Assembly: GCF_026421305.1 (NCBI RefSeq)
Contig: NZ_JAPJBQ010000001.1
Span: forward strand, 744,001 to 808,000
DNA: 64,000 nucleotides
Direction of reading: 5' to 3'
DNA from: Dyella silvae
Lineage (GTDB): Bacteria > Pseudomonadota > Gammaproteobacteria > Xanthomonadales > Rhodanobacteraceae
A program made the position numbers and the translations under genes. Below are positions 1 to 64,000 of this stretch, piece after piece (the stretch's first letter is position 1; each line of letters starts with the position of its first letter). The notes under the pieces were generated by a model. It was given only the letters and a program-made list of their open reading frames with translations. It did no database searches and had not been told where the DNA came from.

Positions 1-1727
1 TTGCGCTGCTGAACCCATGCGCCATAACCGCCATAGGCGCGCACGGGCGACCACTCGGGCATGGCAGGCGGCACGGAGATATCCTCGTACTGGCTGAATC
101 CACCGCTGCCGTACACCACGCGGCCACCGACGATGGTAAGCAGCGAGGTGGTGTCCGCAATATCCGCTTCCGGGCAGCCGAAGAAATCGCGATCCGGCAC
201 GATCAGGTCGGCCAGTTGCCCGATCTTGATCTGGCCCTTTTTGCCCTCCTCGTTGGAGAACCAGGTGACGTTTTCGGTCCACATGCGCAGCGCCGTTTCG
301 CGATCGAGACAGTTGCTGCGCGGGTACATCGACAGGCCGCCCACGGTCTTGCCGGTAACCAGCCAGGACAGCGACACCCACGGATTGTAGGAAGCCACTC
401 GCGTGGCATCCGTACCGGCCGAGGTGCGCAACCCCTTTTCAAGCATGCGCTTGACGGGCGGAGTTGCCTGCGCAGCGGCTGCGCCGTAGCGCTCCACGAA
501 ATACTCGCCCTGATAAGCCATGCGATGCTGCACCGCCACGCCACCGCCCAATGCCGCGATGCGATCGATGGAGCGCTCGGAAATGGTTTCGGCGTGATCG
601 AAGAACCAGTTCAGGCCCTGCAGCGGGATATCGCGATTGACCTTTTCGAACACGTCCAGTGCACGACTGATCGTTTCGTCGTAGGTGGCATGCATGCGCC
701 ACGGCCAGCGATTTTCGGCGAGCACGCGCACCACTTCTTCCAGGTCGCCTTCCATCTGCGGCGGCATGTCGGGGCGCGGCTGGCGGAAGTCTTCAAAGTC
801 CGCGGCCGAGAACACCAGCATTTCGCCGGCGCCGTTATGACGGAAATAGTCATCGCCCTGCTTGTACTTGGAAGTACGCGTCCAGTTGAGGAAGTCGTCC
901 TTCTCCTGCTTGGGCTTCTGCGTAAACAGGTTGTAGGCAAGGCGAATGGTCAGCTGATTGTCCGCTGCCAACTTCTCGATCACCGCGTAATCATCGGGGT
1001 AGTTCTGGAAGCCGCCGCCGGCGTCGATGGCACCCGTGACACCAAGACGATTCAGCTCACGCATGAAATGACGCGTGGAGTTGAGCTGGTAGTCAAACGG
1101 CAGCTTCGGCCCCTTCGCCAGCGTGGCGTAAAGGATCGCGGCATTCGGCTTCGCCAACAGCAAACCTGTGGGATTGCCCGAGCCGTCGCGCGTGATTTCG
1201 CCACCCGGGGGCTCCGGAGTGTCCTTGGTGTAACCCACGGCGCGAAGCGCCGCGCCGTTGAGGATGGCGCGATCGTAAAGATGCAGCAGAAATACCGGCG
1301 TATCCGGCGCGACAGCGTTGAGCTCGTCGATCGTCGGCAGGCGCTTCTCGGCGAACTGATGCTCGGTAAAGCCACCCACCACACGCACCCATTGCGGCGC
1401 CGGTGTGATCGCCACCTGCTGCTTGAGCATCGCCATGGCGTCGGCGAGCGAACGCACGCCATCCCAGCGCAGTTCCAGGTTGTAATTGAGCCCGCCGCGA
1501 ATGATGTGCAGATGGTTGTCGATCAGCCCCGGCAGTACGCGCTGGCCCTTGAGGTCGATCACGCGCGTATGCGGGCCGGCCAGGGACATGACATCCGCAT
1601 TGCTCCCGACGGCGGCGAAGCGACCGTCCGCGATGGCGACAGCCTCTGCTTCGGGGTGGCCGCGATCGAGGGTGGTGAAGCGCCCGCCGCGGAGAATCAG
1701 ATCAGGATGCTTGTCGGCGATGGTCAT
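1..1727 (-). CDS. YtcJ-like amidohydrolase, 3' end cut by window
   Basis: Metal-dependent amidohydrolase of the YtcJ-like group, expected to hydrolyse a C-N bond of an unidentified substrate in the cytoplasm. About 575 residues are visible. The N-terminal beta segment (DLILRGGRFTTLD, residues 9-21) is followed by the metal-binding HLH at residues 72-74 in LPGLIDNHLHI, then a barrel with the conserved-looking MHATYDE and DHAETIS stretches and a late GTDATR. The frame runs off the window start, so the C-terminus is missing, probably only a short piece given the usual family length of about 540-620. The ATG overlaps the stop of the XapX gene by four bases (ATGA), so translation is likely coupled. 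Substrate unknown. Confidence 0.88.
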   Translation of the reverse strand, partial: MTIADKHPDLILRGGRFTTLDRGHPEAEAVAIADGRFAAVGSNADVMSLAGPHTRVIDLKGQRVLPGLIDNHLHIIRGGLNYNLELRWDGVRSLADAMAMLKQQVAITPAPQWVRVVGGFTEHQFAEKRLPTIDELNAVAPDTPVFLLHLYDRAILNGAALRAVGYTKDTPEPPGGEITRDGSGNPTGLLLAKPNAAILYATLAKGPKLPFDYQLNSTRHFMRELNRLGVTGAIDAGGGFQNYPDDYAVIEKLAADNQLTIRLAYNLFTQKPKQEKDDFLNWTRTSKYKQGDDYFRHNGAGEMLVFSAADFEDFRQPRPDMPPQMEGDLEEVVRVLAENRWPWRMHATYDETISRALDVFEKVNRDIPLQGLNWFFDHAETISERSIDRIAALGGGVAVQHRMAYQGEYFVERYGAAAAQATPPVKRMLEKGLRTSAGTDATRVASYNPWVSLSWLVTGKTVGGLSMYPRSNCLDRETALRMWTENVTWFSNEEGKKGQIKIGQLADLIVPDRDFFGCPEADIADTTSLLTIVGGRVVYGSGGFSQYEDISVPPAMPEWSPVRAYGGYGAWVQQR

Positions 1728-1999
1728 GTTTGAGACTCCTCGGCATCTTTTGTCTTGCTGACGACATGTGCCTTAGGCAACTCGCCGCACATATGGGGTT
1801 TCACTTGCTGCGTCCAGACCGTCGAAACGGTCTGTCGCTGCCACAGGTTTTTCACCAGCGGCGGCAGTTGCTCGCCCACCAGGATGCCTAGCAGGCCCAC
1901 CAGCGCCACGATGGGCGGCGCCGGCGAGCGGACATTCAACAAGCTATAGATGACGCCGACCAGAACGCCGGTAGCCAGTGAAATCAGGTAGATCTTCAT
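1724..1999 (-). CDS. XapX domain (DUF1427) small membrane protein
   Basis: A 91-residue protein with two hydrophobic segments: residues 3-18 (YLISLATGVLVGVIYS) and about 30-45 (PIVALVGLLGILVGEQL). The GVLVG...LNVRSPAPP...GLLGIL pattern is characteristic of the XapX/DUF1427 family of small inner-membrane proteins whose function is unknown. The ATG is preferred over a TTG two codons upstream because AGGAG lies six bases before it. It is the first gene of a two-gene unit with the amidohydrolase, overlapping it by ATGA. The C-terminal tail is charged and probably cytoplasmic. Confidence 0.85.
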   Translation of the reverse strand: MKIYLISLATGVLVGVIYSLLNVRSPAPPIVALVGLLGILVGEQLPPLVKNLWQRQTVSTVWTQQVKPHMCGELPKAHVVSKTKDAEESQT

Positions 2000-2010
2000 A
2001 TCCAACTCCT

Positions 2011-2070
2011 AGGGGTGCCCTGATCAATTCGACATGGGCAACATGATGTCGAATTGATCAGGGCACCCCT
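2011..2070. repeat. Perfect 25-bp inverted repeat with 10-nt loop
   Basis: Arms at 2011-2035 and 2046-2070 are exact reverse complements (AGGGGTGCCCTGATCAATTC... and its mirror), with a 10-base loop. It fills the space between the XapX start and the end of the isochorismatase-like gene, both on the minus strand. No T-run follows either arm, so it is not a standard intrinsic terminator. It may act as a Rho-linked or processing hairpin, or be a mobile palindromic element. Confidence 0.85.
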
Positions 2071-2081
2071 AACACCAGCAA

Positions 2082-2735
2082 TCAGCCTTCGTGCGCCCCG
2101 AACATGCTCTTGGCATAGGTGATGCCCAGGCCGTACGAACCGCCAAACCGCTTGGCGACGCCGGTGGTGCTGTCGTAAGTCTCGGTGCGTGCCCAGTCGC
2201 GCTGAAGTTCCAGCAGGTACTGCAAAGAGGTCATCGGATGCGCGCCCACCTGAATCATGCGATCCACGGCGCGGTTGTGTGCTTCTTCAGACACGTCGCC
2301 ACAGGCATCGGTGATCACGTAGACCTCGAAGCCCTGATCGATCGCTGACAGCGCCGGACCGACGATGCATACCGACGTCCAGAGGCCCGCGAGCACGATG
2401 CGCGTCTTGCCGATCTCGTTGATGCGCTTGATCACGGCCGCGTCTTCCCAGGTATTCATCGAGGTGCGGTCCAGCAACGCCTGACCCGGGAACGCATCAG
2501 TGATTTCACTGTACATCGGGCCGGAAAAGCTCTTCTCAGCCACGGTGGTGAGGATGGTCGACACCTTGAAGCTCGCAGCAGCGTTCGAGACGAGCGCCGC
2601 GTTGTTGCGCAACATGATGGCGTCGATGGAATTCGTGGCAAACGACATCTGAGACTGGAAGTCGATCATGATCAACGTGTGATCTTTCGGCGTAAGCAGC
2701 TGCTTGCCCGGGGTCGGCGTGGCGGTAATGGACAT
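2082..2735 (-). CDS. Isochorismatase-family cysteine hydrolase (YcaC-like)
   Basis: Cysteine hydrolase of the isochorismatase superfamily, closest in pattern to YcaC-type proteins whose physiological substrate is unsettled. The protein has 217 residues, normal for the family. The nucleophile-region Asp25 (LIMIDFQSQM) and the catalytic Cys123 in AGLWTSVCIVGPALSA are visible, as is the family's D-A-C-G strand (VYVITDACGDVSEEAHNRAVDRM). No signal peptide, so cytoplasmic. GGAGG lies eight bases before the ATG. It lies on the same strand as the neighbouring hydrolase and the XapX/amidohydrolase pair, and these may form a catabolic cluster; this is inference. Confidence 0.87.
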   Translation of the reverse strand: MSITATPTPGKQLLTPKDHTLIMIDFQSQMSFATNSIDAIMLRNNAALVSNAAASFKVSTILTTVAEKSFSGPMYSEITDAFPGQALLDRTSMNTWEDAAVIKRINEIGKTRIVLAGLWTSVCIVGPALSAIDQGFEVYVITDACGDVSEEAHNRAVDRMIQVGAHPMTSLQYLLELQRDWARTETYDSTTGVAKRFGGSYGLGITYAKSMFGAHEG

Positions 2736-2803
2736 GAGGGGAGCCTCCAGGGTGAGGATGAGTGCGCGCCACCGGCAAAGGGCCAGTGGCGCGCCGGAAT
2801 GAA

Positions 2804-3793
2804 TTACGAACGGATGAAGTCGAGCAGATCCTTGTTGACCTGCTCCGCGTGCGTCGACGTCAGGCCGTGCGGCGCGCCCGGATAAACCTTTAGCGTGGCG
2901 TGCTTGACGATCTTGGCGGTGAGGCGGCCGGAGTCGTCAATCGGCACGATCTGGTCGTCGTCGCCGTGAATGACCAGCGTGGGCACCTCGATCTTCTTCA
3001 GGTCGTCGGTGTAGTCGACTTCGGAGAACTGCTTGATGCAGTCGTACTGCCCCTTGAGGCCGCCCATCATGCCCTGCCCCCAGAATGAGTCGCGCATGCC
3101 CTGGGTGGCCTTGGTGTTGGGGCGGTTGGCGCCGAAGAACGGACCGGACAAATCCTTGAAGAATTGCGAACGATCGGCCAGCGTCTTCGCGCGAATGTCG
3201 TTGAACACATCGATCGGTAGGCCGCCGGGATTGTTGGCAGTCTTCACCATGATGGGCGGCACGGCGCCAATCAGCACCGCCTTGGCGACGCGCGCGTTGC
3301 CGTGACGACCGATGTAGTGCGCCACCTCGCCACCACCGGTGGAGTGACCCACCAGCACGACGTTCTTCAGATCCAGCTTTTCGATCAGCGCGGCAAGATC
3401 ATCGGCATAGGTATCCATGTCATTGCCGTTCCACGGCTGGCCCGAACGGCCATGACCGCGACGGTCATGCGCAATGGTGCGGAAGCCGTGCGAGCTGAGA
3501 AAGAACATCTGCGCATCCCACGCATCGGCGCTCAACGGCCAGCCGTGCGAGAACACAACAGGCTGCCCCTGCCCCCAATCCTTGTAGTAGATCTCGGTGC
3601 CGTCTTTCGTGGTGATTGCGGTCATGTTGTTTTTTCCAGGTGACGGGTGCGTAGGCGCCGCCGCAGTGGCGGCCATGGAAGGCATCGAGATTCCTGCGAT
3701 GGGCAGAGCCAGCGCCGCTGACGCAGCGGCCATGCCACCAAGGAAGGCTCGCCTGGCCGGATCGATGTCCGCTCCAGGATCTCTGTTCGACAT
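2804..3793 (-). CDS. Tat-exported alpha/beta hydrolase (chloroperoxidase/esterase type)
   Basis: Serine hydrolase of the non-heme chloroperoxidase/arylesterase group, 329 residues. The start was placed at the ATG seven bases after AGGAG; this gives an N-terminus [20 protein letters not shown] with a twin-arginine motif, a hydrophobic Ala-rich segment and a likely cleavage near AATAAA, so export to the periplasm is expected. The hydrolase fold begins at [20 protein letters not shown]. The nucleophile elbow is GHSTGGG, the acid lies in HGDDDQIVP and the catalytic His in GAPHGL. Many cytosolic homologues lack the signal, and an internal start at MTAITTKDG would give such a form. Substrate unknown. 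Confidence 0.88.
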
Positions 3794-4085
3794 ACGGACT
3801 CTCCTTGTGCACGGCTTGAGCACGGCACGCGATGCGCAGCAGTGCCGCATCTGCATCGCCGTGCGATGCAGCCATGACGTGGTAGTGGGGTGAACCGGGC
3901 CGGCCCTGATGTCCGTTGCCCAGGAACATTCTGGTTCACCTCACCGCGGAGACGTACACCAATCGTGGCAAATCTTGCCTACCCGATCAGGTAGATGGTG
4001 TGAAGCGCGCGTCTGTCGCGCGTGTGCGCCGACTTTTGCTAAAGGTCGGTGTGTCGCACCTGTTACAACGGCGTGTCGCGCAGAC

Positions 4086-4718
4086 TCAGCCTTCGAAGAA
4101 ACCACGGTTTCGCGCAAGCGTGACGGCATGCGTGCGATCGAGCGCGCCAAGCTTGGTCATGATGTTCTTCAGACGCGCCTTTACCGTGTCCTCGGATACG
4201 CACAGGATGTCGGCGATACGTTTGTTGGTGTGTCCGGTGGCCACCAGACGGAGCACGCTCAATTCGCGGTCGCTCAACATTTCCGACCACGCATGCGAGG
4301 CGATTTCACCAGCAACCTCGGCGGCAACCACCCGGCGCCCGCCCCTGACCGACCGGATGGCCGCCAGAATCTCGTCACGGCTGGCCGTCTTCAGCAAGTA
4401 AGCGGTAGCGCCGAAGCTGAGCGCCCGCTTGACGCGAGCGTCGCCGGGGTACGACGTGAGCACGATGATCCGCGCCTCGGGAAACTCGGCACCCAGCGTT
4501 GAAATGGCCTGCAAGCCGTCGACCCCTGGCATCTGCAGGTCGACAAGCGCCACATCGGGGCGCAGCTCGCGGTAGCGCACGATCGCTTCGGCGCCGTCGG
4601 CCGCCTGGCCCACCACGGCCATGTCCGGCGCGGTCTCAATCGCGGCGACGATACCGTCACGCATGATCGGGTGATCGTCCGCAATGAGAACGCGGATGCG
4701 TGTTGCATCGACTGTCAC
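4086..4718 (-). CDS. NarL/LuxR-type response regulator
   Basis: Two-component response regulator, 210 residues. The receiver domain covers about residues 8-125, with the acidic pocket at Asp14-Asp15 and the phospho-acceptor Asp60 in DVALVDLQMPG. The C-terminal LuxR helix-turn-helix spans about residues 143-205 (LSDRELSVLRLVATGHTNKR...). The start is a GTG. It is divergent from the large sensor kinase immediately upstream, the usual arrangement for a cognate pair, and probably controls genes in response to the ligand sensed by that kinase. Targets are unknown. Confidence 0.92.
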   Translation of the reverse strand: MTVDATRIRVLIADDHPIMRDGIVAAIETAPDMAVVGQAADGAEAIVRYRELRPDVALVDLQMPGVDGLQAISTLGAEFPEARIIVLTSYPGDARVKRALSFGATAYLLKTASRDEILAAIRSVRGGRRVVAAEVAGEIASHAWSEMLSDRELSVLRLVATGHTNKRIADILCVSEDTVKARLKNIMTKLGALDRTHAVTLARNRGFFEG

Positions 4719-4933
4719 GGTTTATGCTCTCGGCGCATGGCTGCTTTCCCCGCACGGACGGAGGCGGGGATTCGTCCGGCATCGTGCGCCACTATCCCGA
4801 GCCGCCTTGCGACGATCAATGCCCATTCGGGTGAATCTGTGTTCACGCGGCGATACCTATGGTGGACGCGCGCAGAAGGATATGCTGCAAACTGTTACGA
4901 CGCACCATGCTATGTGCACTTCCTGGGAACCTT

Positions 4934-7900
4934 ATGCCGATGCTCGGATGGCTCGCCTTTGCCGGCCGTCGCACCTTGTCATTGCTGGCTGCAACGGTGC
5001 TGGCGTGCGCCTCCATGGCAAGTCAGGCCAGCGACTCACCGGGCTTTCGCCACCGGCTATGGACGACCGAAACGGGCACGCCCGCCGATATCTGGTCCAT
5101 GACCCAGGGCAAGGACGGCTACCTGTGGCTGGGAACAGGCGGCGGACTCTATCGCTTTGACGGTTTCCGCTTTGAGCGCTTTCAGCCACCCGCCGGCGAG
5201 CGCTTCGCGTCCAACAACATCACGGCCCTGGCCACGCTGGACGGCGGGTCGCTGTGGATGGGTTTCTATTACGGCGGCGCCAGCGTCATGCGGAACGGCC
5301 ACCTGCACCACTATGCCGAGCGGGACGGATTCCCACGCGGCATGGTGCTGGCCTTCGCCCAGACCCCCGACGGCACCGTGTGGGCCGCCACCGAAGGCGG
5401 CCTTGCGCGATTCGATGGCACCCGGTGGCAGACCGCGGGCGCTGACTGGGCTTACCCGACGGAACGAGCGGACTGGCTCATCGTGGGGCGCGACGGCACA
5501 CTCTGGGTCACCACGGGCGAGTCGCTGATGTACCTCCGCCCGGGGGAGCGGCACTTTCAGCGCACAGATCAGCCCGTCGCCAAATACGGCATCGTTGCCC
5601 AGGCCCCGGACGGCACACTCTGGCTTTCCGATCACCTGCATGGCACGCGCGCCTTGCCCGGGCTCACTGCCGAGCACCCCGAAAGCTCGGCTCGCGAGCG
5701 CCCGGCTGAGACAGAATTCGCCTGGGCCAATCGCCTGCTGTTCGATCGCTACGGCAATTTGTGGGGCACCTGCGTCGACAAAGGCGGCATCTACCGCGTG
5801 GCCTCGGTGAAACAGCTCGCTACTGGGCGCTCGCTGCGCCCCGGCGACTTTGCGGAAGTGATCGGCCGCACCAATGGGCTCGTTTCCGAGCGCGCCGTGC
5901 CCATGCTGGAGGATGCGGAGGGAACAGTATGGGTCGGCACCAACATGGGCCTGGCCAGTTTTCATCACAACAGTTTTCAGACCCCCGCACTGGTCTTGCC
6001 CGGCACGGCAGCGAACTACGCGATGGCCAGAGATGCCACGGGCGCGGTGTGGATCGCCAATGGCGGCACGCTGTTCCGATTCGATGGCGATGAGGGCAAG
6101 GTGGTGCGGCGCGACCTGCATGACGCGGATGGCATGTTGTTCAATCGCGCAGGCGATCTATGGGTGGTCGGCAGAAGCCATCTCTACTGGCTGCACGGCA
6201 ATGTACTGAATGCCACCGACTGGCCTGTCTCGCCGGATATCACCCGCGTCAACGCGTTCGCCTTTGACAGCCGGGACCAGCCCTGGATGGCGCTTGCCGA
6301 GCACGGTCTGTACCACTTGCAGGAAGGCCGGTGGCAACAGGTGATACCCATTGCCGCTGTCGCCCATGAAACCCCTACATCACTGGCCAGCGACAGCCAC
6401 CATGCGCTCTGGATCGGCTATGCCGGCAACCGCCTTGTGCGGCTCGACGACAGCGGCGCGCAGCTGTTCACCGAAGCGAACGGCCTGCACGTAGGCACCG
6501 TCACAACCATCGACGCGCGTGGCAACGATGTGCTGATTGGCGGCGAACAAGGGCTTGCCCGGTGGAGCGACCACCATATCGCCACGATGAACGTAGCCGA
6601 CGACGATGCTTTCAGCGGCATCACCGGCATCGAGCGTGCAGCTAACGGTGACCTGTGGCTCAACACCGGCAAAGGCGTGGTGCGCATCGACGCCGCCGAG
6701 GCATCGGAAAGCTTCGGGGAGCAAAGCCATCGTCCTGTCTATCGCCTGTTTGATTACCGCGATGGGCTGCCCGGCATCGCCAAACAAGCGGCGGTGCTAC
6801 CTACCACCCTGGCCGACGGAGACCAGCGGCTGTGGTTTCTCACCAATCAAGGCCCGGCATGGATCGAACCCGGCATCTTGAGCGAGAACCCCCTGCCGCC
6901 ACCGGTAGCCATTGTCGATATGGTCGCCAACGGCAAGCATTACCCCGCCGGTAGCCAGATCGATCTGCCCAAGGGCACTACCAATCTGCAGATACGCTAC
7001 AGCGCGGCCAGCCTGGCCATTCCCGATCGCGTGCATTTCCGCTATCGGCTCGACGGTGCGGATACCGGCTGGCAGGACGCCGGGAACCGGCGCGAGGCGT
7101 TCTATTCCAATCTTGGCCCGGGGACCTATCGCTTCCGAGTCATCGCCGCCAACGACGACGGCATCTGGAACACGCAAGGTGCAGAAACCCGCCTGACCAT
7201 CGCACCCTGGTTCTACCAGTCGGCATGGTTCTACGCCTTTTGCTTGCTCAGCTTTGTAGCGCTCATTGTTGCGTTCTTCATCTGGCGCACGCGGCTGGCC
7301 GCAGACCGCGTGCACCTGCAGCTGACGGAGCGCATGAACGAGCGAGAGCGTATTGCCAGGGAGATTCACGACACCCTGCTTCAGGGCGTGCAGGGACTAT
7401 TGCTTCGCCTGCAGGCGCTGATGGCCACGCCAGCCAGAAACGAAACCCATGACGATGTTCTCAAGGCATCGATCGATCAGGCCAGGGAGATGGTGATCGA
7501 AGGCCGCGGCAAGATCATTGCGTTGCGGGGCGAGCCACCCCGGTACAACGAACTGGTGCAGTCGATTCTGGCGGTCGGCGAGGATCTGGCCTCGTTTCAC
7601 CCGCAAGTGACGTTTCGCATGACGACCGATGGACAGCCACGACACATCCTTGCCAGCGCCCGCGACGAGATTCTGGACATTGTCCGCGAGGCGATTCGCA
7701 ATGCCTTCCTGCACGCGCAGGCCAGCCATGTGGATGTGCATGTCGACTATGAGCAACGCGCACTGCGCGTACGCATTACCGACGATGGCATCGGCATCGA
7801 CGAAGACGCACTGAAGGCGGCAGCCGAGTCGGGCCATTGGGGCGTCGTAGGTATGCGCGAACGCGCCGTACGCCTGGGCGCAAAACTTTCCTTGCGGCGC

Positions 7901-7990
7901 TTGCGCCCGTACGGCACCGAATGGCAGCTGAGTGTGCCCTGCCGCGCGGCTTACCATCCACGCGGACGGCATAGCTTCGGCATGTCATGA
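4934..7990 (+). CDS. Propeller-domain sensor histidine kinase (two-component)
   Basis: Membrane sensor kinase of about 1018 residues. A signal peptide (MPMLGWLAFAGRRTLSLLAA...) is followed by a periplasmic region of repeated propeller blades with motifs such as DGYLWLGTGGGLYRFDG and DGTVWAATEGGLARFDG (about residues 40-660), a Y_Y_Y domain (about 680-755), one transmembrane helix (about 760-788) and a HisKA_3 kinase module with phospho-acceptor His812 in REIHDTLLQGVQ. The ATPase N-box (EAIRNAFLHA) and G-box (DDGIGID) follow. In-frame ATGs at 4859 and 4907 are alternatives; 4934 best fits a signal peptide, though none has a strong ribosome site. The divergent NarL-type regulator is its likely partner. 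Confidence 0.9.
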   Translation: MPMLGWLAFAGRRTLSLLAATVLACASMASQASDSPGFRHRLWTTETGTPADIWSMTQGKDGYLWLGTGGGLYRFDGFRFERFQPPAGERFASNNITALATLDGGSLWMGFYYGGASVMRNGHLHHYAERDGFPRGMVLAFAQTPDGTVWAATEGGLARFDGTRWQTAGADWAYPTERADWLIVGRDGTLWVTTGESLMYLRPGERHFQRTDQPVAKYGIVAQAPDGTLWLSDHLHGTRALPGLTAEHPESSARERPAETEFAWANRLLFDRYGNLWGTCVDKGGIYRVASVKQLATGRSLRPGDFAEVIGRTNGLVSERAVPMLEDAEGTVWVGTNMGLASFHHNSFQTPALVLPGTAANYAMARDATGAVWIANGGTLFRFDGDEGKVVRRDLHDADGMLFNRAGDLWVVGRSHLYWLHGNVLNATDWPVSPDITRVNAFAFDSRDQPWMALAEHGLYHLQEGRWQQVIPIAAVAHETPTSLASDSHHALWIGYAGNRLVRLDDSGAQLFTEANGLHVGTVTTIDARGNDVLIGGEQGLARWSDHHIATMNVADDDAFSGITGIERAANGDLWLNTGKGVVRIDAAEASESFGEQSHRPVYRLFDYRDGLPGIAKQAAVLPTTLADGDQRLWFLTNQGPAWIEPGILSENPLPPPVAIVDMVANGKHYPAGSQIDLPKGTTNLQIRYSAASLAIPDRVHFRYRLDGADTGWQDAGNRREAFYSNLGPGTYRFRVIAANDDGIWNTQGAETRLTIAPWFYQSAWFYAFCLLSFVALIVAFFIWRTRLAADRVHLQLTERMNERERIAREIHDTLLQGVQGLLLRLQALMATPARNETHDDVLKASIDQAREMVIEGRGKIIALRGEPPRYNELVQSILAVGEDLASFHPQVTFRMTTDGQPRHILASARDEILDIVREAIRNAFLHAQASHVDVHVDYEQRALRVRITDDGIGIDEDALKAAAESGHWGVVGMRERAVRLGAKLSLRRLRPYGTEWQLSVPCRAAYHPRGRHSFGMS

Positions 7991-8119
7991 CAGTGGCGGT
8001 GCTCTCAAGGGCTCCCTGAAAGCGGTGCCGGAGGTGAAGGCCGGCACTGCCTCATCGTGACGTAACCTTCGGCTACGTGCAGCGAAGATAGTTGGGTACC
8101 CTCGCCCACTGGAGCGCAC

Positions 8120-9196
8120 ATGTCCGAACCCGCCCCCAAGCCTCAACACCTCCTCTGGCGTTGGTGTGCCATCGGCTCTGCCGTCCTGTTGCTTGCGGTG
8201 GCCTTTGGCTATGTGGGCGGATGGCTGGCCCCAAAACGGCTGACAGCGCAGCGCATCGTCGATGCCTTGCAGCACAACGGCGGCGTCCACCCCGGCTATC
8301 GCCGCAACCACGCCAAGGGCATTTGCGTGGCCGGTTATTTCGAGGGCAATGGCGCGGGATCGGAATTTTCGCGGTCCGAAGTGTTCACTGCGGGCCGCAC
8401 GCCGTTCGTCGGGCGCTTTGCGGTTCCCGGCGGCAATCCGTATGCGCCGGATGGCAGCGTGCCGATACGCAGCATGGCGTTGCGCTTTTCATTGGCCAAC
8501 GGCCAGCAGTGGCGCACCGGCATGAACAGCATGCCGGTGTTTCCGGTGTCGACGCCACAGGCGTTTTATGAGCAACTGCAGGCGAGCCAGCCCGACCCGG
8601 CCACCGGCAAGCCCGACCCCAGCCGCCTCAAAGCGTTCTTTGGCCAACACCCCGAAACGGCCGCGTTTCTTGCCTGGGTCAAGACAGCAAAGCCGTCGGC
8701 CAGCTACGCCACCGAGAGCTACAGCGGACTGAATGCGTTCTACTTTGTCGAAGCGAAGGGTGTGCGTCACGCAGTGCGCTGGCAGGTGGTGCCGGAAGCA
8801 AAAGACGCCGCGCCGGGCCCCGCGGGCGACACGGATTATCTGGCCAACGATCTGCGCACACGCCTCGCCGCGGGTCCGCTGCGTTGGCATCTGATGGTGA
8901 CGCTGGCCGCGCCCGATGACCCTGTCGACGACGCCACCAAGGTGTGGCCTGCGGATCGAAAGACCCTTGATGTGGGCACGCTGGTCATCGAGAGCGAGCA
9001 GGCACAAGAAAGCGGCCCTTGCCGCGACATCAACTACGATCCGACCGTGCTGCCCGATGGCATCGAAGTGTCTGGCGATCCGTTGCTTCCTGCACGATCC
9101 GCCGCCTATGCCGACTCCTATCTGCGCCGCACCGGTGAGGAAGCGCATGTCCCCGGCGCTGCTCATGCAGACCCGTCCAGGCAGGAGCACCCGTGA
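8120..9196 (+). CDS. SrpA-like catalase-related peroxidase, membrane-anchored
   Basis: Heme peroxidase of the small-subunit, SrpA-like catalase family, 358 residues. An N-terminal transmembrane anchor (residues 17-35) places the enzyme domain in the periplasm. The distal His is in YRRNHAKGICVAGYF; a catalase-like core contains SMALRFSLANGQQWRTGMNSMPVF, and the proximal heme Tyr is in LPARSAAYADSYLRR. GGAG lies six bases before the ATG. The stop shares one base with the start of a cytochrome b561 gene, and such catalase/b561 pairs are found together in many proteobacteria. It probably reduces peroxides with electrons delivered from the membrane, rather than dismutating H2O2; that is inference. 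Confidence 0.9.
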   Translation: MSEPAPKPQHLLWRWCAIGSAVLLLAVAFGYVGGWLAPKRLTAQRIVDALQHNGGVHPGYRRNHAKGICVAGYFEGNGAGSEFSRSEVFTAGRTPFVGRFAVPGGNPYAPDGSVPIRSMALRFSLANGQQWRTGMNSMPVFPVSTPQAFYEQLQASQPDPATGKPDPSRLKAFFGQHPETAAFLAWVKTAKPSASYATESYSGLNAFYFVEAKGVRHAVRWQVVPEAKDAAPGPAGDTDYLANDLRTRLAAGPLRWHLMVTLAAPDDPVDDATKVWPADRKTLDVGTLVIESEQAQESGPCRDINYDPTVLPDGIEVSGDPLLPARSAAYADSYLRRTGEEAHVPGAAHADPSRQEHP

Positions 9197-9864
9197 TGAA
9201 CGCGCCACACGCCTTCCATCCGCTGGCACGCCTGCTGCACTGGACCATGGCCGTGCTGATCCTCGCCATGCTGTTCATCGGTGTCGGCATGGTCACGACC
9301 GTCTCCGGCAAACATCAATGGCTGTTGGCCATTCACAGGCCACTCGGCGCCACCTTGTTTGTATTGGTGCTACTGCGCCTGTGCGTAAGACTGCGCTTCA
9401 AGCCACCCGCCCTGCCCGCTGATATGCCGGCGTTGATGCAGTTCGTCGCGCACGCATCCCACTGGGTACTGTACGGACTGATGCTGGCCATGCCTCTGGT
9501 TGGCTGGGCCATGCTGTCGGCCGGCGGCTATCCGGTCATGCTGGGAAGCGCATGGCACCTGCCGCCTTTGTTGCCGGCCAACGGTGAGGTGTTTGCCTGG
9601 CTGCGCCTGACGCACCGCTATCTTGCTTATCTGCTGTTCCTCACCATTCTGGGGCACATGGGCGCCGCGCTGTATCACGCATTGATTCGCCGCGATGACG
9701 TCTTTCCGAGCATGACGTTTCCATCGCTCGCACATGCTCCGTCGCCGGAGCCAGTCATCACCGCAGACGATGCTTCATCGATTCCTGCCAATGAAGCGGA
9801 AGGGCATATTGTTGAGCCTGCGGCGCCGGCGCCAACGCGCCCACCAGCCGCTCCCGAAGAATGA
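9196..9864 (+). CDS. Cytochrome b561 family membrane protein
   Basis: Di-heme b-type cytochrome of the bacterial b561 (CybB-like) family, about 222 residues, passing quinol electrons across the inner membrane. Four hydrophobic helices are visible: residues 15-35, 45-65, about 90-115 and 140-160. Candidate axial histidines are His14 (HPLARLLHWTM region), His47 (AIHRPLG), His92-95 (AHASHW) and the His pair in LTHRYLAYLLFLTILGHMGAAL. The ATG is preferred over the GTG one codon earlier because AGGAG is eight bases from it. It starts within the catalase stop codon, so the pair is translationally coupled. The C-terminal tail is Pro/Ala-rich and probably disordered. Confidence 0.9.
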   Translation: MNAPHAFHPLARLLHWTMAVLILAMLFIGVGMVTTVSGKHQWLLAIHRPLGATLFVLVLLRLCVRLRFKPPALPADMPALMQFVAHASHWVLYGLMLAMPLVGWAMLSAGGYPVMLGSAWHLPPLLPANGEVFAWLRLTHRYLAYLLFLTILGHMGAALYHALIRRDDVFPSMTFPSLAHAPSPEPVITADDASSIPANEAEGHIVEPAAPAPTRPPAAPEE

Positions 9865-9878
9865 TCTCGCTGACCGGA

Positions 9879-10832
9879 CTATTTCCTGCGCCGGCCTGGT
9901 GACTTCCAACCGATAAGTTTTTTCGCACTCCACTCGGCCTCGCTGAGCTTCGATATGAAGAACTCAGCGAGCGCCGTGACTTTCGCCGGCCGTGTGCGGG
10001 CGGTAGGCGTCACGAAGTACAGGCCTCCCTCGGGCAGACGCCAGTCGGCCAGAATCGGTTCGAGCTGTTTGTCCAGAAAATAAGGCGTTGCGACGAATTC
10101 CGGGAGCTCCGCCACCGCCAATCCCGCGAGCACCGTGGGCAACAACGCTTCCACACTCGTCCCTCGCAAGACACCGGTGGGTGCAACGGTGCATTCCTCG
10201 CCGCCCGGGTGGGTAAAGCGCCAGATATCGCGCTTACTCCGATTGGCGTAACTGACGCACTGATGAGCAGCCAGCTCATGCGGATGCTGCGGACGACCGT
10301 GGCGTGACAGATAGGAGGGAGACGCCACGATGAATCGGCGCACGGGAGCGATGAGTCGCGCAACCAGTGATGAGTCTTCCATGACCGCGATGCGAAGCGC
10401 CGCATCGAAGCCTTCGCCAATCAGGTCCGCATGGGCATCCGTGAGATGAAGGTCGACGGAGATCTCCGGATAGGCCCGAAAGAATTCAGGAAGCAACGGA
10501 GCGACCCAGCGAGTGCCAAAGGAAAGCGGCGCCGCGAGCTTCACCAGGCCGCGCGGCCGGCTTGAGGTTTCGCGCGCAAAATCTTCGGCCTCTTCCGCAT
10601 CGGCACAGATCTTTGTAGCGCGCTCGGCAAGCGCGTGGCCGTAGTCGGTGAGTGCGAGCCGTCGCGACGTCCGGTTGAACAGCCGTCCACCTAATCGCTC
10701 CTCCAGCCGGGTGACGGCTCGGGAAACCGTGGCGACCGAGACGCCCATGGCAGTGGCCGCGGCGGCGAACGATCCCTCCTCCGCGACCTTCGCGAACATC
10801 GCGAGCCCTTCGAAATCTGGCAGCTTCGACAT
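9879..10832 (-). CDS. LysR family transcriptional regulator
   Basis: LysR-type regulator of about 317 residues. The winged helix-turn-helix occupies residues 1-60 (FEGLAMFAKVAEEGSFAAAATAMGVSVATVSRAVTRLEERLGGRLF), followed by the effector-binding domain with two alpha/beta lobes. The ATG after CAGGAT is preferred; an earlier in-frame ATG at 10859 would add nine residues. It is divergent from the DoxX/GST/SnoaL gene set, which it most likely controls along with its own gene from the shared 117-base gap. The sequence resembles the CrgA/DsdC-like branch with a C-terminal Lys/Arg-rich tail. Effector unknown. Confidence 0.9.
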   Translation of the reverse strand: MSKLPDFEGLAMFAKVAEEGSFAAAATAMGVSVATVSRAVTRLEERLGGRLFNRTSRRLALTDYGHALAERATKICADAEEAEDFARETSSRPRGLVKLAAPLSFGTRWVAPLLPEFFRAYPEISVDLHLTDAHADLIGEGFDAALRIAVMEDSSLVARLIAPVRRFIVASPSYLSRHGRPQHPHELAAHQCVSYANRSKRDIWRFTHPGGEECTVAPTGVLRGTSVEALLPTVLAGLAVAELPEFVATPYFLDKQLEPILADWRLPEGGLYFVTPTARTRPAKVTALAEFFISKLSEAEWSAKKLIGWKSPGRRRK

Positions 10833-10949
10833 CGACAATCCTGCAACGATGGTTTGCATTCATTTCTATTTCGAAAACAAGCATGCCGCCATAGATTGGT
10901 CTCCGTCAAACCCCGCCGCCAACGGCGATCAATCACTGAGGATATTCGT

Positions 10950-11387
10950 ATGAGCAACCAGACCTATGCTGCAACCGAGGTCCTCCCCTCGGCCCTCCCC
11001 AGCGCCCTCACCACCATCGTTCCGGCCATTGGCCGCGCGTTGATCAGCACTCTGTTCATCCTTGCCGGGCTTTCAAAGCTCGCCGCCCCGGCCATGACCA
11101 TCGGCTATATCCAGTCGGTCGGGCTGCCGCTGCCATCCATCGGTTTCGGCTTGGCGGTGCTCGTTGAGCTCGTCGGCGGCATCACCCTTTTGCTCGGCTA
11201 CCGCACGCGCATCGTTGCAAGCGTTCTCTTCGTATTTGCGCTCGCAACCGCGGCGCTCTTTCACCACAACTTCGGTGACCAGGACCAGTTCATCCATTTC
11301 TTCAAGAACGTCGCGATGGCTGGAGGTCTTCTGCATGTGGTCGCCTTTGGCGGTGGTCCGCTGAGCCTCGACGGCCGCCGCTCCTGA
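10950..11387 (+). CDS. DoxX family membrane protein
   Basis: DoxX/SURF4-like integral membrane protein of 145 residues with four predicted helices (about residues 28-48, 55-75, 80-100 and 115-135). The motif ILAGLSKLAAP after helix 1 and VELVGGITLLLGYRTRIVAS are typical of the family, whose members are tied to redox or quinone homeostasis, often with unknown partners. The ATG lies after TGAGGA. It leads a co-directed set with a glutathione transferase and a SnoaL-like protein, divergent from LysR, which fits a stress- or electrophile-inducible unit. Confidence 0.87.
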   Translation: MSNQTYAATEVLPSALPSALTTIVPAIGRALISTLFILAGLSKLAAPAMTIGYIQSVGLPLPSIGFGLAVLVELVGGITLLLGYRTRIVASVLFVFALATAALFHHNFGDQDQFIHFFKNVAMAGGLLHVVAFGGGPLSLDGRRS

Positions 11388-11448
11388 CAACCCGACTGGA
11401 GCGACTTCCGTCGCTCCAGTGTTCTCTCCGCCAGTAAAGGGCACCACC

Positions 11449-12075
11449 ATGCTTGAAGTACTTGCCTTTGCCACACCCAACAGCGTCAAAGTCCCCATCG
11501 CACTGGAAGAAATGGGACTCGACTATCGACTCGTTCCGGTCAATCTGCGGCGGGGCGAACAGAAAACTGACGCGTTCAGAGCCTTGAATCCCGGCGCCAA
11601 AGTGCCGGTGCTCATCGACCGCTCCGCACCAGGCGGCGATACAGTGATCAGCGAATCTGCGGCGATCCTGGTCTACCTCGCGGAAAAATCCGGGCAGCTG
11701 CTGCCGAAGCATGGTGCCCATCGCAACAAGGTGTTCGAACAACTGTTCTTTCACGCCTCGGGCCTGAGTCCGGCGTTTTTGCAGGCATTCCTCGTTTCCA
11801 TGCAGCCGTCGCCACCGGCGGAGGCCAGGTCAAACGCGCTATCGGAAGTCGATCGCGTGCTGGGGCTGCTCAATCACAGCCTCGAGCACCATCCGTACGC
11901 TGCCGGCGACACCTACAGCATCGCAGACATCGCTCACTTCGGTTGGGTGTGGCGCCACCAGGCCGTGGGCGCATCGCTCGACAAGTTCCCGCTCGTGACG
12001 CGTTGGTATGACGACATTTCGGCGCGTCCCGCAGTCGTCAAGGCCATCGGAAAGACGCTCGCCCTCGCCGCGTAG
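11449..12075 (+). CDS. Glutathione S-transferase family protein
   Basis: Cytosolic glutathione transferase-like protein of 208 residues. The thioredoxin-like N-domain (MLEVLAFATPNSVKVPIALEEMGLDYRLVPVNL) has the Ser/Asn-Ser position used by theta/beta-like enzymes for glutathione activation, then the cis-Pro GAKVPVL and the ESAAIL gamma-glutamyl-binding motif (SESAAILVYLAEK). The helical C-domain has the N-capping SIADIAHFGW. An in-frame start ten codons upstream is less likely because the family alignment begins at MLEVLAF. It sits 61 bases after DoxX and is probably co-transcribed with it. It resembles the YfcG/YghU disulfide-reductase branch, but the substrate is not known. Confidence 0.88.
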   Translation: MLEVLAFATPNSVKVPIALEEMGLDYRLVPVNLRRGEQKTDAFRALNPGAKVPVLIDRSAPGGDTVISESAAILVYLAEKSGQLLPKHGAHRNKVFEQLFFHASGLSPAFLQAFLVSMQPSPPAEARSNALSEVDRVLGLLNHSLEHHPYAAGDTYSIADIAHFGWVWRHQAVGASLDKFPLVTRWYDDISARPAVVKAIGKTLALAA

Positions 12076-12130
12076 CAGCACCCCACAACGTCCTACCCCA
12101 CCGATATCACGTCCATCCAGGAGACATACC

Positions 12131-12496
12131 GTGACCAACCGTATCCATGAACTGCTCTATCGCAATCTGCAGGAAGTCTTTGGCGAAGGCGATGCCGCGC
12201 GCCGCCGGGCTGCCATCGACGAGCTCTATACCGAAGACTGCGCACTCTACGTACCCAATGGCATTTTTGTCGGGCGGGATGCCCTGGACAAATTTGCAGG
12301 CGATCTTCGCGCGACGCATCCTCACTTTGCCTATACACCCCATGGCGAACCTCAGGCCCTGCACAATGCCGGCCGCCTCGGCTGGGGCTCGGGTCCGCGC
12401 GGTGCGGCACCTGACTATACGGGGCTGGATGTGATCATTGTCCGGGACGGAAAGATCGCGGCGCTTTACGTGTTCCTCGACGCCATGCCGTCATGA
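12131..12496 (+). CDS. SnoaL-like/NTF2-fold protein
   Basis: A 121-residue protein of the NTF2-like superfamily (SnoaL-like). The GTG start follows CAGGAG by eight bases. The helix-helix opening (IHELLYRNLQEVFGEGDAARRRAAIDELYTEDCALYVPNG), the FVGRDALDKFAGDLRATHPHF segment and the final strands (DVIIVRDGKIAALYVFLD) follow the standard fold. Such proteins act as isomerases, cyclases or hydratases, or simply bind small molecules; here nothing decides. It is the last gene in the DoxX/GST set, 55 bases after the transferase. Confidence 0.82.
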   Translation: MTNRIHELLYRNLQEVFGEGDAARRRAAIDELYTEDCALYVPNGIFVGRDALDKFAGDLRATHPHFAYTPHGEPQALHNAGRLGWGSGPRGAAPDYTGLDVIIVRDGKIAALYVFLDAMPS

Positions 12497-12523
12497 CATC
12501 CCGTTGAGATAGCGCGCGCCCAT

Positions 12524-14038
12524 CTAACTTCCGAACTCTTTGAGACGTTCATCCGGTAGTGTCACCGGCTCAAGCAGGCCAAGCTGTGCGGCTTTCAATG
12601 TCGCGGCGGCGCGGGTGGTGCACTCCAGTTTGCGAAACACACTCTCGACATGCGTGCGAACCGTACTCGCGCTTATCGACAGCTTGAGCGCGACCGCTTT
12701 ATTGCTTGCGCCAAGACTTATGTAGCGAAGCACTTCCCTTTCACGATCGGTGAGTATGGAGGGGGCTGAGAACGTTGCCGGTTTAGCCATCAATCCTTGT
12801 TGTTCCTCAGGAAGCAGTGCCCGCACGACGCTCTTTTCAAAGCGCCCGTTGTTTGCTTCGGCCAAAAGCAGTTCGCCCGCCTGACGCGATGTGAAAGCAT
12901 CGCGCCATGGGCGTGGTCCGCGAAGCGCGGCCATCGCAACAGCCGCCGCCAGAATGCGGCCTTCCAGCGGGATGTCAGGCGCCGTCAATCCACGGAAGTA
13001 ACCGGAGCCATCCAGCCGCTCGTAGGCGAACGACGCAAGCCGAACTTCATCTTCCAGCGACCGAAGCAACTTTCCCGCGCGCGATGTCCAGTAAGGCACG
13101 AGGCGCACACGCTCCCACGCGGACTCGGAAAGTTTCGCGGGGGTATCCCAGATCATGTTCGGCACGGCCGTCCGCCCGATGCCATGAATCAGCCCGGCGC
13201 CATAGAGCCGCTGCTGCATACGTTCGTTCAGACCCAGCCGCCGTGCGGCATCCCGCGCGAGGGTTGCCGCAAGCCGTGAATGCCCAGTCAGCCACGGCAA
13301 CTTAAGGTCGACCACATCCGCCAGAACCTCCAGCGGCGCCCTCGTTGCCGGCAATGAATGCGCAAAGAACTGTGCTTCTTCATGCGCCCCATCGGCTTCC
13401 AGCTCCATAAGCCACTCTCGCGCATGCGCCATCGCAGCCTCCGCCACGTGGTGCGGATACTGGCGGCCCGCTCGCTGACCGATCAGATAGCAGGCCTGCT
13501 GCAGACCATAAATGCGATGGAAGATCTCCAGATCACCTGCAGCCGCCGCGAGATAAACGGCAGGCGGAACCGCGTCACCTGCCAGTCCGTCAGGCGCTCC
13601 GTGGCCATCAAAACTTTCAAACAGATGCCTCAGCGCGAATTGTGTGGACTCGCTGAGGCCGAGTAGACCCGCAATATCCCCGGCCACTTCACAATGAATT
13701 TTGGACAGTGCAAAAAATGCGGCGACGTTCTCCTGGGTGCTTTGGCGAAAACCGCTCCCGGATGACGGTAAGGCGAGCAGCGACTCGCGCTGCGCCACAT
13801 CGTCGCCAAACAACTGAGCAAACTCGTGCGCATTCGCGGTGCAGCCCGACCAGCGGAGCAAGGCCACGATCGATGCTTCCGCGCAGAGCTCGTCACTGCC
13901 TCCAGTGACCCGGGCGAGTCGTCGGGCCAGGCAACTTGCGCGCCACGAATGATCGGTCGGCTGACCCATGGCCAGATCGCCGACGAAAGCAATCGTCCGG
14001 ATGGCTTCCAGTACTGATACAGCACACGTGTCGCTCAT
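12524..14038 (-). CDS. Degenerate HD-GYP domain fused to LuxR-type HTH regulator
   Basis: A 504-residue regulator. Two HD-GYP-like halves are visible: residues about 25-155 (ending FESFDGHGAPDGLAG) and about 240-385 (AGLIHGIGRTAVPNMIW and YERLDGSGYFRGL). In the second, the canonical HD is His285-Gly286 and GYP is GYF, so metal-dependent phosphodiesterase activity is doubtful. A LuxR helix-turn-helix ends the protein (residues 428-485, LTDREREVLRYISLGASNKA). HD-GYP proteins normally hydrolyse cyclic di-GMP; the family with a LuxR tail is recognised, but its ligand is not. It is convergent with the SnoaL gene and stands alone. Confidence 0.85.
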   Translation of the reverse strand: MSDTCAVSVLEAIRTIAFVGDLAMGQPTDHSWRASCLARRLARVTGGSDELCAEASIVALLRWSGCTANAHEFAQLFGDDVAQRESLLALPSSGSGFRQSTQENVAAFFALSKIHCEVAGDIAGLLGLSESTQFALRHLFESFDGHGAPDGLAGDAVPPAVYLAAAAGDLEIFHRIYGLQQACYLIGQRAGRQYPHHVAEAAMAHAREWLMELEADGAHEEAQFFAHSLPATRAPLEVLADVVDLKLPWLTGHSRLAATLARDAARRLGLNERMQQRLYGAGLIHGIGRTAVPNMIWDTPAKLSESAWERVRLVPYWTSRAGKLLRSLEDEVRLASFAYERLDGSGYFRGLTAPDIPLEGRILAAAVAMAALRGPRPWRDAFTSRQAGELLLAEANNGRFEKSVVRALLPEEQQGLMAKPATFSAPSILTDREREVLRYISLGASNKAVALKLSISASTVRTHVESVFRKLECTTRAAATLKAAQLGLLEPVTLPDERLKEFGS

Positions 14039-14450
14039 TCAGCAGGTTATAGCCCCGTTGGGTGTGTCAGAAAAGTCTACGGGGGTCTTGCGCCGTGCCG
14101 GCATCGGATATTTGACCGATGCCAGTCCAGGCCTGGGCCTAGCAAGCTTGTCCCCAACGCGGGACCCGATGGCGATGCAAAGCCACCACCTCGCACAGAC
14201 CTCCAACGCCCTACCCGGCGCCATGGTGTTCATGGCCACCGAACGTTGTCCCCTTTCAACAAAAAGGCAGTCCCTTTCAGGCAAGACCCGATAACCGGCA
14301 GGGAAAACACTAGCGTCGCGGGGGCGTAAGCCACACCAGGCACCACTTGCCGCGTCGCAGGAATACCGGGCACCTCAAATGGGCCACGTGCGGACAGCGC
14401 AGCAGCGCCGTTGGCCGTACACACCATGTCGCGCTGCAGGAGTTTCGTTT
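14039..14450. other. Gene-poor intergenic interval
   Basis: About 410 bases between the divergent HD-GYP/LuxR regulator and the secreted alpha/beta hydrolase. I see no convincing gene, RNA or strong palindrome. It presumably holds the two opposing promoters; a CAGGAG ribosome site precedes the hydrolase start. Confidence 0.5.
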
Positions 14451-15245
14451 ATGAATCTCGGTAAATACCTGGCGGGTGCCGTCGTTGGCGGCGCAATGCT
14501 CATGGGTGGTGCGTCGGCTTTGGCGGCCGATGCCAAGCCTGCCGTTGTACTCGTCCATGGTGGCTTCGTCGACGGCTCGGGCTGGGAGGGGGTGTACAAC
14601 ATCCTCAAGCACGACGGCTATGACGTGACGATTGTGCAGAACCCGACCACCTCATTGTCGGATGACGTCGCGTTCACCAAGCGCGCGCTTGAGAAGCAGA
14701 ACGGCCCCGTCGTTCTGGTCGGCCACTCTTACGGTGGCGCGGTTATTACGGAGTCCGGCAACGCGCCCAACGTCAAGGCGCTGGTCTACATCACCGCGTT
14801 CGCTCCGGACGCTGGCGAGTCGGTGCAATCGCTTATCAAGGACCCGCCGCCGGGCGCGCCTGTGCCGCCGATCCTGCCGCCGCAAGACGGATTCCTGCTG
14901 CTGGACAGCAACAAGTTTGCCGCGTCGTTCGCTGCCGACGTGCCGCCGCAGAAGGCCGCGTTTATGGCGAACTCGCAGGTTCCGTGGGGCGTGAGCGCGC
15001 TGGCAGGCGCCATTACGCAGCCGGCGTGGAAGAGCAAGCCGAGCTGGTATCTGGTGGTCACCGATGACCACATGATCCCGGTGGCCGCACAGCGCTCGAT
15101 GGCGAAGCGAGCCAATGCAACGGTCAAGGAGACCAAGGGCAGTCACGCCATTTACGTGTCCAACCCCAAGGTGGTCGCGGCACTGATCGAGGATGCGGCG
15201 AAGAAGGTCGGGAGCCAGCCGGCGGTCGCCATGCAATCGCGCTGA
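14451..15245 (+). CDS. Secreted alpha/beta hydrolase
   Basis: Exported serine hydrolase of 264 residues. A Sec signal peptide (MNLGKYLAGAVVGGAMLMGGASALAADA) with a likely cut after ALA precedes a compact alpha/beta-hydrolase domain starting PAVVLVHGGFVDGSGWEGV. The nucleophile elbow is GHSYGGA; the acid probably lies in VVTDDHMIP and the His is in KGSHAIYVSNP. The protein resembles the EstC/salicylate-esterase-like plant-type family that lacks a large cap. CAGGAG precedes the ATG. A strong intrinsic terminator follows. Substrate unknown. Confidence 0.88.
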   Translation: MNLGKYLAGAVVGGAMLMGGASALAADAKPAVVLVHGGFVDGSGWEGVYNILKHDGYDVTIVQNPTTSLSDDVAFTKRALEKQNGPVVLVGHSYGGAVITESGNAPNVKALVYITAFAPDAGESVQSLIKDPPPGAPVPPILPPQDGFLLLDSNKFAASFAADVPPQKAAFMANSQVPWGVSALAGAITQPAWKSKPSWYLVVTDDHMIPVAAQRSMAKRANATVKETKGSHAIYVSNPKVVAALIEDAAKKVGSQPAVAMQSR

Positions 15246-15261
15246 GTATCGGCCGTTGTTG

Positions 15262-15290
15262 AAGAAGGCCCCATAAGGGGCCTTCTTTTT
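15262..15290 (+). terminator. Intrinsic terminator after secreted hydrolase
   Basis: An 11-bp perfect stem (AAGAAGGCCCC with GGGGCCTTCTT), a four-base loop and a run of T. It begins 17 bases after the stop codon. Confidence 0.93.
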
Positions 15291-15352
15291 GCCATATCGG
15301 TGATCTCAAAGGGCGCGTTACCGACTCGCTGCATCAGGCGCCGTGCTCAGCA

Positions 15353-16276
15353 CTAGAAAAGCACGCCATGCTTGGCTTGCAAGGGCTCCGGCAGGTCGGT
15401 ATCGCCGAGCAGGCTGCAGAGATTGATTTCAATCCCCCGGCTTATCGCATCCAGCGGCAGATCATTGGGCAGCAGATCGAATGGATCTTCGATCTGCGCA
15501 CCAATGGCGTCCAGACCAAAAAACGTATACGCCAATATGCCGACAGCAACGGGTGTCAGCCAACCCAATGTTCCGAACAGGCAAAACGGCAAGATGAAGC
15601 AGTAGACGTGTACCGTGCGATGCAGCAGCAAGATGTAAGCGAACGGGATCGGCGTGTTCTTGATCCGTTCGCAGCCGCCAAGCACGTGGGACAGCTGATT
15701 GATCTCGCGATCCATCGAGGCAAGCAACATGCTGTCGGTTCCGGCCTCACGCGCGCTTCGCGCATACGCATCGCCAATGGCACCCAGAATGGTGTTCGGA
15801 CGGTTTGGCGATGCCATGGCAGCGGCACACACCGCGGGCGGCAACCATTTCTGCAGATCCATGTCGGCGTTCGTATCGCGCAGATGGTGCCGCAAGGCAT
15901 GCGTAAAGCCGATCAGGTGGCGCACCAGCTCGCGCTGCTGAGCCGCCGCCAATCCGGGCATGAACGCCAGGGCCTGACGTGTGAGGTTGCGGGTCGAGAT
16001 CACCAGATCACCCCACAGGGTGCGCCCTTCCCACCAACGCTGATACGCCACCGTATTTCGAAAGCCGAGAAAAATGGCCAGCGTCAACCCGAGCAAGGTG
16101 AGAAAAGCCGCATTCAGCGAGAACTGGAGACTCACGCCTCGCTGCTCTGCAATCACCACCGCCAGCGACAGCAGCATGGTGTACAGCACGCGCGGCCAGA
16201 TGACCGGAATGATCGAACCCTTGAGCGCAAACAGCAGGGTGAACACGGAGTGGGCATTGTGGGGGCGTACGATCAT
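15353..16276 (-). CDS. Bestrophin-family membrane protein (UPF0187/YneE-like)
   Basis: Bacterial bestrophin-like channel protein of 307 residues, a pentameric inner-membrane ion channel family; bacterial members conduct cations. The start at MIVRPHNAH fits the family N-terminus; an upstream in-frame extension is poor in features. Conserved-looking stretches include LTLAIFLGFRNTVAYQRWWEGRTLWG (helix 2 and cytoplasmic loop), TRQALAF, the HRTVHVYCFILPFCLFG helix and the acidic cluster IEDPFDLLPNDLPLD near the C-terminus, which follows the family's calcium-clasp region. It is convergent with the secreted hydrolase. Confidence 0.9.
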   Translation of the reverse strand: MIVRPHNAHSVFTLLFALKGSIIPVIWPRVLYTMLLSLAVVIAEQRGVSLQFSLNAAFLTLLGLTLAIFLGFRNTVAYQRWWEGRTLWGDLVISTRNLTRQALAFMPGLAAAQQRELVRHLIGFTHALRHHLRDTNADMDLQKWLPPAVCAAAMASPNRPNTILGAIGDAYARSAREAGTDSMLLASMDREINQLSHVLGGCERIKNTPIPFAYILLLHRTVHVYCFILPFCLFGTLGWLTPVAVGILAYTFFGLDAIGAQIEDPFDLLPNDLPLDAISRGIEINLCSLLGDTDLPEPLQAKHGVLF

Positions 16277-16434
16277 GGCGTGGCACTTATCATCGGAACT
16301 GACGGGCGTAGCTTGCGACTCGCACCACCCGCCAGAGGCGGCATGGCGTTCCCTGGGAGGGTGGCGCATTCACGTTCTTCCGCGGTGCGCCGCGGTACGT
16401 TGGTCGCGCAGCCACTCTCGCGGAAAATCATCTT

Positions 16435-16662
16435 ATGAACGCGAACACCATGCATCTCGGACAGGGTGACATCGAGCCCCTCATTCTACGGGCACTGGTA
16501 CGCAAGCTGATCGCCAAGAACGTACTTTCACCCGACGACCTCAAAAGCCTGCTGCTCGACGCGGCCAGACACTCCGATCTGGTGGTGGGCAACAACCTGA
16601 CCGAGCAGGAAGCGCTTCACATCGTCGAAGGCGATCTGCTGCCCACCTTCCTCAGCCCTTGA
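16435..16662 (+). CDS. Small hypothetical protein
   Basis: A 75-residue acidic, helical protein of unknown function with no membrane segment or Cys. The pattern IEPLILRALVRKLIAKNVLSPDDLKSLLLDAA suggests two or three amphipathic helices. It is divergent from the bestrophin gene and convergent with the cytochrome c gene, with only nine bases between stops. I do not recognise it as a named family. Confidence 0.65.
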   Translation: MNANTMHLGQGDIEPLILRALVRKLIAKNVLSPDDLKSLLLDAARHSDLVVGNNLTEQEALHIVEGDLLPTFLSP

Positions 16663-16671
16663 TCCACCGCG

Positions 16672-17970
16672 CTACCGCCGCGCTGCCACATCCGCCGCGC
16701 TCAGCGCACCCTGCTGTCCGCCAAAGTGTTTGACGATGTAATTGGAGAGCGCGGCGATTTCCGCATCGGAATACGCCTGGCCGAACGACGGCATGGAGAC
16801 CGGTTGGTGCCCCACATTCAACTGCGAGCCATGCAGGATGATCTGCGTGAGATTGGTGGCATGTGGATCACTCACCGCCCGCGTACCCATCAAGGCCGCA
16901 TAGTCGGTCTGACGTCCCTGCCCGTTGTCGAGATGACAACTCGCGCACGCGCCGACAAACAGCTCCTCGCCAAGACCTGCTTCGGTACCGCTCGCCGCCA
17001 CCGTGTTGCCGGGCTGACCCGATGATACGGGCGCACCGATGGGCTGCGGTTTGACATCGCGAAGATAGGTGACCAGCGCCGAGATATCGGAGGGTGTCAG
17101 ATACTGAAGACTGTGTTCCACCACTTCGCCCATCGGCCCGGAAGCCGTGCCGCGTCCTGCAACATGCCCTTTGGACAGATAATCAGCAAGCTCCTGATCA
17201 CTCCACCCGCCAATGCCATGCGTCTTGTCGGACGTGATGTTGTAGGCCCGCCAGCCTTGCAGCTCCTCGCCAGCCAGCGCTTCGCCGTCTTTCATGGCAA
17301 ACGCCGCATTTCTCGGCGTATGGCACTCGCTGCAATGCCCCAGGGCGGTTGCCAGATACGCGCCGCGATTCCACGCCTCAGACTTGCCATGCTCGGGCTG
17401 GAAACGCTCCTTTTTGAGAAACATCACGTTCCACAGGCTGAGCGCCCAGCGTTGGTTGTACGGAAACGAAAGGTCATTCGCACGTGCCGGCGATTGCACC
17501 ACCGGCAGGCTGAAGAGATACGCCTTGATCGCCAGAATGTCGTCGCGGCTCAGCGCCGTGTAGGACGTATACGGGAACGCCGGATACAACAGATGGCCTT
17601 CCTTATCGACGCCGGCATGCATGGCGCGAACAAAATCCTCGTCGCTCCAGTCACCAATGCCGGTCGCCTTGTCCGCCGTGATATTGGGCGAATAGAGCGT
17701 GCCAAAGGGCAGCTTGAACGCTACACCGCCCGCAAAGTCCGCCCCTCCGGGCACCGTATGGCACGCCGCGCAATCGGCGGCGCGCGCGAGGTATTCGCCG
17801 CGGGCAAGCACTTCCTTGACAGCGAGATCCGGCGGTGTGCCGGTGCCTTGCGTCTGAGCCGTGCGCTCGTCGCCGGTATGGCTCGCCGTCATGAATGCAT
17901 AGCCGCCGAAGATGATCGCCGCCAACACGACGATGCCGACCACCCGGCCAAGCGCGCGCCCGATCTTCAT
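16672..17970 (-). CDS. Membrane-anchored triheme cytochrome c subunit
   Basis: Periplasmic cytochrome c of 432 residues, anchored by an N-terminal helix (residues 8-28). Three CxxCH heme sites are visible: CAACH, CSECH and CASCH, each with a downstream Met candidate, the layout of alcohol-dehydrogenase cytochrome subunits. It overlaps the upstream Moco-subunit gene by ATGA and is the electron exit of that oxidoreductase, passing electrons from the iron-sulfur subunit to the respiratory chain. The last domain is a typical small class I cytochrome ending in IVKHFGG. Confidence 0.93.
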   Translation of the reverse strand: MKIGRALGRVVGIVVLAAIIFGGYAFMTASHTGDERTAQTQGTGTPPDLAVKEVLARGEYLARAADCAACHTVPGGADFAGGVAFKLPFGTLYSPNITADKATGIGDWSDEDFVRAMHAGVDKEGHLLYPAFPYTSYTALSRDDILAIKAYLFSLPVVQSPARANDLSFPYNQRWALSLWNVMFLKKERFQPEHGKSEAWNRGAYLATALGHCSECHTPRNAAFAMKDGEALAGEELQGWRAYNITSDKTHGIGGWSDQELADYLSKGHVAGRGTASGPMGEVVEHSLQYLTPSDISALVTYLRDVKPQPIGAPVSSGQPGNTVAASGTEAGLGEELFVGACASCHLDNGQGRQTDYAALMGTRAVSDPHATNLTQIILHGSQLNVGHQPVSMPSFGQAYSDAEIAALSNYIVKHFGGQQGALSAADVAARR

Positions 17971-20240
17971 GAGAGGTTCCTCGCATTAGCCGGCGCACCA
18001 TCCACCGGCGCCGTTGCCGAAAGCACCTCGTTGAGGGCGCCCTTGTCCTTCACCAGCAACGAGGTGTCGATGGGCAGCTTTCTGAGGCGCACGCCAGTGG
18101 CGGCGAAAATAGCGTTGGTCAGCGCCGCCATGGCCATGACGGTACCGGGCTCGCCGATGCCGCCGGGTTTCTCCTTGCTCGGAACGATATGCACCTCGAT
18201 CGGCGGCGTCTCGTTGAGGCGCATGACACGGTAGTCGTTGAAGTTGCGCTGTTCGACAGCGCCCTGCTTCAGGGTGATGCCGCTGTAGAGCGCAGCGCTC
18301 CAGCCAAATACCAGCCCGCCCTGAATCTGCGCTTCGACTGTGTTCGGATTGACCACGATGCCGCAATCGACCGCAGCGACAGCGCGCTTGAGGCTGACGA
18401 CACCCTGTGGCGAGACTTCTACATCGACGATCACGCAGAGATAGCTGCCAAAGGGAGCGGCAAGCGCGATACCACGACCGTGGCGCGGCGGCAGTGTTTC
18501 CTTCCCCCAGCCGGCTTTCTCGGTGGCCAGATCGAGCACACCGCGCACACGCGGATCTTCGCCAAGGATCTCGCGGCGGTACGCCACGGGGTCCTTGCCG
18601 GCGGCGTGAGCGAGTTCGTCCACAAAACTCTCGACGACCATGACGTTGTGCGTGGGCCCGACGCCGCGCCACCAGCCGACTCTCATGCCCTCCGGAAAAT
18701 CATGGCGCACCCATTCCGAACGCAAATTCGGAATGGCGTAGGGCAAGTCGGCCGCGCATTCCACCAGATCCGGATCGAGACCGTTCTTGCCCATGGCAGG
18801 CGGCGCAAATGAGGCCAGCACCGATGCACCGGTGGTGCGATGGGTCCACGCCACGGGCTTGCCGTTGTCGTCCAGCGTAGCCGAAATTCGGTCGTAATAC
18901 GCCGGGCGATAACAGTCCTGCGCAATGTCTTCTTCGCGGGTCCACACGACCTTGATGGGATAGTCCACCTGCTTTCCAAACGCCACGGCCTGCCCCACCG
19001 ACTCTTCGAACAGGCGACGCCCGAAGCCGCCACCGAGGTATTGGTTATGGATGGTGATGCTTTCCGGTGGCAATCCGGTCACTTTCGCAGCGATGTCGGC
19101 GCAGCGCGCCACCACCTGCGAGCCGACCCAGACATCGCACGCATCAGGCCTTACATGCACGAGCGCATTGATGGGCTCCATGGTGGCGTGTGCGAGCAGC
19201 GGGAGTTCATAAGTGGACGAGATGGTTTTGCCTTTCGCACCGTCAGGGTGCCCCACCTCTTTGGCCACAATCGGCTTGCCATGTTCAGACGCATGCGCCA
19301 TGTCAGCAAAGAATTGCTCCGTGCTGAGATGTGCGTTGGCCCCGCGATCCCATTGGATAACCAACGCATCCAGCCCTTGCTTGGCCGCCCAGTAATGTTC
19401 GCCGACCACCGCGACAGCGTTGTCGATCTTCAGAACTCTCAACACACCGGGAATGCTGCGCGCATGCGAGTCGTCGACCGAGGCGAGGCGTCCGCCAAAC
19501 GTAGGGCACGCACGCACAGTGGCGATCTTCATGCCCGGCACGCGCACATCCAGGCCAAAAATCAGCGAGCCATCCACCTTGCCCGAGCTATCCACCCGGC
19601 GCATTGGCTTGCCGATGAGCTGGAAATCCTTAGGATCTTTCAGCGGTGCCTTCTCGGGTGGCGTTACCTTGGCCGCCGCATCGGCGAGCTCGCCGTACGG
19701 CAACGTGCGACCGGTGGGCGCATGCGTAACCACCCCACGAGCCACCGTGCATTGCGAGGGGTCTACCTTCCAGCGCTGCGCAGCTGCGTTCACCAGCATG
19801 TAGCGAGCCGCCGCGCCGGCATCGCGCAACGCAGTCCAGCAGTACCGCACCGTGGTCGAGCCACCCGTGGCCTGATCACCGAGCAAGGGATTGAGATACA
19901 GCTTGCGGTTCGGCGGTGCATGTTCGACGGTGATCTGGTCCAACCCGACATCCAGCTCTTCGGCCAGCAACATCGCCTGCGCCGTGTAAACGCCCTGCCC
20001 CATCTCCACATTCGGCATGACCAGCTGCACGCTGCCATCGTTGCCGACTCGCACGAAGGCATTGGGGGCGAACAGCGGATGGTTTTCGCCAATGCGCGTA
20101 CTGTTATCCAGGCCCAGCACGCGTGTGGCGCCACCCAGCCACATGAACGCCACCACCAACCCGCCGCGCTTTAGCAGCTCTCGCCGGGAAGGGTTTGGCA
20201 GATCGGCATCATCGTGAGCGGGACGGACGAATGAAGTCAT
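17967..20240 (-). CDS. Molybdopterin-binding subunit of aldehyde/isoquinoline oxidoreductase family
   Basis: Large Moco-binding subunit of a xanthine-dehydrogenase-superfamily enzyme, 757 residues, of the IorB-like type (isoquinoline 1-oxidoreductase beta). The N-terminus carries a twin-arginine motif (SRRELLKRGGLVVAF), so the complex is exported folded with its iron-sulfur partner. Visible motifs include MPNVEMGQGVYTAQAM, QYLGGGFGRR and GIGEPGTVMAMAALTNA; the late Glu in the latter is the expected catalytic base. It lies between the 2Fe-2S subunit and the triheme cytochrome c, overlapping the latter by four bases. The substrate is probably an aldehyde or N-heterocycle and cannot be read from the sequence. 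Confidence 0.93.
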   Translation of the reverse strand: MTSFVRPAHDDADLPNPSRRELLKRGGLVVAFMWLGGATRVLGLDNSTRIGENHPLFAPNAFVRVGNDGSVQLVMPNVEMGQGVYTAQAMLLAEELDVGLDQITVEHAPPNRKLYLNPLLGDQATGGSTTVRYCWTALRDAGAAARYMLVNAAAQRWKVDPSQCTVARGVVTHAPTGRTLPYGELADAAAKVTPPEKAPLKDPKDFQLIGKPMRRVDSSGKVDGSLIFGLDVRVPGMKIATVRACPTFGGRLASVDDSHARSIPGVLRVLKIDNAVAVVGEHYWAAKQGLDALVIQWDRGANAHLSTEQFFADMAHASEHGKPIVAKEVGHPDGAKGKTISSTYELPLLAHATMEPINALVHVRPDACDVWVGSQVVARCADIAAKVTGLPPESITIHNQYLGGGFGRRLFEESVGQAVAFGKQVDYPIKVVWTREEDIAQDCYRPAYYDRISATLDDNGKPVAWTHRTTGASVLASFAPPAMGKNGLDPDLVECAADLPYAIPNLRSEWVRHDFPEGMRVGWWRGVGPTHNVMVVESFVDELAHAAGKDPVAYRREILGEDPRVRGVLDLATEKAGWGKETLPPRHGRGIALAAPFGSYLCVIVDVEVSPQGVVSLKRAVAAVDCGIVVNPNTVEAQIQGGLVFGWSAALYSGITLKQGAVEQRNFNDYRVMRLNETPPIEVHIVPSKEKPGGIGEPGTVMAMAALTNAIFAATGVRLRKLPIDTSLLVKDKGALNEVLSATAPVDGAPANARNLS

Positions 20241-20284
20241 GACGGTCTCTCGATCGATAAACGATGAACGTGCCGGTCAAACCC

Positions 20285-20764
20285 TCAGGCGATGGTTTGC
20301 GGCAACGTGGCCTGACCTGTGGCGGCTTGCTTGATCGCCGCGCGAATGCGTACATACGTGCCACAACGACACAGGTTGCCCGACATGGCCGTGTCGATAT
20401 CCGCGTCGGTCGGCGAAGGCTTCTCCGCAAGCAAGGCCGTGGCAGACATGATCTGTCCGCTCTGGCAGTAACCGCACTGCACCACCTCGATGCCCAGCCA
20501 CGCCTGTTGCACGCGCTTGCCGATGTCGGTGGCGCCGATGCCTTCAATCGTCGTGATTTTCTTGCCTACGGCGCTCGCCACGGGCAACACGCACGAGCGC
20601 ACCGGCTGGCCATCCAGATGCACAGTGCATGCACCGCATTGGGCGATGCCGCAACCGAATTTGGTGCCGGTCAAACCGACGATGTCGCGCAGCACCCACA
20701 ACAGGGGCATCTCGTCGGGTGCATCGATCTGCCTGTCCTGACCGTTGATGGTAAGAACAATCAT
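20285..20764 (-). CDS. (2Fe-2S)-binding subunit of the molybdo-oxidoreductase
   Basis: Small iron-sulfur subunit, 159 residues, the usual family length. The plant-type ferredoxin cluster is in [17 protein letters not shown] with a fourth Cys at RSC; the second, helical cluster uses CGYCQSGQ and NLCRCGTY. It passes electrons from the molybdenum site to the cytochrome c subunit. It has no signal of its own and is probably carried out by the Tat signal of the Moco subunit, whose gene begins 44 bases downstream. First gene of the three-gene unit, divergent from xdhC. Confidence 0.94.
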
Positions 20765-21007
20765 GCGGATCTCCCTCGCATAGGATTTTCATCATCCCGC
20801 ATCTAAGGCCGCAAAAGGGCGTAGACGCAGAATCGTCGTTTCCCGCGCTGTGTGCAGCTCACAAGGCCGCATTCGCAAGGCTGCATGTTGACTCATGCCG
20901 ACGAAAATACAAGTGAAGATGCTGCAGTTTGCCCGGCTCACGATCCGCTGGCGTTTCAGCCCCCTGATGACCGAACATCGCGCTCGAACCACGTGCAAAG
21001 GCCAGCC

Positions 21008-22102
21008 ATGAACGTCACCCAGGAGTTCGAGCCGCTCTACCGGGCCGCCATGGCGCTGGCATCGGTGCGCGGCTCGGTGGAAGCAGCCCTGGTCACCATT
21101 ACCCAAACGCAGGGCTCCACCTTCCGTCGTGCCGGTGCAAGCATGCTGGTGCTGCGCGACGGGCGCCTGATTTGCGAACTGTCCGGCGGCTGTCCCCAGC
21201 GCGATATTGCCTTGCGCGCCCAACAGGTCATGGAAAACGACCAGCCTGCGCTCGTGGCGTACGGGCGTAACTCCAACTACGACGTGATGATCGAAACCGG
21301 CTGCGGCGGCGAGCTGCAGGTCCTTATCGAGCCCTTGCGTGCCGGCGACGACCTTCGCTTTCTTGAAGCCGTCGCCACACTGCGTGCCTCCCGTCAGCGC
21401 GGCACGCTGGTGACCCTGTATGCGATGGATGACGCACCCTTGTCGCCGCGTCCCCAACGCTTGCTGCGCGGCACTCGGGACCTCTGGAACGACATTGCCG
21501 ACAGTGCGCTTCGACAGCTCATCGACAGCGAACTTGCCTCCATGCCTTTCGGCGCACCGGCATCCCGCCGGCAGGTGGTGCATCAGGGCAAAACGTACGA
21601 CCTGCTGCTCGAATCGCTGGGGCCGCCGCATTCGCTGGTCATCGTCGGTGACAGTGCGGGCGCACACCTGCTGGCCGAACTTTCTCTCCAGCTTGGTTGG
21701 GAAACGACGCTGGTGGATCCCTCGCAACCCATGGCAAACCTGCCCGAGGGTGCGCGGCATATCATTGCTCCGCCGTCATTGCTTGCATCCCAACTGATGC
21801 TCGACAACACCACCTCCGCCGTCGTGATGACCCATCGGCTTGAGCGCGATATCGCTTACCTCGGCGCGTTACTGCAAACACCCGTGAGCTACCTGGGCGT
21901 GATTGGCTCGCGCCAGCGCGCAGCGCAAATCAAAGCCGCATTCCCTCAGGCCAACGGCCGCCTGCACGTGCCGGCCGGCCTGGATATCGGGTCGGAAACG
22001 CCACAGGAGATTGCCGTAGCGATTGCGGCGGAAATCCTCGCCTTCCGCAGTGGCCGCCAGGGCGGGCCGCTATCCCACACGCAGCGCCCTATTCACCCGT
22101 GA
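21008..22102 (+). CDS. xdhC: XdhC family molybdenum-cofactor maturation protein
   Basis: XdhC/CoxF-like chaperone that binds molybdopterin, promotes sulfuration of the cofactor and inserts it into xanthine-dehydrogenase-type enzymes. With the ATG chosen at MNVTQEFEPL the protein has 364 residues. The N-terminal XdhC_CoxI domain has TQTQGSTFRRAGASM and the conserved-looking ETGCGGELQVLIEPL; the C-terminal Rossmann-like XdhC_C domain has LVIVGDSAGAHLLAEL and SYLGVIGSRQRAAQI. It is divergent from the molybdo-oxidoreductase operon, its obvious client, and overlaps mocA by one base. Confidence 0.93.
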   Translation: MNVTQEFEPLYRAAMALASVRGSVEAALVTITQTQGSTFRRAGASMLVLRDGRLICELSGGCPQRDIALRAQQVMENDQPALVAYGRNSNYDVMIETGCGGELQVLIEPLRAGDDLRFLEAVATLRASRQRGTLVTLYAMDDAPLSPRPQRLLRGTRDLWNDIADSALRQLIDSELASMPFGAPASRRQVVHQGKTYDLLLESLGPPHSLVIVGDSAGAHLLAELSLQLGWETTLVDPSQPMANLPEGARHIIAPPSLLASQLMLDNTTSAVVMTHRLERDIAYLGALLQTPVSYLGVIGSRQRAAQIKAAFPQANGRLHVPAGLDIGSETPQEIAVAIAAEILAFRSGRQGGPLSHTQRPIHP

Positions 22103-22731
22103 TGCACAAGACCATGGACACCGGTGTCGTGCTTCTCGCCGCAGGTAACGCCAGCCGCTTCGGTTCCGCCAAGCAGGTGCTTTCGATCGATGGCTTGCCG
22201 ATGGTCCGACGCGCCGCCGTCACGGCCCTGGCGGCGGGTCTTGCACCCGTCGTCGTGGTGGTCGGCGCGCACGCGCAGCAAGTGCTCGAAAGCCTGAGCG
22301 GTTTGGACATCCATCTCGTCCACAATCCCGACTGGTCCGGCGGCATGGGTGGCTCACTGGCTTGCGGTGTCAGGGCGGCCTTGAAGCACTCACCTTCGCT
22401 ACGGGCGGTGATGGTGCTGCTTGCCGATCAGCCGGCCATTCAGGCGGCCGACCTGCATACGATGCTTGAGCAACAAGCTCATAGGCCCGATCGCATCCTG
22501 GCCGCCTACTACGATGGCCACACCGGCCCGCCGTGCATTTTTCCGGCCGGCATGATTGAAGAGCTTGGCGCGCTGAGTGGGTCGGAGGGCGCACGGCAGG
22601 TGCTCAAGCGTCACGCCGATGCGGTCGACACCTGTGCGATGCCATCCGCCGCGCTTGATATCGACACACCAGCCGATCATGCCGTGTGGTTGGCGAACCA
22701 TCGAACGAGCGAGCCCGGCGACGGTGGGTAG
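22102..22731 (+). CDS. mocA: MocA-like molybdenum cofactor cytidylyltransferase
   Basis: Nucleotidyltransferase of 209 residues that probably converts molybdopterin to the cytosine dinucleotide form used by this enzyme family. The N-terminal signature VVLLAAGNASRFGSAKQVL matches the LAAGxSxRxGxxK type; a second motif is VMVLLADQPAIQAAD, and HTGPPCIFPAGMIEEL lies in the substrate domain. The ATG shares a base with the xdhC stop (TGATG). A GTG one codon earlier would give a four-base overlap. MocA versus MobA specificity is inferred from the neighbour. Confidence 0.9.
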   Translation: MHKTMDTGVVLLAAGNASRFGSAKQVLSIDGLPMVRRAAVTALAAGLAPVVVVVGAHAQQVLESLSGLDIHLVHNPDWSGGMGGSLACGVRAALKHSPSLRAVMVLLADQPAIQAADLHTMLEQQAHRPDRILAAYYDGHTGPPCIFPAGMIEELGALSGSEGARQVLKRHADAVDTCAMPSAALDIDTPADHAVWLANHRTSEPGDGG

Positions 22732-22803
22732 CGGGGGCGCCTTCGCAGCCCTCGCGGGGCCACGCTGTGCCTGTTGAAAATCTTCGTATCGTCTAGTTTT
22801 TTC

Positions 22804-22902
22804 CTCACCGTCATCCCCGCGAAAGCGGGGATCCAGTGCCTTTTAGGCGCTACGCCAGGCCGAAAGGCGCTGGATTCCCGCTTTCGCGGGAATGACGGTG
22901 AG
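22804..22902. repeat. Palindromic intergenic element (CCGTCATCCCC type)
   Basis: Two 37-base arms (22804-22840 and 22866-22902), inverted with a few mismatches, with the internal CCCGCGAAAGCGGG hairpin repeated in each arm. It lies after mocA and belongs to the same general class as the elements at 45883, 57661 and 61681, though with a different inner sequence. Confidence 0.85.
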
Positions 22903-22948
22903 GTACCAACAAACGGTGGGATACCAACAAACGGTGAGGTAGCAACAA
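22895..22948 (+). repeat. Three tandem copies of an 18-bp unit
   Basis: Units ACGGTGAGGTACCAACAA, ACGGTGGGATACCAACAA and ACGGTGAGGTAGCAACAA follow each other without spacers. The first unit starts inside the right arm of the preceding palindromic element. Between mocA and the end of the Lrp gene. Confidence 0.85.
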
Positions 22949-22994
22949 GCGACGCCAGCATCTAGAGCAACTCCGCAGCGCCCCTAAGCACCCC

Positions 22995-23468
22995 TCACAC
23001 CGGCAGCGCCGTCGTCTTCTTCACCGTGCGCAACGCCAGCGTCGACTGCACCCGCACCACACCGGGCAACTGAGTCAGGATTTCCGTGTGGATACGCTCA
23101 AAGTCCGCCGAATCCGCATAGGCCACCCGCACCATGTAATCGGCGGCGCCGGCCAACAAGCAGCACTCCGTCACCTCCGGATGGTCCTGAATGGCCGCCT
23201 CGAACGCATCGAGCGCCGCGCGTCCCTGTTGGTCCAGCGTTATCAGCACAAACGCCGTGCCCGGAAGGCCCGCCACCTTCTCGTCCACCAGCATCACGTA
23301 ACGCGAAATCAGTCCCCGCTCCTCCAGCAACTTCACGCGGCGTAGGCACGCCGAGGGGGACAAATTGATCTGTTGCGCCAGCTCCAGGTTGGTCAGTCGC
23401 CCGTCCTGCTGGAGCAGCCGCAGGATTGCCCGATCACGGTCGTCGAGGGTGGTTTCTGGATGCAGCAT
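22995..23468 (-). CDS. Lrp/AsnC family transcriptional regulator
   Basis: Feast/famine regulator of 157 residues: N-terminal winged helix (LDDRDRAILRLLQQDGRLTNLELAQQINLSPSACLRRVKLLEERG) and C-terminal RAM ligand domain with the LAGAADYMVRVAYADSADFERI stretch. It is divergent from alanine dehydrogenase, the arrangement seen for AldR/BkdR-like regulators that respond to alanine or branched amino acids, so control of ald is likely. An inverted TTTCAC/GTGAAA pair lies just before its start. Confidence 0.92.
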   Translation of the reverse strand: MLHPETTLDDRDRAILRLLQQDGRLTNLELAQQINLSPSACLRRVKLLEERGLISRYVMLVDEKVAGLPGTAFVLITLDQQGRAALDAFEAAIQDHPEVTECCLLAGAADYMVRVAYADSADFERIHTEILTQLPGVVRVQSTLALRTVKKTTALPV

Positions 23469-23472
23469 AAAA

Positions 23473-23492
23473 TTTCACGATTGAGGGTGAAA
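23473..23492. promoter_or_regulatory. Candidate Lrp-type operator
   Basis: TTTCAC, eight bases, then GTGAAA: a symmetrical site five bases before the start codon of the Lrp gene, in the gap shared with ald. A second partial dyad centred on GATATC lies at about 23544-23561. Assignment is inference from position. Confidence 0.4.
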
Positions 23493-23629
23493 GTCGCCAG
23501 ATATTCTACATCCAAGCCCTTGGCGGCGTTAAATCAGCACGCTATTGCTTGATATCTCAATCATACTGCTGCACCGGCGCCCACCCCATCGGGCCCGAAA
23601 ACCTTCCCTACCTAGAGAGCATTCAAGCC

Positions 23630-24748
23630 ATGCGCATCGGTGTGCCGAAAGAAATCAAGAACCACGAATACCGCGTGGGCCTTATCCCGTCGTCCGTGCA
23701 GGAACTGGTGCACAACGGCCACCAGGTGATGGTGCAGGCTGGCGCCGGTCTGGGCGCAGGCATCACCGACGCCGACTACGTCGCGGCGGGTGCCTCCATC
23801 ATCGACAGCGCCGACCAGATCTTTGCCGAAGCCGACATGATCGTGAAGGTGAAGGAGCCGCTGGCCGTCGAGCGCAAGAAGCTCCGCAAGGGCCAGATTC
23901 TCTTCACCTACCTGCATCTCGCTCCGGATGCCGAGCAGACCCACGACCTGATCAACTCCGGCGCCATCTGCATTGCCTATGAAACGGTCACCGCGCCCAA
24001 CGGCTCGCTGCCGCTGCTGACGCCGATGTCCGAAGTGGCCGGCCGTCTGGCTCCGCAGGTGGGTGCGCACTCGCTCGAAAAGGCTCAGGGTGGCCGCGGC
24101 GTGTTGCTCGGCGGCGTACCGGGCGTGTCGGCCGCTGAAGTGGTGATCCTGGGTGGCGGCGTGTCCGGCACCCATGCAGCCACCATCGCCGTGGGCATGG
24201 GCGCGAAGGTGACCGTGGTCGATCGTTCGGCCGACGCCCTCAAGCGCCTGGCCTCCCAGTTCGGCACCGCCATCTCCACCGTGTTCTCCACCCGCTCGGC
24301 CATCGAAGAGCTGGTGCGTCGCGCCGACCTGCTGATCGGCACCGTGCTGGTGCCGGGCGCTGCTGCGCCGAAGCTGGTGACCCACGACATGGTGCGCACC
24401 ATGAAGCCGGGCTCGGTCATCGTGGACGTTGCCATCGACCAGGGCGGCTGCGTGGAAACCTCGCACGCCACCACCCACTCCGACCCGACCTACGTGGTCG
24501 ACGGCGTGGTGCACTACTGCGTCGCCAACATGCCGGGCGCCGTGGCCCGCACCTCCACCTTCGCGCTCAACAGCGTGACCCTGCCCTTCACCCTCGCTCT
24601 GGCCAACAACGGCTGGAAGAAGGCGCTGCAGCAGGACGTGCACCTGCGCAACGGCCTCAACGTGAGCGAAGGTCAGGTGACCTGCGAGCCGGTGGCCCAG
24701 GCTCACAACCTGCCGTACGTGAAGGCGGAAACCGCGATCGGCATGTAA
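23630..24748 (+). CDS. ald: Alanine dehydrogenase
   Basis: NAD-dependent L-alanine dehydrogenase, 372 residues, which interconverts alanine with pyruvate, ammonium and NADH; normally hexameric and cytosolic. The start [18 protein letters not shown] is the standard family N-terminus. Visible features: KVKEPL with the substrate-binding Lys, the TYLHLAPD segment with the catalytic His, the Rossmann motif [20 protein letters not shown] and [21 protein letters not shown]. It is divergent from an Lrp regulator and ends in a good terminator, so it is monocistronic. Confidence 0.97.
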
Positions 24749-24800
24749 TGCCTCGCCAACGCTGCCTCTCTTCGCGCTACGACAGAGAGGCAACGATCCA

Positions 24801-24833
24801 AAAAAGCGGGCACCTCAGGGTGTCCGCTTTTTT
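24801..24833 (+). terminator. Intrinsic terminator of ald
   Basis: A 13-bp stem with one G-T wobble (AAAAGCGGGCACC with GGTGTCCGCTTTT), loop TCAG, ending in a T-run. It could also serve the convergent Dps-like gene in the other direction, since A-rich sequence flanks the other side. Confidence 0.92.
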
Positions 24834-24863
24834 ATGGGCGCAAAGATACTTTTGATAAAGGCG

Positions 24864-25448
24864 TCATGAGCCGCCTTCACTATCCCGGTCCGGCATGCGG
24901 GAAATCCCGCCACTCAAGGAAGGCATCGCAGAATCGATAGCGCCACTCGAATCATGCAGATGCCACAAGCGCGCTTCGGCCTCATCGATCCACACACCCA
25001 GCAGGCTCATCGTCGCCACATCACCGTAGCCGTCACACAGTCCGTGCGCTTCGCGCAGGCAGCAAAGCAACTGCTGATTGTCGTCGCGAAGCACGGCGAA
25101 CATGCGCTGCGCACTGATGTCCGTCACCTGACTTTTTGAGATGCGTTGACGGCGAACGATGTCCTCCACGGAAAACAGGGATGTGCCGCCAAGCTTCCGC
25201 ACTCGCTCACCGAGCGGGTCGATTACTTTGAACAGGCCGGCCGCATGCGCCGCGAGCAAAGTGCGGTGCTCGAGGAAGTTCGGCCCGGTGACATGCCAGC
25301 AAAACCCTTTGGTTTTCACGAACAGCGCAAAGTAATCAGCCAGCAAGCCGTTCAATGCTTCCGTCAGCTCATGGGTCGCTAAAGCACTGAACTCCGGATG
25401 GACATAGCTGGACGTCCTTCCTGGCTCAAAGGGCGGGCGATCGGACAT
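24864..25448 (-). CDS. Dps-like ferritin-family protein with altered metal site
   Basis: Ferritin-like protein of the Dps family, 194 residues with start at MSDRPPFEPG. The four-helix core is recognisable (LNGLLADYFALFVKTKG...), and GERVRKLGG and the C-terminal WHLHDSS fit the fold. However, aligning by eye to E. coli Dps, the ferroxidase positions His51, His63 and Asp67 are Cys, Arg and Ala (GFCWHVTGPNFLEHRTLLAAH), while the Asp78/Glu82 pair is kept in IDPLGER. Iron oxidation may therefore be weakened or use neighbouring histidines. The tail after the fold is longer than usual. It is convergent with ald and divergent from AraC. Confidence 0.82.
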   Translation of the reverse strand: MSDRPPFEPGRTSSYVHPEFSALATHELTEALNGLLADYFALFVKTKGFCWHVTGPNFLEHRTLLAAHAAGLFKVIDPLGERVRKLGGTSLFSVEDIVRRQRISKSQVTDISAQRMFAVLRDDNQQLLCCLREAHGLCDGYGDVATMSLLGVWIDEAEARLWHLHDSSGAIDSAMPSLSGGISRMPDRDSEGGS

Positions 25449-25649
25449 GGCTGAAATCCATGCGGTCTGTGTCAATCCCGAGCTTCCGCCAAGGCCGATG
25501 CGATGTATGTCAGGATTCGGACGGCTTTGGATCGTTTGCGCCAAGCGCCAACACCCGCGGGATTGACCCACCCGCCGCGAAGCCTATGATGCCCCACGTT
25601 GCCGCCGATGGTGGCTGCCGCTGGTTCCGCCCCACACGCCGGAGGATCC

Positions 25650-26531
25650 ATGCAAGCGTTTCGCCTTCCCGAAGCACCAAGGCTCGTACTCGGCTCTTTT
25701 CAGCAGTCAGCTGTGACCTTTTGTGAGGTTCAGGGTGAAGCACCCCACGAGCTGACGACCGTCATTCCGCGAGACGATTCGTTTCTCATCCAGCTTCGCC
25801 TGATCGACTGCCCGCGCGTGGAGTATTTCGCCGAGGGGCGACATCTCGATGGTATTGAACGAAATGCCGGGGTTATCCAGATCCACGACCTTCGGCGGAA
25901 TCCCGTCGCCGTCATCCGCGATCCGTTCCACATCCTGCACGTCCACCTGCCACTGCTCGCCATCAACGCGGTGGCCGAGGAAATGCAGTCACCGTGGATT
26001 GACGAGCTGCAACTGAAACCGAGCCAGACCTTGCGCGACTCGGTGTTGCGGAACATGTTTCTTGCACTGTGGCCCGTGCTGAAGAGGCCACAGGAAACCA
26101 ATGCGCTCATCGTCAGCCATATGGCGCTCGCCATGACAGCGCACATTGCGCAGCGTTATGGCGGCGCATTCGACCGGATGACGTTTCAACGGGGCGGACT
26201 GGCCGGTTGGCAACGGCAACGGGCGATGGAACTGCTCGACGCCTCGCTGGACGGCGATCTCTCCATGGGCCAACTGGCCGTGGAATGCGGTTTGTCGACT
26301 CGTCATTTCGCGCGGGCTTTTCGCCAATCCATGGGTATGCCGCCGCACCGATACCTACTGAAGCGACGGATCGAACGCGCCAAGCATTTACTCGAGCGCG
26401 GCGCCCTGTCGTTGCCGGAGATCGCGCTCGCCTGTGGTTTCGCGGATCAAAGTCATTTCACGCGGGTGTTTCACGCCAGCGCGGGCATCCCGCCCGGCCA
26501 GTGGCGGCGCCTGCGTTCCGGCGCCAAGTAA
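25650..26531 (+). CDS. AraC family transcriptional regulator
   Basis: AraC/XylS-type regulator of 293 residues; GGAGG stands six bases before the ATG. The N-terminal part is a cupin-like effector region without a named motif. The C-terminal DNA-binding domain has two helix-turn-helix units: LSMGQLAVECGLSTRHFARAF and LSLPEIALACGFADQSHFTRVF, with the family signature ending at GIPPGQWRR. It is divergent from the Dps-like gene. Targets and ligand are unknown. Confidence 0.92.
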   Translation: MQAFRLPEAPRLVLGSFQQSAVTFCEVQGEAPHELTTVIPRDDSFLIQLRLIDCPRVEYFAEGRHLDGIERNAGVIQIHDLRRNPVAVIRDPFHILHVHLPLLAINAVAEEMQSPWIDELQLKPSQTLRDSVLRNMFLALWPVLKRPQETNALIVSHMALAMTAHIAQRYGGAFDRMTFQRGGLAGWQRQRAMELLDASLDGDLSMGQLAVECGLSTRHFARAFRQSMGMPPHRYLLKRRIERAKHLLERGALSLPEIALACGFADQSHFTRVFHASAGIPPGQWRRLRSGAK

Positions 26532-26546
26532 AGCAAGCCGCCCTGC

Positions 26547-27140
26547 TCAGCCGCCGATGTCCCGCCGCAATTGCTGGCGTCCTTCTTCGAGTATCTCGTC
26601 GGCGAGCGAAGGATCGGCCTCGGCTACCGCGCGCGAAAGCACCAGTGAACCAACCATCTGACTAAAGAGCACCACCGCCTTCTTTCGTTTCTCGTCCGCG
26701 TTGTCGCCTTCGATCACACCCGCAAGCTGATCGAGATTCCACGCCAATCCCTGCGCATACGACTGTCGCGCCTCCTCGCCGAGCCGCCGCACATCACCGG
26801 CGTACGCGGTCAACGGACACCCCGTCTCGATATTGGCGAGGTGCGCCGGCGACAGATACCACTGGGCATGCTGGCTCATGGGGTCGGCGTTCGCTGCCTT
26901 CGACGCCTCGAGCCCGGCGAGAAGCTGGGCCGCGCCATCTTCCATCGCCTTTTCCATGACCGCGGCAACAAGGGCGTCCTTCGACTTGAAGTGGTTGTAG
27001 AAGCCGCCCTGAGTGAAACCCGCCGCCTTGGTCAGCTCGGCCAGACCCACGTCGGCCACCCCGCGCTCCCGAAACAGCTTTTCGGCGGCGGCCACAATAG
27101 CTTCTTTATTTTCAACGGCTTGCTGCTTGGTGACGCCCAT
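26547..27140 (-). CDS. TetR family transcriptional regulator
   Basis: TetR-type repressor of 197 residues. The helix-turn-helix is in residues 8-55 (ENKEAIVAAAEKLFRERGVADVGLAELTKAAGFTQGGFYNHFKSKDAL); the ligand domain contains ETGCPLTAYAGDVRR, typical of the group that includes AcuR-like and NemR-like members. AGGAG precedes the start. It is divergent from the NTF2-like/SDR gene pair, and two near-identical 18-bp palindromes lie between, so it very likely represses itself and that pair. Inducer unknown, possibly an electrophile or aldehyde. Confidence 0.92.
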   Translation of the reverse strand: MGVTKQQAVENKEAIVAAAEKLFRERGVADVGLAELTKAAGFTQGGFYNHFKSKDALVAAVMEKAMEDGAAQLLAGLEASKAANADPMSQHAQWYLSPAHLANIETGCPLTAYAGDVRRLGEEARQSYAQGLAWNLDQLAGVIEGDNADEKRKKAVVLFSQMVGSLVLSRAVAEADPSLADEILEEGRQQLRRDIGG

Positions 27141-27184
27141 GGGCTCGCTCCTGTTTTGCGGCTGAGTGCCAGCATACCCGAAAA

Positions 27185-27202
27185 CAATGGTGATCACCAT
27201 TG
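27185..27202. promoter_or_regulatory. TetR operator, site 1 (perfect palindrome)
   Basis: CAATGGTGATCACCATTG is an exact 18-bp palindrome 44 bases before the tetR start. The same sequence, with one change, recurs 53 bases away, which is five helical turns. Confidence 0.8.
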
Positions 27203-27237
27203 ACATTTGATCTCGACGGGTCCAGTCTGTGCTGCGT

Positions 27238-27255
27238 CAATGGCGATCACCATTG
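27238..27255. promoter_or_regulatory. TetR operator, site 2
   Basis: CAATGGCGATCACCATTG, one mismatch from the perfect palindrome at 27185. It is the nearer site to the NTF2-like gene and probably covers its promoter. Confidence 0.78.
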
Positions 27256-27370
27256 TCATTGAACCCCCTAAGGGCAGCCGTTGAACGCAGGGCGCAAGCG
27301 ACTCCATCCGCCACCCCGCATCCAGGTACACCGCTGCCGAAGCCATCAGCCATCGAAGAGGAAAACGACC

Positions 27371-27772
27371 ATGTCCAAGACCTCGCCCGAACAGAACAAA
27401 ACCCTCGTCCTCGAAGCGTTCCACACCCTGTTCAACAAGCGTGACTACGCCACTGCCGAACGCTTCTGGTCCAACAAGTACATCCAGCACAGCGCGCACA
27501 TCGAGCCCGGACGCGACGGGCTGTTCAATCTGATTCGCAGCATCCCCGACACCCTGCACTACGAGCACGACCTGATCATGGCCGAAGGCGACTACGTGAT
27601 CGTGCACGGGCGCTTCTCCGGCCACGGCCGTCCGGCCGCCTGGATCGCCGCGGATGTCGTGCGTATCGAAGACGGCAAGCTCGCCGAGCATTGGGACGTA
27701 TTGCAAGACGAGGCAACGCAAGCCGAATCCAAGAGTGGATTGCCCATGTTCGGCAATCACTTCCCTGCTTGA
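27371..27772 (+). CDS. SnoaL-like polyketide-cyclase-fold protein
   Basis: NTF2-fold protein of 133 residues, of the SnoaL-like group seen as predicted ester cyclases. Features include FNKRDYATAERFWSNKYIQHSAHIEPGRDGLFNLIRSIPD and the paired strands AEGDYVIVHGRFSGHG and DVVRIEDGKLAEHWDVLQDE, with the acid/His residues often found in the pocket. The ATG follows an AGAGGA site. It leads a two-gene unit with a short-chain dehydrogenase under the TetR operators. Function unknown. Confidence 0.87.
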   Translation: MSKTSPEQNKTLVLEAFHTLFNKRDYATAERFWSNKYIQHSAHIEPGRDGLFNLIRSIPDTLHYEHDLIMAEGDYVIVHGRFSGHGRPAAWIAADVVRIEDGKLAEHWDVLQDEATQAESKSGLPMFGNHFPA

Positions 27773-27799
27773 TCCCCATCCCTTCTCAGGAGAATCCTC

Positions 27800-28558
27800 A
27801 TGAAACTCACCGGCAACACTATCTTCATCACTGGCGGCGGCTCTGGCATCGGCCGCGGACTCGCTGAAGCCCTGCACAAGCGTGGCAACAAAGTCATCAT
27901 TGCCGGCCGGCGGCGCAGCCATCTCAACGCCGTGGTCGCCGCCAATCCCGGCATGGAAGCGATTGAACTCGACATCACCGACCCCGCGAGCATCGATCGC
28001 GCAGCGGCCAAGCTGATCGCCGATCATCCCGAACTCAATGTGTTGATCAACAACGCTGGCGTCATGCAGCCCGATAACGTGGGCGGAAAAATCGACGACG
28101 CGGTGTTGACCTCAACGATCACCACCAATGTGCTTGGGCCGATTCGCATGACATCGGCACTCATTGAACACCTGAAGGGCAAGAAGAACGCTGTCGTTGC
28201 CTATACGAGTTCAGTGCTTGCCTTCGTGCCGATGGCAGTTACCGGCATCTACTCGTCCACCAAGGCGGCCATTCATTCGTACGTGCTGTCGCAGCGCTTC
28301 ATGCTCCGCAACACCGGTGTCCGCGTTCTCGAAATCGCCCCGCCGTGGGTGCGAACCGAACTGATGAACAGTCAGGAAGCCGAACAAGCGATGCCGCTGG
28401 ATCAGTTCATCGCCGAAACCATGACGGTACTGGGCACCGACGCGGATGAGATCCTGGTCGACGGCGCCAAGCAGTTCCGCGCCAACGTCGGCCCGGACGA
28501 GCATGCGCTGGTCAACGGTTTTAATGAGCACGCGCTTGCGCTGTTTGCTCCAGCCTGA
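27800..28558 (+). CDS. Short-chain dehydrogenase/reductase (DltE-like)
   Basis: Classical SDR oxidoreductase of 252 residues. The cofactor motif TGGGSGIGRG is at residues 11-20, with AGRR after strand 2 suggesting NADP preference; NNAG follows (LINNAGVMQ), and the catalytic Ser and YxxxK are in YTSSVLAF and YSSTKAAIHS. The PPWVRTEL stretch is typical of the DltE-like subgroup. AGGAG precedes the ATG, 27 bases after the NTF2-like gene, so they share a transcript controlled by the divergent TetR. Substrate unknown. Confidence 0.93.
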   Translation: MKLTGNTIFITGGGSGIGRGLAEALHKRGNKVIIAGRRRSHLNAVVAANPGMEAIELDITDPASIDRAAAKLIADHPELNVLINNAGVMQPDNVGGKIDDAVLTSTITTNVLGPIRMTSALIEHLKGKKNAVVAYTSSVLAFVPMAVTGIYSSTKAAIHSYVLSQRFMLRNTGVRVLEIAPPWVRTELMNSQEAEQAMPLDQFIAETMTVLGTDADEILVDGAKQFRANVGPDEHALVNGFNEHALALFAPA

Positions 28559-28573
28559 ATGAAACGAGGAAAC

Positions 28574-28618
28574 GGGGCCAGGTTCACTTCCATGCTTTCT
28601 ATGGGTGAACCCGGCCCC
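28574..28618. repeat. REP-like palindrome, family A
   Basis: Inverted arms GGGGCCAGGTTCAC and GTGAACCCGGCCCC with one mismatch. It lies 15 bases after the SDR stop and may also stop transcription. The related palindrome at 35757 shares the GGGG.CAGG.TCACTT core. Confidence 0.75.
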
Positions 28619-28782
28619 GCCGCGCATGGATGGGCGATGGATTCGCCCAAGAGAGGCGCGGTCAGCAGCCCGATATCGGTCGGCAACACATCATAGGACC
28701 ATCGTTCCGGAACCAGACTCTTGAACGTTCTCAGTCCCGATGCCGTCACGTAGACTCCCCTGAGGAACCAAGGGGAAGTGGC

Positions 28783-30138
28783 ATGACGCGACGCTCAGGG
28801 CTTCTGATTTCCATTTACATGCTGATGGCCCTGATGCTCTGGAGCCCTCTGGCATCGACAGAGCCCGCACCCAATGCACGCATCACCCTTGGTCATTCGA
28901 CCATCGCCATCAACGGACCGTGGCGATTTCATGTCGGCGACGATCAACGCTGGTCCTCACCCGACTTCGATGACAGCGCGTGGGAAACCGTCGACCTTAC
29001 GCCTGCACCAGGCGCGCATGACGGCGATGTCGGATTACCGGGCTACGTATCCGGATGGAGCCGACGTGGCCATGCGGGGTACACGGGCTACGCGTGGTAT
29101 CGCATCAGAGTCACCGTCGATAGCGACAAGGGCACGCCGCTCGCATTGGCCGGGCCGACCTTGGTCGATTCCACCTACCAACTTTACGTAGACGGAAAGC
29201 TGCTCGGCGAAACAGGTGAGTTCTCGGGTACGGTGCCAACCGTGTTCGGCGTGCGGCCACGTGTATTTCCGCTGCCAGCTTCATCACCGGCAGGTGCGCA
29301 AACTTACGTTATTGCCTTTCGGGTATGGATGGATCCCCTCGATGCCGGCGAAGACAACGGCGGCATTCATGTCGCGCCGACCATCGGCGATGCCGATGGC
29401 ATCGACCGTCTGCATCAGGTGCAATGGCTGCAAACCTTCAAGGGTTACGTGGTAGATGCGATCGAACCGATCGCATTCGTTCTGCTTGCGCTCATGGTGC
29501 TCGCACTGATTGCGAGCCGAACGAATGACGCCCATTGCTGGCTGGTGGTTGCGCTGGTTCTCCTTGCACTTCTGCGCGTCAATCAGGTGCTGTTTTACTG
29601 GACTGACGTTGTGAGTTTGCGCAGCTATGACATGGCAACAGCCGTGCTACTCAAGCCCCTCAACCTCGCAGCATGGACGTTGGCATGGCGCGACTGGTTT
29701 CGCTTGAGCAGGCCATCATGGCTGCGCTACGTCATCAGCGTACTCACCGTGAGCTACGTGGTCCTCGCATTCATGGGCCGCCCGTGGTTTGCGCCGGAAG
29801 CAACCCACGGCCTCAAGGCAGCCACCGACATCCTTGTCGAAGGCGTTCGCCTGACTTTCGCCGCGCTCTATCTATGGATTATTGGGTTGGGCGTGACCCG
29901 ATCAGCAAAGCCTTCCACCTGTCTGGCCGCCCTATCCGCGATGCTGGTCGGCGTCGGACTGTTCGCGCCGGAGCTCAGCACCCTGGGAGTCCCGGGTATC
30001 TGGTTTCCTTTTGGTGTGGGCGTATCAAGGAGCCAGTACGCGTATGCCGCCTTCATCGCACTTATGTTCTTGCTGATTTTGATGCGGTCTGTGGGCTACG
30101 CACGAAGAAAGCTGAACGCCGCGTGCGTGAGCGGCTGA
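28783..30138 (+). CDS. Sensor-like protein: galactose-binding domain plus 7TM, no output domain
   Basis: A 451-residue membrane protein with a signal peptide (MTRRSGLLISIYMLMALML...), an extracytoplasmic beta-sandwich resembling the GH2 sugar-binding fold (about residues 30-205; FDDSAWETVDL, YAWYRIRVTVD, YQLYVDGKLLGETGEF) and about seven transmembrane helices (residues 225-440). This is the input half of 7TM receptor proteins of the DISM type, which normally continue into a kinase, SpoIIE phosphatase or GGDEF domain. Here the frame ends eleven residues after the last helix (RSVGYARRKLNAACVSG), so no output domain is present. It may signal through a partner or be a truncated receptor. Confidence 0.72.
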   Translation: MTRRSGLLISIYMLMALMLWSPLASTEPAPNARITLGHSTIAINGPWRFHVGDDQRWSSPDFDDSAWETVDLTPAPGAHDGDVGLPGYVSGWSRRGHAGYTGYAWYRIRVTVDSDKGTPLALAGPTLVDSTYQLYVDGKLLGETGEFSGTVPTVFGVRPRVFPLPASSPAGAQTYVIAFRVWMDPLDAGEDNGGIHVAPTIGDADGIDRLHQVQWLQTFKGYVVDAIEPIAFVLLALMVLALIASRTNDAHCWLVVALVLLALLRVNQVLFYWTDVVSLRSYDMATAVLLKPLNLAAWTLAWRDWFRLSRPSWLRYVISVLTVSYVVLAFMGRPWFAPEATHGLKAATDILVEGVRLTFAALYLWIIGLGVTRSAKPSTCLAALSAMLVGVGLFAPELSTLGVPGIWFPFGVGVSRSQYAYAAFIALMFLLILMRSVGYARRKLNAACVSG

Positions 30139-30295
30139 GTAGCCTTTCGGACCCGCCCAAAGTCTGGGGCACAGCGAAATAACCGGGCGAAGGGGGAGTA
30201 AGCTACTAAAGGCTTCGCGGAGATTAACGTCCCTCCGCCCGGCCTCTCATGATGTTGTCCAACCTGTCACATGGCGGATTCCCTAGGAGGACCCA

Positions 30296-30778
30296 GTGGA
30301 TCACGGACAATTCTCACCAGCTAAGAACGTAGCGACCAACTGCCGTTTGCAAATAGGCATAGCCGCGATGGCATTGGTCATCGGCATGTCTTCCGCGGCT
30401 GCCGCCCCGAGTACGCAAGCGCCACAGACCCCTGCGGCCCAAGGGGCGAGTTCGAACGTTGAGGATGGCATTCCCAGCCGCTGCAACACTTACACCATGG
30501 ACGAACGAATCAAGCACGAGCTGCCCCACGTCTTCAATCGTGCCGGGAATGCTACGACCGTCGACAATGTGGAATTCTTGACGGACGCCCGGCGCACGAC
30601 GTATGCCCCGGCTGCGGGTCAGGGACCGGAACTCCACATGCTGCAATGCCCGGTTCGCATCACCTGGAACACTGGGCATCAGGACTTCGGCTATTACACG
30701 GAGTGGGAGGACCACCACCAACAGGTGCGTGCTTCATTTACACCGAGACCGACGCAACCGCCTGGGCAGGATCAGTGA
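30296..30778 (+). CDS. Secreted hypothetical protein
   Basis: A 160-residue protein of unknown function. The GTG start is supported by GGAGG ten bases before it. After a long N-region, a hydrophobic segment (LQIGIAAMALVIGMSSAAAA) forms a signal peptide with a likely cut near AAA. The mature part has two cysteines (PSRCNTY and LQCPVR) that may form a disulfide, and a Pro/Gln-rich end. It is single and is closed by a strong terminator. I do not recognise the family. Confidence 0.75.
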   Translation: MDHGQFSPAKNVATNCRLQIGIAAMALVIGMSSAAAAPSTQAPQTPAAQGASSNVEDGIPSRCNTYTMDERIKHELPHVFNRAGNATTVDNVEFLTDARRTTYAPAAGQGPELHMLQCPVRITWNTGHQDFGYYTEWEDHHQQVRASFTPRPTQPPGQDQ

Positions 30779-30781
30779 AAC

Positions 30782-30807
30782 AAAAACCCCGCTTCGGCGG
30801 GGTTTTT
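30782..30807 (+). terminator. Strong intrinsic terminator
   Basis: Perfect stem AAAAACCCCGC with GCGGGGTTTTT around a TTCG-type loop, directly after the secreted hypothetical gene. Confidence 0.95.
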
Positions 30808-30923
30808 CATACGCCCATGCATCATGTCGAATCGCAATCACTGAAATAGCGCTCTGCCCTCTTTTGCCAGCCCTTCCGCGCGAATAGGCTGCTCACGCAC
30901 GTTGTGCCTAAAGAGGAATCCCC

Positions 30924-31490
30924 ATGCATCCCCGTAAGCAACTCTTCGTGTTGGGCGCATGTGCGCTCGCATTGGCGGTATCCGTTGCTCCGGCGGCAAC
31001 CTCGCCGCAGGAAAAAGAACAAGCACGCGCCGACATGGCAACCAAGACCGACAACCCGCAGGTGCCCGCATGGTTGGTCGGCACATGGACGCTCGTGCGT
31101 TGCGACAATGTCTACCCCGACGGGCACCGCATTGAACTCTATGGGCCGCACCCGCAGGGCCTGTGGATGATCGATGCCCGTGGTCATTACCTGATGCAGA
31201 TCGCTCGAGCGCAGCGCACGCCCTTCGCTGCCGGTGACAAATCGAAAGGCACGCCCGAGGAATATCGCGCGGCGTCACTGGACAGCAACGCGCACTTCGG
31301 CACCGTCAACATTCAGAACAACCAGCTCGCGACGCATATCGACCAAGCCTCTTTCCCCAACTGGAACGGCCGCGATGGAAAGACCAGCTACACGCTCAAC
31401 GACAACCAGCTCACCTACATTGTCGCCAAACCCAGCAGCGGCGCCTCGGAAGGTGCGCACGGCGAAGTGGTCTGGCAACGCGTGAACTAA
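30924..31490 (+). CDS. Secreted lipocalin-like protein
   Basis: A 188-residue exported protein. Signal peptide MHPRKQLFVLGACALALAVSVAPAA, then a short charged linker and a lipocalin-like domain beginning VPAWLVGTWTLVRCDNVYPDG, the GTW opening being typical of lipocalin-like (Lipocalin_5) proteins, and GLWMIDARGHYLMQI. The final strands end at GEVVWQRVN. GAGGAA precedes the ATG. It probably binds a small hydrophobic ligand in the periplasm; this is inferred from fold only. Confidence 0.8.
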   Translation: MHPRKQLFVLGACALALAVSVAPAATSPQEKEQARADMATKTDNPQVPAWLVGTWTLVRCDNVYPDGHRIELYGPHPQGLWMIDARGHYLMQIARAQRTPFAAGDKSKGTPEEYRAASLDSNAHFGTVNIQNNQLATHIDQASFPNWNGRDGKTSYTLNDNQLTYIVAKPSSGASEGAHGEVVWQRVN

Positions 31491-31505
31491 GTTCGACAGC
31501 TCGCC

Positions 31506-32360
31506 TCAGGCCGCGGAAAGACTTTTGAACGCCGCAGCCAGCGTGTTGAGTGCCTGACGCGAACGGCGATCGTTCAGCGCCGAATACAGCACGACCTCCT
31601 GCCGCGGCAAGGCGGGCAAGGACAACAGCGCTCCCATATCGACGGTACCGCCCGGCGCTGTGCGCCGGGCAATCACCGCAATCGCAAGCCCGGCAGCGGC
31701 AGCCGCGCCTACCACGGCTGCGCCCTTGCCGATAAACACCTCGGTCCAGCCAATGCCCGCCTCATCGAGCGCCTGCACGGCCGCCGCGCGAATACTGCAA
31801 GACTCGCCCTGCGTCGCCAGCGGCAGCGGCTGCCCCGCACCCGGCATCCAATCGGCAGCACCGATCCATGCAAAGTTTTCAGTAAAAATCGTCTCGCCTT
31901 GATGGCGACGATTTTCCGGCTGAATCACCAATGCCGCATCGAGCGTGCCTTCCTCGTAGGCCTGCATGACCTCGCGCGAACCCGCCACGCGCATCTCGAT
32001 AAGCAGTTGAGGATCGTGCTCGTTCATCCGGCGCAACAGCGCCGGCAATTCACTGCCGACCAGCTGATGACTGATGCCAATGGTCAACCGCCGCTGCTCA
32101 ATGAGGAAGGAAGAAACCGCACGCTCATGCGCACCCACGAGCGAACGCGCCGCCTCCAGAAATACGGCCCCTTCCGCCGAAAGACGCACCTGCCTCGGCG
32201 TACGCTCCAGCAACCGCCGGCCCAGGTGATCCTCCAGCCGCCGCAACTTCAGGCTTATCGCGGACTGGGTGCTACCGAGCGCCTCCGCCGCGCGCGTGAA
32301 GCTCTGCAGGTCCACGACAAAGACGAACGCTTTGACTGCATCGAGATCCAGGGCTTTCAT
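31506..32360 (-). CDS. LysR family transcriptional regulator
   Basis: LysR-type regulator of 284 residues with the N-terminal helix-turn-helix (LDAVKAFVFVVDLQSFTRAAEALGSTQSAISLKLRRLEDHLGRRLL) and an effector domain in which RRLTIGISHQLVGSELPALLRRMNEHDPQLLIEMRVAGSREVMQ is the first lobe. The start ATG at MKALDLDAVKAF fits the family. It is convergent with the lipocalin-like gene. No divergent structural gene sits within 300 bases, so its target is not evident. Confidence 0.9.
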   Translation of the reverse strand: MKALDLDAVKAFVFVVDLQSFTRAAEALGSTQSAISLKLRRLEDHLGRRLLERTPRQVRLSAEGAVFLEAARSLVGAHERAVSSFLIEQRRLTIGISHQLVGSELPALLRRMNEHDPQLLIEMRVAGSREVMQAYEEGTLDAALVIQPENRRHQGETIFTENFAWIGAADWMPGAGQPLPLATQGESCSIRAAAVQALDEAGIGWTEVFIGKGAAVVGAAAAAGLAIAVIARRTAPGGTVDMGALLSLPALPRQEVVLYSALNDRRSRQALNTLAAAFKSLSAA

Positions 32361-32694
32361 ATGCCTGCATGCCTTGATGGGGTGATGGCCATCTATCGCT
32401 AGGGGCCGAAGGCGGACATTTCTAGCAGATATCCGTCAAGGCAACGGAGAGCGTTTCGCCCTGTCAGGGGTTACATAACCATCACGCGAGCCATGCTGAT
32501 GGCCCCAGAAGCCGTGAAAGAAGTGTCGGATTCGCCTTCTCGCAGTAGAAGTGAACCCGATCCCGTTCTGGACCACCCCAGCAAGGGCCCCTGCAAATAC
32601 GGCCCATACACGGCGATGCCCATCTGTTGACGAGCGGTTCCGCCGGGCGTATAAATGACTACTCACTCATTTATAGCCTGAAACCCAACGAGCC
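32361..32694. other. Intergenic interval with a half REP and a TetR operator
   Basis: About 330 bases between the LysR and TetR genes. I see no convincing gene. A half copy of the REP family A core (AAGTGAACCCGATCCC) is at 32549-32564, and a TetR-type operator at 32651-32674 marks the promoter of the following tetR gene. Confidence 0.55.
32651..32674. promoter_or_regulatory. TetR operator before tetR
   Basis: Arms ATAAATGA and TCATTTAT flank an 8-base spacer, 20 bases before the tetR start. Its core AATGACT-5-CTCATTT aligns with AATGACT-5-GTCAGTT upstream of the SDR gene, so both promoters probably bind the same repressor. Confidence 0.72.
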
Positions 32695-33258
32695 ATGGCA
32701 CGCGCGAAAAGTGAAGATCGACGTCAGGCCATTCTGTCGGCGGCTACCACCCTCATTGCCAGTGAGGGGCTAGGGGCGGCAACGGCAAGTATCGCCAAGG
32801 AGGCGGGGGTCCCAAGCGGATCGGTATTCACTTATTTCGAGACCAAGAATGATCTGATCAACCAGCTCTACCAGGAGTTGAAACTTGAACTGGTTTCCGC
32901 GGTGTTGTTCCAGCTGCCAAAGAAAGACCCCAAAAAGCAGCTCCACCATATCTGGACCCAATGGACCAACTGGGGCGTCGCTTTTCCTGAAAAACGACGA
33001 GTCCTGGCACAGCTAATGGTTTCGGATGAGATCTCTGCGGCGTCACGAGAGCACGCCTTGAAGGCTGCCTCGCCGACGCTAGGCGTCATTGATCAAGTTC
33101 GGCATCAAGGCGTTTTGAAAAACAGGAGTTTGGCTTTTGTTGGTGCCATCGTCGAAGCCACGGCGACCACCACCATGGATTTCATGATACGCGAGCCCAA
33201 ACAAGCGGCTAACTATCGCGAAGCAGGCTTCGAGACCCTCTGGAAAGCCATTAGCTAA
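32695..33258 (+). CDS. TetR family transcriptional regulator
   Basis: TetR-type regulator of 187 residues. Helix-turn-helix at residues 6-52 (EDRRQAILSAATTLIASEGLGAATASIAKEAGVPSGSVFTYFETKNDLINQLY). The C-terminal ligand domain resembles the group often placed beside SDR genes. The stop codon lies inside a terminator stem. The SDR gene follows 57 bases later but has its own promoter and operator, so repressor and SDR are separate transcripts under common control. Confidence 0.92.
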   Translation: MARAKSEDRRQAILSAATTLIASEGLGAATASIAKEAGVPSGSVFTYFETKNDLINQLYQELKLELVSAVLFQLPKKDPKKQLHHIWTQWTNWGVAFPEKRRVLAQLMVSDEISAASREHALKAASPTLGVIDQVRHQGVLKNRSLAFVGAIVEATATTTMDFMIREPKQAANYREAGFETLWKAIS

Positions 33259-33269
33259 TGGCTTTTTTT
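33244..33269 (+). terminator. Terminator overlapping the tetR stop codon
   Basis: The palindrome AGCCATTAGCTAATGGCT and flanking A/T bases form a stem of up to 11 bp followed by TTTTT. The TAA stop lies within the stem, so a terminating ribosome would cover the hairpin. Confidence 0.82.
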
Positions 33270-33280
33270 AAACATCATTA

Positions 33281-33299
33281 AATGACTGCCTAGTCAGTT
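33281..33299. promoter_or_regulatory. TetR operator before SDR gene
   Basis: AATGACTGCCTAGTCAGTT lies 16 bases before the SDR start, with the inner dyad TGACT/AGTCA. Shares nine or more aligned positions with the site upstream of tetR. Confidence 0.72.
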
Positions 33300-33315
33300 G
33301 TTATAGGAGTATTTC

Positions 33316-34176
33316 ATGTCGAAAGTTTGGTTAGTAACAGGAAGCGCAAGCGGCTTGGGTCGTGACATCGTCGAGGCAGCTTGCGCGGCCGGCCACAAGG
33401 TTCTCGCTACCGCGCGAAACACGGGCCCGCTCGGGGAGCTGTGCGCGCAATACGGCGACAACATCCTTACCACGCAGCTCGACGTTACGAATGAAGCCCA
33501 GGCGCAGGCGGCCGTCGCCTTGGCGGTTGAGCGTTTTGGACGTCTTGATGTGCTGGTGAACAACGCCGGCTACGGCGACGTTCGACCTTTTGAAGAAACC
33601 AGCTCGTCTGATTTCAAGACACTGGTCGATACCGTCTTTTATGGTGTCGTCAATCTGACTCGCGCCGCGCTGCCGATCATGCGCACGCAGCGCAGCGGAA
33701 CCATCATGCAGATCTCCTCCGTGGGTGGGCGCCTTGCCACCGCCGGCTCGGCGTCGTATCACGCGGCGAAATGGGCGGTCAGTGGGTTCACGGAGAGTCT
33801 GGCGCAGGAGACTGCACCCTTCGGCGTCAAGGTGGTTGCACTGGAGCCCGCGGCCATTCGAACCAACTGGGGCACGCGTGCGACGCAGCAGCGGCCGGCG
33901 GTCATGCCGGACTATGAGCCGTCTGTCGGGGCTGCCATCAAGTCCATGGAAGGCCTGTGGGGTAACGAACCCATCGATCCCGCGCGCATCGCGCAAATCA
34001 TGCTTCGCCTTGCTGACGCCGAGCAGGTGCCCGCGCATCTGCTCATCGGCACCAGCGCTCGTGACTACTACGCAATGGTTGAGGGTCATCGCTCCAGCGA
34101 GGCTGAGCGTTGGCGCGATATCAGTGAATCTGCCGACTTCAACGCAGGACCCATCCCGCTGCTGCCTGCCACCTGA
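33316..34176 (+). CDS. Short-chain dehydrogenase/reductase
   Basis: Classical SDR of 286 residues: cofactor motif TGSASGLGRD (residues 7-16), LVNNAGYG, catalytic Ser in ISSVGGR and YHAAKWAV with the YxxxK pair. ARNT after strand 2 suggests NADP use. AGGAG precedes the ATG. The length and the ALEPAAIRTNWG stretch fit the subgroup annotated as oxidoreductases of unknown substrate. Controlled by the TetR gene upstream, as judged by the shared operator. Confidence 0.93.
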   Translation: MSKVWLVTGSASGLGRDIVEAACAAGHKVLATARNTGPLGELCAQYGDNILTTQLDVTNEAQAQAAVALAVERFGRLDVLVNNAGYGDVRPFEETSSSDFKTLVDTVFYGVVNLTRAALPIMRTQRSGTIMQISSVGGRLATAGSASYHAAKWAVSGFTESLAQETAPFGVKVVALEPAAIRTNWGTRATQQRPAVMPDYEPSVGAAIKSMEGLWGNEPIDPARIAQIMLRLADAEQVPAHLLIGTSARDYYAMVEGHRSSEAERWRDISESADFNAGPIPLLPAT

Positions 34177-34381
34177 CGCTGATGGTGGCCGCCACAGGGG
34201 GGCGCGTCGGGGCAAATCCCTACAGCGGGCGGTAGCCGTCCTGAGTACTCTCGAGGGGTCGCTCGCGGTGTCTGTGAACCGGTTGCCGCGAGTGACCATG
34301 GCAGTGATGTCATGAAGCGCGGGCCGTGAGTGTAACGAGCACTCACGACCCGCTGACCAAAACCAACGTTAGGAGTTGATC

Positions 34382-34711
34382 TTGGCTACCCACGATCATA
34401 CGGCACGCGCACGCCTGCCCGTTCCCGCCGGCAGCACCCACACTCCTCCACCCGACACCCTCACGGGGTCGGCGTCGGCACTCCCCTCCTCGCTCGTGTA
34501 CACCCGCGAAGACCTCGCGCTGGCCGCGTATGCCCTGACGCGGCTACGCATCGATCACGAGCAGTGCCTGCACGCCCACGCCCAGGGGTTTCCCCACAAG
34601 TCGTTGGAATGGCCGCTTTCGGCCTCCGTGGCCATTGCAGTGGCCACCGCTATCCAGTGCCTTGAACGTCTGGTGGATGGGTACGGTGAGGCGTTGAGAG
34701 TGAACGCTTAG
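34382..34711 (+). CDS. Hypothetical protein
   Basis: A 109-residue protein of unknown function. The only start that fits the AGGAG site (six bases away) is a TTG. The first 45 residues are Pro/Thr/Ser-rich and probably disordered; the rest is helical (REDLALAAYALTRLRIDHEQCLHAHAQGF and WPLSASVAIAVATAIQCLERLVDGYG). Its reading frame has strong codon bias in keeping with the flanks. It precedes a HigA-like gene by 148 bases; a functional link is not shown. Confidence 0.55.
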   Translation: MATHDHTARARLPVPAGSTHTPPPDTLTGSASALPSSLVYTREDLALAAYALTRLRIDHEQCLHAHAQGFPHKSLEWPLSASVAIAVATAIQCLERLVDGYGEALRVNA

Positions 34712-34859
34712 CCCCGTCCTGTGATCGTTCCCCGTGGCGCGTCGATCTCCATCGATGCGCCACACCTGGGCGATCACGCACACAGTCGCAGGACATTCCC
34801 CGACACGCATCGATGTCATCCCTGATGCGTCGCCTTGCCGTGCCTGACCGGAAAATCCG

Positions 34860-35168
34860 ATGAACCTGATTCGCCCCGACCCGCATCTGCGGGTGGACCC
34901 TTCATGGCGCCCACGCACACCGGGCGAAGTGCTGCGGGACGACTACATGCTGCCCCGAGCCATGACCCTCTCCGCCCTCGCCCGCCGCACGGGGATCAGA
35001 GCGCCACGCCTGCGTCGGCTCGTGCTCGGCGAGGTACCCATGTGCGCCAATGTCGCCCTTCGCCTCGCCGTGGTACTCAACACCAGCGCGCTCTACTGGA
35101 TGCTGCTGCAAGTGCAGTGCGACCTGGAACGGGAAAGACGCGGACGCGAATTCGGGACCGTGGGTTAA
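34860..35168 (+). CDS. HigA-like antitoxin/XRE regulator without visible toxin
   Basis: A 102-residue helix-turn-helix protein of the HigA/VapI addiction-module type: RTPGEVLRDDYMLPRAMTLSALARRTGIRAPRLRRLVLGEVPMCANVALRLAVVLNTSALYWMLLQVQCDLE follows the family pattern (PGEVL, LA..TG, RL..ALRLA....S..W..LQ..YDL). HigA normally sits directly after a 90-residue HigB RNase gene; none is present on either side, so this is an orphan or acts as a simple regulator. Confidence 0.75.
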   Translation: MNLIRPDPHLRVDPSWRPRTPGEVLRDDYMLPRAMTLSALARRTGIRAPRLRRLVLGEVPMCANVALRLAVVLNTSALYWMLLQVQCDLERERRGREFGTVG

Positions 35169-35350
35169 GGTGCCTCATGAAACCGCCCGTGACATCGGGG
35201 ACTTCGGTGGACAAAGAGGTGATGCGTGCTTAATTAACGTGCTCGAAAAAGCCGGGCCATCGCAACCTGACCCCGTTCCCGGCTCTCCTTTGCGAACGGC
35301 CAGCGACCGGCACACAATGCTCCCCGGTGTTTGAACTGAGGGCATGCGAC

Positions 35351-35722
35351 ATGACCAAGTTTCAGCCAGACGGATGGCACACCGTTACACCCCGAATCGT
35401 CGCGCGAGATCCGGAACGCCTCATTGCCTTCATCAAGGCAGTCTTTCAGGCGCAGGGAGGACTCCATCCCGGGCGACCTGCCGAAATAAGAATCGGCGAT
35501 TCCGTCGTGATGATCAGCGATGGTGGCGGCATGCGCGAAACCATGCCGGCGTTTCTGTATGTCTACGTTGAGGATGCAGACGCGACCTATCAACGCGCGA
35601 TGGCCGCAAATGCAATTTCACTCGAAGTGCCGACGGACACGCCATACGGCGATAGGCGGGCCATGGTGAGAGATGCGTGGGGGAATACGTGGCAGATTGC
35701 AACGCACGGGCGCGATGCTTGA
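35351..35722 (+). CDS. VOC (glyoxalase-fold) protein
   Basis: A 123-residue vicinal-oxygen-chelate protein of the PhnB-like type. Pattern: WHTVTPRIVARDPERLIAFIKAVFQAQG at the N-terminus, then AEIRIGDSVVMISDGGG, and YVYVEDADATYQRAMAANAISLEVPTDTPYGDRRAMVRDAWGNTWQIATH, the last being the usual glyoxalase/bleomycin-resistance closing. The start at MTKFQPDGW is chosen because it matches the family opening. Metal ligands cannot all be placed. Substrate unknown. Confidence 0.87.
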   Translation: MTKFQPDGWHTVTPRIVARDPERLIAFIKAVFQAQGGLHPGRPAEIRIGDSVVMISDGGGMRETMPAFLYVYVEDADATYQRAMAANAISLEVPTDTPYGDRRAMVRDAWGNTWQIATHGRDA

Positions 35723-35756
35723 TTGAGGCGGCCGTTCGATATTGACTGGAAATAGC

Positions 35757-35800
35757 GGGGTCAGGCTCACTTTCTAAAAGGCAGAAGTGAACCTGACCCC
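35757..35800. repeat. REP-like palindrome, family A
   Basis: Arms GGGGTCAGGCTCACTT and AAGTGAACCTGACCCC, one mismatch, with a 12-base loop. It lies between the convergent VOC and KTSC genes and could end both transcripts. Confidence 0.82.
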
Positions 35801-35811
35801 GTTCTTTGTCG

Positions 35812-36024
35812 TCAGCCGACCCTGGAATACGGGTAGGCGTTCTTAATGTAGACATTGAAGAACTGCCCTTTGGAAGACGCGGCGAGGAACTCGTCATAAG
35901 TTCCTTGGGAGATGTTGTAGAACTGATACACAGTGCCGTTTGAAAACTCGACTTCCAGAGTTTCGGAGGGCGCGTCATAGCCCACCGATGAAATATTTGA
36001 CGAAGCCACCGGTTCTCGGATCAT
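35812..36024 (-). CDS. KTSC-domain small protein, last gene of SIR2-HerA operon
   Basis: A 70-residue protein that is almost wholly a KTSC domain: SSNISSVGYDAPSETLEVEFSNGTVYQFYNISQGTYDEFLAASSKGQFFNVYIKNAYPYSRV. The family (named from the C-terminal part of certain lysyl-tRNA synthetases) has no settled function. The ATG is preceded by AGGGGAG and lies 13 bases after the HerA stop, so it is almost certainly on the same transcript. That position makes it a candidate accessory or regulator of the defence pair; this is inference from context. Confidence 0.85.
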   Translation of the reverse strand: MIREPVASSNISSVGYDAPSETLEVEFSNGTVYQFYNISQGTYDEFLAASSKGQFFNVYIKNAYPYSRVG

Positions 36025-36037
36025 GCCGCTCCCCTTC

Positions 36038-37864
36038 CTATGCCTCTTCGTCCGCAACGGGCGAACGTTGAATGTTGACCTCGTTGACGACCGCCGTCGT
36101 ACTCTGACTACGCCAGGACGCCACAACGCGGTCATAGCCCTCTGCCACTCGCCGGACGGCCCATGCCTCAGTCACTTGAGGGTCGGAGCTTCGGGGAAGA
36201 TGTTCCGCACCCGGCAGTGTTATCCGACAACGAACGGGGAGTCTCGCCGCTTCGCCAGTGATGATGGCCTCTCCCGTGCGCAGTACTGGCAGGAGATCCA
36301 TGAGCCCAGCCAAGTTATCTGGAAGCGTCCCTTTCACCCGGCTTCGGTCCACTGGATTGGAAAGCCGCAACGCAATGACCGTTCCACATTGTGAGAGCAC
36401 GGTTTCGTCCACTTCGGCTGGGCGCTGGGATACGACCATGGCACCAACGCCGTATTTGCGACCCTCCTTGGCGATACGTTTAACCACCTCAACGGCATCG
36501 GTGCCCGCATCCGGGCCGAGATATCGGTGTGCTTCTTCCATGACGACCAGTAATGGCCGCTGCACGCCCCCCTCGGACTTTTCTCTGCTCCAGAAAAGAG
36601 CCTCATACACGACCCGGAGAATCGAACCGATCAGTTGAGTGAGCACCGAACTTGGTACGCCTGACAAATCCAGAATGGTGATTTGGCGGTCATGCCCGAG
36701 CCAACCCCGCAAGAGTTTGTCCAAATCGGAATGGACGCTTCCATCTAGCGCAGGCTCCCATTCACCCGGATGCAACGCAAAATCGTATCGGCGGTCCAAT
36801 AGCCTCGAACGGAGCAAGTTCAATGGCCGCCGTATTCCCTTGGCAGCGCTATTCATGAATGGGCCAACGGCACCCATCGCATGAGGTGTATATCGAGGAG
36901 CAGCGAGCGTATCGGCGCTCCCAGAGTCTTCACGAGCAGGAACATCTCGCTGAGGCCCAGTAAACGTCATTGTTTCGAAATCAATTAGTTCGTACCAAAG
37001 TTGTTTCAGACTAAACGGGACTGGGCTGTCTACCGTCAATGACTTCGGGTCAAGGCCTGCCAGCGGCTGCGCCGCAAGGCTCTTTGCCTTCAACTCAAAA
37101 ATCTTGTCCGTGAAGGCAATCTCGTGCGCGTCTGACAGTCCCCCTACTGTGAAATCCAGCAACTCCCTAGCCTCCAGGGCCCAGTAGGGCACAAATAGCG
37201 GCTCCTCCCCGGGGGCCGGCGTCGCGCTAAATACCCTTGCCAAATCGCCCAGAGCCTTGGTGTATTCGCCGTGGATATCCAGCATGAGGATTCGCGCTGC
37301 GGGTGAACCGTTGGACTCACCGTTTCGGACGATAGAGCGGAGGAGACTCGCTACCGTCGTTGACTTACCCGCTCCGGTTGAGCCAAGAATGGCTGAGTGC
37401 CGCGTGACCAAAGCGTCTAGCGATAGCCGAACGGTGACGTTCTCGGCGCTCGCCAGACTTCCTATTACCACCTGGTCATCGCCGCCGGCGCCATAAATGC
37501 GGCGCAAGTCCGATTCGGTCACCAAATGGACGGAGTCGTTGATGTTGGGGTGCTGGCTCAACCCACGCTCGAACATTCCCCCGATAGCCTCGCCCGCCAG
37601 TTGAACCTTCATCCAGCGGCCTGAATCAATGCCCTGTGCTGCAGATGTTTCCGGGGCTGCGGTCGCGCCAACCTCAGAAACAATGCCGAATAAATCCTGG
37701 TACCCCTGCGGTATACGAACGAAACTGCCGACTTGGCCAACCCGATAGGTATGTCCCTTGATGACGGCAAGGCCCGAATCCAAGGATTCGGCCAACTTGA
37801 TAGTAAGCGTCGCGCCAGTGACTGCGCTCACCACACCGAGAAAAGTAGGGTCGCTCCCGGTCAT
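36038..37864 (-). CDS. herA: HerA-family ATPase of SIR2-HerA defence pair
   Basis: Hexameric HerA/FtsK-superfamily ATPase of 608 residues. An N-terminal HAS-barrel-like region (residues 5-100) precedes the RecA-type core: Walker A GSTGAGKS at residues 161-168, Walker B LLVVMEEAH at 438-446 with Glu443/Glu444, and a late SNPVDRSRVKG segment that fits the arginine-finger region. The ATG shares a base with the SIR2 stop (TAATG). In known SIR2-HerA systems the HerA ring assembles with SIR2 and stimulates NAD+ loss and nuclease activity on phage infection. The pairing and lengths here match that architecture. The KTSC gene follows closely. Confidence 0.9.
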   Translation of the reverse strand: MTGSDPTFLGVVSAVTGATLTIKLAESLDSGLAVIKGHTYRVGQVGSFVRIPQGYQDLFGIVSEVGATAAPETSAAQGIDSGRWMKVQLAGEAIGGMFERGLSQHPNINDSVHLVTESDLRRIYGAGGDDQVVIGSLASAENVTVRLSLDALVTRHSAILGSTGAGKSTTVASLLRSIVRNGESNGSPAARILMLDIHGEYTKALGDLARVFSATPAPGEEPLFVPYWALEARELLDFTVGGLSDAHEIAFTDKIFELKAKSLAAQPLAGLDPKSLTVDSPVPFSLKQLWYELIDFETMTFTGPQRDVPAREDSGSADTLAAPRYTPHAMGAVGPFMNSAAKGIRRPLNLLRSRLLDRRYDFALHPGEWEPALDGSVHSDLDKLLRGWLGHDRQITILDLSGVPSSVLTQLIGSILRVVYEALFWSREKSEGGVQRPLLVVMEEAHRYLGPDAGTDAVEVVKRIAKEGRKYGVGAMVVSQRPAEVDETVLSQCGTVIALRLSNPVDRSRVKGTLPDNLAGLMDLLPVLRTGEAIITGEAARLPVRCRITLPGAEHLPRSSDPQVTEAWAVRRVAEGYDRVVASWRSQSTTAVVNEVNIQRSPVADEEA

Positions 37865-39123
37865 TAGCCGGCGCCCGCTGTCGGTTCAAGAGCGACGGGA
37901 TGTTGCCCGCCATCGCCCTCCGAACTGTCATTACCAACGCCATTGGTCGATGCCTTTGTGTTTGCTAAGTCAGTCGCCTGAGCTAGCGCGCAGAACCGCG
38001 CAAATTCCACAAAGTCTCCCAGCAGGAACACAGGAGGCAGGTCGTGCTTTCGTCGCCCCCAGAAACTGCGTCGGATGCTCTCCCAGTTCTTTGGTAGTTC
38101 ACCCGGCACCCATTTCCCGTGAACACCACCAATGACCGCACCATCGGAAGCATAGACGCTCAGGTTAGGTCGGTCGCCTGCGAGTTTGACTGCTGGCGCC
38201 TCTTTCTCAAGACTTTGATACTGGAAAGCAAGCACCGCGCTATTGGCATTCATCGCCAGGCTTTCGTCTAGAACGGCACAAATGTGCGCATCCCGAAATG
38301 AAAATCCAACAGCCAACAAGAGCGAGTCTGGCGTCAGCAAAAAGTTCTTGAGCCTCTCAAACAGAGCCGAATAAGGCTGTTTTTGGGTCAGGTCGTACTT
38401 GAGATGGTCCGGGTACACAAGTTCGGCGGCGTCTTTCCCCTTACCGCGAACCACCATGCCATCTTCGACACCCCATCCCAATGAACCATGGAGTTTCCAC
38501 AACCTTGTCCAACGTGGGGGTAAGTCATCACTTGCCACGGACACTGGGTCGAAGAAAGGCGTACTCCCGCCCGAGAATCCATCGAAATACGGAAGCCTCG
38601 CCCGCTCAAACGCCTCTTCGAACAGGAGGTCATAGTTGGTCGTAAACACCTCGACCGCGTGCGTTCGAACGGCGCCACCTATCCATGACACGAGTTCGGA
38701 GTACGCATTTCGCTGTTTTGGCAAGGCGACGCCGACTACTTTGCCGATACGACTACAGATTTCGTTAGCGAGCCCCTTAAATCCGTTGCTATCGAGACCG
38801 TGGACCTGCACTCCACCCAGTGCCTGATGGAGTAGACGCACACGAGACAATATTGACTCAACGTTTGCTCCAGCGCCGAGTTCCTGCTTGATGGCTTCAA
38901 TTGCAGGTTTTAGATTCGCGGGCACGTCGGCAGTGGCCAGTTCCGTCAGGTCGTCTACGCCTGGCATCAATGATTTGCCGTTTTGGTCCAGTTCCCCCTT
39001 CTCGTTCACGCGGATTGCCATCGGCGCACCTGCGCCGACAAGCAAGCCTATGCGCTTCCGTCCCTGCGAAATCACCTGTCGAAGATCCGACATGAAGCGG
39101 TCAGGATTGTGGTACGTCTCCAT
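37864..39123 (-). CDS. SIR2-domain protein, predicted NADase effector
   Basis: SIR2-fold protein of 419 residues and predicted NAD+-hydrolysing effector of the defence pair. Motifs: GLLVGAGAP at about 27-34 (NAD+ pyrophosphate loop), FTTNYDLLFE with Asn163, WKLHGSLGW with His212 as the catalytic His, and AVGFSFRDAH at 271-280. The ATG is nine bases after AAGGAG; a TTG two codons earlier is possible but too near. It overlaps HerA by one base. The C-terminal tail after about residue 385 is Gly/Ser/Thr-rich and likely disordered. No sirtuin zinc site is seen, in line with defence SIR2 proteins rather than deacetylases. Confidence 0.9.
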   Translation of the reverse strand: METYHNPDRFMSDLRQVISQGRKRIGLLVGAGAPMAIRVNEKGELDQNGKSLMPGVDDLTELATADVPANLKPAIEAIKQELGAGANVESILSRVRLLHQALGGVQVHGLDSNGFKGLANEICSRIGKVVGVALPKQRNAYSELVSWIGGAVRTHAVEVFTTNYDLLFEEAFERARLPYFDGFSGGSTPFFDPVSVASDDLPPRWTRLWKLHGSLGWGVEDGMVVRGKGKDAAELVYPDHLKYDLTQKQPYSALFERLKNFLLTPDSLLLAVGFSFRDAHICAVLDESLAMNANSAVLAFQYQSLEKEAPAVKLAGDRPNLSVYASDGAVIGGVHGKWVPGELPKNWESIRRSFWGRRKHDLPPVFLLGDFVEFARFCALAQATDLANTKASTNGVGNDSSEGDGGQHPVALEPTAGAG

Positions 39124-39177
39124 ATGCAACTGCTCCTTGCTTTTTCATCGAACTGACAAGCACTCAATCCAAGGCGA

Positions 39178-39411
39178 CTATCGCTGTACTGGATATACCA
39201 AGAGCTGCCAGTTAATGGGGCCGTTCAACGGATTGTGTTGGCGATGGTTCTGCGGCGGAAGAATGTGTCCGCCCGCAATTGCAATCTCGTCGCCACAGTT
39301 GGTGCAGCGGTAGATGCCGGGATGCGGCGCAGCGGTGCCGGGAGTGTGATTCGCATCAAAGGCTGGATCATTGATTAATTCCAGCCGGGCTCCGTACTTG
39401 TAGAGTGCCAT
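39178..39411 (-). CDS. Small zinc-ribbon-like protein, first gene of the defence operon
   Basis: A 77-residue protein with one CxxC (YRCTNCGDEIAIAGGHILPPQNHRQH) and a nearby His-rich stretch that could complete a zinc site. It matches small proteins annotated as 'protein L' in other proteobacteria, of unknown function. GGGAG precedes the ATG. It is co-directed with SIR2 and ends 54 bases before it, so it may be the promoter-proximal gene of the SIR2-HerA-KTSC unit, or an older resident gene beside which the pair inserted. Confidence 0.78.
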   Translation of the reverse strand: MALYKYGARLELINDPAFDANHTPGTAAPHPGIYRCTNCGDEIAIAGGHILPPQNHRQHNPLNGPINWQLLVYPVQR

Positions 39412-39602
39412 TGGTTGCTCTCCCCTGTATCGAGCAGCACTACGGTCTTTTTCACATCAAATGAAGATTGAACGATGATGCCTCGCCCAGAGGCAAGTCA
39501 GACGAATGGCCTAAAGGGTAGGCAACGTTTGATAGCCATCTACGGCCGAGAAACTAACGAACACTCATTCTCATAGAACTTGATGACCGAGGCTGATGAG
39601 AT

Positions 39603-39657
39603 CAAAACCCGAGTCAGAGTGCACTTTCTACTCCACCCCGCCCCCTAAAACAAAACC
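39603..39657 (+). repeat. Direct repeat, left copy (family C)
   Basis: About 55 bases sharing most positions with 43657-43711, including GTCAGAGTGCACTTTCTA and the AAAACAAAAC end. The two copies bracket about 4 kb of unknown genes. The core resembles the REP family A core. Confidence 0.8.
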
Positions 39658-39660
39658 GCG

Positions 39661-39712
39661 AAAAGGGGACGGAGGTAGTTAATTCCCGATTTTACTACCT
39701 CCGCCCCCTTTT
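39661..39712. repeat. REP-like palindrome, family B
   Basis: Arms AAAAGGGGACGGAGGTAGT and ACTACCTCCGCCCCCTTTT with one mismatch and a 14-base loop. A related palindrome lies at 41239. It sits 38 bases after the stop of the ATP-grasp-like gene (on the minus strand) and could be its terminator. Confidence 0.85.
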
Positions 39713-39750
39713 TCCGCTCTAAGATGCCCCCCCTTTTATTGCGTCACGCA

Positions 39751-41055
39751 CTACTCCGTCGACGTGAGCACGGGCGCAAAACCTCCGCCCGGCGTTCTGA
39801 AATTGGTGGTCTGCCCCTGATACAAGCGTGCTGCGTACAGCAAGGGCTGCCCTTGATAGGCGTAGACCCGGATATCGGATTTCAGAGGTCCGTTGTCACC
39901 GCGGGTATGCCGCTCGCTGGGTGGCACTAGCTCTTGGGCGATGTACGCACTTACGCCGATGTCTTCCCACACGCGCCGGGTCAGTTTGTCGCCGCGGTAG
40001 CTTGCCTTGCTACCGAAGCCTGCGGCGGGCTTGAAAAATAGTCTGCGGCGCTGACGCCAAAGTTCGTCGCGGTTCTCGATCGTCACCAGCGTGGTTGTGG
40101 GTACCGCGGAGGTCAGCGTATCGATGACGTCGAGGGTGGCCCCGGCACGGCTCAGAAATTCCCGATCACCCAGCAGAGCGAGATTTCGTTTGTCGGCATA
40201 CAGCGCATGTGCTCGCGGGTGAGGCGTTACTACGACCTCGCCGGCCAGATAGCTCGCACGGATCGTTTCGTGCGTGGATGCGGCCAAGGGAAAATCGGTC
40301 AGACGGTTGTAGATCATGTCCACCGCCTTGCCGTGGACCCACAGGCGACCATGCCGACGCTCAAGCTCTGCGGGATCGCAGATCGTAGCGTCGATTCCGT
40401 GGCGCATGAAAAGCTCGCGGAACAGCAGGAATTCGGGATAGAGGTACTGGGTCGCAGGGGCCTCATCGACGATAGCGACCGAGACGAGCGGCCGGCTACC
40501 GGCCTGATGCATCCACTCCTGCCGCATTACCTGCAGAACGTGTTCCTCCGCCTCCTCCATATCAGTCGGGGAGGTAACGATATCGGGCATGCATGAGTGC
40601 AATGCCTGGCCGACAAGTGCGTTCAGCAGTGCGCCACCGGGATTGGTGTTGATCTCGATGAGCCGAGGACCGTCCGGCGTGATGTGAAAGTCCAGTCCAA
40701 GCATCCCACCGGGTGTTCCGGGGTCGAACTGCGCAATCTCCGGTGCCCAGGCCAACACCGCTGCCTGGTAGTCAGGCAACACCACCGTCGCGTGCACCGC
40801 AGCGACGACACGATCCAGCTCCGCCAAGTGCTCCCGGGACACATAGACGGGCAACGCAGCAAACAGATTCTGGTGCGAATCCGTAAACGTGCTTGGCAGT
40901 CCATGAGCGCCGACAGCCAACGCCAGCGCCTCATGCATCGCTTCGGGCGCTACGGCAACGCAGTGGCAGTCCCGATTAAGGGCCTCCATGGAGCGCACGT
41001 TCGCGCACATGGCGTCACAGGCAAGCGGTTGTGGAGATGACGGATCGACGATCAT
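39751..41055 (-). CDS. ATP-grasp-like protein of unknown substrate
   Basis: About 434 residues with ATP-grasp-like features. The middle GGMLGLDFHITPDGPRLIEINTNPGGALLNAL has the acidic/Asn metal pattern (EINTN), and the C-terminal LFFKPAAGFGSKASYRGDKLTRRVW, YIAQELVPPSER, LKSDIRVYAY and YQGQTTNFRTPGGGF resemble the nucleotide-binding Lys/Gly loop and closing strand of such ligases. Order of motifs is unusual. A TTG at 41088 would add eleven residues; neither start has a clear ribosome site. No partner gene identifies the substrate. It lies in the repeat-bracketed segment. Confidence 0.68.
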   Translation of the reverse strand: MIVDPSSPQPLACDAMCANVRSMEALNRDCHCVAVAPEAMHEALALAVGAHGLPSTFTDSHQNLFAALPVYVSREHLAELDRVVAAVHATVVLPDYQAAVLAWAPEIAQFDPGTPGGMLGLDFHITPDGPRLIEINTNPGGALLNALVGQALHSCMPDIVTSPTDMEEAEEHVLQVMRQEWMHQAGSRPLVSVAIVDEAPATQYLYPEFLLFRELFMRHGIDATICDPAELERRHGRLWVHGKAVDMIYNRLTDFPLAASTHETIRASYLAGEVVVTPHPRAHALYADKRNLALLGDREFLSRAGATLDVIDTLTSAVPTTTLVTIENRDELWRQRRRLFFKPAAGFGSKASYRGDKLTRRVWEDIGVSAYIAQELVPPSERHTRGDNGPLKSDIRVYAYQGQPLLYAARLYQGQTTNFRTPGGGFAPVLTSTE

Positions 41056-41238
41056 GGTGGCTAGAAGATACGGCTGGTCTCTCTTCAAGTTGCCGGTGCC
41101 ACCTTAACGAAGGACCAGATGCGATGCGTCACGTCAGGTGAATGCTTCGGTCGAATGACGATGCTACACCAAGGTCATGGCGGGCATGGACGCGAATGAC
41201 TTCTTTGCGGAAGGACCAAGCAAGACGCTCACCGAAAC

Positions 41239-41286
41239 AGGGAGCGGAGATGGTTAATTCGCGACTTAACTACCTCCGCCCCTATT
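41239..41286. repeat. REP-like palindrome, family B, reaching a stop codon
   Basis: Imperfect inverted arms around GGTTAATTCGCGACTTAAC, with ACTACCTCCGCCCC on the right, as in the element at 39661. The stop codon of the following minus-strand gene lies in its right arm. Confidence 0.75.
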
Positions 41287-42067
41287 CCGGGACTGTTCCG
41301 CTTTTACGAGCAGCGAGCTCTTCGGCGACTAGCTTGCCAAGCCCTTCCAACAATCCATCGCTATTCATGCTGTGCGCTCGCCAGTCGAAGAACGGAGAGA
41401 CCACAAGCGTTGTGATCTGGTCACGGTATATGGAACACGTCCTGCTTCTACTTCCGTCGACAATCGACTTCATCTCTTCGCGTGAGGTGTTGTAGCCAAA
41501 GGCTTCTGCAAACAAGCGGCGAAGTGTCCTGCCGGTTCCAATGATGACCGAAGGCTTATGGCGCTCCTTCAGTGATCGTAGTTCGGGAAAACGGACTTCC
41601 CTGCATAACTGAATATAGCTCTTACGCGTGGCAATCTCGGGGACGCCACCATAGGTTTGTGCCCAATCAGCTGCGCTGGTCGATCGCACAGAAAGTGGGA
41701 GAAGGTTCAATTTGAAGCTAGAGCCTTGAGGCTGATATAGGTGGTTCAGATGGTAGTTCCGCCAACCATCAACGCTCGCCGACCGCGTTGGGTCGTCTTG
41801 CACACTCTCAATGGCCGTCATGAGCTTGGCCACTTTTTGATGATACGGCCACGACTTCCATTCCTGTCCCGGCTTTTCGTGATCTTGTTTGAATTGAGGG
41901 GTCCAATAAGACATTACCGACTCAGGTTCGAGCTGAGAGACGTCGAACGCCTTGTCGCCATCATCCGGGCCGCCCCCATGTTCAATACCGCATACCCACA
42001 CCTTTGCGTCGGGGTTGCCGCCATCATGCCCGGCATAGGATTTCAAGTAGGCCTGCAAATTGCTCAT
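41282..42067 (-). CDS. Hypothetical protein, possible uracil-DNA-glycosylase fold
   Basis: A 261-residue cytosolic protein I do not recognise by name. The opening AKVWVCGIEHGGGPDDGDK could be the motif-A loop of the UDG superfamily, RHKPSVIIGTGRTLRRLFAEAF the following strand-helix, and VSPFFDWRAHSMNSDGLLEGLGKLVAEEL the terminal loop and helix. The catalytic residues of known UDG families are not all present, so this is a weak fold guess. GAGGGGG precedes the ATG. The gene 43 bases upstream (42111) is co-directed and may share the transcript. Confidence 0.65.
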   Translation of the reverse strand: MSNLQAYLKSYAGHDGGNPDAKVWVCGIEHGGGPDDGDKAFDVSQLEPESVMSYWTPQFKQDHEKPGQEWKSWPYHQKVAKLMTAIESVQDDPTRSASVDGWRNYHLNHLYQPQGSSFKLNLLPLSVRSTSAADWAQTYGGVPEIATRKSYIQLCREVRFPELRSLKERHKPSVIIGTGRTLRRLFAEAFGYNTSREEMKSIVDGSRSRTCSIYRDQITTLVVSPFFDWRAHSMNSDGLLEGLGKLVAEELAARKSGTVPE

Positions 42068-42110
42068 AGACCCCCTCACTTGCCAACACTCCAGACCTTG
42101 AAGTTCGGGC

Positions 42111-42653
42111 TTAACTGCATTTGGTGATCCTTGGCGTACCAGTCTCGAGCGGAAACGGGTTTGGCCACCCGGCCACTGCCAACACTTGCTCTAAGTCAAA
42201 GCCTTCGTGGTCGCGGCATTGCTTGTCATACACGCTAGCGCACCGCGCATTCTGCTCCTCGGTATCCAAGAACGGACGCGTCAGAGCGTCGAGCATATCC
42301 TCGAAATACTTCGAGACGGAAGCTTGCCCTTCAAATCGATAGGCTGGCCATTGGCTTTCGTCCGCTGGTACGCCGACGAGGTCGCACACCCTGTCCCAGC
42401 CAAGCTTCTTTGCAGTGCACACGCTTGAAGTGAGCAACACGGTGTTCTCCGCGCTGTAGCCCTCGAGGCGGTACAGCCGGCTCAATGCGTAGGCCGACCG
42501 CACGCTTAGGGGCGGCGTGTCTGTCGGAACCCCTGCAATCCACCTTCGCATTTCACCGGTGCCAATGGCAGGGTGCACGTGCCACCTTCGCAGGTTCGCC
42601 CACCTGAAGTGGTGAATCTGTTGCTGCACCCACGGCCGGCGATTTGGTTTCAC
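42111..42653 (-). CDS. Hypothetical protein of accessory segment
   Basis: A 180-residue soluble protein of unknown function from a GTG start. It is rich in Trp and Arg at the N-terminus (VQQQIHHFRWANLRRWHVHPAIGTGEMRRWIAG), with TVLLTSSVCTAKKLGWDRVCDLVGVP in the middle and four cysteines spread over the C-terminal half. An internal ATG at MRRWIAGVPTD is possible. It lies directly before the possible UDG-fold gene on the same strand. No domain recognised. Confidence 0.55.
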   Translation of the reverse strand: MKPNRRPWVQQQIHHFRWANLRRWHVHPAIGTGEMRRWIAGVPTDTPPLSVRSAYALSRLYRLEGYSAENTVLLTSSVCTAKKLGWDRVCDLVGVPADESQWPAYRFEGQASVSKYFEDMLDALTRPFLDTEEQNARCASVYDKQCRDHEGFDLEQVLAVAGWPNPFPLETGTPRITKCS

Positions 42654-42794
42654 CTTCTTCCCTTGGAAGTTGCACCACCATTTTTTACGTCTTGTGCGTC
42701 TCGTAGTCAGAGACGGTACTTGCTGTCCGGCGATAGCGCACCCCGCACGCGCGCGTCCTCTTTTGGTCGGAAGTGGACCTCCCGAAATGAAGCT

Positions 42795-43040
42795 CTACTG
42801 ATCAAAAAATGTGACCGGAGCAACATCGTCTGGCGAACCAATGAGTGCTTTTACTTGAGCATCTGCAGTAGGGAAAATGGTCGAGTAGTCGGCGGCAAGA
42901 AAATCGATTACCGCCTCGGCTTCCCAGGGGCCAAGAGACGTCTTGTACCCTGGATATTCATTCTGGATTTCACGCCAAGATGAATACGCATCCTTCGACA
43001 GAAACATGCCTTCTTCCGTGTAGATGACGTACAACTGCAT
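42795..43040 (-). CDS. Small hypothetical protein
   Basis: An 81-residue protein, MQLYVIYTEEGMFLSKDAYSS..., start supported by GGAG eight bases before the ATG. An extended frame reaches 43088, next to the stop of the preceding secreted-protein gene. The sequence contains several aromatic and acidic residues (WREIQNEYPGYKTSLGPWEAEAVIDFLAADY) and no membrane segment. Family not recognised. Probably co-transcribed with the upstream secreted protein; an immunity or partner role is possible but unsupported. Confidence 0.55.
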   Translation of the reverse strand: MQLYVIYTEEGMFLSKDAYSSWREIQNEYPGYKTSLGPWEAEAVIDFLAADYSTIFPTADAQVKALIGSPDDVAPVTFFDQ

Positions 43041-43088
43041 CGCAATTGCTCCGATGACCAAAGGTTTGCTCTGGGTCGCAAGCGTCAT

Positions 43089-43631
43089 TCAGTGAACTAC
43101 TGATGCCGAGCCCCTTGGCCTGCATGGATTCCCATTCGGCGCATCCGCCAATTCGGAGTCCAGCGGGACCATTCCGCCGAACTTCTTGCCGACGGGCGCT
43201 CCACTATTGCCAATCTGCTGATACACCCAGAAGACCACGAATCCGTGGAGATCCTTGATTCTGCCAAGACCGAGAAAGTAGCCATCGAGAGCAATTCTGC
43301 CGGCAACGTTCCCTCCGCCAGGAATTGTGTAGATCTGTTCCGGAAAGTCCTCGACCGGATAGACCTGTTCCAAGGTTTTGCCAGAGAAGGCGTGATAGAT
43401 AACGAGTCCTCTGCCAAGTGATCCACCCCAAGGCAGATAGACGCCGTCCACGCTGATCTGCTTGTCCGAACAATTCCAGACCAGCATGTCCAAATTGAGG
43501 TGGCCTCCGATTCTCTCGACTCCCCTGGCCTCCACTGCAATTGGATAGCCCGAATCAGGCTCCTTCGCAGATGCCACACATATGGACGACGCCAGAAGCA
43601 GAGCCGCACACGCAAGTGTCCATAGTTTCAT
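43089..43631 (-). CDS. Secreted hypothetical protein
   Basis: A 180-residue exported protein. Signal peptide MKLWTLACAALLLASSICVASA, cut likely after ASA, then a beta-rich domain (GHLNLDMLVWNCSDKQISVDGVYLPWGGSLGRGLVIYHAF...; FFVV-type strands such as DLHGFVVFWVYQQIG) with two cysteines. GGAG lies five bases before the ATG. Unknown family. The small gene at 42795 follows it. Confidence 0.7.
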   Translation of the reverse strand: MKLWTLACAALLLASSICVASAKEPDSGYPIAVEARGVERIGGHLNLDMLVWNCSDKQISVDGVYLPWGGSLGRGLVIYHAFSGKTLEQVYPVEDFPEQIYTIPGGGNVAGRIALDGYFLGLGRIKDLHGFVVFWVYQQIGNSGAPVGKKFGGMVPLDSELADAPNGNPCRPRGSASVVH

Positions 43632-43656
43632 CGCCACTCCATAGCCAATGATCGAG

Positions 43657-43711
43657 CAAAACCCGGGTCAGAGTGCACTTTCTACCCCATCCCCTCTTCC
43701 AAAACAAAACG
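43657..43711 (+). repeat. Direct repeat, right copy (family C)
   Basis: Partner of 39603-39657 in the same orientation, sharing GTCAGAGTGCACTTTCTA and AAAACAAAAC. It lies 26 bases upstream of the secreted-protein gene. Confidence 0.8.
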
Positions 43712-43737
43712 CCTTATCAAGAACCCACTTTGAACTC

Positions 43738-43880
43738 GACGGAGAGAGTGGGATTGTTGGGTGCATCCATGCACCCAACCCTTCCGCGCTTCGCGCTACA
43801 GGGCCAGCCTGCGGCTGTCCGAATTCGTTCCAGACGAATTCGTCGAACCAGTGGGTTCGTCCACACCACTCTCTCCGCCA
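43738..43880. repeat. Palindrome cluster with partial tRNA-Ser copies
   Basis: CGGAGAGAGTGGGATT near 43739 repeats the 3' end of tRNA-Ser in the same orientation as the gene's plus-strand view. GTGGGTTCG...CCACTCTCTCCGCCA at 43851-43880 is an inverted, slightly altered copy of the tRNA T-arm, acceptor and CCA. Between them are smaller palindromes at 43756-43779 (GTTGGGTGCAT arms) and 43821-43841 (GAATTCGT arms). No gene is present. Confidence 0.75.
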
Positions 43881-43934
43881 GATACGCAAAACGCCCCACT
43901 AGGGGGCGTTTTGCGTATCTGGCGGAGAGAGTGG
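43866..43934 (-). terminator. 32-bp perfect hairpin at tRNA-Ser 3' end
   Basis: Arms 43866-43897 and 43903-43934 are exact reverse complements with a five-base loop. The inner part (ACGCAAAACGCCCC) is a plausible terminator for tRNA-Ser; the outer half of the right arm is the tRNA acceptor itself, so the left arm contains an inverted copy of it. Confidence 0.8.
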
Positions 43935-44009
43935 GATTCGAACCCACGGTAGGCTTACACCTACGGCAGTTTTCAAGACTGCTGCCTTAAACCGCTCGGC
44001 CATCTCTCC
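43920..44009 (-). tRNA. tRNA-Ser (UGA anticodon)
   Basis: Read on the minus strand it starts GGAGAGATGGCCGAGCGG and ends GTTCGAATCCCACTCTCTCC-G-CCA, with CCA encoded. Acceptor GGAGAGA pairs with TCTCTCC; the long variable arm (CCGTAGGTGTAAGCCTACCG) marks a class II tRNA, and the loop CTTGAAA gives anticodon UGA at 43973-43975. It decodes UCA/UCG codons. serS lies about 500 bases upstream on the same strand. Confidence 0.97.
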
Positions 44010-44129
44010 GGGTTTGGTTGTTCCAGCCATTGAAAGGCGCTGGATGACCAGCCTTGCGGCTGTTTTGAAGCTCTTCCCGCCTTCGCAGGAATGACGAGCA
44101 AGGAGCTCGCCATTGGGGTCGTCATCCTA

Positions 44130-44489
44130 TCAGGAATGAGGGGCTATGCCCCGCCCTTTCTTCGACAAAGCGATCATGGCCCACAGCATGATGCCCACGG
44201 GAATCGCGGCACCAACCAGCGGCAGCAGCAACACCGGCTGGCGGATGACCATGGGCACCAGCTGCGTTGCGGCGGCGAAGCCGATGATGCTGAAGCGCAA
44301 CGCGCGGCTTTGCCGGGCGAACCAGAAGGCGCCGATGACCAGCACGGTGGCGATGATGCTGAGCACCAGGTCCACCGTGGGTACGGGGAACATGGTGATC
44401 AGGCCGAGTCGCGTCAGCAGCTCCGTGGCGAGAATCGCCAGCAGCGTGTAGCTGGCGGTGAGCTCGACCTTGTCCCAGCGTGTGCTCAT
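44130..44489 (-). CDS. Small integral membrane protein, unknown
   Basis: A 119-residue membrane protein with four hydrophobic helices (about residues 12-32, 38-55, 62-80 and 85-106). The start at MSTRWDKVELTASY lies 10 bases after the serS stop; a longer frame starting inside serS is less likely. It follows serS on the same strand and is probably co-transcribed. The sequence has no motif that I recognise. Confidence 0.75.
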   Translation of the reverse strand: MSTRWDKVELTASYTLLAILATELLTRLGLITMFPVPTVDLVLSIIATVLVIGAFWFARQSRALRFSIIGFAAATQLVPMVIRQPVLLLPLVGAAIPVGIMLWAMIALSKKGRGIAPHS

Positions 44490-44499
44490 GCCGATGGCC

Positions 44500-46044
<1,545 letters not shown>

Positions 46045-46066
46045 AGCAAAAACGGGGGCGCTCCCG

Positions 46067-46639
46067 TCATGCTCTCCGCCCATCCCGCCCCAGCCACCAG
46101 GCCATCACCGCGCCGGCCAGCAGCCAGCCGACCAGTTGCTCGATGAGTGCGGCCACGGTGAAGTCGGTGGGGAACCGGTACCAGTTCCAGTACGGCACAA
46201 CGCTGGTGAGCCACGCGAACACCGCGCCGGCCAGGGCAATGCTCAGTCGCGTGATGAAGCTGAACGAGGCGAGCCCCATCACGAACGCCAGTGCGAGCGC
46301 GGCGAGCGTGTCCGAGGCCCATTGGCGCGGTAGCTGCCCGCTCATGTCGGAGAGGTCGTCGCCTTGCGGCAGGTAGACCACCCAGGCGTAGGGCGATGCC
46401 TTGGCCTTCGCCCCATAGGCTTCCATCACGGCCTTGTCGTGCATCTTCGCGGGTTCGACGGAAGGGAGGATGTAAACGCCGGGGCGGTCACCCAGCCCCT
46501 GATGCAATGTGCTGAGCACGGTGTCTTCATTGGCGGGCTGGCGGATACCCACGTTCCCCAGGCTCAGCGCGACATGGGCGATGGCGCCCCAGAGAAACAT
46601 CACGATACCGCCCATCAATGCTGCAACGAGTACCCGCAT
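46067..46639 (-). CDS. Membrane protein of unknown function
   Basis: A 190-residue inner-membrane protein. Residues 5-28 form an N-terminal helix (ALMGGIVMFLWGAIAHVAL), followed by a soluble loop of about 80 residues (ILPSVEPAKMHDKAVMEAYGAKA...), and three C-terminal helices (about 108-130, 132-150 and 163-184). No catalytic motif seen. It lies between serS and rarA, and such proteins occur in related genomes as hypotheticals. Confidence 0.78.
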   Translation of the reverse strand: MRVLVAALMGGIVMFLWGAIAHVALSLGNVGIRQPANEDTVLSTLHQGLGDRPGVYILPSVEPAKMHDKAVMEAYGAKAKASPYAWVVYLPQGDDLSDMSGQLPRQWASDTLAALALAFVMGLASFSFITRLSIALAGAVFAWLTSVVPYWNWYRFPTDFTVAALIEQLVGWLLAGAVMAWWLGRDGRRA

Positions 46640-46708
46640 GACTGCACTCCCCGCTTAGCTGTCGGTGGAGCGAATCTATGCCTGTGACAGTGGAGCCAGC
46701 AAGGGCCG

Positions 46709-48058
46709 CTACTTGCGCCCTGCCCGCTCGCGCGCTTCGCGGCGCATCTCGCGCAGGCTCAGCAGCTTCTCGCGCAGCTTCAGCTCCAGACCACGCTCGA
46801 CGGGCTCGTAGAACACGGTGCCCTCGATCGCCTCGGGCAGGCATTGTTGATCGAGCGCGACACCGCCTTCGGCATCGTGGTCGTACTGATAGCCCTGGCC
46901 GTAGCCCAGGCCTTTCATGAGTTTGGTGGGCGCATTGCGCAGGTGCATGGGTACGTCGAGCGTACCGGTGCTGCGCACGAGATCGCGGGCCTGGTTGTAG
47001 GCCTTGTAGGCCGCATTGCTCTTGGGGGCGATAGCCAGCCATATCGCGAGCTGGGCCAGGCCAAGCTCGCCTTCGGGGCTGCCCAGGCGCTCGTAGGTAT
47101 CCCATGCGTCCAACGCCATGCGCCACGCGCGCGGCTCGGCCAGCCCGACGTCTTCCACTGCCATGCGGGTCATGCGCCGCGCGAGATAGAGCGGGTCCAC
47201 GCCGCCATCGAGCATGCGGCACAGCCAGTACACGGCGGCGTCGGGGTCGGACGAGCGCACCGATTTGTGCAGTGCCGAGATCTGGTCGTAGAACTGCTCG
47301 CCGCCCTTGTCGAAACGGCGCGTGCGGTCGGCCAGTACCTGGGTCAGCGTGGTTTCGTCGATGCGGCCGTCTTCGGCGAGTTCGGCAGCGATTTCCAGCA
47401 GGGTCAGGCCGCGGCGCACGTCGCCGTCGGCAGCCTGTGCGATGAGGCGCAGCGATTCATCGGCGATGTCCAGCTGCATGCCGCCGAGCCCGCGCTCGCC
47501 GTCTTCCAGTGCGCGCCGCAGCGCCACGGTGATGTCGTCTACCGTCACCGCCTCCAGCACGTGCACGCGGCAGCGCGAGAGCAACGCGGAATTGAGCTCG
47601 AAGGACGGGTTTTCCGTGGTGGCGCCCACGAAGATGATGACGCCGCGCTCGATATGCGGCAGGAACGCATCCTGCTGCGCTTTGTTGAAGCGATGCACTT
47701 CGTCGACAAACAACACGGTACGACGGCCTTGCGCAAAGTTCGCTTCGGCCTCGGCCAGTGCCTTGCGTACTTCGGGCAGGCCCGACAGCACGGCGGAGAT
47801 CGCCCGGAAGTCGGCATCGGCGTAGCGCGCTACCAGCAGGGCCAGCGTGGTCTTGCCGCAACCGGGCGGCCCCCACAGCACCATGGAATGAACGCGCCCG
47901 GCCTCCAGCGCCCGCCGCAACGCCTTGCCGGGCGCGAGTACGCGCTGCTGACCGACAATTTCATCGAGGGTGCGCGGCCGCATGCGTTCGGCCAGGGGTT
48001 TCAACTCGTCGGACTCGGCAAAAAGGCCCGGAGCGTCGTACATATCGCGGCGTGACAT
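46709..48058 (-). CDS. rarA: Replication-associated recombination protein A (RarA/MgsA)
   Basis: AAA+ ATPase of 449 residues of the clamp-loader-like family acting at stalled replication forks with SSB. Walker A is GPPGCGKTTLA, Walker B LFVDEVHRFNKAQQDAFLPHIE, with sensor motif GATTENPSFELNSALLSRC. The C-terminal tetramerisation part has YWLCRMLDGGVDPLYLARRM and EGGVALDQQCLP. Position next to serS and lolA/ftsK is typical of gammaproteobacteria. Confidence 0.97.
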   Translation of the reverse strand: MSRRDMYDAPGLFAESDELKPLAERMRPRTLDEIVGQQRVLAPGKALRRALEAGRVHSMVLWGPPGCGKTTLALLVARYADADFRAISAVLSGLPEVRKALAEAEANFAQGRRTVLFVDEVHRFNKAQQDAFLPHIERGVIIFVGATTENPSFELNSALLSRCRVHVLEAVTVDDITVALRRALEDGERGLGGMQLDIADESLRLIAQAADGDVRRGLTLLEIAAELAEDGRIDETTLTQVLADRTRRFDKGGEQFYDQISALHKSVRSSDPDAAVYWLCRMLDGGVDPLYLARRMTRMAVEDVGLAEPRAWRMALDAWDTYERLGSPEGELGLAQLAIWLAIAPKSNAAYKAYNQARDLVRSTGTLDVPMHLRNAPTKLMKGLGYGQGYQYDHDAEGGVALDQQCLPEAIEGTVFYEPVERGLELKLREKLLSLREMRREARERAGRK

Positions 48059-48137
48059 GGGGCGAATGATAGGACATCAGGGCCTGGCGGGCCTGAGGGC
48101 GCGTTCACGTGCGCCAAAAACCCCGTGTCGGCCGCGA

Positions 48138-49433
48138 TCAGCCGCCCATGTCGGGCAGCCGCGGCAAGTCCGTGCGGGTGGCCGGTGGTTCGTCGTCATC
48201 ATGGCGATGCCAGAGCTCATGGGCATCGACCTGGACTCGCGTCACCGCATTCAGCGCATCGATGGCCGTCTGTCGCTCAGCCAGCGATGCCTCCTGTTCC
48301 ACGCGCCGCGCTGCCAGCAGTTCGGCCATGCCGCTTTCGCCCAGTGCGTAGGCTCGCGCGGCTTTCGCTGCGTTGTCGCGGGCGGCGCTCAAGGCCTGCC
48401 GCTGACTGATCCAGATCTGGCGGTGGGCACGGGCCGCGGCCACTTCCGCTCGCGCTTCGCGCTGGATATCACGCTGCACCACGGCGAGATCAGCCTCCGC
48501 TGCCATGGCGTCCGCACTCGCCGAGGCGGCCTCCGCGCGCCGGTACGACCCACCGAGCGGCACGCCAAGCACCACACCATAAGCGCGCTCGCGTCCACCA
48601 AGGTCGTTGAGCACGCGTATGCCGACACTGGGATCCGGTACGCGATCAGCCCGTGCGCGACGTGCTTCCGCATCCTTCTGACGCGCCAGTGCGGCGCTGA
48701 CGCCGATCTCATGACTGCGCGCCACGATCTGATCGACCCACATGGCGTCCCCGCCTTCGAGCGCCGGCGGCGAGTAATCGTCGACGGGGTCGCGCTGTGG
48801 CAGGGGCAGCGTTGGAAACAGGCTGGTCCAGGTGAGTTCGGCCTGCGTCTGCGCGGATTGCGCACTCACTAGTAACGCCTGTACTTGTGCCAGTGCGGCA
48901 TCGGCGGCCACGCGCTCGCGCTCGGCGGCGTCACCCAGGGTGACCCGCCGCGCCACCGCGTCGCGGTCGCGACGGGCGATGTCGGTCAGTTGCTCAAGAC
49001 GCCAGCGTTGCGCCCGTGCGCGTTGCCAATCCGTCCATGCCCCAAGCAGTCGTCGCGCGGCGGCGTGATGGGCATCTTCCAGCCCGAGCTGCGCGGCTTC
49101 TTGCCCTCGTGCGCCAATCTCCCGATCAAGCCGCGCCTTGTTGGGCAGGCGAATGGAGCGCGTGAGATCGAGCTCCCATTCGTTATAAGTGCGGTCGCCT
49201 TCCACCTTCCTCCGCTGCGGAATGACGGTGGCCTGCGCCTCATAGCTGCCTGTGGTCCGCATGCGCGCCTGCGCATCGGCACGGCCGAGATTGGCCTCGG
49301 CAAGGCGCACTTCGGGCGTCTGGCTGATGGTACGCAACACCAGCTCCTGCGGAGGCAGCATGGCGTCGTTCGCCTCGTCCGCCCAGGAGGGCATGCACGC
49401 AAGTGCCAGCCAGAGAGCAAGCTGACGCTTCAT
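48138..49433 (-). CDS. TolC-family outer membrane efflux protein
   Basis: Outer-membrane channel of an RND efflux pump, 431 residues. Signal peptide MKRQLALWLALACMPSWA, then the repeated helical hairpin of the TolC/CzcC type (LRTISQTPEVRLAEANLGRADAQ; ARSHEIGVSAALARQKDAEARRARAD). The start overlaps the DUF3240 stop by four bases (ATGA). It is the last gene of the pump operon, unlike CzcC, which usually comes first. The C-terminal end is His/Asp-rich (ELWHRHDDDE), perhaps metal-binding. Confidence 0.88.
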   Translation of the reverse strand: MKRQLALWLALACMPSWADEANDAMLPPQELVLRTISQTPEVRLAEANLGRADAQARMRTTGSYEAQATVIPQRRKVEGDRTYNEWELDLTRSIRLPNKARLDREIGARGQEAAQLGLEDAHHAAARRLLGAWTDWQRARAQRWRLEQLTDIARRDRDAVARRVTLGDAAERERVAADAALAQVQALLVSAQSAQTQAELTWTSLFPTLPLPQRDPVDDYSPPALEGGDAMWVDQIVARSHEIGVSAALARQKDAEARRARADRVPDPSVGIRVLNDLGGRERAYGVVLGVPLGGSYRRAEAASASADAMAAEADLAVVQRDIQREARAEVAAARAHRQIWISQRQALSAARDNAAKAARAYALGESGMAELLAARRVEQEASLAERQTAIDALNAVTRVQVDAHELWHRHDDDEPPATRTDLPRLPDMGG

Positions 49434-49741
49434 GCGAGCCTCCCCATGGTTTCGACTGGCTCGATCCACCACACCACGTCGCTGTTCGGCAGCGTGCCGG
49501 TAAGCGTGGTCACCACGCGCATCACCGCATCGGCGGGCAGCACCAGCCAAAGCAACACGCGATCGATGCGGCCACGCACGCGCTCGTGCACGCTGGCGCC
49601 ATCGAAGTTTTCGCCATGACCCGCCACCGGTGTGGTGGTGAATCCGGGCAACGCCGGCTGCATGCCGAGCAAGATCGTCACCAGTTCTTCTTCCAGATTG
49701 CGCGGAGCCACCAGGGTCAGGCGCTTGAGTTCAGTGGGCAT
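49430..49741 (-). CDS. DUF3240 family protein
   Basis: A 103-residue protein whose whole length matches DUF3240 (LKRLTLVAPRNLEEELVTILLGMQ..., VRGRIDRVLLWLVLPADAVMRVVTTLTGTLPNSDVVWWIEPVE), a PII-like ferredoxin fold often encoded beside heavy-metal RND pumps. It probably senses or modulates metal efflux; unproven. Its stop overlaps the TolC-like gene and it begins 10 bases after the pump gene. Confidence 0.88.
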   Translation of the reverse strand: MPTELKRLTLVAPRNLEEELVTILLGMQPALPGFTTTPVAGHGENFDGASVHERVRGRIDRVLLWLVLPADAVMRVVTTLTGTLPNSDVVWWIEPVETMGRLA

Positions 49742-49751
49742 GGCTCGGTCC

Positions 49752-52700
49752 TCAGCGGGCGCAGAAGCGCCGGAACAACACGGGTAGCAACAACAAGGTC
49801 AGCGCGGTCGACGTGACCAACCCGCCGATCACCACCACGGCAAGCGGGCGCTGCACCTCTGAGCCAGGGCCACTGGCGAACAGCAAGGGCACCAGCCCCA
49901 GCGCAGTAATCGAGGCCGTCATCAACACCGGACGCAGGCGGCGCAGTGCGCCTTCGCGCACCACCTCCGGCAACGCCATGCCGGTGGCGAGCAACTGATT
50001 GAAGAACGACACCAGCACCAGACCGTTGAGCACGGCGATGCCCAGCAACGCGATAAAACCCACCGACGCCGGCACCGACAGGTATTGCCCAGACAGCCAC
50101 AGCGCCACCACGCCACCCACCAATGCAAACGGCACGTTGCAAAGAATCAGTACCGCCTCGCGAACGGCACCGAACGTGAAGAACAACACCAGGAAGATCA
50201 TGCCGAGCGCGATGGGCACGACCAGACCCAGACGCCCCGCGGCACGCTGCTGGTTTTCAAACTGCCCGCCCCAGCTGATGCGGTATCCCGACGGAAGATG
50301 CACGTCCCGTTCTACGGCGGCGCGCGCCTCATCGACAAAACCCACCAGATCACGTCCGCTCACGTTGGCCTGCACCAGCGCGAAGCGCGATGCGTTCTCG
50401 CGGCGCACCTGCACGGGGCCGCTGGTTGGCTTCAGCGATGCCAGGCTTTCCAGCGGCACCGCGCCGCCGTCGCCACGCGCGACGCTGATCTGGCCGAAAA
50501 GCTCAGGCGCCGCCGCAATCTGCTCCGCGCCACGCACGACAATCGGAATGCGGCGTTGCCGCTCGATCACGGTACCTGCCTGACTTCCCTCGAGTTGTGC
50601 GCGCAGTTCGTCCTGCACCGCACTGACATCGAGTCCGTAGCGCCCGGCGGCCTGACGGTCAATCTGCACGCCGAGGTAACGCATGCCCTCCTGCGTTTGC
50701 GCCAGCACGTCCTGGCTGCCGGTCGTGCGCTCCAGAATGGACGCCACCTGATTCGCGAGACTGTTGAGCACGCTCAGGTCCGGCCCGAACACTTTCACCG
50801 CGATATCACCACGACTGCCTGTCAGCATCTCCGATACGCGCATCTGGATCGGCTGGGTGAAACCGAATTCCACCTCGGGAAAAGCCTTCATCACATCGCG
50901 CAGCTGTTCTTCCAGCCATGCCGTATTGGGCTTGCGCCACTGTGCGCGAGGCTTGAGCTCGAGGAACATGTCGGTTTCGTTGAGCCCCATCGGATCAAGG
51001 CCGAGCTCGTCGGAACCGAGGCGTGCCACGATGTGCTCCACCTCGGGCAGCTTCGCCTTGACCGCGCGCTCGATCTTCAGATCCAGATCGCGCGATGCAT
51101 CGAGCGAAATCGATGCGGGCTTGACCAGCTGCATCAACATGTCGCCTTCATCCATAGTCGGCATGAAGGTCTTGCCGGTATGGAAGTAAGCCGCCGCGCC
51201 CAGCACCAGCCCCACGGCAGCCAGCACACCCATGGTGCGGCCGTGCGCGAGGGACCAGTCGAGCATCGGGCGATAGCCACGCTCGATCTGACGCATCAGC
51301 CACGGATCACGATGCGCGCTTTCGCGGAGCATGAGCGAGCACAACACCGGGATGACGGTCAGCGACAGCAACAGCGAAGCGGCGAGCGCGAACACAATCG
51401 TGATCGCCACGGGCGCGAACAGCTTGCCCTCCAGCCCTTGCAAGCTGAGCAGCGGCATGAAGACCAGAACGATGATGACGATGCCGGCCGTCACCGGTGC
51501 GGCAACTTCGCGCGTCGCGCGGTAGACCCGGTAAAGCTTCGGCAGCTCCGCCGTGTCGCCAGCATGAGGCGCGAGGCGGCTGACGGTGTTCTCTACAACC
51601 ACCACGGCCGCATCGACCAGCATGCCAATGGCAATCGCCAGCCCGCCCAGACTCATCAGGTTGGCGCTCATGCCAGCAACATGCATAAGCAGGAAAGTGA
51701 ACAGGACGGCCAGCGGCAACGTCACCGACACCACCACGGCAGCCCGCACGTCGCCCAGAAACAGCAACAGCAAAATGACCACCAGCACGCTGGCTTCCAC
51801 CAGCGCATCCTGCACGGTGCTCACGGCGCGCTTGATCAGGCTGCTGCGGTCATAGAACGTTTCGATGCGCACGCCTGCAGGCAGGCTGCGCTGCAATTCG
51901 GTGAGACGCTGCTGTACAGCCGCAACGGTTTGCGAGGCATCGGCACCGCGCAGGCCCACCACGAGCCCCTCCACGGCTTCGCCCTCACCATCGCGCGTGA
52001 CGGCGCCGTAGCGTGTCAGTGCGCCATAGCTGACCTTGGCTACGTCGCCCACGCGTACCGCAACGCCATCGCGCACAGTCACCACCACCTGGCGCAGGTC
52101 GTCCAGCGTCGCGATTGCGCCGGCGGCACGCACGATCAATGCGCTGTCGCCATCACGAAGACGCCCTGAGCCGTCGTTGCGATTGTTGCGCTCGATGGCA
52201 TCCGCCACGTCACGAAAATGCAGTCCCGCCGCAGAAAGTTGGGCCCGGTTCGGCGTCACAAGAAAACTGTGTACTTCGCCACCCAACGCATTGAGATCGG
52301 CCACGCCCGGAATCGTGCGCAACGCGGGGCGGATGGTCCAGTCGAGCAAGGTGCGCCGCTCGGCAAGCGACAGACCGCCGCCTTCGATGGTAAACATGAA
52401 CATGTCCGAGAGCGGCGTGGAGATGGGCGCCAATCCGCCGGAAACGCCGCCCGGCAGATCGCCCGCGACGCCGGCGTAGCGCTCGGAAACCTGCTGCCGC
52501 GCCCAGTAGATGTCCGTGCCTTCCGCGAAATCGAGCGTGATATCCGCAATGGCGTACTTGGCAGTGGAGCGCAGCATCACCGCCTTCGGGATGCCGAGCA
52601 ATTCCATTTCCAGCGGCACCACCACGCGATTCTCGACCTCTTCCGGCGTCATGCCGGGGGCCTTGAGAATCAACTTGACCTGCGTCGGCGCAATATCGGG

Positions 52701-52817
52701 ATAGGCATCGATGGGCAGCCGCAGAAACGCCCACACGCCCGCGACGATCAAGCCCAGAGCGGCCACCAGTATGAGCAAGCGTTGCGCCAGCGAAAACGCG
52801 ATCAGCCGGTGCAACAT
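49752..52817 (-). CDS. Heavy-metal efflux RND pump (CzcA/CusA family)
   Basis: Inner-membrane RND pump of 1021 residues, driving proton-coupled metal export. The family start MLHRLIAFSLAQRLLILVAAL fits. The helix IV motif GGLAIAIGMLVDAAVVVVEN has Ala in place of the first Asp of CzcA-type pumps, resembling CusA-like/HME5 sequences, so the metal might be Cu/Ag or another ion. Porter domains have the usual SLDASRDLDLKIERAVKAKLPEVEHIV. The start is one base after the adaptor stop. The DUF3240 neighbour points to a divalent metal, so the substrate is open. Confidence 0.93.
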   Translation of the reverse strand: MLHRLIAFSLAQRLLILVAALGLIVAGVWAFLRLPIDAYPDIAPTQVKLILKAPGMTPEEVENRVVVPLEMELLGIPKAVMLRSTAKYAIADITLDFAEGTDIYWARQQVSERYAGVAGDLPGGVSGGLAPISTPLSDMFMFTIEGGGLSLAERRTLLDWTIRPALRTIPGVADLNALGGEVHSFLVTPNRAQLSAAGLHFRDVADAIERNNRNDGSGRLRDGDSALIVRAAGAIATLDDLRQVVVTVRDGVAVRVGDVAKVSYGALTRYGAVTRDGEGEAVEGLVVGLRGADASQTVAAVQQRLTELQRSLPAGVRIETFYDRSSLIKRAVSTVQDALVEASVLVVILLLLFLGDVRAAVVVSVTLPLAVLFTFLLMHVAGMSANLMSLGGLAIAIGMLVDAAVVVVENTVSRLAPHAGDTAELPKLYRVYRATREVAAPVTAGIVIIVLVFMPLLSLQGLEGKLFAPVAITIVFALAASLLLSLTVIPVLCSLMLRESAHRDPWLMRQIERGYRPMLDWSLAHGRTMGVLAAVGLVLGAAAYFHTGKTFMPTMDEGDMLMQLVKPASISLDASRDLDLKIERAVKAKLPEVEHIVARLGSDELGLDPMGLNETDMFLELKPRAQWRKPNTAWLEEQLRDVMKAFPEVEFGFTQPIQMRVSEMLTGSRGDIAVKVFGPDLSVLNSLANQVASILERTTGSQDVLAQTQEGMRYLGVQIDRQAAGRYGLDVSAVQDELRAQLEGSQAGTVIERQRRIPIVVRGAEQIAAAPELFGQISVARGDGGAVPLESLASLKPTSGPVQVRRENASRFALVQANVSGRDLVGFVDEARAAVERDVHLPSGYRISWGGQFENQQRAAGRLGLVVPIALGMIFLVLFFTFGAVREAVLILCNVPFALVGGVVALWLSGQYLSVPASVGFIALLGIAVLNGLVLVSFFNQLLATGMALPEVVREGALRRLRPVLMTASITALGLVPLLFASGPGSEVQRPLAVVVIGGLVTSTALTLLLLPVLFRRFCAR

Positions 52818-52818
52818 G

Positions 52819-53844
52819 TCAGCGCCCTTCCGTCGCGGCCTGAGCCTGCAGCACGTCAAGCGAACCGGTGGCGATGTTGTCGCCTGGCTTCAGGGCGCCA
52901 CGCACGATACGGCGCGCGTCGCCATCCCGGGCCATTGACACGACCTCTACCGCGCGGAAGTTCGCACCATGGCGCACATACACGCGCGCGCCGCCGTCCT
53001 CGCCTTGCAGACTGTTTGCCGGTACCGAGACCACGTCGGCCGGCGCTGGCATCCACAGCGTGGCGCTGGTTTGCATGCCGGGCAGCAGGCTGCCGGCTTC
53101 GCCTTCGGCGCGCACCAATACCGTCTGACTCGCCGGATCGAGTACGCCGCCGGTTTCACTGACCCGCGCGACTTCGCCTTCGGGTGTGCGCACTTCTTGT
53201 CCGCGCCGCACGCTGCCCGCCCATGAGGCAGGCACGCGCATTTCCAGCAGTACCTTGGTACCTGCCGTGAGCACAAACGCCTTGGCCAGCGCCTCTGTCG
53301 TTGCGCCAGGCTGCAGCGCGCGCTCCACAACGCGCCCTTCCTGCGATGCACGCAGTTCGTAGACGCCCGCGCCTGCGCCGCTGGCAGGTGCCCACGCCCG
53401 CGCTGCCTCCAGCTCACGCAAACGCGCGGCCGCCGCGTCGCGCGCGGCCACACTGGCCTGCACCCGCGCCTGCGGCACGATGCCTTCCGTCAGCAATTGT
53501 TGATCGCGCGCCGCCTGCGCGGCGGCCACTTTGTACGCGCCCTGCGCCGCGACGAGATCGGCGCCGAGCGTCATCGCATCACGGCTCTGCAGGCGTGCCA
53601 GCGGCTGCCCCCGTTTGACGACATCACCTTCGCGCACCAGCACGCTCACTACGACACCAGGCAGCGGCGTGGTGACCACTGCGGTGCCCTCAAGCGGCAA
53701 TCGCACCGTGACGGGCAGCTGCTCCAACGGCATGCGCTCGACGCGCGTAACGGCCGCCACGGGTATGGGGGGCGCCGACTCCGCCGCGAAGGCCGTGGCT
53801 GACGCCAGCGCAAACCAACTGAAACCCGCAAGCCAACGCCGCAT
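52819..53844 (-). CDS. RND efflux periplasmic adaptor protein
   Basis: Membrane-fusion adaptor of 341 residues linking the pump and the TolC-like channel. GGGAGG precedes the ATG at MRRWLAG; the family signal peptide follows (MRRWLAGFSWFALASATAFA). The lipoyl/barrel-sandwich halves are PLPGVVVSVLVREGDVVKRGQPLARLQSRD and the later ASQEGRVVERALQPGATTE, around a helical hairpin. Most CzcB/CusB proteins are longer with metal-binding N-terminal domains; none is seen here. First gene of the four-gene pump unit. Confidence 0.92.
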   Translation of the reverse strand: MRRWLAGFSWFALASATAFAAESAPPIPVAAVTRVERMPLEQLPVTVRLPLEGTAVVTTPLPGVVVSVLVREGDVVKRGQPLARLQSRDAMTLGADLVAAQGAYKVAAAQAARDQQLLTEGIVPQARVQASVAARDAAAARLRELEAARAWAPASGAGAGVYELRASQEGRVVERALQPGATTEALAKAFVLTAGTKVLLEMRVPASWAGSVRRGQEVRTPEGEVARVSETGGVLDPASQTVLVRAEGEAGSLLPGMQTSATLWMPAPADVVSVPANSLQGEDGGARVYVRHGANFRAVEVVSMARDGDARRIVRGALKPGDNIATGSLDVLQAQAATEGR

Positions 53845-53938
53845 TCCAACGCCTCCCATGTCACATGAGCGGCGAGTATCGGAAGACGGAGCTTTGGCTC
53901 TGCTTAAGAATGCTCGGGTATTTGCGGCTGCGACTAAG

Positions 53939-54077
53939 AGCCGCTAACAAGACGTAGCGAGCGGCCGGCTGGTGGGCGTGGGCGGCGCGCAGGAACCGGA
54001 GTGTACTGGTCGTACATGAGGATTCCGAGCACCGAACGCGCCCGCCAGACGGTCGCGCAGTAGTTTTGTTAGTGGCT
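53939..54077. repeat. Intergenic element with 12-bp terminal inverted repeats
   Basis: Ends AGCCGCTAACAA and TTGTTAGTGGCT match inverted with one mismatch, enclosing about 115 bases of GC-rich sequence. It lies between the sensor kinase and adaptor genes. No transposase is present. The interior has no convincing gene in any frame; it might be a non-autonomous element or a conserved structured repeat. Confidence 0.65.
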
Positions 54078-54107
54078 CCAACCGCCACGTCGCGGGCAAC
54101 CCGCGCA

Positions 54108-55493
54108 TCACATCTCGGTCAGCGCGATGGAATCGATATCCGGCATGGCATCGAGCGTGGCCCACAGCAGGCCATCACTCAGTTGAAAGCTCAGGCGCAG
54201 GCTCAGCACATTGGCGAGCGTGCCGGCCAATGCCAGACCTAGCCCGCCATGTCGGTTGGCCTCGCGCGCGGGCGATTTGCGCCAGAAGCGCTGACCAAGA
54301 TGAGCGAGATCGCTTTCGTTCAAGTCGGGTGCGGCATTGCCGATGCGCAGCGTCCATGCTCCCGCTTGCCGGGCGAGCACCACCTGCACCGCGTCGCCCG
54401 CCGGGGCGTACTCCATGGCGTTGAGCATCAGATTGTCGATGATGCGTTCTAGCAAGGCAGGATCGGACTGCACCCAGGCTTCGACCGGGAGTTGCGCCTG
54501 CACCCGGGGGTCTGCGCTTGCAGCGCGGCGAATCAGCGGCACCAGATTCATCGGCTCGAGTTCGGGCACGGCAAGGCCCGACTCGTAGCTCGACACCGCC
54601 AGCAGGCTATCGATGCAACGCTGCATGCGGTCGATGGCCTGATTCACCCCATCCAGCCTCGCTGGCGAGACAGAGTCCCGCTGCGCCAACTCCACCGCCG
54701 AACGCATTTCCGCCAAGGGCGTGCGCAATTCGTGCGCGACATCGCGCGAAAAGCGACGCTCTCGCTCCATGCCCGCCTGCAATTGCGCCAGAGCATCGTT
54801 GAGCGCCTCGGCAAACGGAATCAGTTCTTGCGGCAACTGCTGTGGCGGCAACTGCAATGCTTCGTTGGGCTGGCGCGCCGCCGCGCCGAACGTCAGCAAG
54901 GGGCGCAAGCCCCGGCGCACTGTGACGATAGCCAGCAGCGCGGCTGACAAGGCCGTGCCCAATACGCCGCCCAGCAAGGCCACATGCACGCCGCGCTCAA
55001 AGCGGTCGACATGCTCACGCTCTTCGGCCACCGCGATCATGGCGGGCCGATCGGTGCCCGGGAACAACAACTGCAAGGCCGCGGCGCGGCCATGGTGGTT
55101 GTCCGGCAGGGCCAGGTCGTAGAACAGCGGATGGTTGGCGGGCACCTGGCCAGGCGGCGTCAGTCGCCCGGCCGCATTGCTGCCGGACACCAGCAGTGTC
55201 TTGCCGCCCGCATCCCACACTTGCAGAAATTCCGTGTGGCCGCCGCCGGCGTAGGCTGGATGCAACGTTTGCAGACGCGCCATGGCCACATCGGCGGGCG
55301 GTGTTTCGAGCAAGGCCACGATACCGCGGGCGCGCTGCAGCAGATCTTCGTCGAGCCGGCGATAGATGCGTTTATCGATGTTGTAATCGAGGCCGACGAA
55401 CATGGCGGCCATCAACACGCTCAGACCGACACACAACGTGAGCAGCAGACGCCCATGGATGGAGCGGAACAACCAGTTACGCAGCGATGACAT
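54108..55493 (-). CDS. Sensor histidine kinase for the metal efflux operon
   Basis: Two-component sensor kinase of 461 residues. TM1 is residues 16-36; a periplasmic domain (37-165) carries several His residues that could bind metal (HTEF, NHHGRA); TM2 is about 168-190. The HisKA phospho-acceptor is His254 in SRDVAHELRTPLAEMRSAVEL, and the ATPase domain holds NLMLNAMEYAPAGDAVQVVL with G-box HGGLGLALAGTLANVL. Its start overlaps the response-regulator stop by 17 bases. It probably controls the downstream RND pump. Confidence 0.92.
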   Translation of the reverse strand: MSSLRNWLFRSIHGRLLLTLCVGLSVLMAAMFVGLDYNIDKRIYRRLDEDLLQRARGIVALLETPPADVAMARLQTLHPAYAGGGHTEFLQVWDAGGKTLLVSGSNAAGRLTPPGQVPANHPLFYDLALPDNHHGRAAALQLLFPGTDRPAMIAVAEEREHVDRFERGVHVALLGGVLGTALSAALLAIVTVRRGLRPLLTFGAAARQPNEALQLPPQQLPQELIPFAEALNDALAQLQAGMERERRFSRDVAHELRTPLAEMRSAVELAQRDSVSPARLDGVNQAIDRMQRCIDSLLAVSSYESGLAVPELEPMNLVPLIRRAASADPRVQAQLPVEAWVQSDPALLERIIDNLMLNAMEYAPAGDAVQVVLARQAGAWTLRIGNAAPDLNESDLAHLGQRFWRKSPAREANRHGGLGLALAGTLANVLSLRLSFQLSDGLLWATLDAMPDIDSIALTEM

Positions 55494-56142
55494 AGCCGAA
55501 GCCCCGCCGCGTTTCGATCAGATCAGGCAAGCCGGCCCGCGCCAGCTTGCCTCGCAATGTGCTCACCAGTACCTCGATCACCTTGTCCGAGGCCTCGCTG
55601 TGTGCGTCGTACAGGTGTTCAAACAAGGTGCCGCGTGCGAGTACCGTGCCCCGCTGATTGAGCAGGGTCTCCAGCAGCGAGTATTCCTTCGGGGTCAGTG
55701 CCAGTACCTGCCCATCGACGCGTGCAAGACGCGCACGCGGATCCACCTGCAAGGCGCCTGCGCGTAACAGTGGCACCTGCCCGCTACTGCGCCTCGATAC
55801 GGCAAGAATGCGTGCCAACAACTCGTCGTAGGAAAATGGCTTGACCAGATAGTCGTCGGCACCCAGATTCAGCGCTTCGACACGGTCTGCGACCTGATCG
55901 CGGGCGGACAGCACCAGCACACCGGGCGCGCCCGCCCCTTGCTTCACCCGCTGCAGCACCGACCAGCCATCGACCTTGGGCAGCATCAGATCCAGCACGA
56001 TCACGTCGTAGACGTACGACGTGGCAAACGCCAGCGCCTGCGCGCCATCGGCAGCGAGATCGACGGCATGCCCATCCCTTATCAGCGTCTCGCGCAAGTC
56101 GCGCCCGAGGACGGGCGAGTCTTCGACAATCAGCAGGCGCAT
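55477..56142 (-). CDS. OmpR/CopR-type response regulator
   Basis: Response regulator of 221 residues. Receiver residues 1-115 with Asp7-Asp/Glu pocket (VEDSP), phospho-acceptor Asp51 in YDVIVLDLMLPKVDGWS and Lys in VKPFSYDELLARI. The C-terminal OmpR winged helix (about 125-218) includes ALTPKEYSLLETLLNQRGTV and VSTLRGKLARAG. Start MRLLIVEDSP chosen over an upstream in-frame ATG. Translationally tied to the sensor kinase; the likely target is the RND operon that follows. Confidence 0.94.
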   Translation of the reverse strand: MRLLIVEDSPVLGRDLRETLIRDGHAVDLAADGAQALAFATSYVYDVIVLDLMLPKVDGWSVLQRVKQGAGAPGVLVLSARDQVADRVEALNLGADDYLVKPFSYDELLARILAVSRRSSGQVPLLRAGALQVDPRARLARVDGQVLALTPKEYSLLETLLNQRGTVLARGTLFEHLYDAHSEASDKVIEVLVSTLRGKLARAGLPDLIETRRGFGYVIAA

Positions 56143-56254
56143 GGCGGGAATGCGCAAACCAGCCCGACGTCGCGCGAGGTCCACGCAACCGGATCAGGCG
56201 TCAGGGTCAAGGAAGCGTCGAGAAGCATCCACGCATGATAGGGCATGCGGCGCG

Positions 56255-56917
56255 TCAGGCCCGGCTCCGATGCCGATAGATCGCGTAGCCGACGCCGACC
56301 AGCCCGGTAAGCGTGGCTGGCACCAGCAAGACATGCTCCTGCCATGCCATGAAACCGATGGCACCCAGCGTGGCGCCGATAATGAAGTTGCTCGCCACCA
56401 GCAGGCACACATGGATGCGCAGCATGTCCACTTCGAGCCCGCGCAGCCGCTGGCCGAGATAGATGCCAAGATCGGTGAAGATGCCTGACAGGTGCGTGGT
56501 GCGGAACGTGGCGCCGCTATACGTGCTCACCATGGCGTTCTGCAGGCCGCAGGCTGCAGAGGCGAGATAAAGCCCCAGATCCTGCTGCTGATGAATGAGC
56601 GGCGTGGCGGCAAACAACAGTGCCGACTCGATCATCAGCACTACGCCATAACGGCGGCCCAGTTGCAGCGTGCTCTGCTGCACGATGAAACCGCTGAGCA
56701 CCGCGCCGAGCAGAAAGGACAGGATGGCGAGACCCCAGTGCGTGATCTCGCCCATGTCCAGCCTGGCCAATGCCAACCCGAGCTCGGTGCTGGTGCCGGT
56801 CAGATGTGTGATGGGCTGATGCCGGAAGCACAGATAGCCAACCGCATTGATGCTGCCCGCAATCAGCGCCAGCAGGCCACCGCCCACCCAGGCCCAGCGT
56901 GGCAACTGACGCAGCAT
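56255..56917 (-). CDS. DUF1275 (YoaK-like) membrane protein
   Basis: Integral membrane protein of 220 residues with about six helices; DUF1275/YoaK family with unknown transport role. The family-like opening GLLALIAGSINAVGYLCFRHQPITHLTGTSTELGLAL and STYSGATFRTTHLSGIFTDLGIYLGQ are visible, the latter being the repeated half that marks the two-fold pseudo-symmetry. It ends 112 bases before the metal two-component system and starts seven bases after lolA. Confidence 0.9.
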   Translation of the reverse strand: MLRQLPRWAWVGGGLLALIAGSINAVGYLCFRHQPITHLTGTSTELGLALARLDMGEITHWGLAILSFLLGAVLSGFIVQQSTLQLGRRYGVVLMIESALLFAATPLIHQQQDLGLYLASAACGLQNAMVSTYSGATFRTTHLSGIFTDLGIYLGQRLRGLEVDMLRIHVCLLVASNFIIGATLGAIGFMAWQEHVLLVPATLTGLVGVGYAIYRHRSRA

Positions 56918-56924
56918 CGCGCGA

Positions 56925-57584
56925 TCAGTTCTTGATGGGTTGCGTCTGGATCACCGGCAGATCGCCAATCACATCGGCGCCCGGCGGCGGCACGAAGTTG
57001 AAGGTTTCCGCCGGAATCGGCACGTTGCGCTGCCAGCTGGAGAAACGGATATCGGTGACGGCACCCAGTTGATCGCGAAACATCATGCGCGCGAGACCGT
57101 TCGCATCAAAGCCAAGGTCGGCGTAGTCGAACTGCGGATCTTTCGCTTTGGACGTCAGACGCAGCCAGACCAGGCCATCGTGCTCGCCCTGCTCCACCGC
57201 GTTGAAATCCTTATCCATCTGCTTGACGTCGGTGAGCACGGTCAGCGGACTGTGGGATTCCTCGCTGCTCTGCATGCGCACGGTCACCTGCTGCAGATCC
57301 GGGTCGTACAACCACACGCGACTACCGTCGGCCACGATGGTCTGCTTGGACGGCGCCAGCGTTTCCCAGCGGAACTGGCGCGGCGCTTCGAGCGCCAGAG
57401 TGCCATTGCTGGGCTTGCCCGGGTTGCCGTTGGCGTCCTTCAGGGTCTGGCTGAACTTGCCGGAGAGCGAATGCAGGCCACCGGCAAAGGCGTCAAGCCG
57501 GGTACGCGCAGGGCCGGCGGCCATGGCGAGGCTGCTCAGGGATAGCGCGAACGTGGCGGTGGCGAGGAGGAGCAAGCGTTTCAT
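56925..57584 (-). CDS. lolA: Outer-membrane lipoprotein carrier protein LolA
   Basis: Periplasmic chaperone of 219 residues carrying lipoproteins from LolCDE to LolB. Signal peptide MKRLLLLATATFALSLSSLAMA; the half-barrel pattern LDAFAGGLHSLSGKFSQTL, APRQFRWETLAPSKQTIVADGSRVWLYDPDLQQVTVR and FDANGLARMMFRDQLG is typical. The location between ftsK and the metal genes, with ftsK immediately upstream on the same strand, matches the conserved ftsK-lolA-rarA cluster. Confidence 0.96.
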   Translation of the reverse strand: MKRLLLLATATFALSLSSLAMAAGPARTRLDAFAGGLHSLSGKFSQTLKDANGNPGKPSNGTLALEAPRQFRWETLAPSKQTIVADGSRVWLYDPDLQQVTVRMQSSEESHSPLTVLTDVKQMDKDFNAVEQGEHDGLVWLRLTSKAKDPQFDYADLGFDANGLARMMFRDQLGAVTDIRFSSWQRNVPIPAETFNFVPPPGADVIGDLPVIQTQPIKN

Positions 57585-57660
57585 GGGTGCCCTGAGTGGG
57601 AGGCGGGTAGGTGAATTTTGGAGCGTGACGGCTTAATGGCAAGCAGCCAGTTTCTTTTGA

Positions 57661-57791
57661 CCGTCATTCCGGCGCAGGCCGGAATCCAGTAGCGGAGCGG
57701 TCAGGTTGTCGCGACAAAGCTCGTCGTTGTTCACACTGAGGTGAAAACCGCACCTTGTCTCTACTGGATTCCGGCCTGCGCCGGAATGACG
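57661..57791. repeat. Palindromic intergenic element (CCGTCATTCCGG type)
   Basis: Outer arms of about 31 bases (57662-57692 and 57761-57791) are inverted copies, with inner CCGGCGCAGGCCGG hairpins. It separates ftsK from lolA. Confidence 0.87.
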
Positions 57792-57818
57792 ATCAAGAAC
57801 ATTGGCAGTGCTGCCCAA

Positions 57819-60146
57819 TCAATTTTTCGGCGGCGGCGGCGCCAACACTTCCCGGTTGCCGTTGTGCTGCGGCGCGCTGACCACCCCATCCTGCTCCATC
57901 TGTTCAATCAGACGAGCGGCGCGGTTGTAACCGATGCGCAAATGGCGCTGCACGCCGGAGATCGAAGCACGGCGCGTCTCGGTAACGATGCGAACCGCCT
58001 TGTCGTACAGCTGTGCGTCGGCATCGCCGCCTTCTTCGCCTTCCTGCGGCAGGCCGGAGTCGTTGATGAACTTGCCGTCGCTGGTGGCCTGCACCTCTTC
58101 AAGCACGCCCTCGATGTACTGCGGCGCGCCCTGCGCCCTGAGCCAGTTCACCACGCCGTGCACTTCATGGTCGTCAACGAACGCGCCGTGCACGCGCTCA
58201 GGCGTCGCGGTACCCGGCGGCAGGTAGAGCATGTCGCCGTGGCCCAGCAGCGCCTCAGCACCTGACTGGTCGAGGATCGTGCGAGAGTCGATCTTGCTCG
58301 ACACCTGGAACGCGATACGGGTGGGGATGTTGGCCTTGATGAGACCGGTGATCACATCCACCGACGGACGCTGCGTGGCCAGCACCAGATGCACGCCAGC
58401 TGCGCGGGCCTTCTGGGCCAGACGGGCAATCAGCTCTTCGACCTTCTTGCCGACGATCATCATCATGTCGGCGAACTCGTCGATGATGATCACGATGTAC
58501 GGCAGCGGCTCCAGCGGCTCGGCCGCCAGATTCGGCATCTCGGGATTGGGGCGGAACAACGGATCCAGCAGCGGCTGGCCGGCGTTCTCGGCTTCCTTCA
58601 CCTTTTTGTTGAAGCCGGCCAGGTTGCGCACGCCCACGGCCGCCATCAGCTTGTAGCGGCGCTCCATCTCGGCAACGCACCAACGCAGCGCGTTGGCGGC
58701 TTCCTTCATGTCGGTGACCACCGGCGCGAGCAGGTGCGGGATGCCTTCGTAAACCGAAAGCTCCAGCATCTTCGGGTCGATCATGATCATGCGCACGTCT
58801 TTGGCGCTGGCCTTGTACAACAGGCTGAGCACCATGGCGTTCACGGCGACGGATTTACCTGAGCCCGTGGTACCCGCCACCAGCAGATGCGGCATCTTGG
58901 CCAGATCGGCCACTACCGGGCGGCCAGCGATGTCCTTGCCCAGCGCCAGCGCCAATGGCGACTTCATGGCGTCGTACTTGTCCGAACGCAGAATCTCGGA
59001 CAGATAAACGATCTGCTTCTTGGCGTTGGGAATTTCCAGGCCGATGACGTTCTTGCCCGGAATCACATCCACCACGCGGACGCTCACCACCGACAGGCCG
59101 CGGGCGATGTCCTTGTCCAGGCTCGACACCTGCGAGCCGCGCACGCCAGCGGCGGGCTCCAGCTCGAAGCGGGTGATGACCGGACCCGGATAGACGCCAA
59201 CGACCTTGGCTTCGATGCGGAAGTCTTTGAGCTTCAGCTCGACCTGGCGCGAGAGCACCTCGAGGGTTTCTTCCGAATAACCCGGCCCCTGCTCCGGCGC
59301 TTCGTCCAGCAGCGACAGCGGCGGCAGTTCGCCCGGCGCCGCGGCGCCGGTAAACAACGGAATCTGGGTTTCCAGCTTGGCGCGTTCGCTCTTCACCACC
59401 GGCGCGGGTGGCGTCTCGATGCGCACGGGTTCGCGCTTGGCCTGTTTCACGGCCTCGGTCTTCTTGACCACTTCGCGCTCGGCACGCGCCTGACGGGCGG
59501 CGAGCACTTCCGGTGCCTCGCGCAGCTTGCCGCCAAACCACCCGGCGATCCTGAGCACGCCCTGGCCAGTCACGTCCATTACCCGGAACCAGGACAGACC
59601 GGTGGCCAGCGTCACGGCCACCAGGAACAACGCAAGCAGCAACAACGGTGCGCCCTTGTCGCCCAGCCCGTGCAACAGGCCGCGACCCACCCACATGCCG
59701 ATGATGCCGCCCACGCCCTGCGGCAGGATCGGTGCATCGTTGAAATTGAGGTATAGCAGCGCCGGCGCGGTGATGAAAAAGAACACCGAACCGATCAGGC
59801 GCAACGAAGGCTCCCACGGCTGCACGCTGCGCTCGCCGCGGTTGCGCAGCACCTGTACGCCCAGCGCCAGCAGCAGCAACGGGAAGCAGTAGGACACCAG
59901 CCCGAAGATGTAGCGCAACACGTTGGCGATATTGGCGCCGATCGAGCCACCAAAATTACGGGCGTGGTCGACCGTGCCGGCATGACCCCAGCTCGGGTCC
60001 TGATCGTTGTAGCTGAACAGGCAGACCAGCAGATACAAGGCCAGCGGCAGCAACAGCAATGCCCCTGCTTCACGCAGACGGCGCTTCAGCTCCTCGCTGA
60101 GGCCTTCGCGCTCCTTTTCCTTCTTGACGTTCGCGCTACGCGCCAC
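57819..60146 (-). CDS. ftsK: DNA translocase FtsK
   Basis: Septal DNA translocase of 775 residues that pumps chromosome dimers towards dif and triggers XerCD. Four or five N-terminal transmembrane helices (about 28-190), a short Pro/Glu/Lys-rich linker (residues 220-290), then the RecA-like motor with Walker A in [18 protein letters not shown] (about 420-435) and Walker [14 protein letters not shown]. The C-terminal gamma winged helix ([33 protein letters not shown]) reads KOPS. The short linker is usual for this order. Confidence 0.97.
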
Positions 60147-61671
<1,525 letters not shown>

Positions 61672-61680
61672 AGCGTTTGC

Positions 61681-61811
61681 CCGTCATTCCGGCGCAGGCC
61701 GGAATCCAGTTTCCGCACCACCCAGTTGTCGCGATGAGATACAGCTTTTTCGACCACATCGCGAAAACCTAGCAATGTCGATACTGGATTCCGGCCTACG
61801 CCGGAATGACG
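61681..61811. repeat. Palindromic intergenic element (CCGTCATTCCGG type)
   Basis: Same arms as the element at 57661 (CGTCATTCCGGCGCAGGCC... and its mirror), with one or two changes in the right arm and a different centre. It separates trxB and the following GNAT-like gene. Confidence 0.87.
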
Positions 61812-61839
61812 ATCAAAAAGCACACCGCATCATCATCAC

Positions 61840-62982
61840 GTGATCGAAGCACGCTTCCACGACAGTATCGAGCGCATCTCCGCCACGGCGTGGGATGCGC
61901 TGCGCCCCGACGACAACCCCTTCGTCTCGCACGCCTTTCTCGCTGCGCTGGAACGCACGGGTTGCATCCGCCCCGACTGGGGCTGGCAGGCGCATCATCT
62001 CGGTCTTTATGAGAACGATCAGCTAATCGCTGCGGCGCCGCTTTACCTCAAAGGCAATTCGCACGGCGAGTTCGTGTTCGACTGGAGCTGGGCCAGCGCG
62101 TGGGAGCGTGCGGGTGGCGACTACTACCCCAAGCTGCTCAATGCCGTGCCCTATTCCCCCGTACCCGGCCCCCGCCTGCTGGCCGGCACAGGACCGCAGG
62201 CACCCGCGCGCCGGGAGGCGCTGGTCTCAGCCATGCGTGCGTTCGCAGAGCGCATGCAGCTCTCTTCGGTGCATGCCAACTTTCTGCGCGATAACGAACT
62301 GGCAGCGTTCGACGACCACTGGCTCACTCGTTCCGATGTGCAGTTTCACTGGCATAACCGCAACTACACCGACTTTGCGCAGTTTCTCGGCACGCTCAAT
62401 CACAAGAAGCGGAAGAACATTCGCCACGAACGCAACCAGGTCGCCGGCAGCGGTCTGGACATCGGCCTGCACGGTGGCAGTTCACTCAGCACGCAGGAAT
62501 GGCGGCGCATCCACGCGCTGTACGAATCCACGTTCGATGCCAAGGGCAATCACGCCGCGTTGACGCGCGAACTCTTCCTCGCGTTTGGCGAAACCCTTGG
62601 CGACCATGTGCAAGTGGCTCTTGCGCGACATCATGGCGACATCATCGCCATGGCGCTGTTCCTGCAGAGTCATGACACCTTATACGGCCGCTACTGGGGT
62701 GCCGCGATGGATGTACCCGGCCTGCATTTCGAGCTGTGCTACTACCAGGGCATCGAGCATGCGATTCGCCACGGGCTTCAGCGTTTCGAGCCCGGCGCGC
62801 AGGGCGAGCACAAACTGGCCCGCGGCTTCCTGCCCGTGCGCACCCATTCGCGCCACTATCTGGTGAACGCCAGCTTTCGCACGGCGGTGCGTGCTGCTTT
62901 GGCCCAGGAGGCCGAAGCCATGGACGACTACGCGCGGGAGCTACTGCTGCACAACCCCTACGCGCACGTCCAGAGCCCCTGA
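61840..62982 (+). CDS. FemAB-like/GNAT acyltransferase (COG3146 type)
   Basis: A 380-residue protein of the family annotated as GNAT or 'peptidoglycan biosynthesis/recognition' (COG3146). The start is a GTG (MIEARFHDSIERISATAWDAL). Pattern matches: NPFVSHAFLAALERTGC, GEFVFDWSWASAWERAGGDYYPKLLNAVPYSPVPGPRLL, FLGTLNHKKRKNIRHERNQV and GRYWGAAMDVPGLHFELCYYQGIEHAIRHGLQRFEPGAQGEHKLARGFLPVRTHS, the standard end of the family. Likely an aminoacyl or acyl transferase; substrate unknown. Its stop is followed by the convergent hydrolase gene. Confidence 0.9.
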   Translation: MIEARFHDSIERISATAWDALRPDDNPFVSHAFLAALERTGCIRPDWGWQAHHLGLYENDQLIAAAPLYLKGNSHGEFVFDWSWASAWERAGGDYYPKLLNAVPYSPVPGPRLLAGTGPQAPARREALVSAMRAFAERMQLSSVHANFLRDNELAAFDDHWLTRSDVQFHWHNRNYTDFAQFLGTLNHKKRKNIRHERNQVAGSGLDIGLHGGSSLSTQEWRRIHALYESTFDAKGNHAALTRELFLAFGETLGDHVQVALARHHGDIIAMALFLQSHDTLYGRYWGAAMDVPGLHFELCYYQGIEHAIRHGLQRFEPGAQGEHKLARGFLPVRTHSRHYLVNASFRTAVRAALAQEAEAMDDYARELLLHNPYAHVQSP

Positions 62983-62986
62983 TTTT

Positions 62987-64000
62987 CTAGCCAATGGAAA
63001 TGCCGACCACCTTGCCCTCGGCATCCAGCGCTACGCCGAACTGCAGATTGTTTCCGGGCCCGAACTCAATCCTGTAATCGCTCCAGGTCTTGTCCTTGTC
63101 CTGCCGCTGCCCCTTGAAGATGAAGGACGAGGGTTCGCCGAACACTGACAGCTGTTTGGCCAGGCGGCCGGACAAGCCGGCGCTCATCTTTCCTTTCAGC
63201 TTGTCGCCGAACAGGGAGAGATCCTCGTTCCCTCCTTGCAACTGGGCAAAGACTTTGCGCGTTACTGCCGTTGTTGCCGGGTTTTCGCCGGCAGCAGACG
63301 TGCGGGCCGCCGTGGCAATGTCCGGATACAGCGCTTCGAACGTCGACGTCACCAGCATCTGGCCGGGCTCGGGATTATCGCCGGAGTTGGTGAACGCGAT
63401 GATCTGAATGCCCTGCTTGGGGAAGTACTGGTTCGACGTCGTAAAGCCGAACGAACCGCCGGTATGGCCAACGCGCGGCTGATCGTCCAGCGAATCGATG
63501 AACAGGCCAAGACCATAATCCGTACTGCCCTGCACGGGTGTCGTCATCAACGCATAGTCCGCGGGACGAATGACCTTTCCGCTGCGGAGCGCCACGTTCC
63601 AGCGTTCCAGATCGTCCACCGTGGACACCAGATTCCCCGCCGCCCAGCCCACCGTGGCATGGATGACCGGCGCAGGCTCCAGCTTTCCTTCCGTGTGGCG
63701 ATAGCCCTTCGCCATGCCCGGCAGGCGTGACTCGTCGGCGACGGTGTATGTGTGAGTCATGCCGGCTACCGTCAGCAGATGCGTCTTCACGTAGTGCTCG
63801 TAGGACTCGTGCGATGTCACCTCAATCACCCGGCCCAGCAATGCATAGCCGGTGTTGGAGTACGACCAGCGGCTGCCCGGTGGAAAATCCAGCGGCTTGT
63901 CCTTGATGCGAGCCATCAGTTGGCCGAACGTCGCTGGCTTGACCGCCCATGGCTCGACATCCGGTCCATCCAGATATTCCGGCATGCCACTGGTGTGCGA
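62987..64000 (-). CDS. Serine hydrolase/beta-lactamase family protein, 5' end cut by window
   Basis: Class C-type serine hydrolase, with the N-terminal part including the catalytic SxxK beyond the window. The visible portion starts in HTSGMPEYLDG, which normally lies about 60 residues after SxxK, and includes the Tyr-x-Asn motif in SYSNTGYALLGRV and the KTG-like HTGGSFGF. The tail after the enzyme domain (about 100 residues) is the lipocalin-like DUF3471-type segment (FIFKGQRQDKDKTWSDYRIEFGPGNNLQFG). Function could be peptidase or esterase. Confidence 0.88.
   Translation of the reverse strand, partial: SHTSGMPEYLDGPDVEPWAVKPATFGQLMARIKDKPLDFPPGSRWSYSNTGYALLGRVIEVTSHESYEHYVKTHLLTVAGMTHTYTVADESRLPGMAKGYRHTEGKLEPAPVIHATVGWAAGNLVSTVDDLERWNVALRSGKVIRPADYALMTTPVQGSTDYGLGLFIDSLDDQPRVGHTGGSFGFTTSNQYFPKQGIQIIAFTNSGDNPEPGQMLVTSTFEALYPDIATAARTSAAGENPATTAVTRKVFAQLQGGNEDLSLFGDKLKGKMSAGLSGRLAKQLSVFGEPSSFIFKGQRQDKDKTWSDYRIEFGPGNNLQFGVALDAEGKVVGISIG

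Follow-up and report, generated by a model that had tools for sequence, protein, structure and literature searches.

Which of the genes gathered around a SIR2-HerA pair belong to the defence system? The question arises at a locus of Dyella silvae, in a window of 64,000 nucleotides (the whole stretch of DNA analysed here), where four same-strand genes at 35812-39411(-) encode a CxxC protein, a SIR2 protein, HerA and a KTSC-domain protein. Systems of the SIR2-HerA kind form a 12:6 complex, deplete NAD+ and protect against phages. A first-pass annotation had described four co-directed, tightly spaced genes, all of which are indeed present, and had read them as a four-gene form of this system with a zinc-ribbon gene in front and a KTSC gene behind.

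Layout and family assignment of the operon

The adjacency of SIR2 and HerA and their one-base overlap (TAATG at 37866-37862) are as first annotated, and 13 bp separate the HerA stop from the KTSC ATG. This ATG, at 36024, has GGGGAG upstream and agrees with the start of the homologues. A KTSC start at 36135 was rejected, the longer frame being an open frame inside HerA. Scans for sigma-70 promoters and terminators gave sites not above shuffle level, and the palindrome at the KTSC stop is absent from the sites of the terminator scan. The operon sits on a tRNA-Ser genomic island.

Table 1. Coordinates of the operon genes and flanking palindromes in the window
Feature	Position	Strand	Details
Palindrome at KTSC stop	35743..35814		30-nt arms, 80% complementary; possible transcript end
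KTSC-domain protein, conserved third gene	35812..36024	-	70 aa
HerA hexameric ATPase	36038..37864	-	608 aa; Walker A GSTGAGKS, Walker B VVMEEAH
SIR2-family NADase-like effector	37864..39129	-	421 aa from TTG 39129, 419 aa from ATG 39123
CxxC protein ('protein L' family), apparent passenger	39178..39411	-	77 aa
Palindrome 5' of operon	39661..39712		25-nt arms, 88% complementary

Pfam assigns SIR2 to SIR2_2 (66 bits), HerA to HerA DUF87 (120 bits) and the KTSC gene to KTSC (PF13619; 82.7 bits, curated cut-off 25). The annotated defence-type pair is also recognised by PADLOC, whose SIR2 model PDLC04094 (531 bits) and HerA model PDLC04105 (529 bits) match adjacent genes, as its SIR2-HerA system demands; PADLOC has no model for the KTSC gene (0 matches). 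The residues expected of this system, N and H in SIR2 and Walker A/B in HerA, are all in place. The catalytic residues of SIR2 are, as had been noted, Asn163 and His212 when counted from the ATG start (165 and 214 from TTG), and they are kept in 91/91 aligned clade members, as are K167 and E443/E444 of HerA. Judging by these sequence features, the locus is an anti-phage operon belonging to the known SIR2-HerA type.

The flanking CxxC and KTSC genes

That the zinc-ribbon-like gene, SIR2, HerA and KTSC make up one four-gene defence system could be argued from the position of the CxxC gene, on the same strand and ending 48-54 bp before the SIR2 start, but its distribution makes this reading very improbable. 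The gene was found in 0/78 SIR2-fetched genome loci and in 0/101 loci of a non-redundant set whose SIR2 and HerA both fall in the clade of the window; in three of these (L041, L113, L274) the DNA 5' of SIR2 is <400 bp, too short to tell. The 369 genomes of the class held one other match to the protein, a weak one; its relatives appear in 164 plasmid records and in 6 records of a phage collection, and four plasmid regions carrying a relative (two tiny Klebsiella plasmids, two IncF) showed no SIR2-HerA in the stretch. On this distribution we rejected the CxxC gene as a component of the system; it looks like a stray passenger. The name given to it is likewise weak, because no Pfam model is significant (best E 0.1) and the protein has one CxxC pair, not four cysteines. 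The first-pass annotation had itself named absence from nearly all homologous loci as the sign that the four-gene form was wrong, and by this comparison of gene order its zinc-ribbon part fell, whereas its KTSC part stood.

In one large SIR2-HerA branch, the KTSC gene turns out to be a regular third member. It lies directly 3' of HerA in 71 of the 73 HerA-bearing genome loci fetched by SIR2, the two exceptions having distant HerAs (296 and 361 bits). On plasmids it follows HerA in 7/8 of the first regions fetched; in the eighth, L085, HerA is truncated and an IS481 transposase lies nearby. On viral contigs fetched by HerA it does so in 7/7 (n=5 once identical HerA frames are removed); it was also found with HerA in Aeromonas, Bradyrhizobium, the archaeal Natrinema and Paracoccus (plasmid set). 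SIR2-HerA loci outside the KTSC clade carry it in 0/8 cases. The HerA-KTSC gap ranges from -14 to 30 bp, with a median of 5 and both genes on the same strand, in 91/91 unfused loci, a count that left out five re-fetched loci. Moreover, KTSC is fused to HerA in five non-redundant loci; four of these fusions each adjoin unfused sisters, and the fifth is L274. KTSC is thus the third component of one SIR2-HerA clade, given its adjacency to HerA in the genome loci, its fusions to HerA and the fusion in a solved complex (see below).

Its inheritance follows the same line. All loci with KTSC form one clade (support 0.764) in a SIR2 tree with 116 tips, rooted at its midpoint; within that clade the members without KTSC are four contig ends and L085, and the 10 tips outside it all lack KTSC. 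Mirror-tree distances of KTSC correlate with those of HerA (r 0.63) and SIR2 (0.615), values reached in 0/2000 permutations; L073, L012 and L085 were left out, together with the duplicate or near-identical L135, L234, L235, L237, L240, L016, L023 and L037. The domain is not exclusive to SIR2-HerA: 88/120 KTSC matches in one locus set have no HerA in the locus, and KTSC genes from the operons do not form one clade within the domain family (label changes 15, vs at least 44 in shuffles). Loci fetched by KTSC are included in part of the trees and spacing counts. The 101-locus set requires SIR2 at 250 bits or more and HerA at 500 bits or more, excludes interrupted or cut operons (e.g. L066, L073), seven loci whose HerA frame is identical to another, L282 and the window's own locus, L001, and, like an earlier set of 96, mixes SIR2- and HerA-fetched loci with KTSC-fetched ones (L281 being nuclease-fetched), so the constant presence of KTSC is not argued from either set.

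Structure and possible role of KTSC

The predicted structure of the window KTSC (pLDDT 96) has the KTSC fold, with TM 0.96 to 7x8c, and TM of about 0.9 to 8wof_B and to 3/4 of the listed 8wld chains. The HerA of 8wiv and 8wld carries KTSC at residues 628-696 (70 bits), and in 8wld and 8wof, deposited as 'SIR2/HerA antiphage complex', this domain is resolved, fused to HerA. All 13 Foldseek matches at E <= 0.001 are KTSC proteins or KTSC-bearing HerA chains; 8wod and 8woc, whose HerA chains in the Foldseek list have 354-560 residues, give no KTSC-domain match at this threshold, and KTSC is therefore not ordered in every state.

By analogy with these solved relatives, we consider it probable that the locus encodes a three-component, NAD+-depleting SIR2-HerA-KTSC anti-phage system in which KTSC gates or stabilises HerA. 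SIR2 would form a double-ring dodecamer on the HerA hexamer and, upon a phage signal, the complex would destroy NAD+, leaving the infected cell unable to produce phage. KTSC would be a small subunit that binds HerA on its C-terminal side, the place at which fused relatives carry it after a short linker; it may stabilise the HerA ring or, as the topology suggests, gate it.

Two other roles for KTSC deserve consideration. It may be a nucleic-acid sensor that binds phage DNA (or RNA) as it enters or leaves the HerA pore and triggers SIR2, and indeed the accessible text of PMC9503650 terms KTSC DNA-binding, that of PMC7824862 terms it RNA-binding, and HerA belongs to a DNA-translocating family. 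However, the Foldseek matches are KTSC only and give no hint of nucleic-acid binding, and acidity marks the KTSC proteins of the operons: -3 in the window and, over the 70 of alignment A1, a median of -3 with a range of -9 to 3 (a count without the duplicate or near-identical loci named above and without L277 and L279). Acidic E24 and E26 also help to separate operon from orphan KTSC (81/79% vs 21/18%). Because of this acidity, KTSC is more likely to contact protein than DNA, and we regard the sensor role as rather unlikely. A little less probable still is an antitoxin-like brake that holds SIR2-HerA off until infection. Its small size, its position as last of three genes and its near-constant presence in the clade would suit such a brake, but the fusions bind KTSC permanently to HerA, and a domain ordered in the assembled SIR2/HerA complex is ill-suited to a labile antitoxin, although still compatible with a built-in inhibitory domain.

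The remaining alternative, which we find unlikely, concerns the effector: SIR2 may ADP-ribosylate DNA or protein instead of emptying the NAD+ pool, as the available part of PMC9503650 proposes for HerA-linked sirtuins. One archaeal operon, in which KTSC is followed by a two-piece ADP-ribosylglycohydrolase, would agree with this, yet characterised SIR2-HerA systems deplete NAD+ and require the N and H residues (PMC11559045, in the portion available), the same residues that are kept here. In addition, the argument of PMC9503650 builds on mutual exclusion of sirtuin and endoDNase, whereas a PD-(D/E)XK-like nuclease gene adjoins the sirtuin in 21/101 of our non-redundant loci, although the endoDNase family may differ. 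If this nuclease is active, the variant would be at odds with that proposal. These SIR2-HerA-KTSC-PD-(D/E)XK loci, the Sphingobacterium operon L075 being an example, share their first three genes with the window, which lacks such a nuclease by profile search. The profile also found the nuclease of L120, missed in the 96-locus count; the tree test gave 10 nuclease changes, a number that may be too high, as L016, L023 and L120 were labelled nuclease-less although the profile finds one. It is tempting to speculate, with slightly more doubt than belief, that a large cross-domain SIR2-HerA branch is a three-subunit machine with KTSC obligatory, that part of it adds the nuclease to join NAD+ depletion and DNA cleavage on one HerA motor, and that catalogues with SIR2 and HerA alone describe incomplete systems.

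Comparison with known systems

The E. coli SIR2-HerA or Nezha systems (8j4u, 8su9, 8uaf; NF042942/NF042943; V. cholerae Nezha in the available part of PMC11559045) have the same SIR2 and HerA pair with the catalytic N and H but are a different clade, the window SIR2 scoring 47.5 bits against the Nezha equivalog NCBIfam NF042942, whose curated cut-off is 500. In our sample, which does not take in the E. coli SIR2-HerA locus itself, only L214 of the 8 KTSC-less loci outside the clade passes that cut-off. PMC9503650 also mentions, in its accessible part, an unpublished observation of HerA and KTSC with an endoDNase in place of the sirtuin; the HerA and KTSC neighbours are common to the window, whose effector is a sirtuin. 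We found no such sirtuin-free loci around 112 KTSC places (67/68 and 20/21 non-own matches, 18/36 other matches and 7/10 of a fourth search), except at the contig ends L222 and L223. HerA-DUF4297 (9c1m, 8xav, 8ziq), where HerA carries an effector ring (PMC12198126, available portion), has the HerA fold in common (24-27% identical to our model of a fused HerA) but another effector, and none of its chains gives a KTSC-domain match at E <= 0.001.

The SIR2/HerA antiphage complex resembles the window in all three parts: the solved relatives closest to its SIR2 and HerA are 8w9l (230 bits) and 8wiv (569 bits), and KTSC matches at 70 bits. We take 8wld, 8woc, 8wod and 8wof, with 8w9l and 8wiv, to come most probably from Liao et al. 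2024 NAR 52:11336. KTSC accounts for the extra C-terminal domain of HerA in 8wiv and 8wld. A widely catalogued defence system thereby gains a conserved, testable third component, and heterologous tests of SIR2-HerA from the KTSC branch should carry the KTSC gene, which in the solved complex is fused to HerA and in the window is a separate gene of 70 aa.

Gene content of the operon and its third gene

All four genes of the region point the same way. SIR2 and HerA are joined by a one-base overlap, 13 bp separate HerA from KTSC, and 48-54 bp lie between the stop of the CxxC gene and the start of SIR2.

Genes of the operon region (35812-39411 of the window) and the basis of each assignment
Gene	Position	Strand	Length	Basis
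CxxC protein	39178-39411	-	77 aa	Gene calling on sequence
SIR2 protein	37864-39129	-	421 aa	Pfam SIR2_2; strong PADLOC SIR2 model
HerA	36038-37864	-	608 aa	Pfam DUF87/HerA; strong PADLOC HerA model
KTSC protein	35812-36024	-	70 aa	Pfam KTSC

The first-pass annotation had described an adjacent, overlapping SIR2-HerA pair with its catalytic and Walker residues kept, and this is confirmed by gene calls, Pfam and PADLOC. The SIR2 catalytic N and H and the HerA Walker residues are invariant in 91 aligned members of the clade, by which we mean the SIR2-HerA branch whose loci carry KTSC. The best PADLOC SIR2 model was PDLC04093 or PDLC04094 for the window protein and the four other clade members tested, and another model for the two tested proteins from outside the clade.

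The same annotation had assigned the KTSC gene to the pair, and our genome survey bears this out. With the SIR2 protein as query against one genome per species we obtained 78 loci, and KTSC lies directly behind HerA in 71 of the 73 that bear HerA. The two exceptions are L077 and L079, whose HerAs are distant (296 and 361 bits); the others score at least 690 bits, interrupted L066 and L073 aside. Genes are interrupted in three of the 71 KTSC-bearing loci (L006, L066, L073), and the KTSC frame is short in L012. Four of the five loci without HerA (L047, L067, L074, L076) stop at a contig end, and the fifth, L080, is a weak SIR2 match.

SIR2 relatives are found in 374 plasmid records, and KTSC is present in seven of the eight regions examined from the best 10 of these; the eighth, L085, has a truncated HerA and an IS481 transposase nearby. 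Among further plasmid records, those of Aeromonas, Bradyrhizobium and the haloarchaeon Natrinema carry KTSC as well, and a Listeria SIR2-HerA (26% identity) does not. All seven viral contigs fetched by HerA have SIR2 and KTSC, two being repeats with an identical HerA frame. As a control, we took NF042942, the NCBIfam model of characterised Nezha-type SIR2, which matched 15 places; seven were examined, and the remaining eight include the window and a further fragment of the L218 match. Its five best matches (L214-L218, only L214 passing the cut-off) are SIR2-HerA loci, all without KTSC; the two weaker matches examined are L219, a KTSC-bearing member of the present clade, and L220, which is without HerA. 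A pooled recount of 101 non-redundant loci with SIR2 and a clade HerA, excluding the window and including some loci fetched by KTSC, finds KTSC adjacent in 95, fused in five and absent in one (L085).

KTSC itself is scarce, with a single copy in this genome. In the genus 1 of 20 genomes and in the family 20 of 233 have a match above cut-off, and at phylum level the count is 51 of 398; 88 of 120 KTSC matches have no HerA in the locus. One lone divergent KTSC without HerA (L185:3003-3362), which by eye resembles that of a Rhizobium operon (L082), is perhaps the remnant of a lost operon.

Co-inheritance and the fourth gene

When 116 SIR2 proteins are placed on a midpoint-rooted tree, the KTSC loci fall together in a single clade (support 0.764), inside which only four contig-end loci and L085 are KTSC-less, and all ten tips outside it are without KTSC. 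Across 91 unfused loci, KTSC shares its strand with HerA at a gap of -14 to 30 bp (median 5). The two occupy a single frame in L004, L008, L040 and L044, each with unfused sisters beside it on the SIR2 tree, and a fifth fusion is found in the viral locus L274. Pairwise KTSC distances correlate with those of HerA (r 0.63) and SIR2 (0.615), with none of 2000 permutations as high, and HerA and SIR2 distances correlate at 0.94, values to which common host ancestry can contribute.

The proposal that the CxxC gene, then called a zinc ribbon, belongs to a four-gene form of the operon is largely refuted by the gene-order search, which finds no homologue of it in 101 non-redundant homologous loci, although three of them (L041, L113, L274) have less than 400 bp upstream of SIR2, too little to show absence. 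The gene has one other match, a weak one, in 369 class genomes, and relatives in 164 plasmid records. SIR2-HerA is absent from all four plasmid regions fetched for carrying such a relative (two on tiny Klebsiella plasmids, two on IncF plasmids; it is annotated there as 'protein L', as hypothetical or not at all), and the relative is in no other fetched locus checked alongside. The CxxC gene looks like a mobile orphan.

Elsewhere, the conserved fourth gene is a putative PD-(D/E)XK-like nuclease, judged from its sequence, in a four-gene SIR2-HerA-KTSC-nuclease variant. Neighbour clustering over 96 operons identified a protein of ~345 aa, encoded downstream of KTSC and co-directed with it, in 17 loci (L015, L018, L022, L025, L027, L032, L033, L035, L038, L040, L046, L054, L062, L071, L075, L138, L139), 14 of them from Bacteroidota; the gene is also present in L016, L023, L073, L120, L281 and L282, and absent from the window. 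It follows KTSC at a median gap of 7 bp, except in L046, where it lies ~2.2 kb further on. Pfam PDDEXK_15 matches three of the 17 at E <= 0.01 (best E 3.4e-7), one member scoring 24.4, under the curated cut-off of 27. Residues D135, E151 and K153 (L032 open-frame numbering) are invariant in all 17, an arrangement that we take to fit the pattern expected of PD-(D/E)XK nucleases. PADLOC and PDB searches with this protein gave no match.

The nuclease profile has 23 matches in 281 loci, every one in a locus of the SIR2-HerA-KTSC system, with L098 and L120 being one place and L073 interrupted. For most of these loci the query had been SIR2, HerA or KTSC, and exclusivity was tested only by two nuclease-led searches. 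These gave a plasmid record and a viral contig, and in each the nuclease is preceded by SIR2-HerA-KTSC. The gene occurs in 21 of the 101 non-redundant loci and requires 10 changes on the SIR2 tree, against a shuffle mean of 16.1 and minimum of 10; its clustering is therefore only moderate.

A gene of one family, assigned to DUF2130 by a Pfam match of the L008 member, has the strand of the operon and stands no more than 2.5 kb from it in nine cases (L008, L014, L030, L078, L111, L112, L131, L132, L259), upstream in six. On a Natrinema zhouii plasmid (L260:7969-9061), the archaeal SIR2-HerA-KTSC operon has behind it a gene for an ADP-ribosylglycohydrolase, which the annotation splits in two.

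Genomic island at tRNA-Ser(TGA)

The island that carries the operon adjoins tRNA-Ser(TGA) and serS. This tRNA is common to all 12 relatives examined, out of 19 others in the genus, and in the 18-kb stretches compared their similarity to the window stops somewhere in 43740-44124, at the tRNA or next to it. The one exception is an isolated 72% match in L263; the listing covers matches of 150 bp or more. GC is ~0.55 from 38 kb to the tRNA, with a value of 0.62 at 40-41 kb, and 0.64-0.68 on the far side. The site resembles a hotspot for integration in this genus.

Some relatives have the 43746-43938 stretch in additional copies, of which L264 has several. A 57-bp direct repeat (84%) lies at two points of the island, 39600-39656 and 43654-43710, and the repeat pattern at 43665 has one exact occurrence in the whole genome. 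Three proteins are encoded between operon and tRNA (39751-42653), one of them weakly ATP-grasp-like (E 0.003, under the cut-off) and two with no Pfam family; the first has a 73% copy elsewhere in one of the 19 genus relatives (G048), with no SIR2-HerA within the 11 kb examined.

Solved complexes and the proposed role of KTSC

The closest solved SIR2 is PDB entry 8w9l (230 bits) and the closest solved HerA is 8wiv (569 bits, 696 aa), whose final 69 residues are a KTSC domain scoring 70 bits to the window KTSC. The AlphaFold2 model of the latter (pLDDT 96) matches two solved KTSC proteins first and then the HerA chains of 8wof, 8wld, 8wiv and 8wj3 (TM 0.74-0.91), entitled 'Cryo-EM structure of SIR2/HerA complex', 'SIR2/HerA antiphage complex' or 'a bacterial protein'; the KTSC domain is therefore ordered within a solved complex. 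The model of the natural fusion L004 (pLDDT 90.9, weaker at the linker near residue 600) differs by 8.4-8.6 A from the longest 8wld chains, as against 3.1-3.7 A from the KTSC-less chains of 8wod and 8woc, which points to a KTSC position that may be flexible against HerA, or missed by a single-chain model.

In fused forms KTSC is attached to the C-terminus of HerA, and the KTSC subunit would most likely stabilise or gate the HerA ring. Its acidity and the operon-specific E24/E26 suggest that it contacts protein rather than DNA.

According to PMC11559045, the characterised SIR2-HerA systems are 12:6 complexes that deplete NAD+, and changing the N or H of SIR2, or deleting HerA, abolishes protection in V. 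cholerae. The N and H residues needed there are also kept in the SIR2 of the window.
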